The position numbers and the translations under genes are program-made. Source: Tachypleus tridentatus (lineage: Eukaryota; Arthropoda; Merostomata; Xiphosura; Limulidae). Taken from it: 64,000 nucleotides of DNA. The stretch spans positions 73,213,558 through 73,277,557 of the forward strand of contig NC_134825.1 in NCBI RefSeq assembly GCF_004210375.1, read 5' to 3'. Shown here piece after piece: positions 1 through 64,000 of the stretch (positions within the stretch are counted from its first letter, which is position 1; each line of letters begins with the position of its first letter). A model generated the notes under the pieces. The model was given only the letters and a program-made list of their open reading frames with translations, searched no databases and was not told the origin of the DNA.

Positions 1-1750
1 CTATCGTACAGTTTGATTTTATCACTGCTAGTAAATTATGTATTCTTTCAACTTTAAATGTTTGTTTCTTAGCAGCATCTATTTGTGTACTTTAGTCTAA
101 TCATAAAACACATTGTGGTTCTTTCTATTTTTATATTTCATGTAATACAAATATATATATATATATATAAATCTTCAGATGACTTTTCACATCTCAAACT
201 TGTTGCTCTGAGATGTACACCAACAAACTGTTATACACGTGATCGTGAAGAAAGACCCTTTATTTACACTCTATGTACAACTTTTTAACTAAGTTTAAAG
301 GAGACATTTTCCTTTTTATAACTCTCCTTTTAACATCTAACATTTCCTACTGTTATCCCTTACTTATCAGTTTTATATTTCTGTCATTTTCATTCTGTTT
401 CGCTTACGTCGTTTCTTTACAAAATTGATTCACCAGTATTGTTACACCTCCAACCAACTCAAACAGTGAAAGACAACAATAAAACGGGGCCACAATAATA
501 GTGAATACTTGCATACAGTAACTAAGGAGACGAGATATTAAAATAAAAACCAAACGGTGCGAAGAAAGAACATTTTGGATGAAAAGGTTTCTCACCTTGC
601 ATTCCAAGGATACTTCGACAAGTACGATTTGTAGGTATAAATATTTTAATTGTATATTCACATAAGGCCATTCTATAAATCTGAATTTATATTTTTGAAA
701 TGAGAAACAAAAATTAGGCAATTAGTAAGTGACATTTACGTTACTCTAAAACCTGCGAGAGGCTTAGTAATTAGCGTTAGCCAACACTGGATTGTTTTAG
801 ACAGCGTCGTATTGAAAAATTTAGAAAAAGTGAACATTTTCTGAGAAAAAAAAGATTCATTTTACAGAAAGTACTACAGGGGAAAAGCGTTCGGATTGTG
901 CTGATATAAACAGTAATTTTTTATGTATTAAATATGGTACCGTTTATTGAAAAAATAAGTATTTTAAACTCCATTTCTTAAAATTATATTTATAAATTAC
1001 ATCAATAAAGATGTAATCAAACCTTCAGGTTTAGTCCTAGTGAAAGTCGTGTTCTTGTTACAAGAACAATACTTAAAATTCTGTTCTATAATAAACAAAG
1101 GTTTGTTGTACGTATTGTAGTTTGTTGTTTTTTTGTAATTGTCTGAATTTAGAATACCAAAGTGGGAATCTTATAGATTTTTGTCTATGGTACAATGTAA
1201 TAGTTAGTGACACAATGTATTTATTATTTCGGTTACAAAGATACAAATATACACGCAGTGTTCTTTGTATAATAATAAATTTAGAAAATATGACTTAAAT
1301 TATTCTTTATGTTCAATTTACCAAAAATATATATCTTCAATATTATATAATGCTGTAACTGTGAACCCATAGTCTGTACTATGTTGTTGTATTATTAATT
1401 AACTTTGCTTTTAGTTTGTGATTTTAGTAAATTTTGGATAATTATATATATATATATGTTTTCAATATTTTACAGATTTCATCTTCAGTATTTAAAGCAA
1501 AACAAAAATAATACATTATTTCTAACTAAATAACTAAAATACATTGCTGAAATAACAATTATTTAGTCGAAACTAAAATACATAGAAAGCAAATTACTAA
1601 CAATAAAAATACTGTACATATTTTAAATGGTACAATTTTAATGAAGACTACATGATATTCGGTGTTGGTTAAAGTTGTTTCATGTTGATGGTTTATTTAA
1701 GTACTAATTCCAGATGAGTGTCATCCCTACAAATACTATTTTTTTTATAG
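1..1750. other. AT-rich non-coding DNA
   Basis: No gene is visible. Open frames here are short, lack recognisable domains and have the low-complexity composition expected of AT-rich DNA. A perfect (AT)n microsatellite lies at about 153-173, and a shorter (TA)n run at about 1443-1456. Confidence 0.6.
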
Positions 1751-2278
1751 TTCGTGTCCTGTTTCTTCACAATGATGGTTTATAAACGAAAACTATGAGT
1801 TACTCAACTTTATATGTATTTTCATAAACAATCCCATATTTTATTAGCTCTTACTACTAGATGGCGTTCGGCTTTGTCAATACATCAGGCCCTGCAGTCT
1901 TCTTGGGTGAAAATATGGACAAGCCATGAGCAAAGATAAATTCAGATGTCTTTAGTCAGAAGAAATCCCATGTGTATGGTATGGGGTTAAACCTAATCTG
2001 GAACTAAAACATAATTCGTGTCCTGTTTCTTCACAATGATGGTTTATAAACGAAAACTATGAGTTACTCAACTTTATATGTATTTTCATGAACAATCCCA
2101 TATTTTATTAGCTCTTGCTACTAGATGGCGTTCGGCTTTGTCAATACATCAGGCCCTGCAGTCTTCTTGGGTGAAAATATGGACAAGCCATGAGCAAAGA
2201 TAAATTCAGATGTCTTTAGTCAGAAGAAATCCCATGTGTATGGTATGGGGTTAAACCTAATCTGGAACTAAAACATAA
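1751..2278. repeat. 264-bp perfect-boundary tandem duplication
   Basis: Positions 1751-2014 and 2015-2278 are head-to-tail copies of a 264-bp unit that begins ttcgtgtcctgtttcttcac and ends ctggaactaaaacataa. By eye they differ at two positions (cataaacaa/catgaacaa and cttactac/cttgctac), so the duplication is recent. No coding sequence or transposon end is recognised in the unit. Confidence 0.95.
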
Positions 2279-4544
2279 TTTGTAAGTTATTAAAAAGCAA
2301 CTATCTATCACCATATTGCTCTGTGCTTTTTGTTTTTTAACCTATCTTTCTCACTTACCAAATTTTTTATTCTACCACAATTTGTGAACACCTTTCACAT
2401 GCTGAGTGCACGCCCACATATCATATTTTAAAATTTAAGCAAATCATAATTCTAAATATATACGAACAGTTTTACTTAGAAATACTTTAGGCATTCAATG
2501 TATGCCACAAATAAGAATGAAAACCAATCCAGACTTTCATGTTTGTTTCCATGTGAACTCTCACGAGTTTCTCCAGTAGACAATCTACCTATTGATTTTT
2601 AACTCCTAATCCCAAATCCTATGATTGTATTTGTTAACTAATTATCGTTTCTACACATACTAATAACTCATGTTTCGTTTTTCGTACAATTTTCTTTGTG
2701 GTTTACTTGCCACAACCTTTTTATCTTAATTTTTTATGATATTACATAATTTAATCTAAACAACGACCACGACTTGTGAGTATCTTTCAGATGTTGAGTG
2801 CACACTTTTATATTAAATATTAAACTTTAAGCAAGAAATAATTCTAAATCTGTATGAACAGTTTTACTCAGAAATACTTTGTAATTAATAATTTTGTGAC
2901 ATCCATACAATGTTAAGTCACAAAGAAAAAAGGAAATCCAATCCAGATTGAACAGAGAACGTTATATACTACTTGTTTTATACAACATACTCTGAACCGT
3001 AGTGTCTGTCTGTTCGTTCATCTGTCTCCTGTTTATGACGGCCACTTCTGGTGTTGAGAGTGAAAAACTACACTAACTTGTTATGATTTAATAACACTAT
3101 CATTCACATACCAACATGTGACGTAACGGTATGTTGCTGTTGAGTGGTTCTTAACATCAATGAAATACTCAATCATTACTTGTAGTTGTTGGTATAAGTA
3201 GGTTTGTCTCTCAGAGAAACATAATTAATAATATAAATAATTTAAATTGTTACATTAACTTAAACTTTTCCCGTTATGAGATATGAATGTTTCTCTGTGA
3301 TAAGAAATTAGGTAAGGAATATAGGTTTAGAAAGTTTGATTAATAACAGCAAAATATACCAGTCATTCAAATTTATATTGAATTTTGTCTAATGAACAAT
3401 TAATTTTATGTTTGAGGGCATTAAAGTCATTTGTTGAAGCACTAGACGCAAAGAGATAAACAGAACTTCAAAACGAATTGTTTGAAAAATTCTGTTTGGT
3501 ACTGTATCTGAGATGTATACAAACTTTAGATTCCAGTTGCATACAGATAATTTGAACACATTTAATTCTAGCATTTGGTTACCATCATATAACAAGTACC
3601 ATGTTTTATATATTTTAATATAATTCAGTCCCCATATGATACAGCACTTATTGTACAGAGTTACAACGTTAAAATTAGGGTTTAAATTATTTTCTGTGAA
3701 CACAACAGATAGTCGATAAGGCTTTACTGCAGAAATAACACACACCTAATATCATTTACTTTTCTTCGATGTTATACTTGAAAAAAATGCTTATTTTGCA
3801 ATATATTTTTCAACAAATTATTTATTAATATTTTATTCAGATGTTTTGTACTTGATATAAAGTTACTAGTCCTGATTTTATTTAAATATTGATATTAGAT
3901 ATTATTACATAATCATTTGCCATATTAAATGTTGAGTTTTGTTTACATAGTTATATTTAATGGTTTGTTTTGATTTTCAGAATTCTGTCAAATATACTGC
4001 AGCATAATTATCTGAGATAACTTGAAATTACTGGCTCAAGTTTTAATGGAAACTATAAGAAGAGACGAAGGAGAAAAGAGATTTCTGTTTGTCTGCCGTA
4101 TTAATTGGATGAATTCAGTATATTGGAAATGTTTGCTTGGCTGACACAAACTTTATTTTGGAAAGACAATGTAATAAGATTCGCAACATGTTTTGTTAGG
4201 CATCGTTTTGAAAAAATATTTAAAACTACACACACATAGAAAATTATACCAGATTATTGTACATCGTCTAAAATATCTAGTTTCATACTATTTTCGATAG
4301 AATATCTTTTTGTTCTCACATAACAGCTATTATTGTTCAGTGCAGCCTTCAACATGTGAAAATATATTTGGTTCCACTAGCCTTGAAACTCTTACCTACC
4401 CCACATTTTAACTTGGTTCATCTGCGTTGTAGCATGTAAATAAGCAAGCACAACGCTTCACTGAAACATACTCTACTGTTAAAGCTGGCAGCTGGCTTCC
4501 TATTTACTGTAGAACACAACCTTTAAAGTTGACAGAAAAGAGGC
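2279..4544. other. AT-rich non-coding DNA with a diverged 100-bp duplication
   Basis: No gene is seen. Segments 2391-2489 and 2781-2880 are diverged direct copies: both contain tgagtgcac, then a run ending in attctaaat, then gaacagttttact and agaaatactt. They look like two fragments of one old dispersed repeat. The rest shows no recognised feature. Confidence 0.5.
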
Positions 4545-4890
4545 ACCAGAAATGGGAAGTGTGATGAGAGTAATGTATCTATCGGAAATATATTTTCAGT
4601 GTAAGAAAACACAAACTTTGATACGATATCTTACCCAAAAAACACATAATAACAGGAATATCATTGAGAATCTCACATTGACTTTGTGGAGGAACCTAGA
4701 TGAGCAGTCCTCAGAAAGTGTCCTCAGGATGTGGTTGGAGTGTGACTTCTCTTCTTGGAGGAACACATTAGTGAGATAACGCACAAACCAGGTATACTCT
4801 ACTCCCATCTTGAAAGTCCGGGTCACTAAGTTGGGTGTAAAAATGACATTCTCAACTGTGGATACGCTGGCTGGTTCACCTTCTTTCCCA
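4545..4890 (+). repeat. Old dispersed repeat R1, left copy
   Basis: This stretch contains tatctatcggaaatatat, cagtgtaagaaa and tacgatatcttacc. The last two recur in the opposite orientation at 9390-9660, with shared blocks continuing for about 300 bp. An antisense open frame (4596-4919) is a by-product of the repeat, with no domain. The repeat class is unknown. Confidence 0.55.
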
Positions 4891-6159
4891 TGGTGGGGCA
4901 GGGACATCAGAGCAAACACAATGACATATAATTTCAGTCACGTGGTCAGAGCGTTTGCTGTACATCTCCGTTGACTTGGTCTGTGGTTTCGTAATTACGT
5001 ACAGGACAGCCTTCTCTTTTGACACTCATGGAAAGAGTCCTCCAGTCATATCTTCATACTTCTGGTGGTGGAAATCCATCTTGGGTGAATTGACAAAATG
5101 TTCAAATACGTACTCACTCCCACCCAGTACTTTATCCTCGTGACCCAGCCATTTTCCCTGTTTCATACTGTGCTCGAGAAGCTCATGTAGTGGCTAGATA
5201 ATCCATTACTACTGTTTTGGTTCCCTCACTTTGAATCGTACCAAAGCCACACACCTTCAGAAGTGTTAATGTTTACTGGTTGGGATACATCATGGAACAA
5301 CAACCTCATCTTAAACTTATGTACCAGCATAACAAATTCCTCCAATCAGTGTGCCCGACCTCTGTTCTGTTCATTGGACATGTTTGTATTCCTTACCACT
5401 GCTAGTGAATTGTTTGATTATGACCCATTCTGACAATTTCGTGGTGAATTTTTATATCAATCATAGATCAGGTATCAGATCTTTAATTTTTTTTAAAAAC
5501 ACTCGATCGTCATGATTCGGTATCTACCCAATGGATTTGCTGTATAGATTTTCACGTATTTGAACCGATGAACTTGAAAACAGATTATCTGTATTTGATA
5601 TGCCTATCAAAAAGCCGCTTCATCCACAAGTTTTCTGATGCATATGTGTCCTTTTGGGTAGTTACGCCTTATTTCCTCGTCAATAGTGAAATTTCACGAG
5701 TGGAGCAGTATAGAGAGAGCTAGTAAAAAATAACATCATTATCCATTAATAAGAATCATGTGAGTTTAGGTTGAAGTTGCCTAAAAACTAGTGTCATGCA
5801 GATACTCAAGGCAGATAGATGTTCACAGAAGATATAATCGCTGTGTGAAATGTTAATTTTCTAAAACCAGATGACTTCTGAACTAACCAACAGGAGATAA
5901 TAGAATAGGGGTTCCAATCTTCATCTCTACATTTGACACAATAGTTTTATGATGTGTTAAAATTTTTCTTCCTGCTTTTACTTTAACGTTTTTCATGCTG
6001 TTTATTACTTTTTGTTTTGTAGAGTTATTAAATAACTGTAGTTTCAAAATTCACTCCAGTTGAACACGAATCTTAAATTTCATATTACTTTTCATACCTT
6101 CTTCACCTGGGAGTATTTTTCAACACATTTCTCGATCGGTCCGAATTTTCTTTCTTTTC
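4891..6159. other. Non-coding interval, no gene seen
   Basis: This interval is less AT-rich than the window ends. Its reading frames are short and broken and no domain is recognised. It lies between the left R1 repeat copy and the hAT element and may be part of a larger decayed element. Confidence 0.4.
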
Positions 6160-6167
6160 GTTTAGGT
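6160..6167 (+). repeat. hAT target-site duplication, left
   Basis: The 8-bp word gtttaggt lies immediately before the left terminus of the hAT element. It is repeated exactly at 8497-8504, immediately after the right terminus. Eight base pairs is the usual hAT duplication length. Confidence 0.93.
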
Positions 6168-8496
6168 CAGTAGTTCTTAACTTGGGTTTAATCGAACAAC
6201 AGGGGTTTGATGAGTCAGTCTCAGGGATTCGGCGGAGGTCAAGACACCCACACTGTGTGTGTGTCCATTCCGTTCACCCCACTCGTATGATTCGTGACGT
6301 CATGCTTCACTTGGCCATCATTGGCTCCGGCTGATCACGTCACATCACTTGGCCTTAATATCTGTGCTGCAGGGAACGTCGTGACTTGTGACTGTAGTAA
6401 TTGTGCGTCATTTGTGATTTTTTCCTAATCTTTCAATCCCTTCATACTAACTACGTCGAGCGAAAACAGAAATTGGTCGAACGAATGTGTACAATATGGA
6501 TTCACGGAACATGATGGGAGTCAGCGTCCTCAATGCATGATTTGCAATGCCAAGTTGAGCAATTCTAGTCTAGCACTGGCAAAAATAAGAGAACGCTCCC
6601 TAAAGCTGCATGGAGATGGGAAATACAAGAACACAATGCTTGCTGAATTCAAGGTAAAGAGAGCCAGGTTCGATGAAAAGGCTACTTTGCCTGTTCTCGG
6701 CTTTGTACCGAACCACAAACCGATCCTCACAGCATCGTACGAAGTTGCGTATTTGATCGCAAAGAACCACACACCATTGGTGAAGCACTCGTAAAACCAG
6801 CCGCGTTGAAGATGGCGAATATCATGCTGGGCAAAGCTGCTGAAAATAAGTTATCCCAAATTCCTCTTTCAAATGACACCATCAGCAGCAGAATAGATGA
6901 CATGAGCGATGACATCTTGGCTCAAGTAGTTGCAGATCTGATTTCAAGCCCAGCAAAATTCAGCTTTCAACTCGACGAGACCACCGACGTTTTCAATCTG
7001 AGCCAGCTTGTTGTATTCTTGCGCTATGTGAAGAACAACAAGATAAAAGAAGATTATTTTTATTTTGTAAGCCTCTTACAATAACAACTAAGGCAGCCGA
7101 CGTGAAGAAACTTGTGGATGACTTCTTCAGAGACAACGATCTTTCGTGGGATATGGTTTCTGCAGTTTGTTCGGACGGAACTCCAGTCATGCTGGGACGA
7201 AACTCTAATTTTGGTGCGCAGGTAAAAGCCGATGGACAATACATCATTGTAACGCATTGTGTTCTTCACAAGCATGCATTGGCAACAAAAACCTTGCCTT
7301 CAAAACTGGCAGAAGTATTAAAAATTGTAGTGGAATGTGTGAACTTTGTGCGAAATAGTGTCATGAAGCACCGCATCTTCAAAGAACTGTGTAATGAAAT
7401 GGACTCTGAATTCGAGGTACTTCTGTACCATTCTTACGTTCGGTGGCTATCCCGGGGAAAGGTGCTGAATCGTGTTTTTGCTATGCGTGTGGAATTAGCC
7501 CTGTTTTTGCGAGAGCGCCAACATTGTCATACAGATTGCTTCGAAAAATCTGAGTTTATTCTCATTTTTGCGTACATGACCGATATCTTCAATGTTCTCA
7601 ATCATCGCAATCAACAGATGCAGGGCGGTGGAGTCAACATCATCGAAGCGGAAGAAAACCTGAACGCTCTTAAAAAAAAGCTACCGTTACGGAAACGACG
7701 AACAGAGAATGATAACTTCGCAAACTTTCCCCTGCTGGACGACTGTGTAAGTAAGGTCGAAGATGTGTCTGAAATCGGAGATATTTCTATTCCCGGGGAA
7801 CTGAAGCAAGTAATTGCCATGCACTTAGATGAGCTCGCAAAGTCTCTCGACGGATACTTCCCCACCGGAGCGTCATATCCAGCATGGGTGAGACAGCCGT
7901 TCACGTTTAGTGTTGTGACAGCAGATGTCAATGATGAATACCTCGACGAAATCATTGAACTTCAGCAGAGCCAGGTTCAACAGCAACTCTCCAGAACAAC
8001 AACTATCTCAACGTTTTGGTGTCACCAAATCGTAGCGTATCCTCTTATTGCTAAGAAAGCCCTTGAGATACTCATACCATTTGTTACAACGTAACTTTGC
8101 GAGCAATCCTTTTCGATGATGGTAGACATAAAAACGAAGAAAATGAACAGACTTTGTTGCGAAAATGATATGAGAGTGGCACTTGCCAAGGTGAAGCCGC
8201 GCATTTCTGAACATGTCTCTGAAAGGCAACAGCAAAAGTCACATTGATTTGCAGTAAATACTCTTTGAGTTATGTTTTTGTTTTTGTGTGAAATTCATGT
8301 TTTGTTTGTTTTGCTCTTTGAACACAGTGATATTGTGTGCAACTGATGCATGGTTCATTTTGTGCACTAATAAAACATTTACTTATGTTTTGAATTTGAA
8401 AAAATCATATTTTATTTTTTCAATTACGAAGGGTTCAGTGAATGCAAGTACGAAACTTCCGGGGTTCAGTGCCTCCAACAAGGTTAAGAACCACTG
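6168..8496 (+). mobile_element. hAT-superfamily DNA transposon, copy 1 (ZBED/SCAND3-like)
   Basis: This 2,329-bp element has terminal inverted repeats: the left end starts cagtagttcttaac, and the right end, read inward on the other strand, starts cagtggttcttaac. A perfect 8-bp duplication (gtttaggt) flanks it. It contains a single transposase-like coding region with a BED-type finger, a DDE-like core and a C-terminal hAT dimerisation region, on the same strand. The transposase is broken, so the copy cannot move on its own. A second, independently damaged copy lies at 36674-38934. The intact duplication suggests a moderately recent insertion. Confidence 0.95.
6453..8247 (+). pseudogene. hAT transposase pseudogene, copy 1
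   Basis: This is the remnant of a transposase related to the ZBED5/SCAND3 group. The start codon is ACG at 6453, where copy 2 has ATG. The N-terminus has a BED-like finger (CMICNAKLS then KLHG), with the first expected His replaced by Arg. A frameshift near 6750 follows a small deletion, and a second lies near 7075. The longest open part (7102-8094) contains VCSDGTPVMLGR, the VRWLSRGKVL motif and FWCHQIVAYPLIAKKALEIL of the dimerisation region. The upstream frame has LDETTD, probably the first catalytic Asp. A TAA at 8092-8094 interrupts the dimerisation region, where copy 2 reads TAT. The frame then continues through LCEQSF to a natural stop at 8245-8247. Two frameshifts, a stop and a lost start argue against a domesticated gene. 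Confidence 0.92.
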
Positions 8497-8504
8497 GTTT
8501 AGGT
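8497..8504 (+). repeat. hAT target-site duplication, right
   Basis: An exact copy of gtttaggt directly follows the right terminal repeat and pairs with 6160-6167. Confidence 0.93.
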
Positions 8505-9389
8505 CGATGCACTCCTAATCTGTCTACTAGTGAAGTAATTTCTTTTCTGGGGGTGACAGTAGTAATGGAAGTCCTCATACCCTTGAGTCACACTTACTTT
8601 TACACCTGTCACTCAGTATGACAGAATAATTGGAACCTTGTATCCATTACTTAATTACTTTAATATACTTTATACAGTGTGTTCTTTCAATACCCGAGTG
8701 TTCTGATAGTTATTTAATCAGTGAAATACTCAATATCTGTACACATGTTCCACCCATCTCAGAAAGAAAGGTCTTAACTTTTTGGTTCCCAGTACCACGT
8801 TGTTCTGCTTAGATGGTAAATTAATTCTATCAAGACTGGACCAAGTTACCTGCATATTTGCATGTTTCCTTCCCAAGGTTTTATCCGAAAATCAGTCTAC
8901 ACCGGCATCTGTCCTTCTGATAACACCTTTATGACCAGCTCAAACTTAATTTCCAGTCCTTATCCTTCTTCAGAAAATACCTCCCTCTTAGTACTTCCCC
9001 TTAGATATCACTCATTCATCAGACTCAGTATATAATTATCATCCCGCTGTCACCACTCTCCGGTTTCAAACGTGGGTTTGGACTAACTGTACATATAGCT
9101 TATTTACTTTTCATTTCCATGTATCAATTTTCCTTTGTGGTATACAACAGAACGCTATAACCGGGCGGGTACAATCTCCTGCTGGTTATTTTGTGGTAGA
9201 ACTGGTTTTAGAAAGGTACTGAACCAACCAAATAATATTAGTTGGTTAAGAAACCTCCTTCATATCTTCTTCAAAAGGTTGATTCCCGAGAGGTCTGGTA
9301 TGGAAACGAGATAGACTAGTCTAGATGTACTATGTTGGCTAAGATATCACTCATTACCATAGGAAAGGTGGACCAACCATCATATCTAC
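8505..9389. other. Non-coding interval, no gene seen
   Basis: No domain-bearing frame was found. The interval lies between the hAT right flank and the inverted R1 copy and may belong to the same decayed repeat complex. Confidence 0.4.
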
Positions 9390-9660
9390 AATTAAGGTTG
9401 TCATCCTCTTTTAACACTCAGTTTAGTGAAACATACTGTCAGGATAGGCGAAGACTGTATCTGGTTATGAGCGTTCTCCCACATGTGTATTCCTCTAAGT
9501 TGAGATGTTACACTCTATAGAGATGAATTTGGACACTTTCCGCTGGGTGCTCATCAATGTTTCCTCAACCAAGTCAGTGTGAGTTTAGGTAAGATATCGT
9601 AATAATTTCTTACACTGATACCTCGACTCACACTTCTGGTACTTCTTTTCTTGGAAGCAG
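9390..9660 (-). repeat. Old dispersed repeat R1, inverted copy
   Basis: Read on the minus strand, this contains cagtgtaagaaa, tacgatatcttacc and aaagtgtcc in the same order as 4600-4730, with many substitutions. A short direct fragment (tatctatcggaaatatat) lies at about 9758-9775 on the plus strand. The pair forms a diverged inverted repeat with the hAT element between the arms. Confidence 0.55.
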
Positions 9661-9949
9661 CTGCGACAGTAGAAGTAGTCACATTCCTGTTGAAACCTTG
9701 GGTAGGTGGAACTAGTGGCGGCAGAAACTGCACGGTAAAGCCATCATATGAGAAGTGGTATCTATCGGAAATATATTTACGGTGTATGAGAACATTATGT
9801 TTTCATAAATTCACAATCAACGTACAATAGCATCTTGTTTAAAAAAATATAGACACTATAGATGTAAATCAAAGCTGAAAATCTACATTACCAAAATTGT
9901 ATTCAAATTTTATGTGTGTAATCTAGTTAGTTAGTTATCACCATTAGAT

Positions 9950-10033
9950 TCCATCTAGGAACATAGGGCCGCAATCGCTTGCGGATTCTTCAACAAGTAT
10001 TTAAGTGAGTAGGTTGTTAGCCCATTGCACTGA
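9950..10033. repeat. Unidentified GC-richer block joined to a SINE
   Basis: This contains the near-palindrome ccgcaatcgcttgcgg and abuts the truncated 3' side of the SINE-A copy at 10034. Its composition differs from the surrounding AT-rich DNA. The family is unknown; it may be part of a dispersed element. Confidence 0.35.
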
Positions 10034-10257
10034 GCCGTCTCTAATTTAGCAGTGTAAGACTAGAGGGAAGGCAGCTAGTCATCACCACCCACCGCCAACT
10101 CTTGGGCTACTCTTTTACCAACGAATACTAGGATTGACCGTCACATTATAACGCCCCCATGGCTGGGAGGGCGAGCGTGTTTGACGCGACGCGGGCACGA
10201 ACCCGCGACCCTCGGATTAAGAGTCGCACGCCTTACGCGCTTGGCCATGCTAGGCCC
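10034..10257 (-). mobile_element. SINE-A (tRNA-like head), tail-truncated
   Basis: SINE-A is the dominant short repeat here. On its sense strand it has a tRNA-like head (ggccatgc, then gagtcg, then a B-box-like ggttcgaatcc), a body containing gttggcggtgggtggtgatg, and a tail ending in cgaaattc plus an aaac-rich run. This minus-strand copy keeps the head and body but lacks the tail. Confidence 0.9.
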
Positions 10258-11151
10258 TGTGTGTAATCTAGTTTACATATAAATCATTGTAGATAAACTT
10301 ATCTACCGCTCTTTCTGTTTGTAAGTTCAAAAGTAAAATTACTTGGCTTTCTTTATGCAAAATATTTGCCATCATAACTTATTTGTATGTTTAACCTGTA
10401 AAGGCAGATCACAGATGTAATGACGCACGTATATGATGTAACAGTAATATCTGATTCCATGTAGTCCGAAACATCAATTATGGTAAGGATATTGTTGAAA
10501 CATTTTATTCAGATTCAAAGATATTATATCCACATGCTCATATTATTTATTGATACGAATAATTGAAATCATGTATATGTTTTTGCAATAAGATTTTATC
10601 AAAACTGTAGGTATGCTGTGTAAATAAAATTATAAAAAAACAACAACTAAAGACTGAATTCTTTAAACAGTGAACAGACAGTTTGTCTGATATATTTTCA
10701 TTACAATGGTTCTTAACCAACATGAGGAATGTCTTTACATTTGTTAATTTCAATACAACCATGTACTGAAAGTACAAAGTACTAACTAATTTACATTTTA
10801 TCGTATCTTTTTACGGTTCTACTATTATTAGATAGGCTTCTTTAAAAGATTCTAACAAACAAGTTTTTAAATCTTCATAACATGTTCGATCCTACCTGAT
10901 TCTTTCAATACTAAATTATTATTTAACAGAAACTGATCAAGAAAACATTTCTACATTTACTGAAATATTGAAATTGTTCACGTGTGATGATTTAATACGA
11001 TCACATTTTATATTTTTTAGCAGTACACACAGGGTTCAGAATGTTATATTAAAATAATTTTGAATAACCAAATCAATATCTTGAATATGAGGTTCAAGTG
11101 GTACAGTAGCAACATTATTTGGTATTTTGATGCCACTAAGACATTGAGTCC
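10258..11151. other. AT-rich non-coding DNA
   Basis: Nothing recognisable is present beyond short random frames. Confidence 0.5.
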
Positions 11152-11276
11152 TTATAAAGTGACGGTCAATCCCACTATTCATGACTGAAAAACTAGCTGA
11201 AGAGTTCGCAGTCTTTCACTGCTAAATTAGGAACGGCTAGCGGAGATAACTCTCATGTGACTTTGAGCAAAGTTCA
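11152..11276 (+). mobile_element. SINE-A body fragment, diverged
   Basis: The fragment carries gtgacggtcaatcccactatt and, after an internal deletion, actgctaaattaggaacggctagc. The tRNA-like head and part of the body are missing. Confidence 0.75.
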
Positions 11277-11427
11277 AGCTACACCAAGCCAATTAACACA
11301 ATATCACTGATATACCTTATTCTCTAAGGGACATATTCGACTTTTATTTCGATATAGTTGCATTGAAGTGGATTTTTACTATAAGCCACTGTAATAACAC
11401 CATTTTTACGATATTCACACCAATAAC

Positions 11428-11515
11428 AGCTTCGCTTCAGTCATAGTGACACCCATACTGATGTCTCAGAAGTCACAGTGACACTTGTAGACGTGACGTG
11501 ACTGAAAGCGGAGCT
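11428..11515. repeat. 88-bp imperfect hairpin
   Basis: The left arm agcttcgcttcagtca (11428-11443) pairs with tgactgaaagcggagct (11499-11515) with two differences. The loop contains several gtgac/gtcac words that could pair further. No transposon or RNA gene is recognised. Confidence 0.55.
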
Positions 11516-12057
11516 AGTTTTACTATCTGACATTTTGTGTGTAAGTATGACGAGTTTTTGTAGCGTTTATTACATACAGGAAAACTTTGTGTTTACAGTT
11601 TTGACTGATGATTTAGATAAAGTAAAATGTTAGTAATTTGGAATGTCTATGACGAATTCCTATTCCAACCTTGCAACAACAACCACAGACTTAGCTACCG
11701 ATTCATTAGTTTTCACTTGTTCAGAGAGACACAGTTATGGACATTCCAGATACAGAATACATAGATATTTTCAGTTACCTAGGGTTAAGTGCCTCATATT
11801 GAATGTATAAAAAGTTTAGATGTCTTGTAATAGGCTGGGTGTACAGTATCAGACTCATTCATTTTGGTAATGTAGTAAACAACTGGTTCAAAAATTGCTA
11901 AACTGGACCCAGATGTGTTCTGTATAATCACCTTCACTTACTTAGCAGTATTTCATGTGTGCTGATGGTTGATATCTTTCTTTACCTTTAGCGAGTCAAC
12001 TTGTTTGTTAGGTTCTTCGATAACGTTTACTACATCTATAAGTGTTAGACCTATATT

Positions 12058-12330
12058 GTTTGTTTTTGAAATTTCAGGCAAAGCTACACAAAGACTATCT
12101 AAGCTAGCCCTCCCTAATTTAGTAGTTTAAGAATAGAGGGAAGGCAGACAATCATCACCCACCGCCAACTTTTGGGCTACTATTTTACCGACGAGTACTG
12201 GGATTGGCTCACATTATAACGCCCCCCTCCCCCCCTGACTAAAACGCAAGCATGCTTGTTGTGACAGGGATTCGACCTGTTTCCTTCAGATTACAAGTCA
12301 AGTACCCTAACCACCTGGCTATGCCGGTAC
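12058..12330 (-). mobile_element. SINE-A, near full length, diverged
   Basis: Reading from the left it has the tail (aaatttcaggcaaagctacac), the body (ctaatttagtag, caccgccaac) and the tRNA-like head ending ctggctatgccgg. A C-rich tract (cccccctcccccc) interrupts the head side. Confidence 0.85.
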
Positions 12331-12865
12331 GTTAAATCTGAAATCTAGATCTAATTGTTTATCTACACAACGCTTGTATTTTAACGTTACGCTACATGTA
12401 TATTTTTTAATTTATAGACTGTATACTAGTAAAGTTTTCAATCTATGATTCTATCCAAATATTCACCTTTCGCAAGCACCACCTACAGGCTGCTAAATAT
12501 ACTTACAGTTTCTGAGATAATATAATGTGTTTTGTAATATTTGTGTAATTAATTTCTTAAAATGACTCAACACTTACAAGTTATAACAAAAGTTATATTT
12601 TCATACTGGTGAACTACTGATCCTGTAGGACCAACACGGTTATTAAATTACCAGTAGTTCACATGTTAACAAATGTTTATATATTAAGGCTGTATTCCAC
12701 ATGCTAGCCTATATATATAATCATAACTGTGGGCTGGGATGGAGTATTGTTTTAAATGGGCTTAATTGGGTCTGTATCAAAAAATGTCTCTGTTTTTGAA
12801 ACTTTTGTGGTTCTAATACTAATATTCGTGATGTTCTTTGATAATAAAATGGTGCATCTTCAGAT

Positions 12866-12924
12866 GTACATCCCTAAAATCAGTGGTTCGATTCCTCTCG
12901 GTAGACACAACATATAGCCCACAT
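12866..12924 (+). mobile_element. SINE-D fragment
   Basis: It contains aaaatcagtggttcgattcc followed by atagccca. This matches the B-box region of the short SINE-D family, best seen at 26678-26798. Confidence 0.6.
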
Positions 12925-13301
12925 GATCTCTGTAGACATGTTCTGGAACAAAGTATCTCGCTCAGTGTGAAGAAACCAACACTTCTAAATCAGATGAATA
13001 AAGTATAAAACTCAACTTTATCTTATTTTCACGAACAGTTCTGGTGACACAGTTTATTTTGTTGTTGTTTTTATACAGAAACTGAGTTTAGTTCATATTA
13101 TTGTTGTCTCTTTTAATTGTGTGTTCAACAGTTTGAACCACAATACAATTTATCATTAAACCATTGTATATAGATCCATAAATTGTGACACGTGTATGAT
13201 CTTCAAGACTATTAACTATCTATAAATGGATAAAAACTACAGTTACTATTCTTGGTACCTTGTGTTCTGAATGTTGCATGGCATGTTTGGTAATATCACT
13301 T

Positions 13302-13905
13302 ACTGAGGCTAATGTGCATAACGTGGTCCATGTATCCTGCACTAATGCGTATAACTTGATCCATGTATCCTACACTAATGTGTTTAACTTGGTACATGTG
13401 TCCTACACTAATGCGTATAACTTGATCCATGTATCCTACACTAATGTGTTTAACTTGATCCATGTATCCTACACTAATGTGTTTAACTTGGTCTGTGTAT
13501 TCTACACTAATGTGTATAACTTGGTCTGTGTATCCTACACTAATGTGTTTAACCTATCCTACGCTAATGTGTTTAACTTGATCCATGTATCCTACACTAA
13601 TGTGTTTAACTTGGTACATGTGTTCCTACACTAATGCGTATACACTAATGTGTTTAACCATGTATCCTACGCTAATGTGTTTAACTTGGTCTGTGTATCC
13701 TACACTAATGTGTTTAACTTGGTCTGTGTATCCTACACTAATGTGTTTAACTTGGTCTGTGTATCCTACACTAATGTGTTTAACTTGGTCTGTGTATCCT
13801 ACACTAATGTGTTTAACTTGGTCTGTGTATCCTACGCTAATGTGTTTAACTTGGTCTGTGTATCCTACACTAATGTGTATAACTTGGTCCATGTGTTCTA
13901 CACTT
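13302..13905. repeat. 33-bp minisatellite, about 18 copies
   Basis: The unit reads cctacactaatgtgtttaac followed by ttggtctgtgtat. Early units vary (gcgtataac, atccatgta) while those at 13670-13890 are nearly identical. There are shortened units near 13550 and 13625. Because 33 is divisible by three, several frames stay open through the array on both strands; these encode 11-residue repeats with no initiation context or domain and are not counted as genes. Confidence 0.95.
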
Positions 13906-15281
13906 TACTTCAATTTGAAGCATTTGAGAATAAAAGTTTTCAATTCATTTTCATTTGTGTTCTGTTAATGTTCTACGTGCCAAGTGGAATATATTTAAAA
14001 CATATATCAGTTATTTGAGGTTGTACATAAAACCTGATTCATTTTACCAGCTTAACTAATGTTATTTTGGATCATTTCTGAAGGGCAAGGGTTTGTCATT
14101 GTTGCTTGACCTTGTATATTCATTATTTTATATTCAACTCGTTATGTCTTCAAAAACGTTATTTCTTTGAGGCCGTATACCAACCTTAATTTTTTTAAGG
14201 CCTCAGATGGATTATACAGTAACGTATCATATGTATGTTACTGTATTTTGGAATAAAATACCCCACCACCAGCTCATACGTTTGTAAAACATTTCCAGTA
14301 GCTGTTCAGTAATGACATGGAATGGTTGGTAATGTCCGAATAATACGTAGCATAAGTATAGTAATAACGTAACTTCGTAACATTGTGTCAGAACATAGTC
14401 AGAATGTAACTTTACAATATAAAGTAGCAATAACATAAGAATATTAGATTGCATATGAAGAGCAAAAGAAAAGTGAAGATGGTTGGATGAAACAAAAAGT
14501 GGACAATTACTGTTTTTAACAATGGATGTACTAAAGCAGTACAGTGAGGAACTTTATTAAGATTACAAAATTGTTCTATGAGAGAAAAGGAATTAGTTAC
14601 GTCCAGCAAATGTTGTTGATTTAATTTTTATTGTTGCAGACAATTAGAATAATTATTCAAACAACTAAAAATTTATAAATATTAATAACAGGTACCCAGA
14701 TTAACTGGTTTGCTAAAGCTGTTGAATTACAAAAAAATATTTATATAACTTAATAACATAACTCAGAATTGTTTGCTTTACTTTTAAGGAGTATAAAATA
14801 AACACGATCTGCCACAGGATTTTACCTCTTACAGTGGAGTCACTCAGGATTTAATAATGTCTCCACATATAAATAATAAAAAAATTAAAACTCCATTGTT
14901 CATAAATATGTATAACATGGTGCTAGTGATAGTACGGTAAGTGTTTGTGTACCACTTACATATTGGTTTTGTTTGTTTTAGCATAACTTCTGGTTGTGTG
15001 CCGATGTGCTTTACGATGTCATTTTGGTATATTTCAAAATTTCTTATATATATATTCTTATTATAACCATAAAATACTCAAGCCATAAACCAAAACACAT
15101 TAACATAAATTCACTCCATAACCTCACTCCATAAATTGTGTGTAGTATTAATCACTAAAAGGAGATAATTCCATTGGAACAACTTTCAGAACTTTGTGAA
15201 TTTTATGCCACAGCAAGTCCGTAGCTGTTATTTGAGCAAAAGGTGGCCCTGGTTGTTAACAGGTGTAAATGTTGATAATTT
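13906..15281. other. AT-rich non-coding DNA
   Basis: No gene, RNA or transposon end was recognised. Confidence 0.5.
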
Positions 15282-15385
15282 GCTTGTTTGTTTGAAGTTA
15301 AGCACAAAGTTACGAAATGGGCTATCTATGCTCTGTCTACCATGGATCTCGCCAGGCGATTTCTAATGTTGTAAATCAAAGTGGC
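15282..15385 (-). mobile_element. SINE-C fragment
   Basis: SINE-C on its sense strand has a short tRNA-like head (agtggcacagcggtatgtct, then acttacaa, then a gatacccatggtgggc box) and a tail reading agctttgtgctt. This minus-strand copy shows the tail (aagcacaaagttacg) and gggctatctatgctctgt. Confidence 0.7.
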
Positions 15386-15702
15386 AATATGTATATATCA
15401 CAAATCATTCTTTAATCTTTAATTTGTAATAGAATGCTGTTACGTGTTTTCTAAATGTTAAACTGCTGTTTTAAAAGAAAAACAAAACTTAATACATATC
15501 TGATTGCAATTCACTGACTCGACGATTGAAACCTTTTGATTATAAAATGTCTGTAGCAGTAATGTTGAAAATATTACGTCAATGTGGCATTATTATATAT
15601 TTTGTAAATTTATTTCATAGGCCATTAAAATATTCTGGTAGTCTGGAAGAATACTTCATAGAGAATACACTTACTCACTAGCTTTAAGAAGTTACGATTA
15701 CT

Positions 15703-15845
15703 ACTTTGTGTGGGCTGGCTTTAGCCTATTTACTAGCGTGCTCGGACTGTGAATTAGGGTTCATGGTTTGTGGGCAGTTACTACAAAATCATATTCTGCA
15801 TTTTGGTATCACATTGCATCATAAGAGTGACAGTAAAATCGGAAG
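15703..15845 (+). mobile_element. SINE-B fragment (tRNA-like)
   Basis: It has gggctggctttagc, ggactgtgaatta, ggttcatggttt and, downstream, aagagtgacagtaaaatc. The same order of words is seen at 18186-18330, which defines a second tRNA-like family sharing the gacggtaaaatc body word. Confidence 0.6.
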
Positions 15846-16035
15846 AACCTATTTGGTGATTCTATTAACTCGTAAGGCACAAAATATAAATAATAAAGTT
15901 CAGTATGACAAGTGGACAAAACCTAATAACTTCATGTTACTCGGCCAATTTCCATAATTCTTCCAATTTTTTCTTTGTGGGTACCATATACAAATTTAGA
16001 TACAGAATAGTTAAAACAAAATGGAACATATTGTA

Positions 16036-17517
16036 CAGTTTTGGCCAAAATGTTTGCAAATTTTGTGAAAGATAAGATCATTATTATTAAGATGGAATAC
16101 AAATATACTTAATGATGTTAAACTGATAAATGTATGTGATATTAAACATATATATATGTAATCTGTGTAATGAGACAGGTTATATGGACATCATAAACGA
16201 TTTATTAAAACAAAAAATGCTTTTATTAGACAAGTGTACAAAAATGTGTAATTCAGTATTTTATCTATCAAAACCAAACCTTACAAGAACATATATATTG
16301 ACAAAATATAACATTAAATTATTATAAGTAACTTCTGTAACATTATACCCTTCATATCAAACATTCAGTATTGGTTAGTCCTCTTAGTACTTTAATAACC
16401 TCTTCCAGGCGAAGTGTCATGCTGTTAATGAGATTATTGATTAATCCTCCTTGCTTCCATCCGAATTTGTCACTAGAAGGCGCTGAAACTCATATAGGTA
16501 GTTGGTTTAGGGCCGTAAATAATTTTTCTGGCTTAGTTCTGCCCAACAATTCTCAATGGGATTACAATTTGAAGACTTTGTTGGCCATGGCAATCTTGTA
16601 AAATTCACCTGGTTGAGATAATCCTGTATAGTATATGCACTGTAAGCAGTGGCATTGTCATTCTGGAATACAAAGTTATTGTCAAATCTTTTCCTAACAT
16701 ATGGCAGAAAATACTGTTTCCATGTGATGTCTGTAGGAGGTTCCATTGACGTTTCCCTGGAAGATATGATGAGCAGTTGTTCAAACATGTACTATAAATA
16801 TGTACTGCACCACCTCCTTCAGGAGAGACAGATTCCCTTCATCTGTTATCCAGGAAAACAATGAACACGAATCCTATCACTAACTTTAATAAGCCAGAAA
16901 CAGGACTCATCTGAAAAGATAACATGTCCCTAGTATCCTAACTGTAAGTTGGCATGCTGTCTTGCCCGGTTAACATGGTGAAGATGGTGAATTTTGGGTA
17001 ATATTGGTTTGCAGATAGCCCTTATTGTAAAATAACTTTGTTTGGTCAGTCTCCTCTTTAGTGTACTTCTGGATACCCTGGAATGAATGTGTTCATACCA
17101 TTCCTGTCTTGAGGTATTACAGGACTTCTTTCGAAATCGACGTGTTAATCTGATTATAGCTTGTTTATCTGGGGCAGAAGTTTTTCTGCATCCACCAGCA
17201 GACTTTCTTGGAATAACATTTACTGTAGTCCGATGACGTTTAAGGATTTTGGAGGCATCCCACTGTTCTGGCTTCATACAATTTCTATGCAATCAAACAA
17301 TTTGACGCCATATAACTTCTGGTACACTCTTTTATACAGAACAGGTGTGCATGTGTGTTTGACGAACAAATGCTCGAAATAACTTATTCAAACCAGAATA
17401 ACGACTCGTACATGTGTGCATATTTGTTCTTCTCTATTACTGTTCGAACATTTACTTCACATCAAATAGACAGTAATATCAATATAGAACAGTATATAAA
17501 CGTTTAGACCAAGACTG
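16036..17517 (-). mobile_element. Tc1-type DNA transposon, degraded
   Basis: This 1,482-bp element is flanked by TA on both sides (16034-16035, 17518-17519). The left end reads cagttttggccaaaatgttt. The right end, read inward on the other strand, reads cagtcttggtctaaacgttt. The ends match at about 16 of 20 positions. It encodes a minus-strand transposase with HTH and DD34E regions. Its length is normal for Tc1 elements. A separate pogo-like MITE begins 21 bp beyond its right end. Confidence 0.88.
16507..17292 (-). pseudogene. Tc1-type transposase pseudogene (DD34E)
   Basis: The N-terminal half (17292-16930) has a Tc1-like helix-turn-helix region with APDKQAIIRLTRRFRKKS and VSRSTLKRRL. The middle (about 16915-16790) contains FSDESCF, the usual first catalytic Asp region, but has in-frame stops. 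The C-terminal half (16788-16507) holds FQNDNATA with the second Asp and, 34 residues later, the Glu of NPIENCW, preceded by LPWP. Spacing and motifs are those of Tc1 transposases. The stops show it is dead. Confidence 0.92.
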
Positions 17518-17537
17518 TATCTATAATATAAGTTATA

Positions 17538-18090
17538 CAGTAAAACCTGTCTAAGCCGGAAACTGCATGAGGTGGAAACCTGTTGAGGCCAGAAATATCA
17601 AAATTATTCAGTATTATCTTAAGATTTCTTTTATAAAAGGCTCTCTATATGGCGAAATCTGTGTAACGTGAACGGAAAACTATCTTTCACCTACCTCATC
17701 TATCAACAAGTAGGATTAGAACCTGAGTAAGGCGGAAAAATGTTTTGATTAAATATTAATTTCTTATTTCCTTTTATTTCTATTTTAATCGCATGAGAAA
17801 GCCCATTAAAAAAAACGAAACAATTTAAACTGCTGGACACTTTCTTCAAATAAATTTGATTAAGATTTCATGCACTTATGTATATTTTGATGTTCTGTTT
17901 TTGTTCTTATTCTAATAAATATATCAGAAACAGTATAATAACTTTATTTACAAACAACTTACTTTCCTTGAGTCAACCAAGTATAACGTTCCGCTCAAAA
18001 ATTATATATAATTAAAGAAATGCATGTTCACTGTCTAAGCCGGACATTTTCCTCGATCCCGTTCAATTCCGCCTTAGACAGGTTTTACTG
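17538..18090. mobile_element. TA-flanked MITE, pogo/Tigger-like ends
   Basis: This 553-bp element lies between TA dinucleotides (17536-17537, 18091-18092). The left terminus cagtaaaacctgtctaagcc and the inward-read right terminus cagtaaaacctgtctaaggc differ at one base in 20. It has no transposase, so it is non-autonomous. The end sequence resembles pogo/Tigger elements, from general knowledge of that group. Confidence 0.88.
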
Positions 18091-18185
18091 TATTAGTAAT
18101 AGACTGAATGTTACTATAATGTTAAATTATCTGAAATAAAATTTTCTATAAAGAAGCTTCTTTAGCTATTAGAAGTAAGGGTCAG

Positions 18186-18330
18186 TCATGGGCTAGTGGT
18201 TAACTGGGTTGGACTGTGAATTATGACATAGTAGCTGTACACTTGATTATTCATGGTTCGCGACTCATTTCCGTGGAAATGCGCTACGTGCTTCGGTGCT
18301 ATGCAGTGACGGTAAAATCCCAGTCCTTAG
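18186..18330 (+). mobile_element. SINE-B fragment (tRNA-like)
   Basis: It has gggctagtggttaactggg, ggactgtgaattatg, a B-box-like ggttcgcgactc and then gacggtaaaatccc. The word order is the same as at 15703-15845. It directly abuts a SINE-A copy in opposite orientation. Confidence 0.65.
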
Positions 18331-18334
18331 ATTA

Positions 18335-18607
18335 TTTGTTTGTTTGCATTTCGCGCAAAGCTACACAAGGGCTATCTGCGCTAGCCGTCCCTAATTTAGT
18401 AGTGTAAGGCTAGAAGGAAAACAGCTAGTCATCACCACCCACCTACAACTTTTGGTCCACTCTTTAACTAACGAATAGTGGGATTGACCATCACTTTATA
18501 ATGCCCCCACGACTAAAAGGTCTAGCATGTTTGGTGCGACGGGAATTCGAACTCATGGCCCTCAGATTACGAATCGAACGCCTTAACCCACCTGGCCATG
18601 CTGGGCC
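18335..18607 (-). mobile_element. SINE-A, full length
   Basis: From the left: tail (tttgtttgcatttcgcgcaa), body, and tRNA-like head with gggaattcgaact and a terminal ctggccatgctgggcc. An antisense frame at 18491-18742 is a by-product. Confidence 0.93.
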
Positions 18608-19611
18608 ATTCGTTAGGTTAAGTGGCCAAGAGTTGGTGATGGGTGTTGTTGAATAGTTGCCTCTTGTTAAGTCTGTATTAAAATCAAGAAACTCTTTGGA
18701 AAAACACTCCTTGTGTAGAGTTCCGCGAAAATTATGTAGCAACTGCTACTTATTTTGTGTACAAAGATAATAGAGACTTGGCCTTTCAATAATAATGAAT
18801 TGATTAGGATGAAGTAAGATAGTAATGAGTATTCACAATAAATAAAAAATTTCTTTAATGTGATGGGTTTATCAAAAGGCTTTCTTGGGATGTGTGAGCT
18901 TTCAGATGAACAATCTTATGAAAATAATTTTACTATAGATTACAAAGAACGAGCTTAACATATGTGAATATAGCTCATTATAAATCTACGTTATCTATTT
19001 AGCCTAATCGTTTAACTTCTAGGTTTAAGTTACGCATGTGATTCAAAGGTAACCACGATTTTAAGTACTGATTTGGCAATCCGAGTCATATTAAAGTCCA
19101 TTTACATCCAAATAGGCACAATACTACGTGTATTTGTTTACCATCCTATACTGTCCATCTTTGGTTTAATTTTTAAATACTATCTTTGCTTATTTTTTTT
19201 TTACTGTTCATGCACTGTCTGTCTTGAAGATTATATGTTCTTGAAACACAGTCTGCGTTAAAGTTTAATGCCGAAATACTGATTTATTTGTGTATTAATT
19301 TATTTTTCATATATTGTCAGGCATACTTTTCATATAATTTTCCTCTTCAAGTTTACTTTTCATTGTTTTCTTTTTTTATATTTGCTTTTAAATATTGTCC
19401 GTCTTTTCAAGTATGTTCTGTTCTTACGTTTGTTTTTCAAATATTGTTCGTGTTTTAGGCTCCTTTTCAAACACTTTTGTTTAAGTTTGTCATTAAAATA
19501 GTTCGTGCTTCTCTGTGTTGGTATTTGGGTAATTATGTGGAATACCCTGGAGGATCAGGTGCACTAGACCTCTTCCTCCAAAATCATTAAAATAGTGTCT
19601 GTGTTTCTTTC
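18608..19611. other. AT-rich non-coding DNA
   Basis: No gene is seen. From about 19280 to 19510 there is a loose, pyrimidine-rich repetition of words such as ttttcaa and atattgtc, probably decayed simple sequence. Confidence 0.45.
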
Positions 19612-19728
19612 TTTGTTTTGAATTTCACGCAAAGCTACAGAAGAGCTATCTACGCTAGCTGTTCCCTAATTTAGCAGTGGAAAGGGCAGCTAGTCTTGGG
19701 CTAACTTTTACCAACGAATAGTGGGTGT
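19612..19728 (-). mobile_element. SINE-A fragment with internal deletion
   Basis: The tail (tttcacgcaaagctacag) and ctaatttagcag are present. Much of the body is missing before ttttaccaacgaatagtggg, and the head is absent. Confidence 0.8.
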
Positions 19729-22004
19729 CTGTTGTTCAAGAAATGCGTGTTTAAAACTATAGTCAAATATTATCTGGAAAATGGTAGAACCAAACACAAC
19801 AAGTTATGATGACCCATTTCTTAAGCTCGTGGAACACTAAGTAGGATGAAAAGATATTTCAGCAGACACATACATTTTAGACTGTTTTACGAAGACGTTA
19901 AGGTGAGAAACGCTTAAGTTAAACCTACTTGTGAAACAAATGAAAAAAAAATGATAAAAGGACTGATATAATACACTGACAACTTCTCAACCTGCTTGAC
20001 ATCATGTTGTAGAATTGGGAAGACATAAAAATAAAAATAGTTACATCCATAATGTTCTAACATGTGAATACTTCGGTCTAACATTTTGCGAAGGATAAAT
20101 GAAAGAATGTGGAAACGTCAATGACATAAAACAAGTGGTACTGAGTGATTCATCCTTAATGGCGAGAAGATGAGAACTCAAAAATAAATGGTTAAATACA
20201 AATTAAAATTATGGGTACAATGTGAAAGGGATGCACTTGTCAGCCAATCACAGCACTAAAAGTTTGGATTACCACTCATAGCAGTGTATGATTAATTACC
20301 TTGGCCGAAAGATGATAAATATGCTACGTAGTGCTAATTATAAATTCAAAAAATACGTAAATATAAATTATCCATAAAATTACACAAGTTGTTGGACAAA
20401 GGAGTTACTCAATCGGAACACATGCTACAAAAGGTTACGTTTCATCATCTGTTATGTTGGGTTTGATCATTTCCATTTTCACCCAAACAATGGAGATAAG
20501 TTTGAACAAATCTATATTTAATAAATAATAAAAAACCGTTCTACAAGTTTATTTGTTAAAAGAGAAATGAAACACTGACAACATGTAAATAATATTTGAT
20601 TTTAATGTTCATAAGCTCCAATTTCGCTGTTTTAATACGGTGGCTGTACAAAATAAAGGTAAACAAAAAGCATAGCTATAGATAAGTCGACATCAGAAGT
20701 CCATATAAATTAATAAGTGTAACCAACGATTGGCATGACGGTGACGTGACAAGCAGAGATTGTGTGTGTGTTTGACTTATAAAGTGATAAAGTGACCAAG
20801 TCTTAAGTTTCTCTTATCTGATCGAATATTGAGATTTGATAGTCATTTTAGAGCGTTCCTTTGGTCCAAAAGTCCGGAAATCGTTCTTGCATTAACGGGA
20901 AAACAAATCATGAATCATCAGATTCACAGTAAGAAATACTAACCACTAAGCCAACCCTGTTCCAGTATAGTCAGAAACACCTATTTGTTTCTCTATAATT
21001 AGGTTTATTGCATGGTGACCTTTTTTGTTTTCGAGAGATGAGTTCGACCATCTTCCTAAAGTAACTCATAGTAATGTTAATTATTATTATGTGAATGAAG
21101 CATTGTGAAGTGTTTACCATTTTTATATACAAATCCAAATGGTCACTTATACTTGATGTAATCATTTTTGAAACCACCTCAATTAATACGAGTATGTATA
21201 TTGAAGATCATGATTACCATGTTGTGGTTTATACTATTCTTTAACAACAATGAAAATCTTCGTGTCTTATATCCATCTTTTGTTAAAAAAAAAAACCAAC
21301 AAGAAACATTTAAGAGTATGAAAATAAGTGATTTAAATATCTGTTACGAGTTGCAGTCACTGTTCATATATAATTATATAGATGTGTTTGAGTCATTTAA
21401 TTTAATTCATCAAGAATCAACTAGCGCACGTGGGCTTTCGCAAAGATATAATGGTCATTTAACAGATCCCTTGCCATCCCAAGACTTCACAGCAGGCATA
21501 ATGATCATCAAACAGAATGCTCATCATCTGTGTAGGTTCTAAAATAAGATGTGATGAATGTTAAAACAAAAAAGTAATAAGTACATTAAATCCGTCAGGA
21601 CAGACACAAAAGAAAATATTCGTCGCTCATGAAAATTTTCAAAGCAGATGTGACGAACATTTCAAAGAAACCAGACAACTTGTCATTTATATGCAAAAAC
21701 GGCTCGTTTGGGCTGAGAAAACACTTTACATAGAAGAGCGAACAACGTTAGCTGACAACTTGTCAGTTTTTACAGTTGCTAAGGTAAAAAAATCAGTCAG
21801 AACAATAGCTGGCTTGTATAGCTATTGGTTGTATAGGCCTAACTTAACTGCTAGGTTTTGCAAATTTTAGTTTTGTATGTTCACCTGTTGCTTATTTCTG
21901 TGCAATGAAGTTGCAAGAAAGTATATTTTATACATTACTTGAATTAGGACTGTTATAAGGCTTTATGATAGAGTATCTTTCTTTATGTTGACCGAAAGGT
22001 TGTA
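19729..22004. other. Non-coding DNA with a dispersed-repeat fragment
   Basis: No gene was identified. A frame at 21168-21542 has no domain. At about 21690-21760 the words aaaacggctcgtttgggctg and gagcgaacaacgtt recur in diverged form at 47350-47410, so they belong to a dispersed repeat, here called R2, probably a retroelement remnant. Confidence 0.5.
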
Positions 22005-22067
22005 GTTCGTTTGTTGTTAAGTTCACAAAACTACAATATGGGCTAGCTGTGCTATTCCTACCGCGAG
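22005..22067 (-). mobile_element. SINE-C tail fragment, insertion target of SINE-A
   Basis: It reads gtttgttgttaagttcacaa then gggctagctgtgct, the tail side of SINE-C. The SINE-A at 22068 is inserted in or beside it; the last 11 bp (cctaccgcgag) form the target duplication. Confidence 0.6.
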
Positions 22068-22337
22068 GGCCCGCCAAGCGCGTAAGGCGTGCGACTCGTA
22101 ATCCGAGGGTCGCGGGTTCGCGCCCGCGTCGCGCTAAACATGCTCGCCCTCCCAGCCGTGGGGGTGTATAATGTGACGGTCAATCCCACTATTCGTTGGT
22201 AAAAGAGTAGCCCAAGAGTTGGCGGTGGGTGGTGATGACTAGCTGCCTTCCCTCTAGTCTTACACTGCAAAATTAGGGACGGCTAGCACAGATAGCCCTC
22301 GAGTAGCTTTGTGCGAAATTCCAAAACAACCAACCAA
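22068..22337 (+). mobile_element. SINE-A with target-site duplication
   Basis: The tRNA-like head contains ggcgtgcgactcgtaatccg and a B-box-like ggttcgcgccc, followed by the body and an aaacaaccaacc tail. The 11-bp duplication cctaccgcgag lies at 22057-22067 and 22338-22348, which defines both ends of the insertion and shows target-primed retroposition. Confidence 0.95.
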
Positions 22338-22348
22338 CCTACCGCGAG

Positions 22349-23552
22349 TAAAAGGTAATAGGGTGCGCTTGTGAACAGTTGTCGTAGCTTATTTGTTTAC
22401 TTCATAAACTTTACATTGTCATAATTATTTCTGAAAGTGAGATAAATTCTGTGCTTATATTCAATCTGATGCTTCCATAAATTATCTCAGGAAACTATTT
22501 ATTATGCATGAAAGACAAAACTGTACGACGATTCGAAATTAGAGTAAGGTCAGTGAAATTTGAAACCAGCATTGGGAAAATTAAAGGTTGCAGCAAACAG
22601 GTTACGTATTCTGAATTTTTAATTATTTATTGTAAAATAAGAATAAAAACAACCGGAGAAACTTAATCATGTATAAAAGCTTTACTTGAACATCCTTTTT
22701 CAAACTAACAAATTATGTTTTGTCTTAGCTCGAGAAACAATCAGGGCCAACGGCAAAAACAAGAGAAAAAAAATGGCTTCCAAAGCTTATCGCTAACAAA
22801 AATAACTTTCGATTTCTTTATGCTTGGTTCGATTACACTATGTAACACAAATTTTGTTCCTGAATAGTATGTGTTATTTCTTAATTGCTTATGATGTAAA
22901 AGTACAGAAAATGGCCATTATTTCCTTCAAAGTTTGTTTTTTTGACATGGATAATGAAATTTAGAAATTAACCTATTTTCTATGTAAAAACGGGCAAATT
23001 TACATAAGGTCTGAATGAAACAACATATGAATCAATATTTATATGTATTTATGCTAAAGTTATACAAAAATGAACAAAAATGTTTAGAAGTGAGTCGTTT
23101 TCGAGATTTGCGACTGTAATGTAAATCACTTTTACGTATCAGCCATCAAATACAGTCTTCCATCGTGTTTTCGTTATAAGCTCCCAGGTCACAAAATCAA
23201 AGTCTGAAGAGAAAAAGATCTTTTCCATTTACTTTAGGCACAAGCAATTGGGAAATAACACTTTCTGCCTAAGAACGAGAAAAAGTAAAAAAATTGTTAC
23301 ATTGAGGTTTTCTATCGGACTCTAATCTGCTTATGTCTTTACTGAAACAAAAATAGTTCAATAAATAGCAAGCTAAGCATTTCAACGTAAAGAAGTGGCT
23401 ATTATCATGAAATTAGTGAAAGTGGGTGGAATATTTTATATTCTAAATATAAAACTAAAAAAATTTAAATATAAACTAAAATTATAAAAATATAACAAAT
23501 ATTATATAATATTATACAGTAAACTCAGCTCTGTTTATAAAGTAAGAGTGCT
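22349..23552. other. AT-rich non-coding DNA
   Basis: Nothing recognisable was seen. Confidence 0.5.
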
Positions 23553-23652
23553 TGTGTGTTTTCTAATTGCATAGCCACATCGGGCTATTGCTGAGCCCAC
23601 CGAGGGGAGTCGAACCTCTGATTTTAACGGTGTAAATCCGTAGACTTATAAA
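23553..23652 (-). mobile_element. SINE-D
   Basis: From the left it has tagccacatcgggctat, then caccgaggggagtcgaacc (the B-box region in antisense), then gtaaatccgtagactta. It lacks the last head bases seen at 26678. Confidence 0.8.
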
Positions 23653-24167
23653 GTAGGAAAAAATCAACAAGTGATAAATGTAACTTACTCATTCAATACA
23701 GTGCATGCGTGATCTTGAGTTAATTTGTGTTTTCTGACTTTGTGCAGATGCATGGAGATAGATTTTACTACCTTGGCACCTAATTATTAACGTGTTTCTC
23801 TAGAGCTAATCAATATTCAATCTGTACATTCCTTCTGGGCTTTAACAAAAGTTCGTCCAGCTACTCACTGTTTTAGTATACCAAAGAATTAAGCTTCATA
23901 ACAGTATTTATATGCAGAATGAATCTTTATTCTCATTTACAAATATGTAATATTAATTGTACTGTAACATGTATTACTCAAATTCTATTTGGTAAGAATT
24001 ATTTGGAAATTTGAGTACAATCAGAGACAACTCGGAAAACTAGTTCGAGCCAAAATGGTAGACAGTTAGAAACACAACATGAAACGAATTCCTACGTATA
24101 CGTTATTGAATGTAGCGCCGCATAATTATATATTAATTCAATCACCTATTTGGTACATTTTTAGTGG

Positions 24168-24442
24168 TTTGGTTTGTTGTGAATTTCGCGCAAAGCTACA
24201 CGAGGGCTATCTGCGCTAGCCGTCCCTAATTTAGCAGTGTAAGACTACAGGGAATGCAGCTAGTCATCACCATCCACCGCCAACTCTTGGACTACTCTTT
24301 TACCAACGAATAGTGGGATTGACCGTAACATTATAACACCACCACGGCTGAGAGGGCGAGCATGTTTGGTGTGACGAGGATTCGAACCCACGACTGTCAG
24401 ATTACGAGTCGAACGATCTAACCCACCTGGCCATGTCGGGCC
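24168..24442 (-). mobile_element. SINE-A, full length
   Basis: The tail (tgaatttcgcgcaaagctac), body and head (gaggattcgaacccacga, ending ctggccatgtcgggcc) are all present. Confidence 0.93.
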
Positions 24443-25510
24443 TCCCAAGATACGTTTATAAAGTAATATGTCATAGAAGCCAGTAGGAGGACAAATGAAT
24501 AACAAACATATAATGATATATGGATATAAACCAGTTTAAGTAATCGAAAATTAAAGTGTAAAGATACAGTCAACGTTTTCTATTCCTTTATATTGTGACA
24601 TCGTTAAGTGTTCAGTGATATCTGATACCTCAGTATTTTGTCCATAACGAAGAGAAAGTTATATATTTACAAACCACTCACACCTACTTTTGTTTGCTAG
24701 TGTTTGAGGTCATTTCGATCAGTTGTAGAACTATACATTGTACAGGAACTAAGCGTAATTTATTAAACTGTGTTCCTAAAGTGTACCTCTTATTTTCTAA
24801 GAAAAGAAAAAAATAATTATTACTTCTTCTTGTTCATAGGTTCTTCCAATGTTTACATCATAACTTGGCTTTTATCCCTTCTCTTTGTTACATCGGAAGT
24901 AGGATATGCAACCGCCATTTTTATATAATTAATCATGACATATGTGAGGAAGAGTCCAGGCTATGCACGAAAATATAATGTAAAGAGTAAGATCAAGCTA
25001 GGACGTTTTCGGGCGTGTATGTGTGTGCGGGGATCCTCTCAAGCTTGCAAGGAGCCCCAAATGGCAGTTTCTGTGGGACATTTCTATGCAAGTCAGACTG
25101 GCGCATATACAAAAAACTAAACCATAGCGTAACGTTCCCAACCGAACTTAAGGCCCACACAAGGTCAACCTTCTTTGCCCTATCCTTTAAAGCCCTTTGT
25201 AAAATGACGTTCCTGGGAACAAACAGAGAACTATACCTACTTAGGGACGAATATCAGTAGTCATGATACAAGTGTGGGAGAGGGACGGGAATGGCAAAAA
25301 AAAAAAAAAAAAAAATCTTGAAACTCAAATAAACGTTCAATACAGATGTGAAACTATAACCGTGAAAACAACTACTAAAATTGCACATTTGGTAAGTTCT
25401 AATCTGAGGGGTCACTGCTTAAGTAAACAAAATGATAATTCGAGGTATTTGAAATGTAATTTTATAGAGGAAGAACGAAAACAATTTGCATAGAAGGAAA
25501 AACTGCTGAC
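24443..25510. other. Non-coding DNA, possible decayed LINE body
   Basis: No domain is recognised. A poly-A run lies at about 25296-25314. The segment precedes a LINE C-terminal remnant on the same strand, so part of it may be degraded LINE sequence. Confidence 0.35.
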
Positions 25511-25788
25511 GAAATAACGCAACGTGCAAAGAGAAATAGACACTTGCTGGACATTTTTAGGAAACAGAAAATGCGCTACTTTGGGGAAGTAGTCAGATCT
25601 GAGGGGTGATTTGTAGAGAAACTGATTATTAGAAGTAGAAGAAGAGGGAAGTAGAGATTCATCTTGTTCGATGGTAATAGAAATTAGATTTGGTATGAGA
25701 AGCTTGAACTAGAAAAGTTATACAGGCAGAGAGGAGTAATACAGGATTAAGATTTATGGTCGTCGGTCTTCGGAATTGTGTCAATTGA
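25511..25788 (+). pseudogene. Non-LTR retrotransposon (LINE) C-terminal remnant
   Basis: One frame reads RHLLDIFRKQKMRYFGEVVR, then a stop, then VEKLIIRSRRRGK, and further on EKLYRQRG and DLWSSVFGIV. This order (a basic RRxRYFGHVxR-like motif, a glycine/arginine-rich stretch, a final DxxxWxxxV) is typical of the end of LINE reverse transcriptases encoding endonuclease-RT proteins. At least four in-frame stops make it dead. The reverse transcriptase core is not recognisable upstream. Confidence 0.7.
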
Positions 25789-26293
25789 TAAAATTAAAAC
25801 TAAAATTTCGAAAATTATTTCATTGTTATCATAATATTACAACTCGTTTGTTTTCTGCCATAAACAGTGTTAAGCTTTACAGATTAGCAGTTGAAGTATT
25901 GATTGACTAAGATCCCTGTTTGAAACGTGTGTTTTTTTATTACTTGGTTTGCTAAACATCTTCAAGATTCAGGTCACAAGAAACTGTTTATGATTTATAT
26001 TTTGATCGCCCTTGAAGGTGCGGTAATAGATAGCACTGTTAGGTTGTGAAAACTAGAACTAGGCTACCTCGATATAAAGATTGAAAACAAGAAGCATCCT
26101 GATTGGTTTGCTGATAAAGAAAGGTGACATCATACGCCGCTGTTAAATGAGAGGAGTAGTCCCGGAAAATGCGTGTCCTCGCGCCCACTGAGCGTTATCT
26201 AAAGCCAAAAACAATGTAATGACCTTCATAACTTTCTTCACGACATCGTAAAGTAAAGAGAACGGCAGGCCTAACTGATCATGTAACAGAGCA

Positions 26294-26325
26294 TATAAAT
26301 AGACAAAACTATTTAAGACAGTTGG
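26294..26325 (+). promoter_or_regulatory. Core promoter of cuticle gene 1
   Basis: A TATA box (tataaat, 26294-26300) lies 26 bp upstream of an initiator-like acagtt whose central A is 26320. The inferred leader to the ATG at 26399 is about 79 nt. The same spacing is seen at cuticle gene 2. The start site itself is inferred. Confidence 0.6.
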
Positions 26326-26398
26326 ATGGTGCTAACATATCTCGACTGAAATATAACTCAGCAGCGGACCTCTTTCGCTGGAGGGAATCTTCTATAAA

Positions 26399-28180
26399 AT
26401 GGAGAGTTTAGTAAGTACATATACTATATTCTCAAGACGGCTAGTACAAATACTCGCTGATATCTAACATATGTTAAGTCTGTATTAATTACAATATTTT
26501 CCTAGAATTTATATTAGAAAAAAAATCTTTGTTACCAAGTTTTCGACTGTGTATATATGAAATAAATAACAGTTATGAGCCATCTGGTAGATAATTTAAT
26601 AAACAGGAATACAATTTCACTCATGTCTCTTAAAATGTTCAACAAAATAATTCCTATATTCATTGATGCTCGAAAATAGCCCCCCCGCTAATACAGCGGT
26701 ATGTCTTCGAATTTACAATGCTAAAATCAGGGGTTCGATTCCCCTCGGTGGGGTCAGCAAATAGCCCGATGTGGCTTTGCTATAAAAAAAACACACCTTT
26801 AAGTGCTCGAGAATAAAATTATTTCCTTGCAAAGATGTTTATTTCCTGGAGTGCTGTTAGACATGACATAATTCTTATTTTGATAAGCTAATGCTGACTA
26901 CAAAGTTCATGTGTTCATAAAGAACAATATGTTTATTAGTCGGTGGATATTCTTGTTGTTACAAGATTAAAATATTCATAATTTAAATTATGCGTTGATT
27001 AATTTTGAAATAGTAAAATGTCCAATCTACCACAGGATGGCGCCATTCATGGTATTAAAACTAGACTCAGCGTCGTTGTAACACAGAAATAATGTTCAAT
27101 CATTTAGTTTTAGTTTATTTAAGAGCAGTTTCCATGAAAGAAGGAGAGAGTTCAATCACAGTATTTCACTTTTTTTTCTTGTAACTATAGACAAAAAATC
27201 GTTTAATTCAGTTTCAGAGTTTCTGAAATCGGATAAATTTGTTTGTTCGAACGACGCTGTTCTCAACTTCAATGTTTTTGATTCGTTTATCATCTTAACT
27301 TCGAGATAGCTAAGTAATTTCAAGCCTCGAACTTTGGACACATTTCTCTGACTAGTTTTATTTTTCCCTACTCCAGGTGATTCTCGTCTGTATCTGTTGT
27401 ATGATCACGACAGCACAGAATACTCTTTCTCAAGATTCTGGAAGTCAACACTACAACCCAGATTTTATAGCAGCCCTACAACGGCAAGCTCGTCCTGTTG
27501 CTGCTAGATCTCAACATTACAATACTGTTTCTAACAGTCTTCATCAGGACTTGAAGACTCATCAGCTTCAGCTTCAGCAACATGAGCAAGAGGTACAGCG
27601 CCACCTTCAGCAAGAATATGAAGCTATACTTGGAAATTTCAAACTTTCAAACCAGCAACAAGCTCTAGAAATAGCTCATGAACCTCAGAATCAGAAACAA
27701 TACTATCTTAATCAACAACAATACCAGCAACAAGCTCTAGAAACAGCTCATGAACCTCAGAATCAGAAACAATACTATCTTAATCAACAACAATATCAGC
27801 AAGAAGCTCTAGAAACAGCTCATGAACCTCAGAATAAGCAACAATACTATCTTAAACAGCAACAATATCAGCAACAAGCTTTACAAGATGCTAATCAGCC
27901 ACAAGAACTTGAAATTCCTAAGAATTACCATCCTTCAGCTCTTGTCCACAAAGTTAATATCGGCCCCAGACTCCATGGTGATTACGACTTTGCCTATGAC
28001 ACCGGTAAGGGATCTTTCGGTCAGAGCTTCCGTACAGAAACCCGTTTTTCCGACGGGACAGTAAAAGGTTCCTACGGCTATATTGACGGTGAAGGTCGTC
28101 AGAGAACTGTGAATTATATTGCCGGTAAAGGTGGGTTTGTTGCCGAGGGTGATATTGGTCCATACTACTCAGCATCATGA
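26399..28180 (+). CDS. Cuticle protein with RR chitin-binding domain, gene 1 (two exons)
   Basis: The gene encodes a secreted structural protein expected to bind chitin in the exoskeleton. Exon 1 codes only MESL (26399-26410) and ends at the donor gtaagt. A 966-bp phase-0 intron ends in ctactccag, and exon 2 runs 27377-28180, giving 271 residues. Residues 1-17 form a signal peptide split by the intron. Residues 61-92 are a Gln/Leu/His-rich amphipathic stretch shared with gene 2. Residues 98-169 are three 24-residue repeats rich in Gln and Tyr. Residues about 205-263 fit the Rebers-Riddiford pattern: G-x8-G-x6-Y-x-A, then GF and a Pro eight residues after that Phe. The protein ends a few residues later. 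The intron carries a SINE-D. The paralogue at 48167-49707 has the same gene structure in the opposite orientation. RNA evidence would settle exon 1. Confidence 0.93.
26678..26798 (+). mobile_element. SINE-D, near full length, in the intron of cuticle gene 1
   Basis: The tRNA-like head has cgctaatacagcggtatgtc, acttacaa-like atttacaatgc, and the B-box-like ggttcgattcccctcggtgg. The tail reads atagcccgatgtggctttgc then tataaaaaaaacacac. It is the best copy of this family here. Confidence 0.88.
27656..27905 (+). repeat. 72-bp in-frame coding repeat in cuticle gene 1
   Basis: Three complete 72-bp units start at 27656, 27728 and 27800 with caacaagct or a close variant, followed by a partial, diverged fourth. 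Each codes 24 residues including AHEPQNQKQYYL. Units 1 and 2 are almost identical, so the expansion is recent. Gene 2 lacks it. Confidence 0.95.
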
Positions 28181-28440
28181 ACAAGTTTCCGGCCTTTGGA
28201 TAAAGACAAATATTACATTTATGTATTGTAATCCAAAGAACATTCACTCAAATTCAAATACTTTACATTTTAAGTTGTTAACGTTATACACGCTACACAT
28301 TTCTAACAACATAAGTTTATCAGAAATATGTCAAACACATCAGTATTTACTTACGTGATTACTATTTTATATGAAAAGTATCTGGTATTAAGTATTACTT
28401 CTATGGATAAAATAACTATGTTTTTCTGCTATTTTATAAA

Positions 28441-28446
28441 AATAAA
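28441..28446 (+). terminator. Poly(A) signal of cuticle gene 1
   Basis: The canonical aataaa lies about 260 bp after the stop codon. No stronger signal is seen between it and the stop. Cleavage is expected some 10-30 bp downstream. Confidence 0.6.
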
Positions 28447-29009
28447 ATTGAAATATTCTAAACTAATGAAGGGTTAAGTGCTTTATTATGTGAGTTCCAT
28501 CGATACATTTCGAAGAAGAATAACAAGTGAAAATACAAAACATTCTTAATAAATTTATGTATTTAAAACTTCATGATCTCAGCATATTATAGGACTTAGG
28601 CCTCAATGTTATCTGATACTGTTAGCTAAAATGAATAATTTTACAGTAACTTCTGAGTATACGTTAAATTAATATCTGAATTTTAAAGTTATTTGTTTGC
28701 CAAAAAAATGCATGTCATAAATTAGTACTTTTGAGGCGATATTTTTATAACCATGCTGTAACTTCGCAATATCTGGCGAATTTAGTATTTCTTTGAAATG
28801 TAATTTCTAAAGATTATTTGCATTAGAACGTGATTATGAAAATATTTGCAGAGTTTTAAAATATTATTAGTAATTAAAACAACAACAACATTATCATGAG
28901 GTTTATTTTTCTGCATATTTACGTAACATCTGTAACACTGTTGTGAAAATAAACAGCTGTTTTCAAGTGTGTTTATATTTTACACGCGTCTTTACTGTGT
29001 CCGGAAACG
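28447..29009. other. AT-rich intergenic DNA
   Basis: Nothing was recognised after the cuticle gene 1 poly(A) signal. Confidence 0.5.
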
Positions 29010-29126
29010 TTTGTTTGTTTTGGAATTTCGCACAAAGCTACTCGAGGGCTATCTGTGCTAGCCGTCCCTAATTTAGCAGTGTAAGACTAGAGGGAAGGCA
29101 GCTAGTCATCACCACCCACCGCCAAC
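29010..29126 (-). mobile_element. SINE-A, head-truncated
   Basis: The tail (tttggaatttcgcacaaagc) and about half the body are present, up to caccgccaac. The sequence then changes abruptly to unrelated DNA, so this is a typical 5'-truncated retroposed copy. Confidence 0.9.
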
Positions 29127-29702
29127 AATCAAGCATTTAATAATATATATTTATATATATATTCATAGAACTACATACGTACCACTCTTCACTGATATAT
29201 TGCCTTAAGATTTTAAATAATTAAGAACTTTCATAAAAAAAACTTGTTTACAATAACACAGTAAGTGTTTACAATAACACTGTAAGTGAAAATATTGCCT
29301 TAAATATCGATTACAGCGAAAATACCCAACTGATAGTTCAATGTGACGTTTTGTTTTGTGATACTACATTTTCTCAGTTAGACCAGTGTATTGAACTGAC
29401 TATATTAAATATCTGGTTTGTTCTTAATTCTGATATATGTAGATAGCTTGGTAAAATATAGTAATTTTAGGGAGAAAATAATTAAAGTACATATACGTAT
29501 GTATCTGATATAGGTAGTAAGTAATATACTTCCATAAAATAGTTTTAACGGCTTTTATTGTTGGGTAAGTTTTACAATAATTCAGGAAAAAAAAAGGTTC
29601 AATCTACTCAATAAGTTAAAGAATTTCTTTAACTTCAAGTTGGACAAGTTCCACAGAGCCTCTACAGTTTGACAAAATAAAAGTAGGCCTCACTTCATAA
29701 AT
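29127..29702. other. AT-rich non-coding DNA
   Basis: No gene is seen. A short direct duplication of acaataacac-gtaagtg lies near 29250-29290. Confidence 0.45.
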
Positions 29703-29845
29703 GAACAAAGCTATCTGAGAGCTATCTGCTCTAGCTGTCCTTAATTTATCAGCGATAGACTAAAGGGATGACTGCTAGTCAACACCACTAACCGTCAACT
29801 CTTGAGATACATTTTTACCAAAGAGTGGTGTGATTCTTCGTTACA
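29703..29845 (-). mobile_element. SINE-A fragment, old
   Basis: The words aaagctatctgagagctatc, gctgtccttaatttatcag and tgctagtcaacaccac match the SINE-A tail and body with many substitutions. The head is absent. Confidence 0.75.
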
Positions 29846-29870
29846 TGATAATTTCTTCACTACTGTGCCT

Positions 29871-30019
29871 TATCTTTTTCTAAATCAGGAAAATATAAGG
29901 AAAACAAAGACAACATATACAACTTTAATTTCTTTGATGCCAGGGAACATTGTACCGCTCTGGGATTATTTGTATCGTGTTTAATTCTATGTCTTTCTGC
30001 CAATTTTCAAGGTTATTGG
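29871..30019 (+). repeat. Inverted-repeat pair, left arm
   Basis: About 145 bp pairs with 30489-30635 in inverted orientation. Long blocks match, for example ctttaatttctttgatgcca and ctctgggattatttgtatc. The spacer is about 470 bp. The open frames in each arm are mirror products of this repeat. Confidence 0.88.
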
Positions 30020-30488
30020 TATTCGAACCCGGGACTCAAAGGTTGCGAGTCGAGCTCTTCAATGTAAGAGCAGTTGAATATTCTATGATTTATAGCAAGA
30101 TTTATCGGTCTAAAAGTTCAAGGCATGCGCGTACTTTCTAAGTTATTTTCATACCATACGTTCATGGTAGTTCTGTATAACGTGATTTATTTTTTTTACT
30201 TTGAAATAATAGTTGTTGGTTGTTTGCTAGTGTTAACTGTTTAATCTGCACAATCGATTACTCGTTTTGAGTTGGATTAGAATACGTTTTGTTATATAGA
30301 ATATCATTTTAGTTGTTTTTTTTTTGTTTCCATATTAACACATTAATCTGAAAATGCATTAGCTCGTATATTGATCAAGGCTTTCTAGTTTTGGGATTAC
30401 ATTTAATAAAACAATGTATATAAGCAAGATTTGAGTGAGACTAGTTATTAAGACAGAAACAATACAATCCTTCTATCTTTTCTTTCAA

Positions 30489-30635
30489 CAAAAACCTTGA
30501 GAATTGGCTGAAGGACATAGGATTAAACATGATACAAATAATCCCAGAGCGTTACAATGTTCCCTGGCATCAAAGAAATTAAAGTTTTATATGTTGTCTT
30601 TGTTTGGCTTATCTTTTCCTGATATACTAAAAAAA
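30489..30635 (-). repeat. Inverted-repeat pair, right arm
   Basis: This is the reverse-complement partner of 29871-30019, at roughly 85% identity by eye. No terminal motif or target duplication was recognised, so these may be two inverted copies of one dispersed repeat or the arms of a foldback element. Confidence 0.88.
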
Positions 30636-30786
30636 TAAGCCACACATAGACAAAAGGTTTTAAAATTAAACAGATGTCTGCATGCTTAATGGTGCAAGTG
30701 TTCTCGTAATTTACAACTTTTGACAAAATAAAACTAATAAAATTGTTACAATGATGGTATCAGTAGAATATTTTTGTTTTTTGCTT

Positions 30787-31072
30787 TTTGTTTGTTTGTT
30801 TGTTTGTTTGGAAATTTCGCACAAAGCTACTCGAGGGCTATCTGTGCTAGCCGTCCCTAATTTTGCAGTGTAAGACTAGAGGGAAGGCAGCTAGTCATCA
30901 CCACCCACCGCCAACTCTTGGGCTACTCTTTTACCAACGAATAGTGGGAATGACCGTCATATTATAACGCCCTCACGGTTGAAAGGGTGAGCATGTTTGG
31001 TGCGACGGGGATTCAAACCCGTGACTCTCGGATTATGAGTCAAGTGCCTTAACCACCTGGCTATGCCGAGCT
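30787..31072 (-). mobile_element. SINE-A, full length
   Basis: It begins with a (gttt)n run (the A-rich tail in antisense), then the full body and a tRNA-like head containing ggggattcaaacccgtgact, ending ctggctatgccgagc. Confidence 0.93.
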
Positions 31073-31608
31073 TTTGCAGACATAGCAAGAGAGTTTTGAA
31101 TTTTGCAGTTTTTCATTTTACTAAAAATATTTTGTGACAAGAACGAAGTTTCACAAAGTGTTTATTGCTGTTAATTTTGAACTGAGTAAAAGTTTCCTTC
31201 CACGAAGTACTGAAGGTCTAAGTAGGTACAATATTTGCATAAAATGAACTTGGTGCCCTTACGTAGACGGTCCAGCTTGTATATGATCATTGACGGTGTT
31301 ATCTCAACTTAAACATATTTACCCGTGATTGATTTAAAATAAATTATGATTTCAATTTGTCAAAATTAACTGCTAGTTATTGAAAAACTGTAATTTGTTT
31401 GAGTGTTGAAGTTTAACAAATACAAACTTATGTTTTTCAAGCCTTCTCAAATTATAAAAAATCAATGATTTAGTCATTGTTTTACTCAAACTTCTTCTAA
31501 ATCATCAGTCTTTTTAGGAGTTAGCTTAACGTGGAGTAAATATAACACTTGAAATTTCCTGTAAAATAAACCCCCCAAAATAGCCTATTTAATACGACTG
31601 ATAATTAG
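31073..31608. other. AT-rich non-coding DNA
   Basis: Nothing recognisable was seen. Confidence 0.45.
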
Positions 31609-31638
31609 TCCCCCGCTGGAACATCGGTAAGTCTACTG
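31609..31638 (+). mobile_element. SINE-D, left part, split by a hAT-bounded insertion
   Basis: The head reads cccccgctggaacatcggta then agtctactg. It stops at the hAT terminus at 31639. The rest of this SINE resumes at 38935. Its last 8 bp, gtctactg, match gtctacgg at 38935-38942 except for one base, consistent with a hAT target duplication. Confidence 0.82.
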
Positions 31639-31702
31639 CAGTGGTTCTTAACTTACGTTCAATCAAACCCCAGGGGTTTGGCGGAGGTCAAGACACACAT
31701 TT

Positions 31703-33245
31703 CTGAAAAGGCTACCATATTGTTTTGATCTAAGATTTCAAGGTGGTAGGTTGCTTCTTTAGTCTACTCAAAGTTTCATACTTTTTTAGACTTAAATACA
31801 GCTTAGTTACTAAGCAATGTAGTTATTTATGATTTTTTTGTTATTTAATTATATATATATGTGAAACCTGAAAAAATTTGATATCTTCCATGTGAAAAAT
31901 TTTAATAGGCTTAGCAACTTATATCCAACTGCAACTGAATTTATAGGTCGTAGCCAGAAGAGATAATTTTTTGCTTTACTTCTTTATTTATTGTTCTGTA
32001 TTTTAAGAAATATAAGTTTCATAATTTCTTTCTAAATAGTAATAATCTATAAACATATATAATGTATAATCATTTAAATGTTACTATAGATTACAAAATA
32101 CTAGTCCACTAAAACACGGCCAAGACCGGGTTAGTTTTATATTATTGGCTACGGTAATATAAGTACACATACACCATGCCAATGCAAGTTATATAATGCT
32201 AGCTAGACATGACTAGAAGGTAAATATAATAAAAAATATGTATAATTATATAATGTTATGATACTTAAATTGCTTAGACTGAACATTTATATTTTCATGT
32301 TATAATATCTTGTCATTGTAGCATGAAAAACAAATTATATTTATTTCCTAATTTTTTTATGATGATTGATTATGAAGTTGGTCAGTTGACAAACTCCACA
32401 TAAGGTATAGAAAACAACATAAAATATAAAGTCTTACAGAAATAAATATTTAAAGTATATTTAGAAGGTTCTAAAAATTACACAAATAATATTTGAGGTT
32501 TCTGGGATGAAGAATAGGTTTTTTTAAATGAGAATAGGAAATCACTTTGCACTCAGACTAACAACTAAACAAACTTATTATTTTCACAAACAAGTCTTCA
32601 GTAAAAGTCTGCCAAATCTTGTGAAAGTATATTTATGGTGCCAAAAGTTATAGGGTAGATGCTTAACATGTGCAAATGTGTATGTAAACTCCTGTATTTT
32701 ATAATGAGCTCGTTACGCCCAAATGGTTTTAAAATGTGAAACTCTAACAAAAAACTAAATATTTAGTCAAGAACCAATTAGAATTAAAATGATGTGATAA
32801 TTTTGTACTTTTAAGTAAAATATGGTTCACATGTATTGCAGATTCAAGTGTGCATATTGTTTTCCAATATGGTATTTACCTTTTCTCACAAGATTAGCTG
32901 TTCTAGTCCCATGCTTCTCTCCATATACCCCATCTACCCTGTTAGAATTGCAACATTAAAACATATGTCTTTTTCAAATCATTATGTATCACCTTCTTAC
33001 CAACCAGAGAATTACATGCTTGCATGATGTGTGCAACTCTCTAATTAACTGTGGTGATGACACAGTTCACCTTACAAATGTTTTGATTTTTTTAAGGGCC
33101 ATTGGCCTTTTTAATTTTACGTAAGTTTTTATTTGATGTTAAGCTACTGTTTTTGTTTTAACTTAATTTCCCTGTACACTTTATAATACGTTTACTGTAA
33201 TTTTTTTTACCAGTTGTTTAGCACAAATAGTCTAGTTGCTTTGCA
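31703..33245 (+). other. AT-rich cargo DNA inside the composite insertion
   Basis: No gene was recognised. The last part (from about 33095, agggccattggcc) may be the 3' region of a non-LTR element ending in the aac-rich tail at 33246. Confidence 0.4.
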
Positions 33246-33271
33246 CCATAAAACACTAAACAACAACAACC
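33246..33271 (+). repeat. Retroelement-like 3' tail (aac)n
   Basis: ccataaaacactaaacaacaac resembles the 3' end of non-LTR retrotransposons that finish in short AAC repeats. No reverse transcriptase is recognised upstream, so this is a weak inference. Confidence 0.4.
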
Positions 33272-35040
33272 CTCTATTCAACTATCACTTCTCATTTTGC
33301 ATCCTCTGGTTTGGATGTATCCTTTGTTTTTTAATGCTTCTTATTTGACTTTATTTCCTCACGGAGTAGGTTTTTTTAGATGAATTTACTTTCATCCAGC
33401 CTTTTTCTTTTATTAGTATTTTTCAGTTAATTCTAGTCCCAGTCTTCTCATTTTTGACTTTGTTCAATGGAATTTTCAATTTATAATGTCTTCTTAGCTC
33501 AATCACTTATTGCTCCATTGGTTCTATTGCAATTGGGGATATGGCCATCAATGACATTACTGAACCCCCTGGGAGCTTCACGATCGATAGAACCTTACTG
33601 TGACTTTTCTTCCCACTCTCATTTACTTTCCTATTTCTACGTGAAACAATCTGCTTTGGTGGTTTGACAAGGTTCGTATGTTGGTGAGCATGCTGTTTTC
33701 TCCCCTGCATCTGGGTCTCCATCTTTTCACAGGCATATCCTATAAGGGATAGAGGGCAAGGGTCAGTCACCCAAAGACTTTGTACTATTGGTCTACAGAA
33801 AAAAGTGCTTTCTATATATCTGTGTTCTCAAACTTCTAACTATATGTTAAGTGTTGCATCATTTCCTTTTTCTCTCTTAACATTGTCTGGTGATGGTTTA
33901 TTCAGACATTTTGATGATGATGATGATGGAACATATAAACCATCATGTCCAGAGATTTCTGCTTTTGGATGTTGGATCTTTTATATTAGGCTAATGCTCA
34001 TCACATTCACCTCATTGTGTGTCATGTGTCAGACGATTTCAATCCGGTTGTAGATCGTCTTTTGCTCCCTGACCAGATATATCCCACAGAGTGAGTATTA
34101 GATCCATTTGTTTTCAGGAATCTTTGCTCTCGGTGGAGTTCTGCCCATGTGCTATTAGCCTGAACAACAAGTTACCTCTTTTTTTGGTTACCTCCAGGCT
34201 CTGGCTGTTGATGTCTTTTTGTGTACCCACCCATCAGATTACTTCATTGGGTGATTTCTTTCATTCATTCTTTATTGGCAAGCTTAAAGCCTCAGTTTCC
34301 ATGGTTATCGCAGCTGCTATTATTCCCTCTTTTCTCTCTTCCAATTTCTTCTTACCTTCTGCATCAACTTTGGTCACATGTCCTACATCCCACCCTTCAT
34401 GTTTTTTTTTTGTCAGGTCCTTGGTGTGAAGATGTGGTTTCACAAGTCAAGTCACTTCCTTGTTAGTTGGTTCCATCTGCCCATCTTCCATGGAGGTGTA
34501 CTAATGCAAGCGGAAAGTATTCTGTTGTTGGTTTATCTCTTGAAATTTTCCACTGACCAGCATGCTGTGACTCATGTAGTAAAATTTCTCACCTGGATTT
34601 TTAACTATGAGTATGTGGTTTCCTTGCTTTCTGTATATTGGGTGGCCTTTATCCCATACATTTCATTTTTCTAATACTGTAGAGTTTTTACTTTGCCTGT
34701 CCTTGCCATGCTCAGGTATTCCTTCAAGATGCAATGCCTTCCCAGGAGAACTACCTTTTTGGACAGGAATGTTAATTTAGTCCTCCATTTTCTTTACTTT
34801 GCATCTGTTTGAACCATATTTCTCATGTTTTCCTTAAAGCAGATTTCCATCTTCCCTTAGCCTGTGAATGTCGACAGATTTGTTTCCCATGGATTTTTCA
34901 CATACTCTCTATCACCCTACCTATCTTTTTTATTCAGATTCTTTCTTTCTCTTGAAGACCTCAGAAACTCAGGAGTGTAGTTCCTCCTTTTCTTCTGTTT
35001 CTCTTCCTTCCATTTCCTATCTTTACCTTTGACTGAATTA
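33272..35040. other. Strand-asymmetric, unidentified decayed sequence
   Basis: The plus strand is strongly pyrimidine-rich (long ctttt/tctcc tracts), so the minus strand is purine-rich. Both strands have many medium-length frames broken by stops (33507-33770 and 34261-34443 on minus; 34091-34429 and 34378-34674 on plus). None has a motif I can name with confidence. Base composition differs from the AT-rich flanks, which fits an old inserted coding element. A short (gat)n run lies at 33912-33927. Confidence 0.4.
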
Positions 35041-36558
35041 TAAAGATGAAAATTTGTTGATTGTAACTTTTTTGGCTGAGTGTTCTAAGCAAAACTACTT
35101 TTAACAATACGTGTTACTTAATTCTGAAACAAAAACATTTCTCTGTCAACAAGCCATTAAAGCTTAATAGCTTGACATTATACATCATATGTAGAGTGAA
35201 GCATAGTTGCACCTATAAATACAGAATTGTTTCAATAAATTAATTCAGTTGTCAGGCATTTTTAAGTTCCAACAACAACTTGGTTGCACAGCCTTTAAAA
35301 TAAAAAGGAATAATGTTATGCACTACAACTAAAGTGTCACAACAGGATATCTTGTTAGCAGGAGAAAGTCTAACTAGATATTTTTTATCGGGTTTTCAGA
35401 GCAGGAGAGAAATATCTTATTCTTGAAGACGTAATTTAGGTGTTAAACACACAACAATGTGGCTGTATGAAGGGTGTGTAAAAAAATCAAATTATTTTTT
35501 ACCAATAAATTTATATGTTAATGTAAGATTTATACCCTTTCTTTATAACTTTAGAACTCTAGAATTTTTAAGTGTATTTAAACCGTGATTAAGGTAAAAT
35601 GGTTTATATTATTTATGGTTATCTGTATTTTGAACGCATGTAGTTAAAACGTTTTTAATGATTTTTCAGCTCCACCATTGAAAATAGTTGCTGTTTTGTC
35701 AGAAAAGAGAGAAGTTACCTTTCTAAGGTTTTTGTTATCCAGGTTGTCTCTACAAACATCAGTGTATGCTGTTGGTAGAACTCAGCTTTTTGTGTTTGTA
35801 ACTGGAAAAGAATACATGGTAAATGAAGTACAAAAACACACTTTTATGTGACCTGTTTTCGAAGCAAGCAAACAGTGTCAGACAGAAGTTAAATGATATC
35901 TATATCTTTCAGTTAATAAGTGTCTCTCTTACTTTCTGTGTATTTATATTGTCTCACTTTGTCTGTGTAAACATGCACACACACACACACACACACAGAG
36001 GACACATTCCAAGTTGTTTTATTGATTTAAATAGTGTTTTCTTAAGCTTTAATTTCAGATAATTTACCTGTTTATAGGAAATTATTAAAAAAATAACATC
36101 ATCATAATATTTTAAATTCAAAAACATATTTTCACAGTGAAAAACAGTCTTATAAAAGGTTTCAGAAAAAAATAATTTAAAAAGGTGTGGTTCATGGTTT
36201 AGATGGTTCGACTCATTATGTTTGTGTTTTAAAATGAGAACATTTGTAGATTCCTGTTTAAATCATATGTTTAAAATGAAAGAAGGTGATTAAAATGAAC
36301 TACATGTAACATTTTTCTAGACTTAACGGGCTGTGTTTTTCAGTTTTTTCATCTGATTATGTTACTTTAAGTATTAATATTGTAATGTGTTTACATACAT
36401 TGTTATACCATTTTAAGTTTTCTTTAAAATTGAATTTTAATTGGAATTTATCCTTTGTTTGGAATATGTATGTCCATCTCTTTTACATTGGTGTTTTTAG
36501 AGTAAAGATTGGCAGGATTATAAATAAAAAGTAAATTACTTTTATTCCATTACTATAT
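35041..36558. other. AT-rich non-coding cargo DNA
   Basis: No gene is seen. An (AC)n microsatellite lies at about 35975-35997. Confidence 0.5.
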
Positions 36559-36673
36559 GAGACCCAGCATGGCCAGGTGGTAAAGGCACTCGATCTGTAT
36601 TATGAGTGTCGGGAGTTCGAATCCCAATCACACCAAAAATTCTCTCCCTTTCAGCTGTGGGGATATTATAGTG
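36559..36673 (+). mobile_element. SINE-A head, cut by hAT copy 2
   Basis: The tRNA-like head is present (cagcatggccaggtggtaaa, then gagttcgaatccc, then caccaaa), followed by ctttcagctgtgggg. It ends at ttatagtg, exactly where the hAT left terminus begins. The normal continuation (acggtcaatccc) is not found after the hAT right end. Confidence 0.9.
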
Positions 36674-38934
36674 CAGTGGTTCTTAACCTGGGTTCAATCG
36701 AATCACAGGGTTTCGGGAGTCAGCTCAGGGGTTCGGTGGAGGTCAAGACACACACACTGTGTGTGTGTCCGTTTCGTTCACCCCACTCGTATGCTTCGTG
36801 ACGTCATGCTCCACTTGGCCATCATTGGCTGCGGCTGAACATGTCACATCACTTGGCCTTAATATCTGTGCTGCAGCTAACTTTGTGCGCTTAGCAGTCG
36901 ACTTGTGACTCCAGTAATCGTGCGTTATTTGTGATTTTTCCCTAATCTTTCAATCACTTCATACTAATTATGTCGAGCAAAATCAGAAAGTGGTCGGACG
37001 AATACATACAATATGGATTCACGTGTATAACGGAACATGTTAGGAGTCAGCGTCCTCAATGCATGATTTGCAATGCCAAGTTGAGCAATTCTTGTCTAGC
37101 ACCGGTAAAACTAGGATAACACTCCCTGAAGCTGCATGGATATGGGAAATACAAGAACACAACGCTTGCTAAATTCAAGGTAAAGAGAGCCAGGTTCAAT
37201 GAAAAGGCTACTTTGCCTGTTCTCGGCTTTGTACCGAACCACAAACCGATCCTCACAGCATCGTACGAAGTTGCGAAGTTGATTGCAAAGCAAGGCAAAC
37301 CACACACTTTGCACTCGTAAAATCAGCTGGGTTGAAGATAGCGAATATCATGCTGGGCAAAGCTGCTGAAAATAAATTATCCCAAATTCCTCTTTCAAAT
37401 GACACCATCAGCAGGAGAACAGATGACATGAGCGATGACACCTTGGCTCAAGTAGTTGCAGATCTGATTTCAAGCCCAGCAAAATTCAGCCTTCAATTCG
37501 ACGAGACCACCGACGTTTCCAATCTAAGCCAGCTTGTTGTATTCGTGCGCTATGTGCAAATCGACGAGATAAAAGAAGATTTTTTATTTTGTAAGCCTCT
37601 TACAGCAACAACTAAGGCAGCCGACGTGAAAAAACTTGTGGATGACTTTTTCGGAGACAACGATCTTTCCTGGGATATGGTTTCTGCAGTTTGTTCGGGC
37701 GGAACTCCAGTCATGCTGGGACGAAACTCTGGTTTTGGTGCGCTGGTAAAAGCCGATGCACCACACATTACTGTAACGCATTGTGTTCTGCAGGCATGCG
37801 TTGGCAACAAAAACCTTGTCTTCAAAACTGGCAGAAGTATTAAAAATTGTAGTGTAATGTGTGAACTTTGTGCGAAATAGTGTCATGAAGCACCGCATCT
37901 TCAAAGAGCTCTGAATTTGAGGTACTTCTGTACCATTCTAACGTTCGGTGGTTATCCCGGGGAAAGGTGCTGAGCGCCAACATTGTCATGCAGATTGCTT
38001 CGAAAAATCTGAGTTTATTCTCATTTTGGTGTACATGGCCGATATCTTCAATGTTCTCAATCAACAGATGCAGGGCGGTGGAGTCAACAACATCAAAGTG
38101 AAAGAAAATCTGAAGGCTTTTCAATAAAAGCTGCCGTTATGGAAACGACGAACAGAGAATGATAACTTCGCAAACTTTCCCCTGATGGACGACTGTGTAA
38201 GTAAGGTCGAAGATGTGTCTGAAGTCGGAGATATTTCTATACCCGGAGAACTGAAGCAAGCAATTGCCATGCGCTTAGATGAGCTCGCTAAGTCTCTCGA
38301 CGGATACTTCCCCACCGGAGAGTCATATCCAGCATAGGTGAGACAGCCGTTCACGTTTAGTGTTGCGACAGCAGATGTCAATGATGAATACCTCGACGAA
38401 ATCATTGAACTTCAGCAGAGCCAGGTTCAACAGCAACTCTCCAGAACAACAACTATCTCAACGTTTTGGTGTCACCAAATTGTAGCGTACCCTCTTATTG
38501 CTAAGAAAGCCCTTGAGATACTCATACCGTTTGTTACGTATCTTTGCGAGCAATCCTTTTCGAGGATGGTAGACATAAAAACGAAGAAAATGAACAGACT
38601 TTGTTGCGAAAATGATATGAGAGTGGCACTTGCCAAGGTGAAGCCGCGCATTTCTGAACTTGTCTCTGAAAGGCAACAGCAAAAGTCACATTGATTTGCA
38701 GTAAATACTCATTGAGTTATGTTTTTGTTTTTGTGTGAAATTCATGTTTTGTTCTTTGAACGCAGTGATATTGTGTGCAACTGATGCATGGTTCATTTTG
38801 TGCTCTAATAAAATATTTACTTATGTTTTGAATTTGAAAAAATCATATTTTATTTTTCCAATTACGAATGGTTCAGTAAATGCAAGTACGAAACTTCCGG
38901 GGTTCAATACTTCCAACAAGGTTAAGAACCGTTG
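36674..38934 (+). mobile_element. hAT transposon copy 2
   Basis: The left end reads cagtggttcttaacctggg. The right end, read inward, starts caacggttcttaacc. The copy is 2,261 bp and closely related to copy 1 over its whole length. The 8 bp before it (ttatagtg) do not recur after it. Its right flank instead pairs with the sequence before 31639. Its right end therefore also serves as the right end of the 7.3-kb composite unit. Confidence 0.92.
36970..38694 (+). pseudogene. hAT transposase pseudogene, copy 2
   Basis: ATG at 36970 starts MSSKIRKWSDEYIQYG, a better N-terminus than in copy 1. A stop lies in the BED finger region near 37111 (G-stop-HSLKLHG). Further damage includes a frameshift near 37300, loss of the DG dipeptide's Asp (VCSGGTPVMLGR instead of VCSDGTPVMLGR), a deletion after 37905 removing part of the helical insertion, and stops near 38125 and 38336. 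The C-terminal dimerisation region (38338-38694) is intact and shows how copy 1 read there: FVTYLCEQSFSRMVDIKT. The two copies carry different lesions and so decayed independently. Confidence 0.9.
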
Positions 38935-39034
38935 GTCTACGGACTTACAATGCTAAAATAAGCGTGTTTGATTATCATAAGTGGACTCAGGAAATAGCCC
39001 GAGTGACTTTATTATAAAAACACACACATACACA
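38935..39034 (+). mobile_element. SINE-D, right part, resumed after the insertion
   Basis: It starts gtctacggacttacaatgc and continues through gtggactcaggaaatagccc to a tail of tataaaaacacacac. Joined to 31609-31638 minus one 8-bp duplication, it makes one continuous SINE-D. Confidence 0.85.
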
Positions 39035-39901
39035 TATGCAGTTAAAACAATTGATTATAATACCCAATTTTGTCTGTCCTAAAAATGCACTCGTACCTTA
39101 CCTTCTAAATGCGAACTTCATTTTAAAGGATGTGATTAAAAGGCGGATGTAATCAAAAAAGCGTCTCAAAGTTTTCAAAAAGGTCTAATGTTAGGTCATA
39201 GAATAACATTATAAGTTTATTTATTGATACTTTAAGTATGATAAAGTTTAAGTCTAACTAAAGTAAAAGGAAAAATGTACATAAGTTACAGTGCTAATTT
39301 ATATTTTTATCGAATAAAGGCCGTCCATAATAAAGGTTTAACTAATGTTGTGCTTAAGACGAGTGGATGCAACTTCAGTTTCGGGAAATATAATTATTTT
39401 GTATTATCGTGATCATCATAAACCATCGATAAAGTATTCAGTTCCAGTCTGAGTAGAAGATTCAATATTATTTGTAAGTTTGTTAAACTTTTGTATAAAA
39501 ATGATTATTTGTAATAACCGTTATTTTTATAAATTGTATTGTTCTTTGAATATTAAAATATATTTATTTTAAGAAAGAAGATTGTGTGTACCAATCTTGT
39601 TCGTAAATATCATAACTTCAATATATATTGGCATTCAAGTAACTTCTAATTCCAAATTAAAATTCAACTGACTATTCCAAGCTGTAACACGTAACACGCC
39701 TATAGGGTAATATTTTATCTAGAATGACAAGATATTGTCTAGGATACTGTTCCTTTTATAGAATAACAAGATGCTTTCTTGTGTACTCTTCCATCTAGGT
39801 TATTGTTTCTTCTCCAGAATGGCTAGGTGTGCGTGCAGGTTGTGTACAAATGCAGTGTTTACGGTTAACGTAAGCTTTTTATTACCTGTTACCTTTTCCC
39901 T
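39035..39901. other. AT-rich non-coding DNA
   Basis: Nothing recognisable was seen. Confidence 0.5.
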
Positions 39902-39912
39902 TAAAATCAGAT

Positions 39913-40167
39913 GGGCCTGGCATGGCCAAGCGCGTAAGGCGTGCGACTCGTAATCCGAGGGTCGCGCTAAACATGCTCGCCCTCCCAGCCGTGGGGACGT
40001 ATAATGTGACGGTAAATCCCACTATTCGTTGGTAAAAGAGTAGCCCAAGAGTTGGCGGTGGGTGGTGATGACTAGCTGCCTTCCCTCTAGTCTTACACTG
40101 CTAAATTAGGGACGGCTAGCACAGATAGCCCTCGAGTAGCTTTGTGCGAAATTCCAAAAAACAAAAA
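39913..40167 (+). mobile_element. SINE-A with target duplication and deleted B box
   Basis: The 11-bp duplication taaaatcagat lies at 39902-39912 and 40168-40178. The head reads gagggtcgcgctaaacatg, where the sibling copy at 22068 has about 19 more bases containing the B-box. The missing bases lie between two gtcgcg words, consistent with a short-homology deletion. The rest of the body matches the 22068 copy very closely. Confidence 0.95.
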
Positions 40168-40178
40168 TAAAATCAGAT

Positions 40179-40633
40179 ACCGATATGGTATTTATCGTTG
40201 AATGATGACTAAGATAAAATAGATGATCACATGTTTCTTAGATTCGAATTCACAAGTAATCTTAAAAATAGCTTGAAGCAATTAAAACATTTTAGACATA
40301 TATACATTTCATCAACTGGTTTTAAATGTATAATTCTATTAACACTCCTACGAAAAGTGGGGCCTAATAGGCTCCAGAGCAACTTGAAAGGTTATTAATA
40401 TCAGGCTAATAATTTTGTATTTAAATGAAATTGCCATTTAAATCCATTAATGAATGGATTAACGAGATTCCCACTGTCCCTATCTACTATCTAGCGAATC
40501 CACAGCCAGGGGAACGGGCTTGGAGAAATCAGGACTTGAAACATCTTTTCGTAAAAGTGTTAAAGTATTGCTTCCAAGTGAATGCAGTACTTAGCTTAAA
40601 GCAGACAATTTCATCTATCGCTTGAAGTGATTA
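40179..40633. other. Non-coding DNA
   Basis: No gene is seen. A 66-codon frame at 40425-40625 has no recognisable domain. Confidence 0.45.
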
Positions 40634-40646
40634 TATACATTCTTTT

Positions 40647-40929
40647 GTTTTTGTTTTGTTTTTTCGAAATTCGCACAAAGCTACTCGAGAGGCTATTTGT
40701 GCTAGCCGTCCCTAATTTAGCAGTGTAAGACTAGAGGGAAGGCAGCTAGTCATCAGCACCCACCGCCAGCTCTTGGGCTACTCTTTTACTAACGAATAGT
40801 GGGATTGACCTCACATTATAACGCCCCCACGGCTAGGAGGGCGAGCATGTTTGGCGCGACGCGGGAGCGAACCCACGACCCTCGGATTACGAGTCGCATG
40901 CCTTACGCGCTAGGCCATGCCAAGCCCCG
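40647..40929 (-). mobile_element. SINE-A with target duplication
   Basis: A full-length copy between 13-bp duplications tatacattctttt (40634-40646 and 40930-40942). The head contains cgggagcgaacccacgac and ends ggccatgccaagcccc. Confidence 0.95.
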
Positions 40930-40942
40930 TATACATTCTTTT

Positions 40943-42127
40943 CTTAGTGTCTTATAAAATTTATGTCAAATCAGCATAATTGCTTTATTGCACAAGAAGT
41001 GCCTGCCTTTCTTGTAGGTTCAGAGAGACCTAATATATACACATTCACCTTCGTGATGGCCCACCCAAGTTTCACATGACTGACTCCTAATGCAACGTGA
41101 TTTATGTGGTTGTTTACACAACGGAACACTTTCGGTTATCATGCAAAGAGAAATCTGCAAGCATAATATAAGTCGAGTCCACTGCCAACGAGTAGCCGAA
41201 AGGAGGAGCTTTTATCATCGTTACAACGATAGAAATTGTTCATTATTCGTATATTTGCACATTATACTTATATTATAAGCAACCACCATTGAATAAACCG
41301 TAGAAAAGTTTATGAGAATTTTAACCCTTTTAGAGAACGCATGGAGAGAGACAGATGAAGGAATATTAGATGGTTTACTACTCAAAGTAGTGCGTAATCT
41401 TCCTCCTTCGAGTTTCCTAAGCTATGCTTAATTTGAGTGAAAACTCAATTCCCCTAAAGGCAAACGATGTGTGTAGGCGAGGTGACGTAGTTTAGAGCTG
41501 AGTTACATATACTGTTACTAAGACAGAACGTAAGTATTTACTGTACAATATCCATTTCTTTCTTTTGTATATTTTACAAAGGTTTTATTGATTTTATTAA
41601 ATACTAGTTGCTTCTGGTGATGCTTCATCCTAGGAAGGTCATACAAAATTTATTATTATACATTCGTTTAGGATTCATTATGTTGCGTGAGAAAAATTTA
41701 ATTACTAATATGTCTTTGGGAATAAAAAATGAACCTGAGAGAATCTCTTATGATATAACTCTAAAGGTGGCTTAATGATGATAATTACAGTAATTGGTGA
41801 TAATTACAATATGAAGTAAGTTTACACATGGAGAGTCTGCTCAGTCTTACCATTTGCAACTACCTTCAGGCCAATTATAAATTGAAGAATTATCAAATAA
41901 TTATCATTAAGTAATCATGCAGAGGATATTTCCAATATTCTATAAAACAAGCAAAAAGATAATGTGATTTCAAGTTTTCTCCAGATTTTAATAATTAAAA
42001 AATACAACTCAATGTAACATTTTCAATTAAAAGTTCATCTTAAGCTTACTTAACAGGTTTAGTTTATTTTTACTAGTAAATTAATTAAGACTTAAGAATA
42101 ACCCTTTCCAAGTTTGAGTTTTCCACG
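40943..42127. other. Non-coding DNA
   Basis: No gene or repeat was recognised. Confidence 0.5.
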
Positions 42128-42346
42128 AGCTAGCAAGGTTTAGTGGTTAGAATATTCGACTTAAAACAAGCTAGTCACGAGATCAAAACCTGGTGTATGT
42201 ATGCTCACTCTTTTTAGTTTTTTCGGTGTTATAATGTTACGGTAATTTCACTATTCGTTCGTAAAAATGTAATCCACTGATTGGCGGTGGGTGCTGCTGG
42301 CTAGTTACCTTGCCTTTGGTTGATGGCTCAGAATTAAGGGCGTTTG
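42128..42346 (+). mobile_element. SINE-A/B-like copy, old
   Basis: The tRNA-like start (ggtttagtggttagaatatt), a degenerate B box (gagatcaaaacctgg), ataatgttacggtaatttca and ttggcggtgggtgctg occur in the expected order but are heavily mutated. Confidence 0.75.
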
Positions 42347-42671
42347 CAGAAAACATTAATAGCTTTACCATAAATAAATAACATAAATCGGATTTATACT
42401 CTTTACTTAAACAAAAAAATCTTTGTTTGTCATTTGTTCAAAAGGATTCACTGTGCAATATATATTTTTAGGTAATATTCAGTTCTATTCCAATGCATTT
42501 TAAAATGCAGCGTGCATTGCATTTAAGATTTTATAGTGTCTTAAAACAGGTGTCTTATGTTTAAGAACAAGCGAATTTGAATTTTAAGACAAAACAACTA
42601 GGGTTGTATGGAAAGTAAAAATAAAATGAAATTGTTTCCAAATATATATTTGGTACAGCAGTATGTCGGCT

Positions 42672-42946
42672 GACCCAGCATGGCCAGAGTGGGTTAAGGC
42701 GTCCGACTCGCAATATGAGGATCGCGGGTGCGAATTCCCGCCGCACCAAACGTGTTCGCCCTTTTAGTCGTGGGGCGTTATTATGTGATGGTCAATCCCA
42801 CTATTCGTTGGTAAAAGAGTAGCATAAGAGTTGGCGATGGGTGGTGATGACCAGCTGCCTTCCCTCTAGTCTTGCACTGCTAAATTAGGGACGGCTAGCG
42901 CAGATAGCCCTCGTGTAGCTTTGCGCGAAATTCAAAACAAACAAAC
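42672..42946 (+). mobile_element. SINE-A, full length
   Basis: Head (cagcatggccagagtgggtt, cgggtgcgaattcccg), body and an aaacaaacaaacaa tail are all present. An antisense frame at 42561-42749 is a by-product. Confidence 0.94.
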
Positions 42947-43488
42947 AATTCTCTGAATTATCTTAAAAAGTAGGCGACAGTGGCTGTTTTTGTTGTATCG
43001 CTTTGATATAACAGTCGAGGTGACATTTGACAATATACTTTTGTTTACATAGTTCGTGTTTCAATAGAAGTTTGAAAAAAACGTCGCGGAGCTATAAATA
43101 AATACTAACATTATCACTATGTATAATTACAAGTTTGTCAACAATATTTGTCAGTCCTATTTGATTGTATACATAAGATATATTTTGTGGAACTAATATC
43201 TTTTGAATGCGCCAGATATAAGTAATCTAGTTCTGCTGCTGATTGTTCAGAAGGAGTCAAGTTGGAAATTTAATTTTAAATATCATTTTAAAATGATTTT
43301 TTATATAATTAACCTTCGTATAGAAAGTAAGAGCATTCAAAAAAATAACACCGGTTTTATAAATCATATTTACTTTAGTTGCTTATTGTTCACATAATTA
43401 TTTTTCACAGCTATAAATCACCAAGTCTCTTATAGGCAGTGATGTTAAATCTTTTTAAACTTTCAAGCAATGCCTATTAAGTAGTATA
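42947..43488. other. AT-rich non-coding DNA
   Basis: Nothing recognisable was seen. Confidence 0.5.
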
Positions 43489-43620
43489 TACTCAGATTCC
43501 TACTTAGAGCTTTCTGATAACTCTATAAAACACTCAGATTCTTACTTGTATATTTCTATTAACCCTATAAAACACGCAAATTCTTCCTAAGATATTTCAA
43601 TTAACCCTATAAAACACTCG
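43489..43620. repeat. Degenerate tandem repeat, about 42 bp x 3
   Basis: Three units each start near actcagattc and end ctataaaac, with substitutions between units. Confidence 0.75.
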
Positions 43621-43691
43621 GTTTTAATGTTCAGCTTACTTAATCACGTGGTATGGTCATTGTGTAGGAGATTAAAATTGTTTAGATTAGG

Positions 43692-43955
43692 TTTGTTTTT
43701 GAATTTCGCACTCGAGGGCTATCTGTGCTCGCCGTCCCTAATTTAGCAGTGTAAGACTAGAGGGAAGGCAGCTAGTCATCACCACCCACCGCCAACTCTT
43801 GGGCTACTCTTTTACCAACGAATAGTGGGATTGACCGTCACATTATAACGCCCCCATGGCTGGGAGGGCGAGCATGTTTGGCGCGACTCGGGCGCGAACC
43901 CACGACCCTCAGATTACGAAGCGCACGCCTTAACGCGCTAGGCCATGCCGGGCCC
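43692..43955 (-). mobile_element. SINE-A with near-perfect target duplication
   Basis: Flanked by gtttagattagg (43680-43691) and gtttaggttagg (43956-43967), 11 of 12 matching. The tail lost a few bases (tttcgcactcgaggg instead of tttcgcacaaagctactcgaggg). Confidence 0.94.
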
Positions 43956-43967
43956 GTTTAGGTTAGG

Positions 43968-44619
43968 AAAGTTTAGATTAACTACTGTAATAAATGCTTT
44001 TTCTTCTGTTTTTCTTTTAATGGAACGATAGGTGTAGCCAAGAAAATATTAACTATCGTGCCCTCATTCAGGTGCCGAGCTATCCCCGTCAACAGGATAT
44101 GATATAAAGATATAACGATAATAAATCATGGTTGTGGGTAATTTAGTAAAGTCTGAATAAAAGCTAAGATGTTGAATCTGATTTACTGTTGTTTCACTTC
44201 TAATCATAACATAGTGAAGGCTTACATATTTGGCTTGACGTTAACACGGACGTTACTGCTTTAACAACATTCAACCTTTAAGAGTGGGAAGAGGCGTAGC
44301 AATTATTATTTGTACATAAAGTCCACTAAGTGTAAAAGAATTGTCTCTAATGCATACGACTAACAGAAATTAAAGTTGAGCAGCTACAAATCCAGTAGTT
44401 ACTTAGGTTGAAAAAGATAAAAAAAGCGAGGCTATTAAACTATGCGAGAAACTTAAATTTTAATAAACTGTGAAAGAATGTTACACTAAAATATAGGAAA
44501 TGTTACATAATCTAAATTTAAATAAGTTAAGAATGTTATTCCAAGCTGCAGAATTAAAATATTTTAAGTAAGTTGAGAAAGAAGGATATTAAAATAGGTT
44601 TGTTTATTTATTTCGTTTA
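43968..44619. other. AT-rich non-coding DNA
   Basis: Nothing recognisable was seen. Confidence 0.5.
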
Positions 44620-44682
44620 AAACAAACCCACCTTGGGCACTCTACTGTATCCACTGTGAGTTCAGCGTTGTAAGTCCGTAGG
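44620..44682 (-). mobile_element. SINE-C/D fragment fused to a SINE-A
   Basis: cccaccttgggcactctact and gcgttgtaagtccgtag belong to the antisense head side of SINE-C/D. It runs directly into a plus-strand SINE-A at 44683. Confidence 0.55.
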
Positions 44683-44905
44683 CTTGCAATCTGAGGGTCG
44701 CGGATTGGAATCCCCGTAACACCAAAAAATGCGTACCCTTCTAGTCTTGGGGGCGTTAAAGTGTGGCGATCATTCCCATTATTAGTTGATAAAAGAGTAG
44801 TTGAAGAGTTGGCAGGGGTTGGTGATGACTGGCTGCCTTGTCTCTGAATTACAAGCAGCTAACGCAGATAGCTCTCGTGTAGCTTTAAGTGAAATTTAAA
44901 ACAAA
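44683..44905 (+). mobile_element. SINE-A, diverged, head start missing
   Basis: It starts inside the tRNA-like head (gcttgcaatctgagggtcgc, ggattggaatcccc), continues through a mutated body and ends in aaacaaaccaaac. Confidence 0.85.
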
Positions 44906-45171
44906 CCAAACTTACTTAATAACAAGTCACGAAAAATTCAATTGTAACGCCGTTTCTTCACATAGAATGTTTGGAAAATAAAAATAAATTATTTGGGAGA
45001 CACGTACTGTCTTTTTATATTCTAAATAAAACTGTGCAAACTATATTTGTAACAAAGACTTAACAGTGATTGCTACCATTATAAATGGTTTGGTTTTATT
45101 GTTTTATTATCTTTTATAAAACAAAAATGTAGCTGTGGTAAACAAACTAGACGGTATGCACTTAATGCAAA
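44906..45171. other. AT-rich non-coding DNA
   Basis: Nothing recognisable was seen. Confidence 0.45.
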
Positions 45172-45455
45172 TTCAGAAAACTAACCGACCTACTAGTTAG
45201 TGAACTTCCCTATCTCCTCATGACAAGAAATGCTTCAACGTGATTCAGAATTTGGATCCAGACCAAATTTGGGGAAGACTTTTCCATACTGACTTCCAAT
45301 CGTGTGTAAAAGTTTCATGTACATCGGTATGTTAGTTTTTGAGATAAGCACGTGTTAAAAATTCTGAATCACGTTTCATTTCTTGTATGAGGAGATATGT
45401 TAGTTTTTGAGATAAGCACGCGGTTAGTTTTCTGAGAGAGACACACACACACAAA
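45172..45455. repeat. Inverted repeat with RTE-like 3' end features
   Basis: The left arm (45172-45255) and right arm (about 45358-45443) share cagaaaactaacc, atctcctcat, caagaaatg and acgtgattcagaatt in inverted order. In the right half tatgttagtttttgagataa occurs twice. The sequence ends in an (AC)n run. The wording of this end resembles 3' untranslated regions of RTE-type LINEs, which is an inference. Confidence 0.6.
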
Positions 45456-45773
45456 CGCGGTCGCAGTAGAGATTCTTACATTTATCTGAAATAAAGAAAG
45501 AACAGAATGACTTTATAATCTGCAATGTTTAATGAAATAATAGTTATATTTTCATGCATTTCTCAGAAAAAAGATGAGAACAGAACATTTTATTAACAGT
45601 TACATCCGATGACAGACTTGTAGTCGATTATGACGAATAAATGTATGACATGATCGTAAAACACAAGATAACAAATATAAACACCTATAAATGTTATAAA
45701 AATAGTCGGATGAAATATATTGTTAATAAAAGTGTATGATGAAAATGAGAAACACAGTGAACTACTGAAGTTT

Positions 45774-46634
45774 GAGATATATTTAATAGTAAGACCTATT
45801 CCTTTCAAGATATATTTAATAGTAAGACCTATTCCTTTCAAGATATATTTAATAGTAAGACCTATTCCTTTCAAGATATATTTAATATTCCTTTCAAGTA
45901 TATTTAATAGTAAGACCTATTCCTTTCAAGATATATTTAATAGTAAGACCTATTCCTTTCAAGATATATTTAATAGTAAGACCTATTCCTTTCAAGATAT
46001 ATTTAATAGTAAGACCTATTCCTTTCAAGATATATTTAATAGTAAGACCTATTCCTTTCAAGATATATTTAATAGTAAGACCTATTCCTTTCAAGATATA
46101 TTTAATAGTAAGACCTATTCCTTTCAAGATATATTTAATAGTAAGACCTATTCCTTTCAAGATATATTTAATAGTAAGACCTATTCCTTTCAAGATATAT
46201 TTAATAGTAAGACCTATTCCTTTCAAGACCTATTCCTTTCAAGATATATTTAATAGTAAGACCTATTCCTTTCAAGATATATTTAATAGTAAGACCTATT
46301 CCTTTCAAGATATATTTAATAGTAAGACCTATTCCTTTCAAGATATATTTAATAGTAAGACCTATTCCTTTCAAGATATATTTAATAGTAAGACCTATTC
46401 CTTTCAAGATATATTTAATAGTAAGACCTATTCCTTTCAAGATATATTTAATAGTAAGACCTATTCCTTTCAAGATATATTTAATAGTAAGACCTATTCC
46501 TTTCAAGATATATTTAATAGTAAGACCTATTCCTTTCAAGATATATTTAATAGTAAGACCTATTCCTTTCAAGATATATTTAATAGTAAGACCTATTCCT
46601 TTCAAGATATATTTAATAGTAAGACCTATTCCTT
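45774..46634. repeat. 33-bp minisatellite, about 26 near-identical copies
   Basis: The unit is tatatttaatagtaagacct followed by attcctttcaaga. Copies are almost identical except for a shortened unit near 45880-45900 and another near 46224-46243. The array is open in several frames on both strands only because the unit is a multiple of three with no stop; the predicted peptides are 11-residue repeats with no support as genes. Confidence 0.97.
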
Positions 46635-46895
46635 AACGGTGTTGTTATCTAAAGTTTCATTCATGTTACCAGTGCTTTTTCAAATATGTGGTAAGTTCAT
46701 TTCGTGGAAAGCATGCGATACCTTACTATAGCTGTTTACATACGTGTAAATAACCTAGCTATTATAGGTAAGAGCAATCTGTGTGATTTTGACTTGTATA
46801 AATCGTGACTTACAAGGACTTCTCGAAATCACAGCCGTTTTATAAATACATAAATACAATTTTTTGGCAGTTCAACAGTTTCCAACTAAAGTTTT
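46635..46895. other. AT-rich non-coding DNA
   Basis: Nothing recognisable was seen. Confidence 0.4.
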
Positions 46896-46906
46896 CCTTT
46901 TAAATA

Positions 46907-47176
46907 GAGCCCGACATAGTCAGGTGGTTAAGGCACTCGACTCGTAATCTGAGGGTCGGGGATTCGAATCCTCACCAAAACATGCTCGTCCTTTCAGTCT
47001 TCGGGGCGTAATAATGTGACGGTCACTATTCCTTGGTAAAAGAGGAGACCAAGAGTTGGTGGTGGGTGGTGATGACTAGTTGCATTCCGTCTATTCTTAT
47101 ACTGTTAATTTAGGTACGGTTAGCGCAGATAGCCCTCCTGTAGTTTTGCGCAAAATTCAACAAAACCAAACCAAAA
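46907..47176 (+). mobile_element. SINE-A with target duplication
   Basis: An 11-bp duplication ccttttaaata lies at 46896-46906 and 47177-47187. Head (gtcaggtggttaaggcactc, ggggattcgaatcc), body and an aaaccaaaccaaaa tail are present, with a small deletion in the body (gacggtcactattcc). Confidence 0.95.
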
Positions 47177-47334
47177 CCTTTTAAATAAGCTATATCTAAA
47201 ACTATACCGTCAGTAACCTCATAATTAATCTTATTGTTTGTTACTCATAAAGTTTAAAAAATTCAGAACAAATTTAATTTCTTTAGAAATGTTCTAAATA
47301 CTAAAGGAAGTTTAATTTATTTGCATGAATTTCT

Positions 47335-47440
47335 TATTATATATGTGTGTAAAAACGGCTGGTTTGGGTTGAGAAAATGTTTTATCCAGAGGAGCGAACA
47401 ATGTTTCGACCTTCTTCGGTCATCGTTAGGTTCACAAAAT
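47335..47440 (+). repeat. Dispersed repeat R2 fragment
   Basis: It has aaaaacggctggtttgggtt, gagcgaacaatgtttcgacc and ttcttcggtcatcgttagg. The first two words recur, diverged, at 21690-21760. It is probably the end of a retroelement. The class is not established from this window. Confidence 0.55.
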
Positions 47441-47881
47441 TTTTTTCTCTATATTTTTCTCTACAAGTGGGGTTTCTCGTCATCACTAATTATGAGTTCC
47501 TTATTGATTTCCACTTGCGTTTTTTTTTAAATATTATTCTTTATAATGCTTCTTTAAGTCTCTTTTAAGTGTTGTTGTAAACGTAATGTAGATTTTAGCA
47601 GCAGTGGAGTGAAATAGCATTTTACTTATGTAGTGGTTCATAAATAACCAAGCGCTGTATACCTTCAGTGTTCTTTATTTCACAAATTGGTTAATACAGA
47701 AAATCCACATTTTGTAATAAGTTCATTAATATTTTTATACTGTTAATGAAATTATCTGGAAAGGATTGAAAAGGAAAGTTAAAATACTTGTCATAAAATT
47801 TTGGATAAGAAAAACATCTTATCAATCTGTTGTAATTGTAATAGGTTTTGAGGATTCTGAATTACTTGAATAAATATTAGT
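47441..47881. other. AT-rich non-coding DNA
   Basis: Nothing recognisable was seen before the poly(A) signal of cuticle gene 2. Confidence 0.45.
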
Positions 47882-47887
47882 TTTATT
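47882..47887 (-). terminator. Candidate poly(A) signal of cuticle gene 2
   Basis: aataaa on the minus strand, about 280 bp beyond the stop codon. The distance is similar to that in cuticle gene 1. A variant tataaa at about 47934-47939 is an alternative. Confidence 0.45.
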
Positions 47888-48166
47888 TAAAGAAGTGATT
47901 CTAGAAAATGTATAGAAAATAAAAATAATCCATTTATATCGTAGAATAAGACCCCGAAAACCGATATATTTACAAAATCTGTTAAAGTAAGCTTCTGTTG
48001 ACAACACATACATTTAGGGATACATTTGTAGATCAAAACCGCTATAAAATATATGAAGGTTTTGACTATGATATTCATTTAGATAAAAACGTATTAGTTT
48101 TTATACTTTCTTGAGAATTTCAAGTTGAACATAAGTATTAAACGGGATAAAATACAATGTGGTTTT

Positions 48167-49707
48167 TTAGTTCTGACTTTCAATTCCGATATCATAAGCT
48201 AAAAGAGAATTGTCGAAAACAGCTGGGTTTCGTTTCTCTGGGTATCCGTAGGGGATAGAAGGCTGCTGTGCTGAAATATACTGGGATGTGTACGAATTTT
48301 GAGGGGATACATCCTGTTCTTGTCGCTGTTGTGGAGTGGGCAGTGGAGCATGGTTTGGAATAGTTCCTACTGGTTCGTGGTTTGGACCAACATCACCCTC
48401 GGCAACAAACCCTCCTCTACCGGCAATATACTTTACAATTCTCTGACGACCTTCGCTATCTATATAGCCGTAAGAACCCTTTACTGTTCCATTGGAAAGA
48501 CGGGTTTCGCTACGGAAACTTTGGCCGAGTGGTCCTTTGCCCGTGTCGTAGGTAAACTCGTAGTCTCCCTGGAGAGTGGCGCCAATATTTACACGATGTA
48601 CGGGTGCAGGAAGATGGTAGTTTGTTGGCGTGGCAGGCCTCGAAGACTGTTGTTGTTGTTGCTGTTGTCGATAGTCTTGTTGTTCTAGTCTTTGAATCGG
48701 GAAAGTAGGATAAGCAACTGGGCTGTACTGTTGATGGGTCAGTGGTTGGAAGTTTCCACGTAATGCTTGTTGTTCTTGCTGAAGGTGGCGTTGTATCTCC
48801 AGCTCGTGTTCTCGAAGCTGGAGCTGGTGAATTTTCAGCTGCTGCTGGAGATCATTAGAACCATCTTTGAACTGATGTAGTTGTTGTTGTAGTGTTCCTT
48901 GAAATGGTTCCGACTTGTCCTGTTGTCGTGGAGAAAAGCCATAAGGAAGCCTCTGGGCTGTGGTCAACACACAAGCACAGGCTAAAAGTATCTATTTGTA
49001 AAGAATAACGAAAACATTAACTTCGAAAACGTGGAATAACGCAGGAATTATAAAACTTCATTGATGACACAGTACCGTTTCTGGTGAAACCAATAATTCT
49101 AAAGTTAAAAATTAATGGTTTTTATTTAGTAAATCAAGAGTACGATAGAATGTTAGATAATGGTGAGCATCCATAAGAACTTGTTTGTTTTTATAATCTC
49201 ATGCTTCTAAACTATCTATGTATTAAATCACTATGTCTGTAATTTACTAATTACGGGGTTTCTAATAGCAAAAAACGTCAATATTACAAATAATTCTACA
49301 AACAATTACTATAGTTTCCTATATATTCTACACAGAAAATAAGCATTTTCACCCAGTTGTTTGTGTTACTTTTTAAGCTACGTTTCATAACAGACAAAAA
49401 ATTACGTATCATGATGCATAATACGGAATCCACAGTAAGTGAACGGTACATAAACAATACTGTAACTTGAGATGTTAATCTACAGTCTCCATCTATTTCT
49501 AATAATGTTGTTATACATTTACATCCTTTATATTCATGCATTAAAACATATAACTCTTTTTTGTGCCAATATAATATTTTATTAATGCTCTAATACTAAT
49601 TTTGAAAAAAAAAGTTACCAAAATAATAGAAAGAAACAACACTTCTAGAACTTATTGTGTTCTTCGAATATGGTGACAATAGGTAGTAAACTCACCAACT
49701 GAAACAT
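48167..49707 (-). CDS. Cuticle protein with RR chitin-binding domain, gene 2 (two exons)
   Basis: This is a secreted, probably chitin-binding exoskeleton protein, paralogous to the gene at 26399-28180. Exon 1 codes MFQL (49707-49696) and ends at the donor gtgagt. A 704-bp phase-0 intron ends acaaatag, and exon 2 runs 48991-48167, giving 278 residues. Residues 1-16 (MFQLILLACACVLTTA) are a signal peptide split by the intron. Residues 52-85 match the amphipathic Gln/Leu/Glu stretch of gene 1. A seven-Gln run lies near residues 113-119. Residues about 146-204 fit the Rebers-Riddiford pattern (G-x8-G-x6-Y-x-A, then GF and Pro). A tail of about 74 residues rich in Pro, Gln and Tyr follows, longer than in gene 1. 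An upstream in-frame ATG at 49770 would add 21 hydrophilic residues and hide the signal peptide, so MFQL is preferred. Confidence 0.93.
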
Positions 49708-49773
49708 ATTGGTAAAGATACTGGTCACAGTAGATGAAGGAGTTTCTTCTCTGCTGTTGGTAAAAACCATGAT

Positions 49774-49799
49774 TGACTAAATATTATTCTTCTTTTATA
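49774..49799 (-). promoter_or_regulatory. Core promoter of cuticle gene 2
   Basis: TATA box tataaaa (49799-49793), with an initiator-like tcaatc whose A is 49774, about 26 bp downstream. This is the same geometry as gene 1. The inferred leader to MFQL is about 67 nt. The alternative ATG would start only 4 nt after the inferred start site, too close for efficient use. Confidence 0.6.
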
Positions 49800-50773
49800 G
49801 GTCTTCGCCATGCAAATCAGACATTCTTTTCATGTGAAGAACCATTGGTTACTCTGATTTCTTTTACGTCACAGTCATGATTTAACCCACTTTATTTTTT
49901 ATTGACAGCAGTTTTCAACAATGATTTCAAATTTTAGTATGCTCAAGGTCACCCTCCCACTTTCATACTGACAACCAAACGTACAACAGGGAAAAGGTAA
50001 GATGGTTCCTCAGGTGGGTAAGATGTACTTTCCAATACACAAGTCTGCAGTTTTACCTTGAAAATTAGCATCATCACCTAGGAAAGGGAAGTTATCAAGG
50101 TTTTTAGTAAATCTTTACTATCGGTGAAGGACAGAAACGTTTACTACATATTTATGATTGAAATTAATTGAGAAATGAGAGAATAAGGGGTAAGAGGAAT
50201 ATTTTAGAAAGAGAGCATAATTTGATAGGAATTTTAGTCTTAATGGGTTAAACATTATATACATAGATTTAATTAATTAATCTTTGTTTATTTTTGTTGC
50301 TATAGTATGTTCTTAATTAGCATTAAAAATACAAAGTCGAACGTTGTCTTCTTTTAAAAAACCTTTTCCCATGAAAGTAGAAATGAGATTTCCTAAACAT
50401 ATTTATTTATATTAATTCACTAATCAGATATTTGGCTTATTAAACGAGAAAAAAGTGAACAGTGTTCGGATTTCCCAAAATATTTTAGATCCTTTCACAC
50501 AAAGACGATTCTATTTCTACAATTATTTGGTACTGTTGTTTAAAACAGTAGCTTTCTTGTTTGCAATATCAGATTATATTTCTTTTCGGAGATAATATCA
50601 GTTTATCTTTCTTTTAGAAGATAGCAGATTATATTTTCATTTACAGGTAATATCACACCAGTTTAATTACTTGACGTAATTTTAAGCGTTTATATAAGAG
50701 GATTTATGTCATATCTCTATATGTATCTGTAATTCAGAAGACCCCTGGAAAGCTGCGAAAACAAAAATTTCTT
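49800..50773. other. Upstream region of cuticle gene 2, no gene seen
   Basis: No open frame with a domain was found. Further cuticle-gene regulatory sites may lie here but none is recognised. Confidence 0.45.
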
Positions 50774-50975
50774 GATGAAGTATATATGATATAAAGACTT
50801 CTACACGAGTTAGAAATGTAAGGTAAAAGTACGTATAATATATAGACTTGTACGCTATTTAGAAATGCAGGGAATACGAATGTGTAATATAAAAACTTCT
50901 ACACGTCTTAGAAATGTAGAGTTTAAAGTATATATAATATGAAGAATTATATACGAGTTAGAAATGCAAAGTATA
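50774..50975. repeat. Degenerate tandem repeat, 49-50 bp x 4
   Basis: The word tagaaatg recurs at 50811, 50860, 50909 and 50959. Each unit also has a gtataatata-like word and acttctacacg or a variant. Units are considerably diverged. Confidence 0.8.
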
Positions 50976-52277
50976 AGCCTTCTTTAGCTCACACATTATA
51001 AGTAGTAGGGTTAACTGTGTCTAATATAACTTCGACGATGGTCACTTAAAAAATAAAAGTATGCACCTTCAAACTGGTCTTATTTTATTTTTACTTCTTC
51101 AGTATCTGTGCTCTATTTATTTAATCGAAGGTAGCGATTTTTTACTAAGTGTTCGTTATTTTATTTCAGCAATATCCTTTGAAATTGATAACATTATATT
51201 ACTAGGATATAAATTTAAGTTATCATTGTGCGAGTTTTTTTACATATGCGTTTCTGTGCTTCGAATACACTGTTCAATAAGTCATTCTTAACATGTAATA
51301 AATCTAATGTAGGGTTACAGAATGGAACTGTTGATGGTGGAGCTTTGTAGAGGGCGCCCGCCCGCTTTTATCGTGTTGTTACTATACCAATTATCAACTT
51401 TCTAAGGACACGCTGACGTGAAACATCCTTATTTACATAATAAGTGCATTTTGTATACGTTCCAAATACATAATCAAAACCTTATACTCCCACAGAAGAA
51501 GCAGTAGAAGGGTATACATGTGAACAGTGAAATAAATGTGATACGATTTCACTTTCTCTATGCAATTGTTTGATCTATTATTTGTTAATTTAGAACCAGT
51601 TCTATAAAATAAAATAATTTCATTTCATGTAGTTGGGTTGGAAGATACTCATTTCGAATGCCGACTGTTCTGAAGCGTGGTTTCCTTGTAAACCTAATTG
51701 GTCCAATGAAAGTAACTTTACCTTACCGACCTATCACGTGACTAAAGTATATATGAATGTTGATTCTACACATTACCTTTAATTTTACAATTTTTATTAA
51801 AGTAATTGAGCTAGGGTATAAATTGATGTAATAAATAACATTAAAAATAATGTAACTTAAGTATATTGTTTGTTTTAAGTTGCTCTACAATTAAACAAAG
51901 AATCGAACAAAAATACATTACAACTAAAAGAATTTTGATGCTTGAAATGACTAGTAACTTATTACCAGGCAACTCTTTGGCGGTACTTTTAAAAACTTTA
52001 CTTATAATGAACTGAATTTGTATTTATTTTCCGTACCTTTAAAAATTATCGTAGGAGAATTTATATATAGAAATTCGGTGTTCAAAAGCAGTTTTCTAAA
52101 TTAATCACAATGAAGCAGGTAATTAATTTAATTTTATGAGGACAAATGATAAATATTTTAAAATTATCTAACCTCTGCATTCAATAATGCCTTTTTTTAT
52201 CAGAGTGCAAAACATTTCGAAGTTCAGCTGCGAATTGAAAGAATAATACTTATGTGGTTAAAGAAATATTTGAAAGT
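50976..52277. other. AT-rich non-coding DNA
   Basis: No gene or transposon end was recognised. A 76-codon hydrophobic frame at 51061-51291 has no known domain. Confidence 0.45.
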
Positions 52278-52534
52278 ATTTGTTGGTTTGGTTTCGGTTG
52301 CCGAATTTTGCGCAAAGCTATATGAGGGCCACCTGCGTTAGTCGTCCGTAATTTAGCAGTGTAAGACTAGAAAAAGGCAACCAGTCATCAGCACCCACCG
52401 CCAACTCTTAGGCTACTCCTTTACCAACGAATAGTGAGATTGAACGCAAATTATAACGCCCCACGGCTGAAAGGGCGAACCCACGACCCTCCGATTACGA
52501 GTCAAACGTCTTAACCCACGTGACCATGCCGGCT
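52278..52534 (-). mobile_element. SINE-A, full length, part of the head deleted
   Basis: Tail, body and the head end (cacgtgaccatgccggc) are present. The segment between aagggcgaa and cccacgaccc is missing, which removes the B-box core. Confidence 0.9.
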
Positions 52535-52909
52535 CTTAGAAATTTTAAAAGGCATTTAAGAAATCATTTTTATGAGAACTATGGTAAAAACAACAACTAT
52601 TGCTACATGAAATAATGGCGTGACTAGATATCGGATACCTTTAGGACTTGAACCACCATAAAAACAGATATTAACACGATTTTTAAATACAATACTCTTC
52701 AAAAGCGTGAATATGACAAAGTGTTTTTCAAACCTTCTCTGTTTCTCATATCACTTGATGTGTATTCGAGATGTATAATCGCGCATCACAAAAATCATAT
52801 TTGAAATTACTTAGGCACAGACCATTTCAAATTATAACTTATGATACTTTTGCTCGTTGTGATTAATGTTAAACATTCTAAAACAAAATTTAAGTAATAG
52901 AGTATTAGG

Positions 52910-53187
52910 TTTGGCTTGTTTGTTTTAAATTTCGCGCAAAGCTGCACGAGGGCTATCTGCGCTAGCCATCCCTAATTTAACAGTGTAAGACTAGAGGAAG
53001 GCAACCAGTCATCACCATCCATCTCCAACTCTTAGGCTACTTTTTTACCAACGAATAGTGGGGTTGACCGTAACATAATAACGCCCCCATGGCTGAAAGG
53101 GCGAGCATCTTTGGTGTGGCGGGGATTTGAACCCGCAACCCTCAGATTACGAGTCGAACGCCTTAACCCACCTGGCCATGTCAGGCC
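52910..53187 (-). mobile_element. SINE-A, full length
   Basis: Tail (taaatttcgcgcaaagctgc), body, and head with ggggatttgaacccgcaacc, ending ctggccatgtcaggcc. A plus-strand frame at 53111-53335 begins in the head and is not a gene. Confidence 0.93.
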
Positions 53188-53593
53188 TCAGTTTGTTGTG
53201 GCAGCGCTCTTTATAAATCAGTTTTTCAGTTTTTTTTGCGCTCATAAATATTTTGATTTATTCTTCAGAAAAAAATGGAAAGTAAAAATAAAACTGACTG
53301 AAAGAGAACATCAACTGTTAATATCAGTTCAGTGAAAATTCTCTGAAACAATGTGTTTCCTTCAAAAACATTAGAATGTGAGCAAATACGAGATACAGCT
53401 AACAAAAACGTTTTTATTTAGTTTAAAACAAGTTGTACGTTGAATTTCATTTCGAAGCTCACTTTCTGCTGATGTACTCACAACGTTGAATATACTGCAT
53501 TTCAAAAGACATGTGAATATGCTTCCTCTTGTGTTACATAGCGTGAACTAGAACAATGGATGTTACTGTAATCTTTCGGCTCTTTACGTACAG

Positions 53594-53820
53594 TTTGTTT
53601 GTTTTTTTTAATTTCGCGCCAAGCTATATGAGGGTTATTTGCTCTAGCCATCCCTAATTTAGCAGTGGAAGGCACACCATCAATTCTTGGGCTACTCTTT
53701 TATCAACGAACAGTGGGATTAAAACACGCCCCCACAGATGAAAGGGAGAGCATGTTTGGGGAAATGGGGAGTTGAAGCCGCGACCCTCACATTGTCCTAA
53801 CCATCTGGCCATGTAGGGCC
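53594..53820 (-). mobile_element. SINE-A, internally deleted
   Basis: The tail and head are present, but the body has lost about 30 bp after tagcagtggaaggca and shorter pieces elsewhere. It ends ctggccatgtagggcc. Confidence 0.88.
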
Positions 53821-53899
53821 ACTATATGTAAATGTATACGTTGTTTATCCCTACTAATACAGAACTACATGAAAGCTATTTAAACAGGTTTTTGTTTAA

Positions 53900-53950
53900 A
53901 TATCAACAACTGGGCTACCATTGTCTCATCGAATAGTGGAATTCCATTAT
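53900..53950 (-). mobile_element. SINE-A body scrap
   Basis: tgggctaccattgtctcatcgaatagtgg is the antisense body word, without head or tail. Confidence 0.55.
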
Positions 53951-54239
53951 CACGTTTTCGTGCACCGTTTGCTCTGTACTGCTCTGCGCATTTTTTCCGC
54001 AGTGGATCATGAATCTTTGGGTCACAGTCCGAGCCTTACATATTACGGATACGCTCGTGTCTGTGTGTGAGGTTAACGAAATATGCAGTAAACGCAACAG
54101 CATTATTGCCATTGTATACTAATGTACACAACAAGAAATGTGAGGACGTTGGATTTATTTTCCAGAGGACAGTTTTAATACAACTGCCATTATTTCAAAC
54201 CTTCGATAGTTAACAACATATGACCTTACATAGCATATG

Positions 54240-54485
54240 CGTTAGGCCTCTCTACTCACAATCTACGCCTGGTGGATTCGAATTTTACCACCAAATATGC
54301 TCACCCTTCCAGTGTCCGGGACGATATAATGTAATTTTCAAGTCCGACAATATATTAGAATAACCCAAGTGTTGGCAGTGGGTGGGGTTGGCAAAGTTCT
54401 TTCCGTCTAATCTATCACTTATAAATTAGGAACGAAGAGCGTAGATAGCCATCTTGTGGTTTGCGCAAAACTCATCAAACACACA
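54240..54485 (+). mobile_element. SINE-A, old copy
   Basis: Head (ttaggcctctctactcacaa, ggtggattcgaattttacca), body (aagtgttggcagtgggtggg) and tail (ttgcgcaaaactcatc) are recognisable through many substitutions. Confidence 0.82.
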
Positions 54486-54526
54486 CAAAAAAAATTCACG
54501 TAATACAATTAGACGTAATACAAAAG

Positions 54527-54553
54527 ATATATATATATACATATATATATATA
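54527..54553. repeat. (TA)n microsatellite
   Basis: A TA run interrupted by one C. A similar run lies at about 56571-56590. Confidence 0.9.
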
Positions 54554-54641
54554 CGTTAAAGGTTCCATAAAAAGGAGTTCTGTCTAATTAGCGACTTTCT
54601 AGTTTTCCAGTGTCTCAACGCAAAGTCTCATAGCTTATAAC

Positions 54642-54730
54642 ATTAAGCGCCGGGTCTCAATACCCATGATTGGCACAGCACAGATAGCACATTGTATAGC
54701 TTTGTGTTTAACGTCAAACAAATAAGCAAA
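54642..54730 (+). mobile_element. SINE-C fragment
   Basis: It has gggtctcaatacccatgatt, ggcacagcacagatagcaca and tagctttgtgtttaacg. The first part of the head is absent. Confidence 0.75.
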
Positions 54731-55617
54731 ATCAACTTCTTTATCCCTTTGGAGTTGAAACTATAATTTCTACTTTACCAGTCATTCGTTTCATAGCGAG
54801 AAGCCTAATTTTATAGAACTATTTGGAAACATGTTTGTGTTAAAAAATAAGGAACTGCAGACTTCTGGACGTTAAGGATGGTAATTATCATTATACGACT
54901 AAAACAAACAATATACAGATGTAGAACACCGTGTAGTAACTTTAATTTTAATATGGTTACTTTAAAAACATAGATATTGTAATCTAAATTCTTGTTTCTA
55001 TCCTATCATTGGCCAGTGTTAGATTTGAGTTTTTGGTCCTTTTATGAGACGAGGGGTTTGTAGGTTATGTTTATGAGATGCAGTTTCTTTGAGAGTAAGA
55101 AACTAGTAATTTATAATTGTATTATCATCACAACACATTTCAACAAAACACATATATAATTACGTACTTTAATATCAATCTTACTAAACCCACAAAAAAG
55201 CTAAATATGGGTATTTATTTTACTTCTAAAATGTAAATAATGACGTATGTTATTACGTATGTGGTTATTTGATGTGTTCACTATCAGTCGAAATAAGCGT
55301 TTAAAACATGCGTATCGTATGTATATATAAATACACACACACACCGTCAAAACTATGGGGAATTCATATCTTTTAAACTTTGCTTTATTTTACGACACAG
55401 AACTTCCTTTTACAGTGTGTAAATGACTAGTTTTTTAGGTGCAAAACAAAACCCAAAACCCTGTTGATAAATGTTAAAAGCCTAATTGTGATCATACGAA
55501 TGCAAATGAAATAAAAACACTTTCGTGATATGAATATTAATTTTGTTTTTAAATTTAAATTATACTCAGATTAAGCTCAGTGAATGTTAGAAACATCAAT
55601 TTTTTAATAAAAAAGTC
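54731..55617. other. AT-rich non-coding DNA
   Basis: Nothing recognisable was seen beyond a short (AC)n run near 55333-55345. Confidence 0.5.
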
Positions 55618-55706
55618 TGAGTGGACTACCTGATGTGTCCACTGCGGAGAATGGAATCCCGGATTCTAGAGTTGTAAATCCGTAAACTTACTGCTAATCC
55701 ACGGGA
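55618..55706 (-). mobile_element. SINE-D/C-like fragment
   Basis: tggactacctgatgtgtcca, gagaatggaatcccgg and gttgtaaatccgtaaactta follow the antisense order of SINE-D, heavily mutated. Confidence 0.65.
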
Positions 55707-55931
55707 AAACACTTCACTCGTCTTTGAAATATACATTCATTAAAAGGTCGTCCAGATGAAAACAAAACAAACTATCTTATAGCTTAGGAAGACATATTTC
55801 AACAGTTTTTAGGTAACTGTAATAATAATAAATTTAGTTGACAGGTGATAGACTGTTTGAAAGACATGTTGATTAAGTATATAGTTTTCTATAAGGACTA
55901 TTTAAAACATTCTTTAACGTAAATAGTAGAA

Positions 55932-56000
55932 TAAACTTTTTTTACAAATGTTTAGAACATGCAAAAAATTGCATGTTGTAAACATTTGTCATAAAGTTTG
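55932..56000. repeat. Long hairpin, 4-nt loop
   Basis: The arm acaaatgtttagaacatgcaa (55944-55964) pairs with 55969-55989 with one mismatch, across the loop aaaa. Pairing extends outward through aaacttt/aaagttt with a few mismatches. The right flank grades into the 44-bp tandem array. Confidence 0.9.
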
Positions 56001-56225
56001 TTTTGTTTCTTACAGAGTTTTTACAAGAAGTACATAAAACTTTGTTTTGTTCTCTATAGAGTTTTTATTAGAAGTACATAAAACTTTGTTTTGTTCTCTA
56101 TAGAGTTTTTATTAGAAGTACATAAAACTTTGTTTTGTTCTCTATAGAGATTTTACAAGAAGTACATAAAAGTTTGCTTTGTTTTCAATAGAGTTTTGAT
56201 CAAAATTACACAAAAGTTTGTCTAG
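55995..56225. repeat. 44-bp tandem repeat, about 5 copies
   Basis: The unit is aaactttgttttgttctcta followed by tagagtttttattagaagtacata. The middle copies are nearly identical and the outer ones diverge. Confidence 0.92.
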
Positions 56226-56756
56226 TTTTCCATAGTTTTTCAGAATCGCACAGTTCAGAGCCGTTGCGCATTACGCTCTCTCATTTTATGTTTATTATTG
56301 TTCGTTGAACATCCATCACTCACACCTGTTGTTTCAAAGAAATAAATATTTTAATGGGAAAAGCTTCATAAACGACCTGTGTGCACAAAGGTTAAGGAAA
56401 CATAAAGATGTATATACCAGTATTACTTGTCTTATTGGTTGAAAAATTATTTTACACTATTGTGCAGAAACACATCACAACAAGAAACCAACAGCACATA
56501 AAATAATTGTATAGAATAAAGATACTATAATTTTACTGCATATTGAGGCTGCACATGTAGCTATCTCTCCTTATATATATATATATATATAAACGTTCAT
56601 GAGTACACGTATATATAAGCATATAGTTAACTCTGTGTCAACTCACTGTAACTATGAAATAACAATGTTTTGATTAAGTTAAGGGGATCAAACTTTTAGA
56701 AATTTAACCTAACAATATATCACATCACGGAGTCGCTAAGAGTATTTGTTTGTAGT

Positions 56757-56867
56757 TACGTACACATTTACACAATAAGCTATCTGCGCTTTGCCAGCCA
56801 CGGATAGCGCCACCGGTTTTAAACGTTGTAAATCCGCAGACATACCGCTGTGCCACTAGGGGGCACC
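56757..56867 (-). mobile_element. SINE-C
   Basis: From the left: acacaataagctatctgcgc, then accggttttaaacgttgtaa, then gacataccgctgtgccacta and ggggg. The full tRNA-like head is present in antisense. Confidence 0.82.
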
Positions 56868-57451
56868 GTCGAGTGTAAACCAAAGTTAAATTTTATAATT
56901 ACGAGTGTATGATTAAATCAGCAACAATACATGGCTTTATTGATTAGTTCAATACACTCAAATACAGGGCTTACCCCTTGATAAATGGAATTTTTAGTGG
57001 GAACCAATCCTAATGACATCTGCTGTGGGTCAAAAAGTAATCATAAGTTTTCACTTAGTATGTATTTTTCTATATAGACAACGTTATTATGGATTTAGGT
57101 GAGAAGTACCACATATCTATTATGTTTTGTTAAATCTAAACTAATTAAATGTCTTTATTGAAAACATATCAAACAAACTACTTAAAACGCAATTTTAGCA
57201 AAAATGAAACAATTACATGGAAGCAGTGATTTTAATTGCAAAATATCAACATGTTTCACTGTAAATAAAGACTATGTGTTTAATATGTTGTTAAGAAAAA
57301 GAATGTAACTAGTATCCCATTGTGTTCGAGCCAGTCAGTAACAGTTACTTGCCACTACGATGGTACCAGTCTTATTTGGCTTCTGCCACAAGCTAATATT
57401 CACTAATCTGGATGTAATTCTTTTTCCAATGTAAGATACCAAAGACTGAGC
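56868..57451. other. AT-rich non-coding DNA
   Basis: Nothing recognisable was seen. Confidence 0.5.
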
Positions 57452-57563
57452 TCCCCAGTGGCACCGTTGTACGTCTGCGGACTTACAACACTAGAAACCA
57501 GAATTTGATACCCATGGTGGGCAGAGCACATTGTGTAGCTTTGTGCTTGATTTCAAGAAAACC
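57452..57563 (+). mobile_element. SINE-C, near full length
   Basis: Head gctccccagtggcaccgttg, then tctgcggacttacaacac, then gatacccatggtgggcagag, tail tgtagctttgtgcttg and aagaaaacc. Confidence 0.88.
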
Positions 57564-58053
57564 AAACACTGGGCTGGATACAAGAGGTATAACTAAATAA
57601 ACTACGTTTTAGAAAATTAACAGAACATCGAAAATAACTAACACTAAATTAAAAACCTAACACTATTTCAAACTGGTTTTTCTAAGTAAGTATCATAGGT
57701 TATCTTTCTCACACATATGTCAATTTCACCATCGTTATAGACATCTGATCCAAAAAAATATTTTCCTGTTCTATAAGTTAGTGCATAGCTAACATACTTA
57801 TTTGCCTCAAATTTTTACACTTCACTATCGGTTTAACACTGTCAGCTTCTCTGTCTTTTTGTCTTTAAAATTTTATCAACAACGTTGAATTTATTTTTAA
57901 TTTAATTTTAATTTTAATTTTCAATAGAAAATTACACACTGTACCTCTTTTAGGAACTTTGTATTTACTAATAGCCTCTTACAGAGGTCAGGGGTATCTA
58001 AGTTGAGCAGTTACAGTTAAAATTTAATAAGAGTACTTGATTTAAAATATCTT
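57564..58053. other. AT-rich non-coding DNA
   Basis: Nothing recognisable was seen. Confidence 0.45.
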
Positions 58054-58062
58054 AACAACATT

Positions 58063-58329
58063 TGTAGGCCCGGTGGGTTAAAGTATTCGACTCGTACTCC
58101 GAGGGTTGCGAGTTCGAATCCCAGTCGCACCAAGCACGCTCGCCCTTTCAGCCATGGGGGCGTTATAATGTGACGGTCAATCCCACTATTCGTTGGTAAA
58201 AGAGTAGTCCAAGAGTTGGCGGTGGGTTGTGATGACTAGCTGCCTTCCCTCTAGTCTTACAGTGCTAAATTAAGGACGGTTAGCGCAGATAACCCTCGAG
58301 TAGCTTCGCGCGAAATTCAAAAACAAACA
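58063..58329 (+). mobile_element. SINE-A with target duplication
   Basis: Between aacaacatt words (58054-58062 and 58330-58338). The head has cgagttcgaatcccagtcgc, and the body and (aaac)n tail are intact. A few bases are missing from the start of the head. Confidence 0.93.
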
Positions 58330-58396
58330 AACAACATTAGTCAAAAATAATTAAAATATTTTGTTATTTTCTGTCAGACATAGTTAAAACGTTCTA

Positions 58397-58648
58397 CAGG
58401 GTGTTCGAAAAGTCACTGCGCACTTATATATTTATTAACAGACATGTTTCAATATAGAATACAGGAGGTAAATATGAATGATAATTATAAACATTTATGT
58501 TGAAAGTGGCCCCTGTTGGCATCAATACAGGCCTGTACCCTTCTTATTTTGTTTCTAAACACCGCTATCAGTTGCTGGCTTGAAATAGACTGAATGAGTG
58601 CGGTTATCGCTGCTTTCAAAACTGCACAGTGACTTTCCGAACACCCTG
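58397..58648. mobile_element. TA-flanked MITE with a transposase 3' remnant
   Basis: This 252-bp element lies between TA dinucleotides (58395-58396, 58649-58650). The left terminus cagggtgttcgaaaagtcac and the inward-read right terminus cagggtgttcggaaagtcac match at 19 of 20 bases. On the minus strand it retains a 26-codon open end (about 58567-58490) containing FRNKIRRVQACIDANRGHFQ and a stop, which looks like the C-terminus of a DDE transposase. It is best read as an internal-deletion derivative of a larger IS630/Tc1-group element; the group is inferred. Confidence 0.88.
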
Positions 58649-58650
58649 TA

Positions 58651-58951
58651 TTATTTTATGTCGAACCCAAATAAAATACCTTGTTATATTCTGTCAAATA
58701 TAGTTAAATTATTTATTTAGTTTTGATTAGACAAGAAGAAAATAGCTTGTCAACTAATCTTGGTCAAGTTAACCTGATCTCTTTAATGAACCAAGAATCA
58801 AGTTTTGTCTTAACTAAAATGTTGTTGAAATATACCGTTACATTGCATATAACAATTACGTGTCCAGAATGACATATTTTCTTGATTGTCAAGGTTATCA
58901 CCTAGGTTTTTACTTTATGTAAAAACGCTTAAATGATATTTTCATATTTAC
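58651..58951. other. AT-rich non-coding DNA
   Basis: Nothing recognisable was seen. Confidence 0.45.
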
Positions 58952-59062
58952 TTGTATTTTTCTTATAGTAAAGTCACATCGGGCTATCTATTGTGTCCAC
59001 CGAGGGGAATCGAATACCTGACTTTAGCGTTGTAAGTCTGAAGACTTACTTCTGTCTCAGCG
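58952..59062 (-). mobile_element. SINE-D
   Basis: From the left: gtaaagtcacatcgggctat, caccgaggggaatcgaatac, gcgttgtaagtctgaagact. The head is slightly degraded at its end. Confidence 0.82.
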
Positions 59063-60177
59063 ATCGCTTTTCATATTTAGTGTCAATTTATAAAAAATCC
59101 TTCCATTTCTAATAAAGTAAGACTTGCAATAAGTTATCCTTTCAGAAATCAACATGTTAAAAATATTTTATTCTTGTCAAATAAAAAATGGTGAATTTAA
59201 TTTGCCATTTTGGGTGAAATATTACTGGATTAAATCCAGCAAAACATGGTTGAATTGAAAATACCTTCTTTATTTATTAAAGATTAGACAGGAGACCTCG
59301 TCCATTTCAGTTGATTATAACTTAGGTACAGCAAAGTTTTCAGACAAGAAACACTAAAAATAATTTTACTTTCATTGTTTGTTTTTGTTTTGTTTTTGCT
59401 AACAAACCAGAGGCTAACCACGAAACCATAGCTCCACAGGCCGATACGCTAACCACTAGAACTCCTTCGGCTGTTACCTAAAAAGTTGTTCACCTGTAAA
59501 AGCGAAACTCAACTTATTAAGAATTAAAACAAACAATTCCTTCTCTTATGTTCTTAAGATTTACGAATGTTCAGTTCACGCGAGTAATATATTAATGGTT
59601 TTCTTATGAAAGACTCTTTTCAACTTTGTTAAGATACTATACAAAGTGGGCTTCAAAGCTTATAGGCTTAATTAGTCTATACAACGGGTGCAGTATTTAT
59701 AATTGTACCTGAATTACCTCCTGAAGGTTAGACAACTGAATTATCGTACCATGCTTGAGATAGGGTTTTCTAAACAGTACTTATTCACATATAACACACT
59801 TGAGCAGTGAATAAAGGATCTATTGATACTGAGATGGTTGGTCGCTCTAAGAGGTCCAAGTCTTTATGATGATACACGGTTTAATTACTTGAATTTGTTT
59901 GTAAAATGCAACGTTTAAGGGATATATCATTTAGAAAAAATTTAATAATGCTGAAACTCATTCTCACAGTTTTTAAAGTGAAAAACTTCACTAAAAGTAC
60001 TTTACTTTTTGATTCCAAGCTATCAACAGCCAAATTTAAGACACGACTGGGTTTAATTAATGAACCGTGATAAGATTCGTGAATACTCTCTATGAACTTT
60101 TACGATTTTGACGTTAGTGATGATGCAGGGTTACGAAAATATTTGTAGTACAAGATTTAAAATGTTTAGAAATTGTT
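59063..60177. other. Non-coding DNA
   Basis: No gene is seen. A tRNA-like antisense stretch (aggctaaccacgaaaccata to gaactccttcggctg, 59411-59473) may be another short SINE head, but this is too weak to call. Confidence 0.4.
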
Positions 60178-60447
60178 GTTTGTTTGTGAATTTCACGCAA
60201 AGTTACACAAACACAATTTGCGCTAGCCGTCCCTAATTTAGCAGTATGAAACTAGAGGGAAGGCAGCTAGTCATCACCACCCACCGCCAATTGTTGGGCT
60301 ACTCTTTTACCAACGGATAGTGGAATTGACCGTCGCTTTATAACGCCCTCACGGTTGTAAAGGCAAGTGTGTTTGGTGTGACGGGGATTCGAACCCCGAC
60401 CCTGATATTACGAGTTGAGTGCCCTAACCTCCTGGCCATGCTGAGCC
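60178..60447 (-). mobile_element. SINE-A, full length
   Basis: Tail (gtgaatttcacgcaaagtta), body, and head with acggggattcgaaccccgac, ending ctggccatgctgagcc. Confidence 0.93.
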
Positions 60448-61572
60448 AGAGTATTAAGATTCTGTAATTTTATGTATATCAGATCTATAATATGATCTAG
60501 TTCTAAGTACAAGCTATGGTCTGACTTGATATTTTATATCTATATTTGGTAGATATATATCTCAAAGTACTTTAAACACTTTTATAATTAGGTATTAATC
60601 AATGTTGCTAAATAACTGTAAATATATAACTGTACATACTATATAGGTATATGCATAACTAACCGTCACAAATGCAGATAATTAAACATGATAAGCTTAT
60701 ATAACTAAACGTTCTACAATTACTAAAAACATTAATTAGTCAAGTAGGAGCAGATGGTTTAGACTTATTCAACCGGACTTTCAACATCAATACATCATAT
60801 GTTAATCTATATACCTGTACATGTTATATCTACACGTTCTTTTAATATATTAGGTAAATGAAACTAGAAACGATAGGTATACATAATGGACATGTTAGAT
60901 GTACATAACTTTTCATAGCAGATATAAATAACTATACGTGTTAGACATACATAATTAGACATGTTAGATGCGCATAACTTTTCAATATATAACCACAGAA
61001 ATGATATTTAAATTATATTTAGTGTTTTTAAGTCTTAACATATTCTACTATCCTACAAGATAAAATGCATGTCTCTTAAAGACAACCTGATTTGTCAAAC
61101 ATCTCAAGAAACTGAAAAGAATCTGAATTATATTTTGTTTCAAACTCATAACATTTCCTAGTATAATTATAAGAAAATATTACAACTGAACACATACAGA
61201 GAGTTATTGTATGATAGATTTTGTTGTAAACTATAACTTATCAACTACGAGCTAACTAATATAGACAGCAGTGTTTAGTATATAGGGATGGGCCTAAAAT
61301 AAATCGCTGCCGATTTGAATCTATTACTCTTTGACGCTTACAAATAACTGTTAACATTAAATTACAATCTTATTGGAACACCTAATTGCAAGTATAGAGT
61401 GTTTCACACCTTTTGTAAAAATAATATTGTTCTGTTCTTCTATCACACGTAGTTTTGGTGGGAAATAATATAAATGAAAACTACTACTTAGTAGTGAGTC
61501 CAGTTTATTAGCATATGCTATTTCAATGTTTCATAAATAACAGTTTTATTTCTGATTGCTTGATGACAGCAC
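60448..61572. other. AT-rich non-coding DNA with a loose repeat
   Basis: Between about 60885 and 60985, gacatgttagatg followed by cataacttttca occurs twice about 69 bp apart with related sequence between. No gene is seen. A lone tagggatgggcc word at 61284 resembles some hAT ends but has no partner nearby. Confidence 0.45.
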
Positions 61573-61574
61573 TA

Positions 61575-62219
61575 GTTGTTCTTATACAACGACTGTTGGT
61601 GACTTGTTATTGCACAAACACAATATTTTTGTAAACAATTTCAGTAGAAATAAATAAATAAAGAATAATCTAAGTTAACATACACGGTATCATGGAGATC
61701 AAGTACTGATGCAACTGATACATGTGCATATATGATGTTTGAGTTTTAAAATACCGAGTTATTAATTGTTAAAATAATGCGTTATATAGCGCTCAACTTT
61801 GCTTGAAGTTTTCAGTGAAAGCTGAGCCTGGCAGCTGTGTTTGTACGCATACTAACATACTACACGGTCATTGATGTGTGTGATGCTCTCCCTGTTAAAT
61901 GGCGTAACCCAAGCATGTAGTGAAGTCGGTTGTACGCACATGCAGTGAGTTTGGATGAAGTTGGAAGGCGTGTGTTTCTGTATGTATTCTTTAAACATCA
62001 AGTTCAGTGCTCTGATATAATTGTATGATACTGGAAAAGTTACTGGTCCTAATATGATACAAAATTGGAGAAACTGATATGATATTAACGATATATAATT
62101 ACCATTGAATTATAAAAATAAAATAAATGTTCGGTTACCAACATCCTTTAATGAAATTGATTAAAAAATATTATATTTATGCAACAAAAAGTCACCAATG
62201 GTCGTTGTATAAGAACAAC
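61575..62219. mobile_element. TA-flanked MITE candidate, 44-bp inverted ends
   Basis: This 645-bp element lies between TA dinucleotides (61573-61574, 62220-62221). The first 19 bases of the two ends (gttgttcttatacaacgac) are identical, and matching continues to about 44 bp with roughly five differences (ttggtgactt shared). There is no transposase frame. The superfamily is not assigned. Confidence 0.8.
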
Positions 62220-62282
62220 TAATAACAATGCCAAAACGTATCAAAATAAGGTAGGGATAAATACAAAAACCAAACAAACCAA

Positions 62283-62300
62283 ACACACACACACACACAC
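62283..62300. repeat. (AC)n microsatellite
   Basis: A short perfect AC run. Confidence 0.9.
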
Positions 62301-62609
62301 GCATACACAAAAATCGTTACCTAAATAGTCGAATCTTTCTAAGAAAAAAACTTTTATTTACAACTTAATGTTGAATTCCTGTCAGTTGCATGAATCTAGG
62401 TTTGGATAAAAGTAATTAAACTGAATATAGCTATACAGTCTTGTAGTGGCTAATAACCGTATGCTCGTACGATTGACTCGGCATTTACTGGCTACTTATG
62501 TAGGGATTTTTGTATGGTTTTCTGTATTTATTTCAATCTGGCATCTGTACTTTTTGGTATTGCCATCTATAAATCATAATTAATTTTTGAAAATAGATAT
62601 GACTTTTAA

Positions 62610-62735
62610 GAGTGATAGTCAATTCCTCAGCATAGATAGTGGATGTTATGGTGTTGCTGACTAGCTGTCTTCTTTTGGTCAGTAGTTTAAAATTAGGGTC
62701 GGCGGTAGATAGTAGCTTTGTCACAAATAACAAAA
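62610..62735 (+). mobile_element. SINE-A/B-like fragment, old
   Basis: It has agagtgatagtcaattcctc, ctgactagctgtcttctttt and aaaattagggtcggc, followed by agtagctttgtcacaaa. The head is absent. The minus-strand frame 62533-62898 runs across this SINE and is not a gene. Confidence 0.7.
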
Positions 62736-63130
62736 TGTATATAGAAATATAAAATAAAATGAACTGAAAAACAGAAGCTAAAAGTATTTCGAAGGACGTA
62801 TATGAGTATTCGTCAAATTCGAATAAATAAAAAGAAGTTTTGTGGTACCTAACCGTACTTAAATAAAAGCCCATTGAATAAAAAACACCAACCACCAAGC
62901 TACGAAAACTAAAATTGTTGAGTTATAGAAAATGTTAAAGTTGTCATTTGTTAACCACTACACTGCAGTTGTTTTTCTAGCCTGGTAATGTATGCTTTTA
63001 AGGCTAGCGTATCAAACTGGAGATAGGAAGTTCTTGGGCTCTAGAACTACAGCTTTCAAAAAGGCTTTGAATTTTCATCTTTGGGTACGTTTTAAGAATG
63101 ACAGTTAATTATATCATTCTGTTACGTGTA
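62736..63130. other. Non-coding DNA
   Basis: Nothing recognisable was seen. Confidence 0.45.
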
Positions 63131-63420
63131 GCCACAGTAGACAGAAAGTTCTACTGACTAGTTTGTTTGTTGTGAAGCACAAAGCCAACAGTAGACAGAA
63201 AGTTCTACCGACTGGTTTGTTTGTTTGTTGTGAAGCACAAAGCCAACGGTAGACAGAAAGTTCTACCGACTGGTTTGTTTGTTTGTTGTGAAGCACAAAG
63301 CCAACAGTAGACAGAAAGTTCTACCGACTGGCTTGTTTGTTTGTTGGAAGCACAAAGCCAACAGTAGACAGAAAGTTCTACTGACTAGTTTGTTTGTTTG
63401 TTGTGAAGCACAAAGCCACG
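63131..63420. repeat. 54-58 bp tandem repeat derived from a SINE tail, about 5 copies
   Basis: The unit is aacagtagacagaaagttct followed by accgactggtttgttt, (gttt)n and gttgtgaagcacaaagcc. The last part (ttgtgaagcacaaagc) is the antisense tail of SINE-C, and the final copy runs into a SINE-C-like body at 63392. Confidence 0.9.
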
Positions 63421-63513
63421 CAGTGGACTATCTGTACTGTGGCCATCACGAGTATCGAAACCTGGATTCAGTTATATGAGCCCTCAGACTTAGCGCTGAC
63501 CTACTGAGGAGCC
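63392..63513 (-). mobile_element. SINE-C-like copy
   Basis: From the left: ttgtgaagcacaaagccacg, ggactatctgtactgtggcc, cacgagtatcgaaacctgga, then gctgacctactgaggagccc. It is the likely source of the repeated tail to its left. Confidence 0.75.
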
Positions 63514-63788
63514 CTATAACTTATCTGCCTTTATTCTAGTTCACGGTTCCAAATTACAGACGGCTATGCCTGAACCATAGGGTTCGGAATGTGACCGTTT
63601 ATTTCATTCACTGTGTACAAAATACATCCAGATGAATAAATGGACAGATGTCCAGGACTTATGACTATTAGGCTGATCTAAATTATAAAAACCGAGAGGG
63701 TTTACAGGTAGATGAAATCATAAAGGGTCAAATTAAAAGACAACTTGAAAAACTTTCTCAAGATGTTGAAACTGGACCTCTCTTTGTA
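63514..63788. other. Non-coding DNA
   Basis: Nothing recognisable was seen. Confidence 0.4.
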
Positions 63789-63920
63789 GTGCCCCCTAGT
63801 AGCACAGCGGAATGTCTACGGGACTTACAATGCTATAAACCATGTTTCGATACCCATGGTGGGCAAAGCACATAAAATACAATGTGTTGCTTTGAGTTTA
63901 ACTAAATTAAAAAAAAAAAC
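63789..63920 (+). mobile_element. SINE-C, near full length
   Basis: Head gccccctagtagcacagcgg, then gggacttacaatgctataaa, then cgatacccatggtgggcaaa. The tail gctttgagtttaactaa ends in an A-run. Confidence 0.88.
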
Positions 63921-64000
63921 ACTACATTTCTTCAGTTAAAACCACGTTTCTGTTTGCTAATGGATCTTCCTACGTTTTCAACTCCGTCTAAAATTGAAAA

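Follow-up and report, generated by a model that had tools for sequence, protein, structure and literature searches.

How did a single transposon-like unit in Tachypleus tridentatus come to combine two hAT left ends, one hAT right end and some 5 kb of unrelated DNA? The unit lies in the window, the whole stretch of 64,000 nucleotides that was analysed (C1:73213558-73277557, in an assembly of 2.17 Gb and 205 contigs). It occupies positions 31639-38934 (7,296 bp) within a SINE, and has a hAT left end, a hAT right end and one 8-bp target site duplication (TSD). All features are given on the plus strand of the window, the left internal junction being unstranded. The terminal motif CAGTGGTTCTTAAC was found without mismatch at both 31639 and 36674, and position 38934 is the end of its reverse complement with two mismatches. 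The flanking 8-mers, GTCTACTG on the left (31631-31638) and GTCTACGG on the right (38935-38942), are identical at seven of eight positions; 17 of the 63,992 8-mers in the window are at least as close to the left one. The left half of a SINE-D (31609..31638) ends in the left TSD, and the right TSD with the right half of the SINE-D spans 38935..39030. When the outer flanks were joined, they aligned as one continuous SINE-D with four other copies in the window. The left flank (31250-31645) was single copy except for one 33-bp match. The sequence-only reading had proposed that two left ends share one right end and one outer TSD around some 5 kb of other DNA, and that removal of the unit restores the SINE-D; the first was borne out by comparison of the ends, TSDs and interior, and the second by the alignment of the joined flanks.

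A TIR-like 14-mer at 32766 was considered as a lost outer right end and was rejected, since it has three mismatches and 12 matches were found in the window against 7.55 expected. Elsewhere in the window, the hAT end motif occurs with a single mismatch at 3142 and 10704, and these sites are possibly more hAT remnants.

The outer left end is a truncated stub of 60 bp (31639..31698) whose sequence agrees with S-type hAT copies over their first 60-61 bp. Close to the left end, a segment of 24 bp was absent from the stub and from all 20 copies chosen by similarity to the stub (L061-L080), and was present in the inner hAT and in the 29 relatives chosen by similarity to it (L031-L060), with point changes in L040 and L055 as judged by eye and with L054 beginning late; given this way of choosing the copies, the sub-type counts are not genome frequencies. 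The stub and the inner hAT differ in sub-type by this indel, and therefore two elements contributed to the unit. The hAT family is star-like, and beyond the 24-bp segment no fixed difference between S-type and L-type copies was evident; the stub differs from the common S-type sequence at 5 of its 60 bases.

The stub breaks off within GACACACA, the first arm of a CA/TG inverted repeat. This inverted repeat was perfect in 8 of 38 aligned copies, the inner copy included, and of the 20 S-type copies only 3 had it exactly. For the inner copy, folding predicted a 10-bp stem (z -2.06), and the hairpin was not significant in a sister hAT copy at 6168 of the window (z 0.47). The junction of the stub with the adjoining DNA (31698..31699) is novel and has about 1 bp of shared sequence. 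With up to three mismatches allowed, both this junction and the junction of the SINE-A and the inner hAT were found at one place each in the assembly.

The second left end belongs to a complete L-type hAT of 2,261 bp (36674..38934), and comparison of relatives, ends and TSDs indicated that its right end is common to both left ends. The element has the short TIRs of a hAT, and its relatives the 8-bp TSD. Its transposase reading frame is broken, and Dimer_Tnp_hAT (PF05699) scored just below the curated cut-off of 21.4 bits (20.8 bits, 3.4e-4), as it likewise did in the relative L057 (7.1e-4). The sister hAT at 6168-8496 is an ordinary full-length copy with a perfect TSD, gtttaggt, and makes a good family control. 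A central TA was present in gtctacgg, ttatagtg and gtttaggt as well as in all 19 matched TSDs of the relatives, which fits the consensus nnnTAnnn given for Buster-type hATs (PMC3517528); by its TSDs the family, whose reading frames are broken, is a putative Buster type.

The inner hAT is preceded by the left part of a SINE-A (36561..36673) that ends in TTATAGTG (36666-36673), one half of the TSD of the inner hAT. No 8-mer matching it at seven of eight positions was found next to the right end at 38934, and three stray ones were found up to position 40000 (37847, 39286 and 39404). One end was missing in four of the 29 relatives (L036, L045, L047 and L054). Among the 25 relatives with two ends, a count in which L037 and L048 have one common site, the TSDs matched at 7-8 of 8 positions in 19, at 6 of 8 in two and at 2-4 of 8 in four. 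A lone TSD half is thus informative yet not unheard of, because 4 of 25 two-ended relatives were without matching TSDs. Those four (L033, L039, L051 and L053) are possible hAT-hAT recombinants or further composites. As for the inner hAT itself, no test could show it to be a chimera of two hATs, because the family is star-like.

The DNA between the stub and the inner hAT (31699..36673) turned out to be a 4,975-bp inverted duplicate of C1:72988561-72993198, a locus on the opposite strand of the same chromosome at a distance of 252 kb. The two copies differ at 205 of 4,604 aligned bases (4.45%; 95.5% identical) and by 20 indels. The whole interior was compared with this source directly, and three stretches (31609-31800, 32700-33400 and 34300-36560) were searched against the own genome; among the matches listed, the source was the only other close copy of the interior. 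Homology begins at 31699, directly after the stub, and its last base, 36673, directly precedes the inner hAT. At the source, an old repeat continues across the point equivalent to 31699, and six more copies of this repeat have similar sequence there by eye. The SINE-A at the source is whole and uninterrupted, an empty site without footprint. Because the source repeat runs through the first border and the SINE-A through the second, this comparison indicates that the arrangement at the source is ancestral and that of the window copy derived. The reading of the interior as the usual body sequence of a non-autonomous hAT was rejected, since the source runs unbroken past both borders and the left junction is unique.

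A search of 20 kb around the source (C1:72976201-72996200) gave no match to a hAT of this family. As the source is without both hATs, the DNA was duplicated and not lifted from an arrangement present in the assembly. The sequence-only reading had stated that the inner hAT sits in a SINE-A at ttatagtg with no partner, which held, as no 7/8 match adjoins the right end. Its proposal to look for the interior elsewhere without the SINE-D led to the source described here, whereas a donor carrying the SINE-A and both hATs was found in part: the SINE-A locus exists, but without a hAT in the assembly.

Within the filler, old dispersed repeats were recognised from genome matches at 31704-32570, 33055-33270 and about 33860-35033. 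They were about 66-89% identical among the matches listed, and one repeat probably spans 33860-35033. A stretch of 351 bp (33875..34225) is absent at the source. Relatives of the repeat among the matches listed extend over the left edge of this stretch, and none over the right edge; because other repeat copies run across the left edge, the 351 bp were probably lost at the source later. Ten scanned frames, five in the interior and five in the inner hAT, gave no sign of a captured gene, and the sole match of the interior frames was to ComK (0.08; 13.1 bits, with the cut-off at 22.3). In the left kilobase, 23 changes were polarised to the filler side and 33 to the source side, with 10 undecided. 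Divergence was uneven along the filler (chi-square p 8e-4), so the dating may be distorted by gene conversion. Judged by its junctions and its source, the 7.3-kb block is a genuine, well-resolved composite of a 60-bp stub, about 5 kb of copied DNA and a whole second hAT.

We then compared the ages of the two parts, which are rough as they come from private differences. The divergence of 4.45% between filler and source corresponds to about 2.2% per side for the duplication. The family majority sequence differs from the inner hAT by 4.56% and from 37 relatives by 3.2-5.1%. Pairs of hAT copies of equal age with their flanks served for calibration. In three pairs (L037/L048, L063/L064 and L072/L073), the hAT parts had accumulated 2.35 times the differences of the flanks (52/3,105 vs 36/5,053, p 9e-5), and outside CpG the excess was about twofold (p 0.006). 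A fourth pair, L070/L071, was dropped after inspection, as its hAT part (42/399) was probably misaligned. With the ratio of 2.35, the corrected age of the inner hAT was about 1.9%; with the fourth pair, the ratio was nearly 4 and the age about 1.2%. By the three-pair calibration, the inner hAT and the duplication would be of about similar age, roughly within the spread of the family, although the dating is rough; by the four-pair calibration, the inner hAT would be younger than the duplication, suiting later nesting. The members of all four pairs have the same TSD and flanks and lie on one contig at distances of 80 kb to 1.6 Mb. Their flanks are only 0.6-0.8% different, and they are perhaps unpurged haplotypes or recent local duplications.

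The breakpoints, an intact source, two hAT sub-types and single-copy junctions were thus observed, and it is most likely that the block was assembled by faulty DNA copying and not by a jump of the whole block. The route that we tentatively put forward is that an S-type hAT was broken in or excised from the SINE-D, the gap repaired by copying from a hAT at the source and end-joined to the stub. In the order that we infer, an ordinary S-type hAT would have inserted in the SINE-D with the TSD gtctacgg, and a break or gap at this hAT would have spared some 60 bp at its left end, the cut lying inside the CA/TG inverted repeat. The right-hand side would then have paired with a related hAT in the SINE-A of the source locus some 250 kb off, on a source haplotype that would since have been lost or is unsampled, as this template hAT is absent from the assembly. 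Copying would have proceeded leftward through the template hAT and beyond its left end into 4,975 bp of flank, and the new strand would have been end-joined to the 60-bp stub. Such a single event would leave an outer TSD, one right end shared by two left ends, and a SINE-A whose right half is missing.

Several results are consistent with this route. The homology with the source ends exactly at both hAT borders, the stub and the inner hAT differ in sub-type, the filler is a single copy from the same chromosome, and the left junction has about 1 bp of shared sequence and lies inside an inverted repeat. The filler adjoins a hAT of the same family in direct orientation and stops at its left end, and the right half of the SINE-A is missing, which fits copying outward from a hAT; both the orientation and the loss would follow from the route. 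The similar ages of filler and inner hAT under the three-pair calibration also agree with it. On the other side, a source without hAT or footprint means that the template haplotype must be lost or unsampled. The copy at 6168 gave no significant hairpin, few S-type copies had the exact inverted repeat, and the four-pair calibration makes the inner hAT younger than the duplication.

Captured DNA within hAT ends is known in animals. One survey reports 370 animal Pack-TIRs, 208 of them hAT, which are mostly single copy and come from the same chromosome in three of five cases, and explains the single-copy ones mainly by transposition-independent gap filling (PMC8277862). The present unit resembles a Pack-hAT of that survey in its captured DNA inside a hAT, its single copy, a source persisting on the same chromosome and little or no junction microhomology; unlike those described there, a complete second hAT accompanies the filler and the source is 252 kb away. 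This distance is unusual, as 160 of 281 unique Pack-TIRs in the survey lie at most 15 kb from their source, and cuts near the ends are expected there from excision rather than internal breaks; both points speak against the proposed copying (PMC8277862). Foreign DNA with its source was found here as in a Pack-hAT, and in this star-like family the stub and the right end may have belonged to one element or to two.

This likeness leads to the main stepwise rival to copying, which we consider rather unlikely. The S-type hAT in the SINE-D would have captured the filler by gap filling, an L-type hAT in direct orientation would then have entered the captured SINE-A, and the DNA between it and the S-type remainder would have been deleted by recombination of the two. 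This history takes up the alternative offered by the sequence-only reading, in which nesting was followed by recombination of two right ends. Every step is ordinary and a lost source haplotype is unnecessary; the 4 of 25 two-ended relatives without matching TSDs are expected if hAT-hAT recombination is not rare, and a younger inner hAT under the four-pair calibration suits this order. Three separate events are required, however, with a chance insertion of the right orientation into about 5 kb, and late activity is unseen: none of the 37 relatives, a sample selected for likeness to the inner hAT or the stub, is less than 3.1% from the majority.

Maize offers a further model, which in our view is improbable for this locus. 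For Ac/Ds and bz1-m4-D6856, composite insertion by alternative transposition and re-replication was proposed (PMC4270019). Applied here, neighbouring hATs at the source, with the right end of the inner hAT facing an S-type left end, would have undergone reversed-ends transposition into an unreplicated SINE-D; on one side, re-replication would have taken in the inner hAT with 5 kb of flank, and on the other 60 bp of the S-type hAT, before it aborted and the ends were joined. In this setting, too, copying would start in a hAT and run outward. The model gives hAT termini and an 8-bp TSD around a duplicated flank. It also accounts for end joining at an internal junction and for a truncated element, and such a junction adjoining the duplicated flank was observed (about 1 bp shared at 31699). 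The locus shares with the maize insertions TSD-bordered ends, a duplicated flank by a complete element, an end-joined internal junction and a truncated element, and differs from them in being from an animal, in that no partner element was seen at the source and in its inverted copy (PMC4270019). Both hATs would be required at the source, where no family match was found in 20 kb, and by our reasoning the simplest geometry keeps the source orientation, whereas the copy here is inverted.

The sequence-only reading had favoured a macrotransposon, in which the outer left end and the inner right end moved together by cut and paste with the DNA between. One TSD does border outer ends that belong to two elements of different sub-type, and there is precedent in maize: Ac/Ds macrotransposons likewise have outer ends of two hATs that bracket other DNA and one TSD (PMC3260210, PMC9910405). 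This part of the claim stood, but movement of the whole unit was not borne out. Unlike the maize cases, the unit here gave no sign of moving as a whole, and its source is intact (PMC3260210, PMC9910405). The source is hAT-free in the assembly, and the left junction has no second copy; another copy of the unit elsewhere, which had been envisaged, did not appear, as the left and SINE-A/hAT junctions were each at one place only in the one assembly searched with up to three mismatches. In addition, a separate earlier event would be needed at the donor to fuse the 60-bp stub to 31699. A macrotransposon is one possible history among several, not the simplest, and more doubtful still. Copying out of a hAT gives a better account, because the source is intact and hAT-free and the stub is end-joined.

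That the block is an assembly artefact or a false duplication is very improbable: the four hAT-bearing pairs with the same TSDs and flanks only 0.6-0.8% apart may be unpurged haplotypes, but the filler diverges from its source by 4.45% and 20 indels, and the breaks are at transposon ends.

In form, the unit comes closest to the maize macrotransposons and composite insertions. No animal hAT macrotransposon was found among the matches listed in searches of open-access literature, judged by titles and beginnings of abstracts. Among the papers using the word 'macrotransposon' is one on Teratorn, an animal composite of another superfamily. P elements, to go by the title of one paper, reportedly captured flanking DNA and formed a new unit; they would likewise take in adjacent DNA and belong to another superfamily. 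The KolobokP lineage has a composite-like architecture in animals, but it is of another superfamily and of stable design (PMC9587614).

By these comparisons, the locus fits the animal Pack-TIR pattern and adds a complete second element to it. With breakpoints and an intact source known for an animal hAT composite, the maize and Pack-TIR models can be tested at the base level. The locus illustrates how several kb of unrelated DNA can be duplicated by hATs, leaving a unit with both transposon ends, which might in principle move. There is also a small chance that it is an Ac/Ds-like composite insertion that arose naturally in an animal, in which the ends of different hATs inserted together during replication and re-replicated 5 kb of flank. 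If so, alternative hAT transposition, worked out in maize, would also reshape animal genomes.
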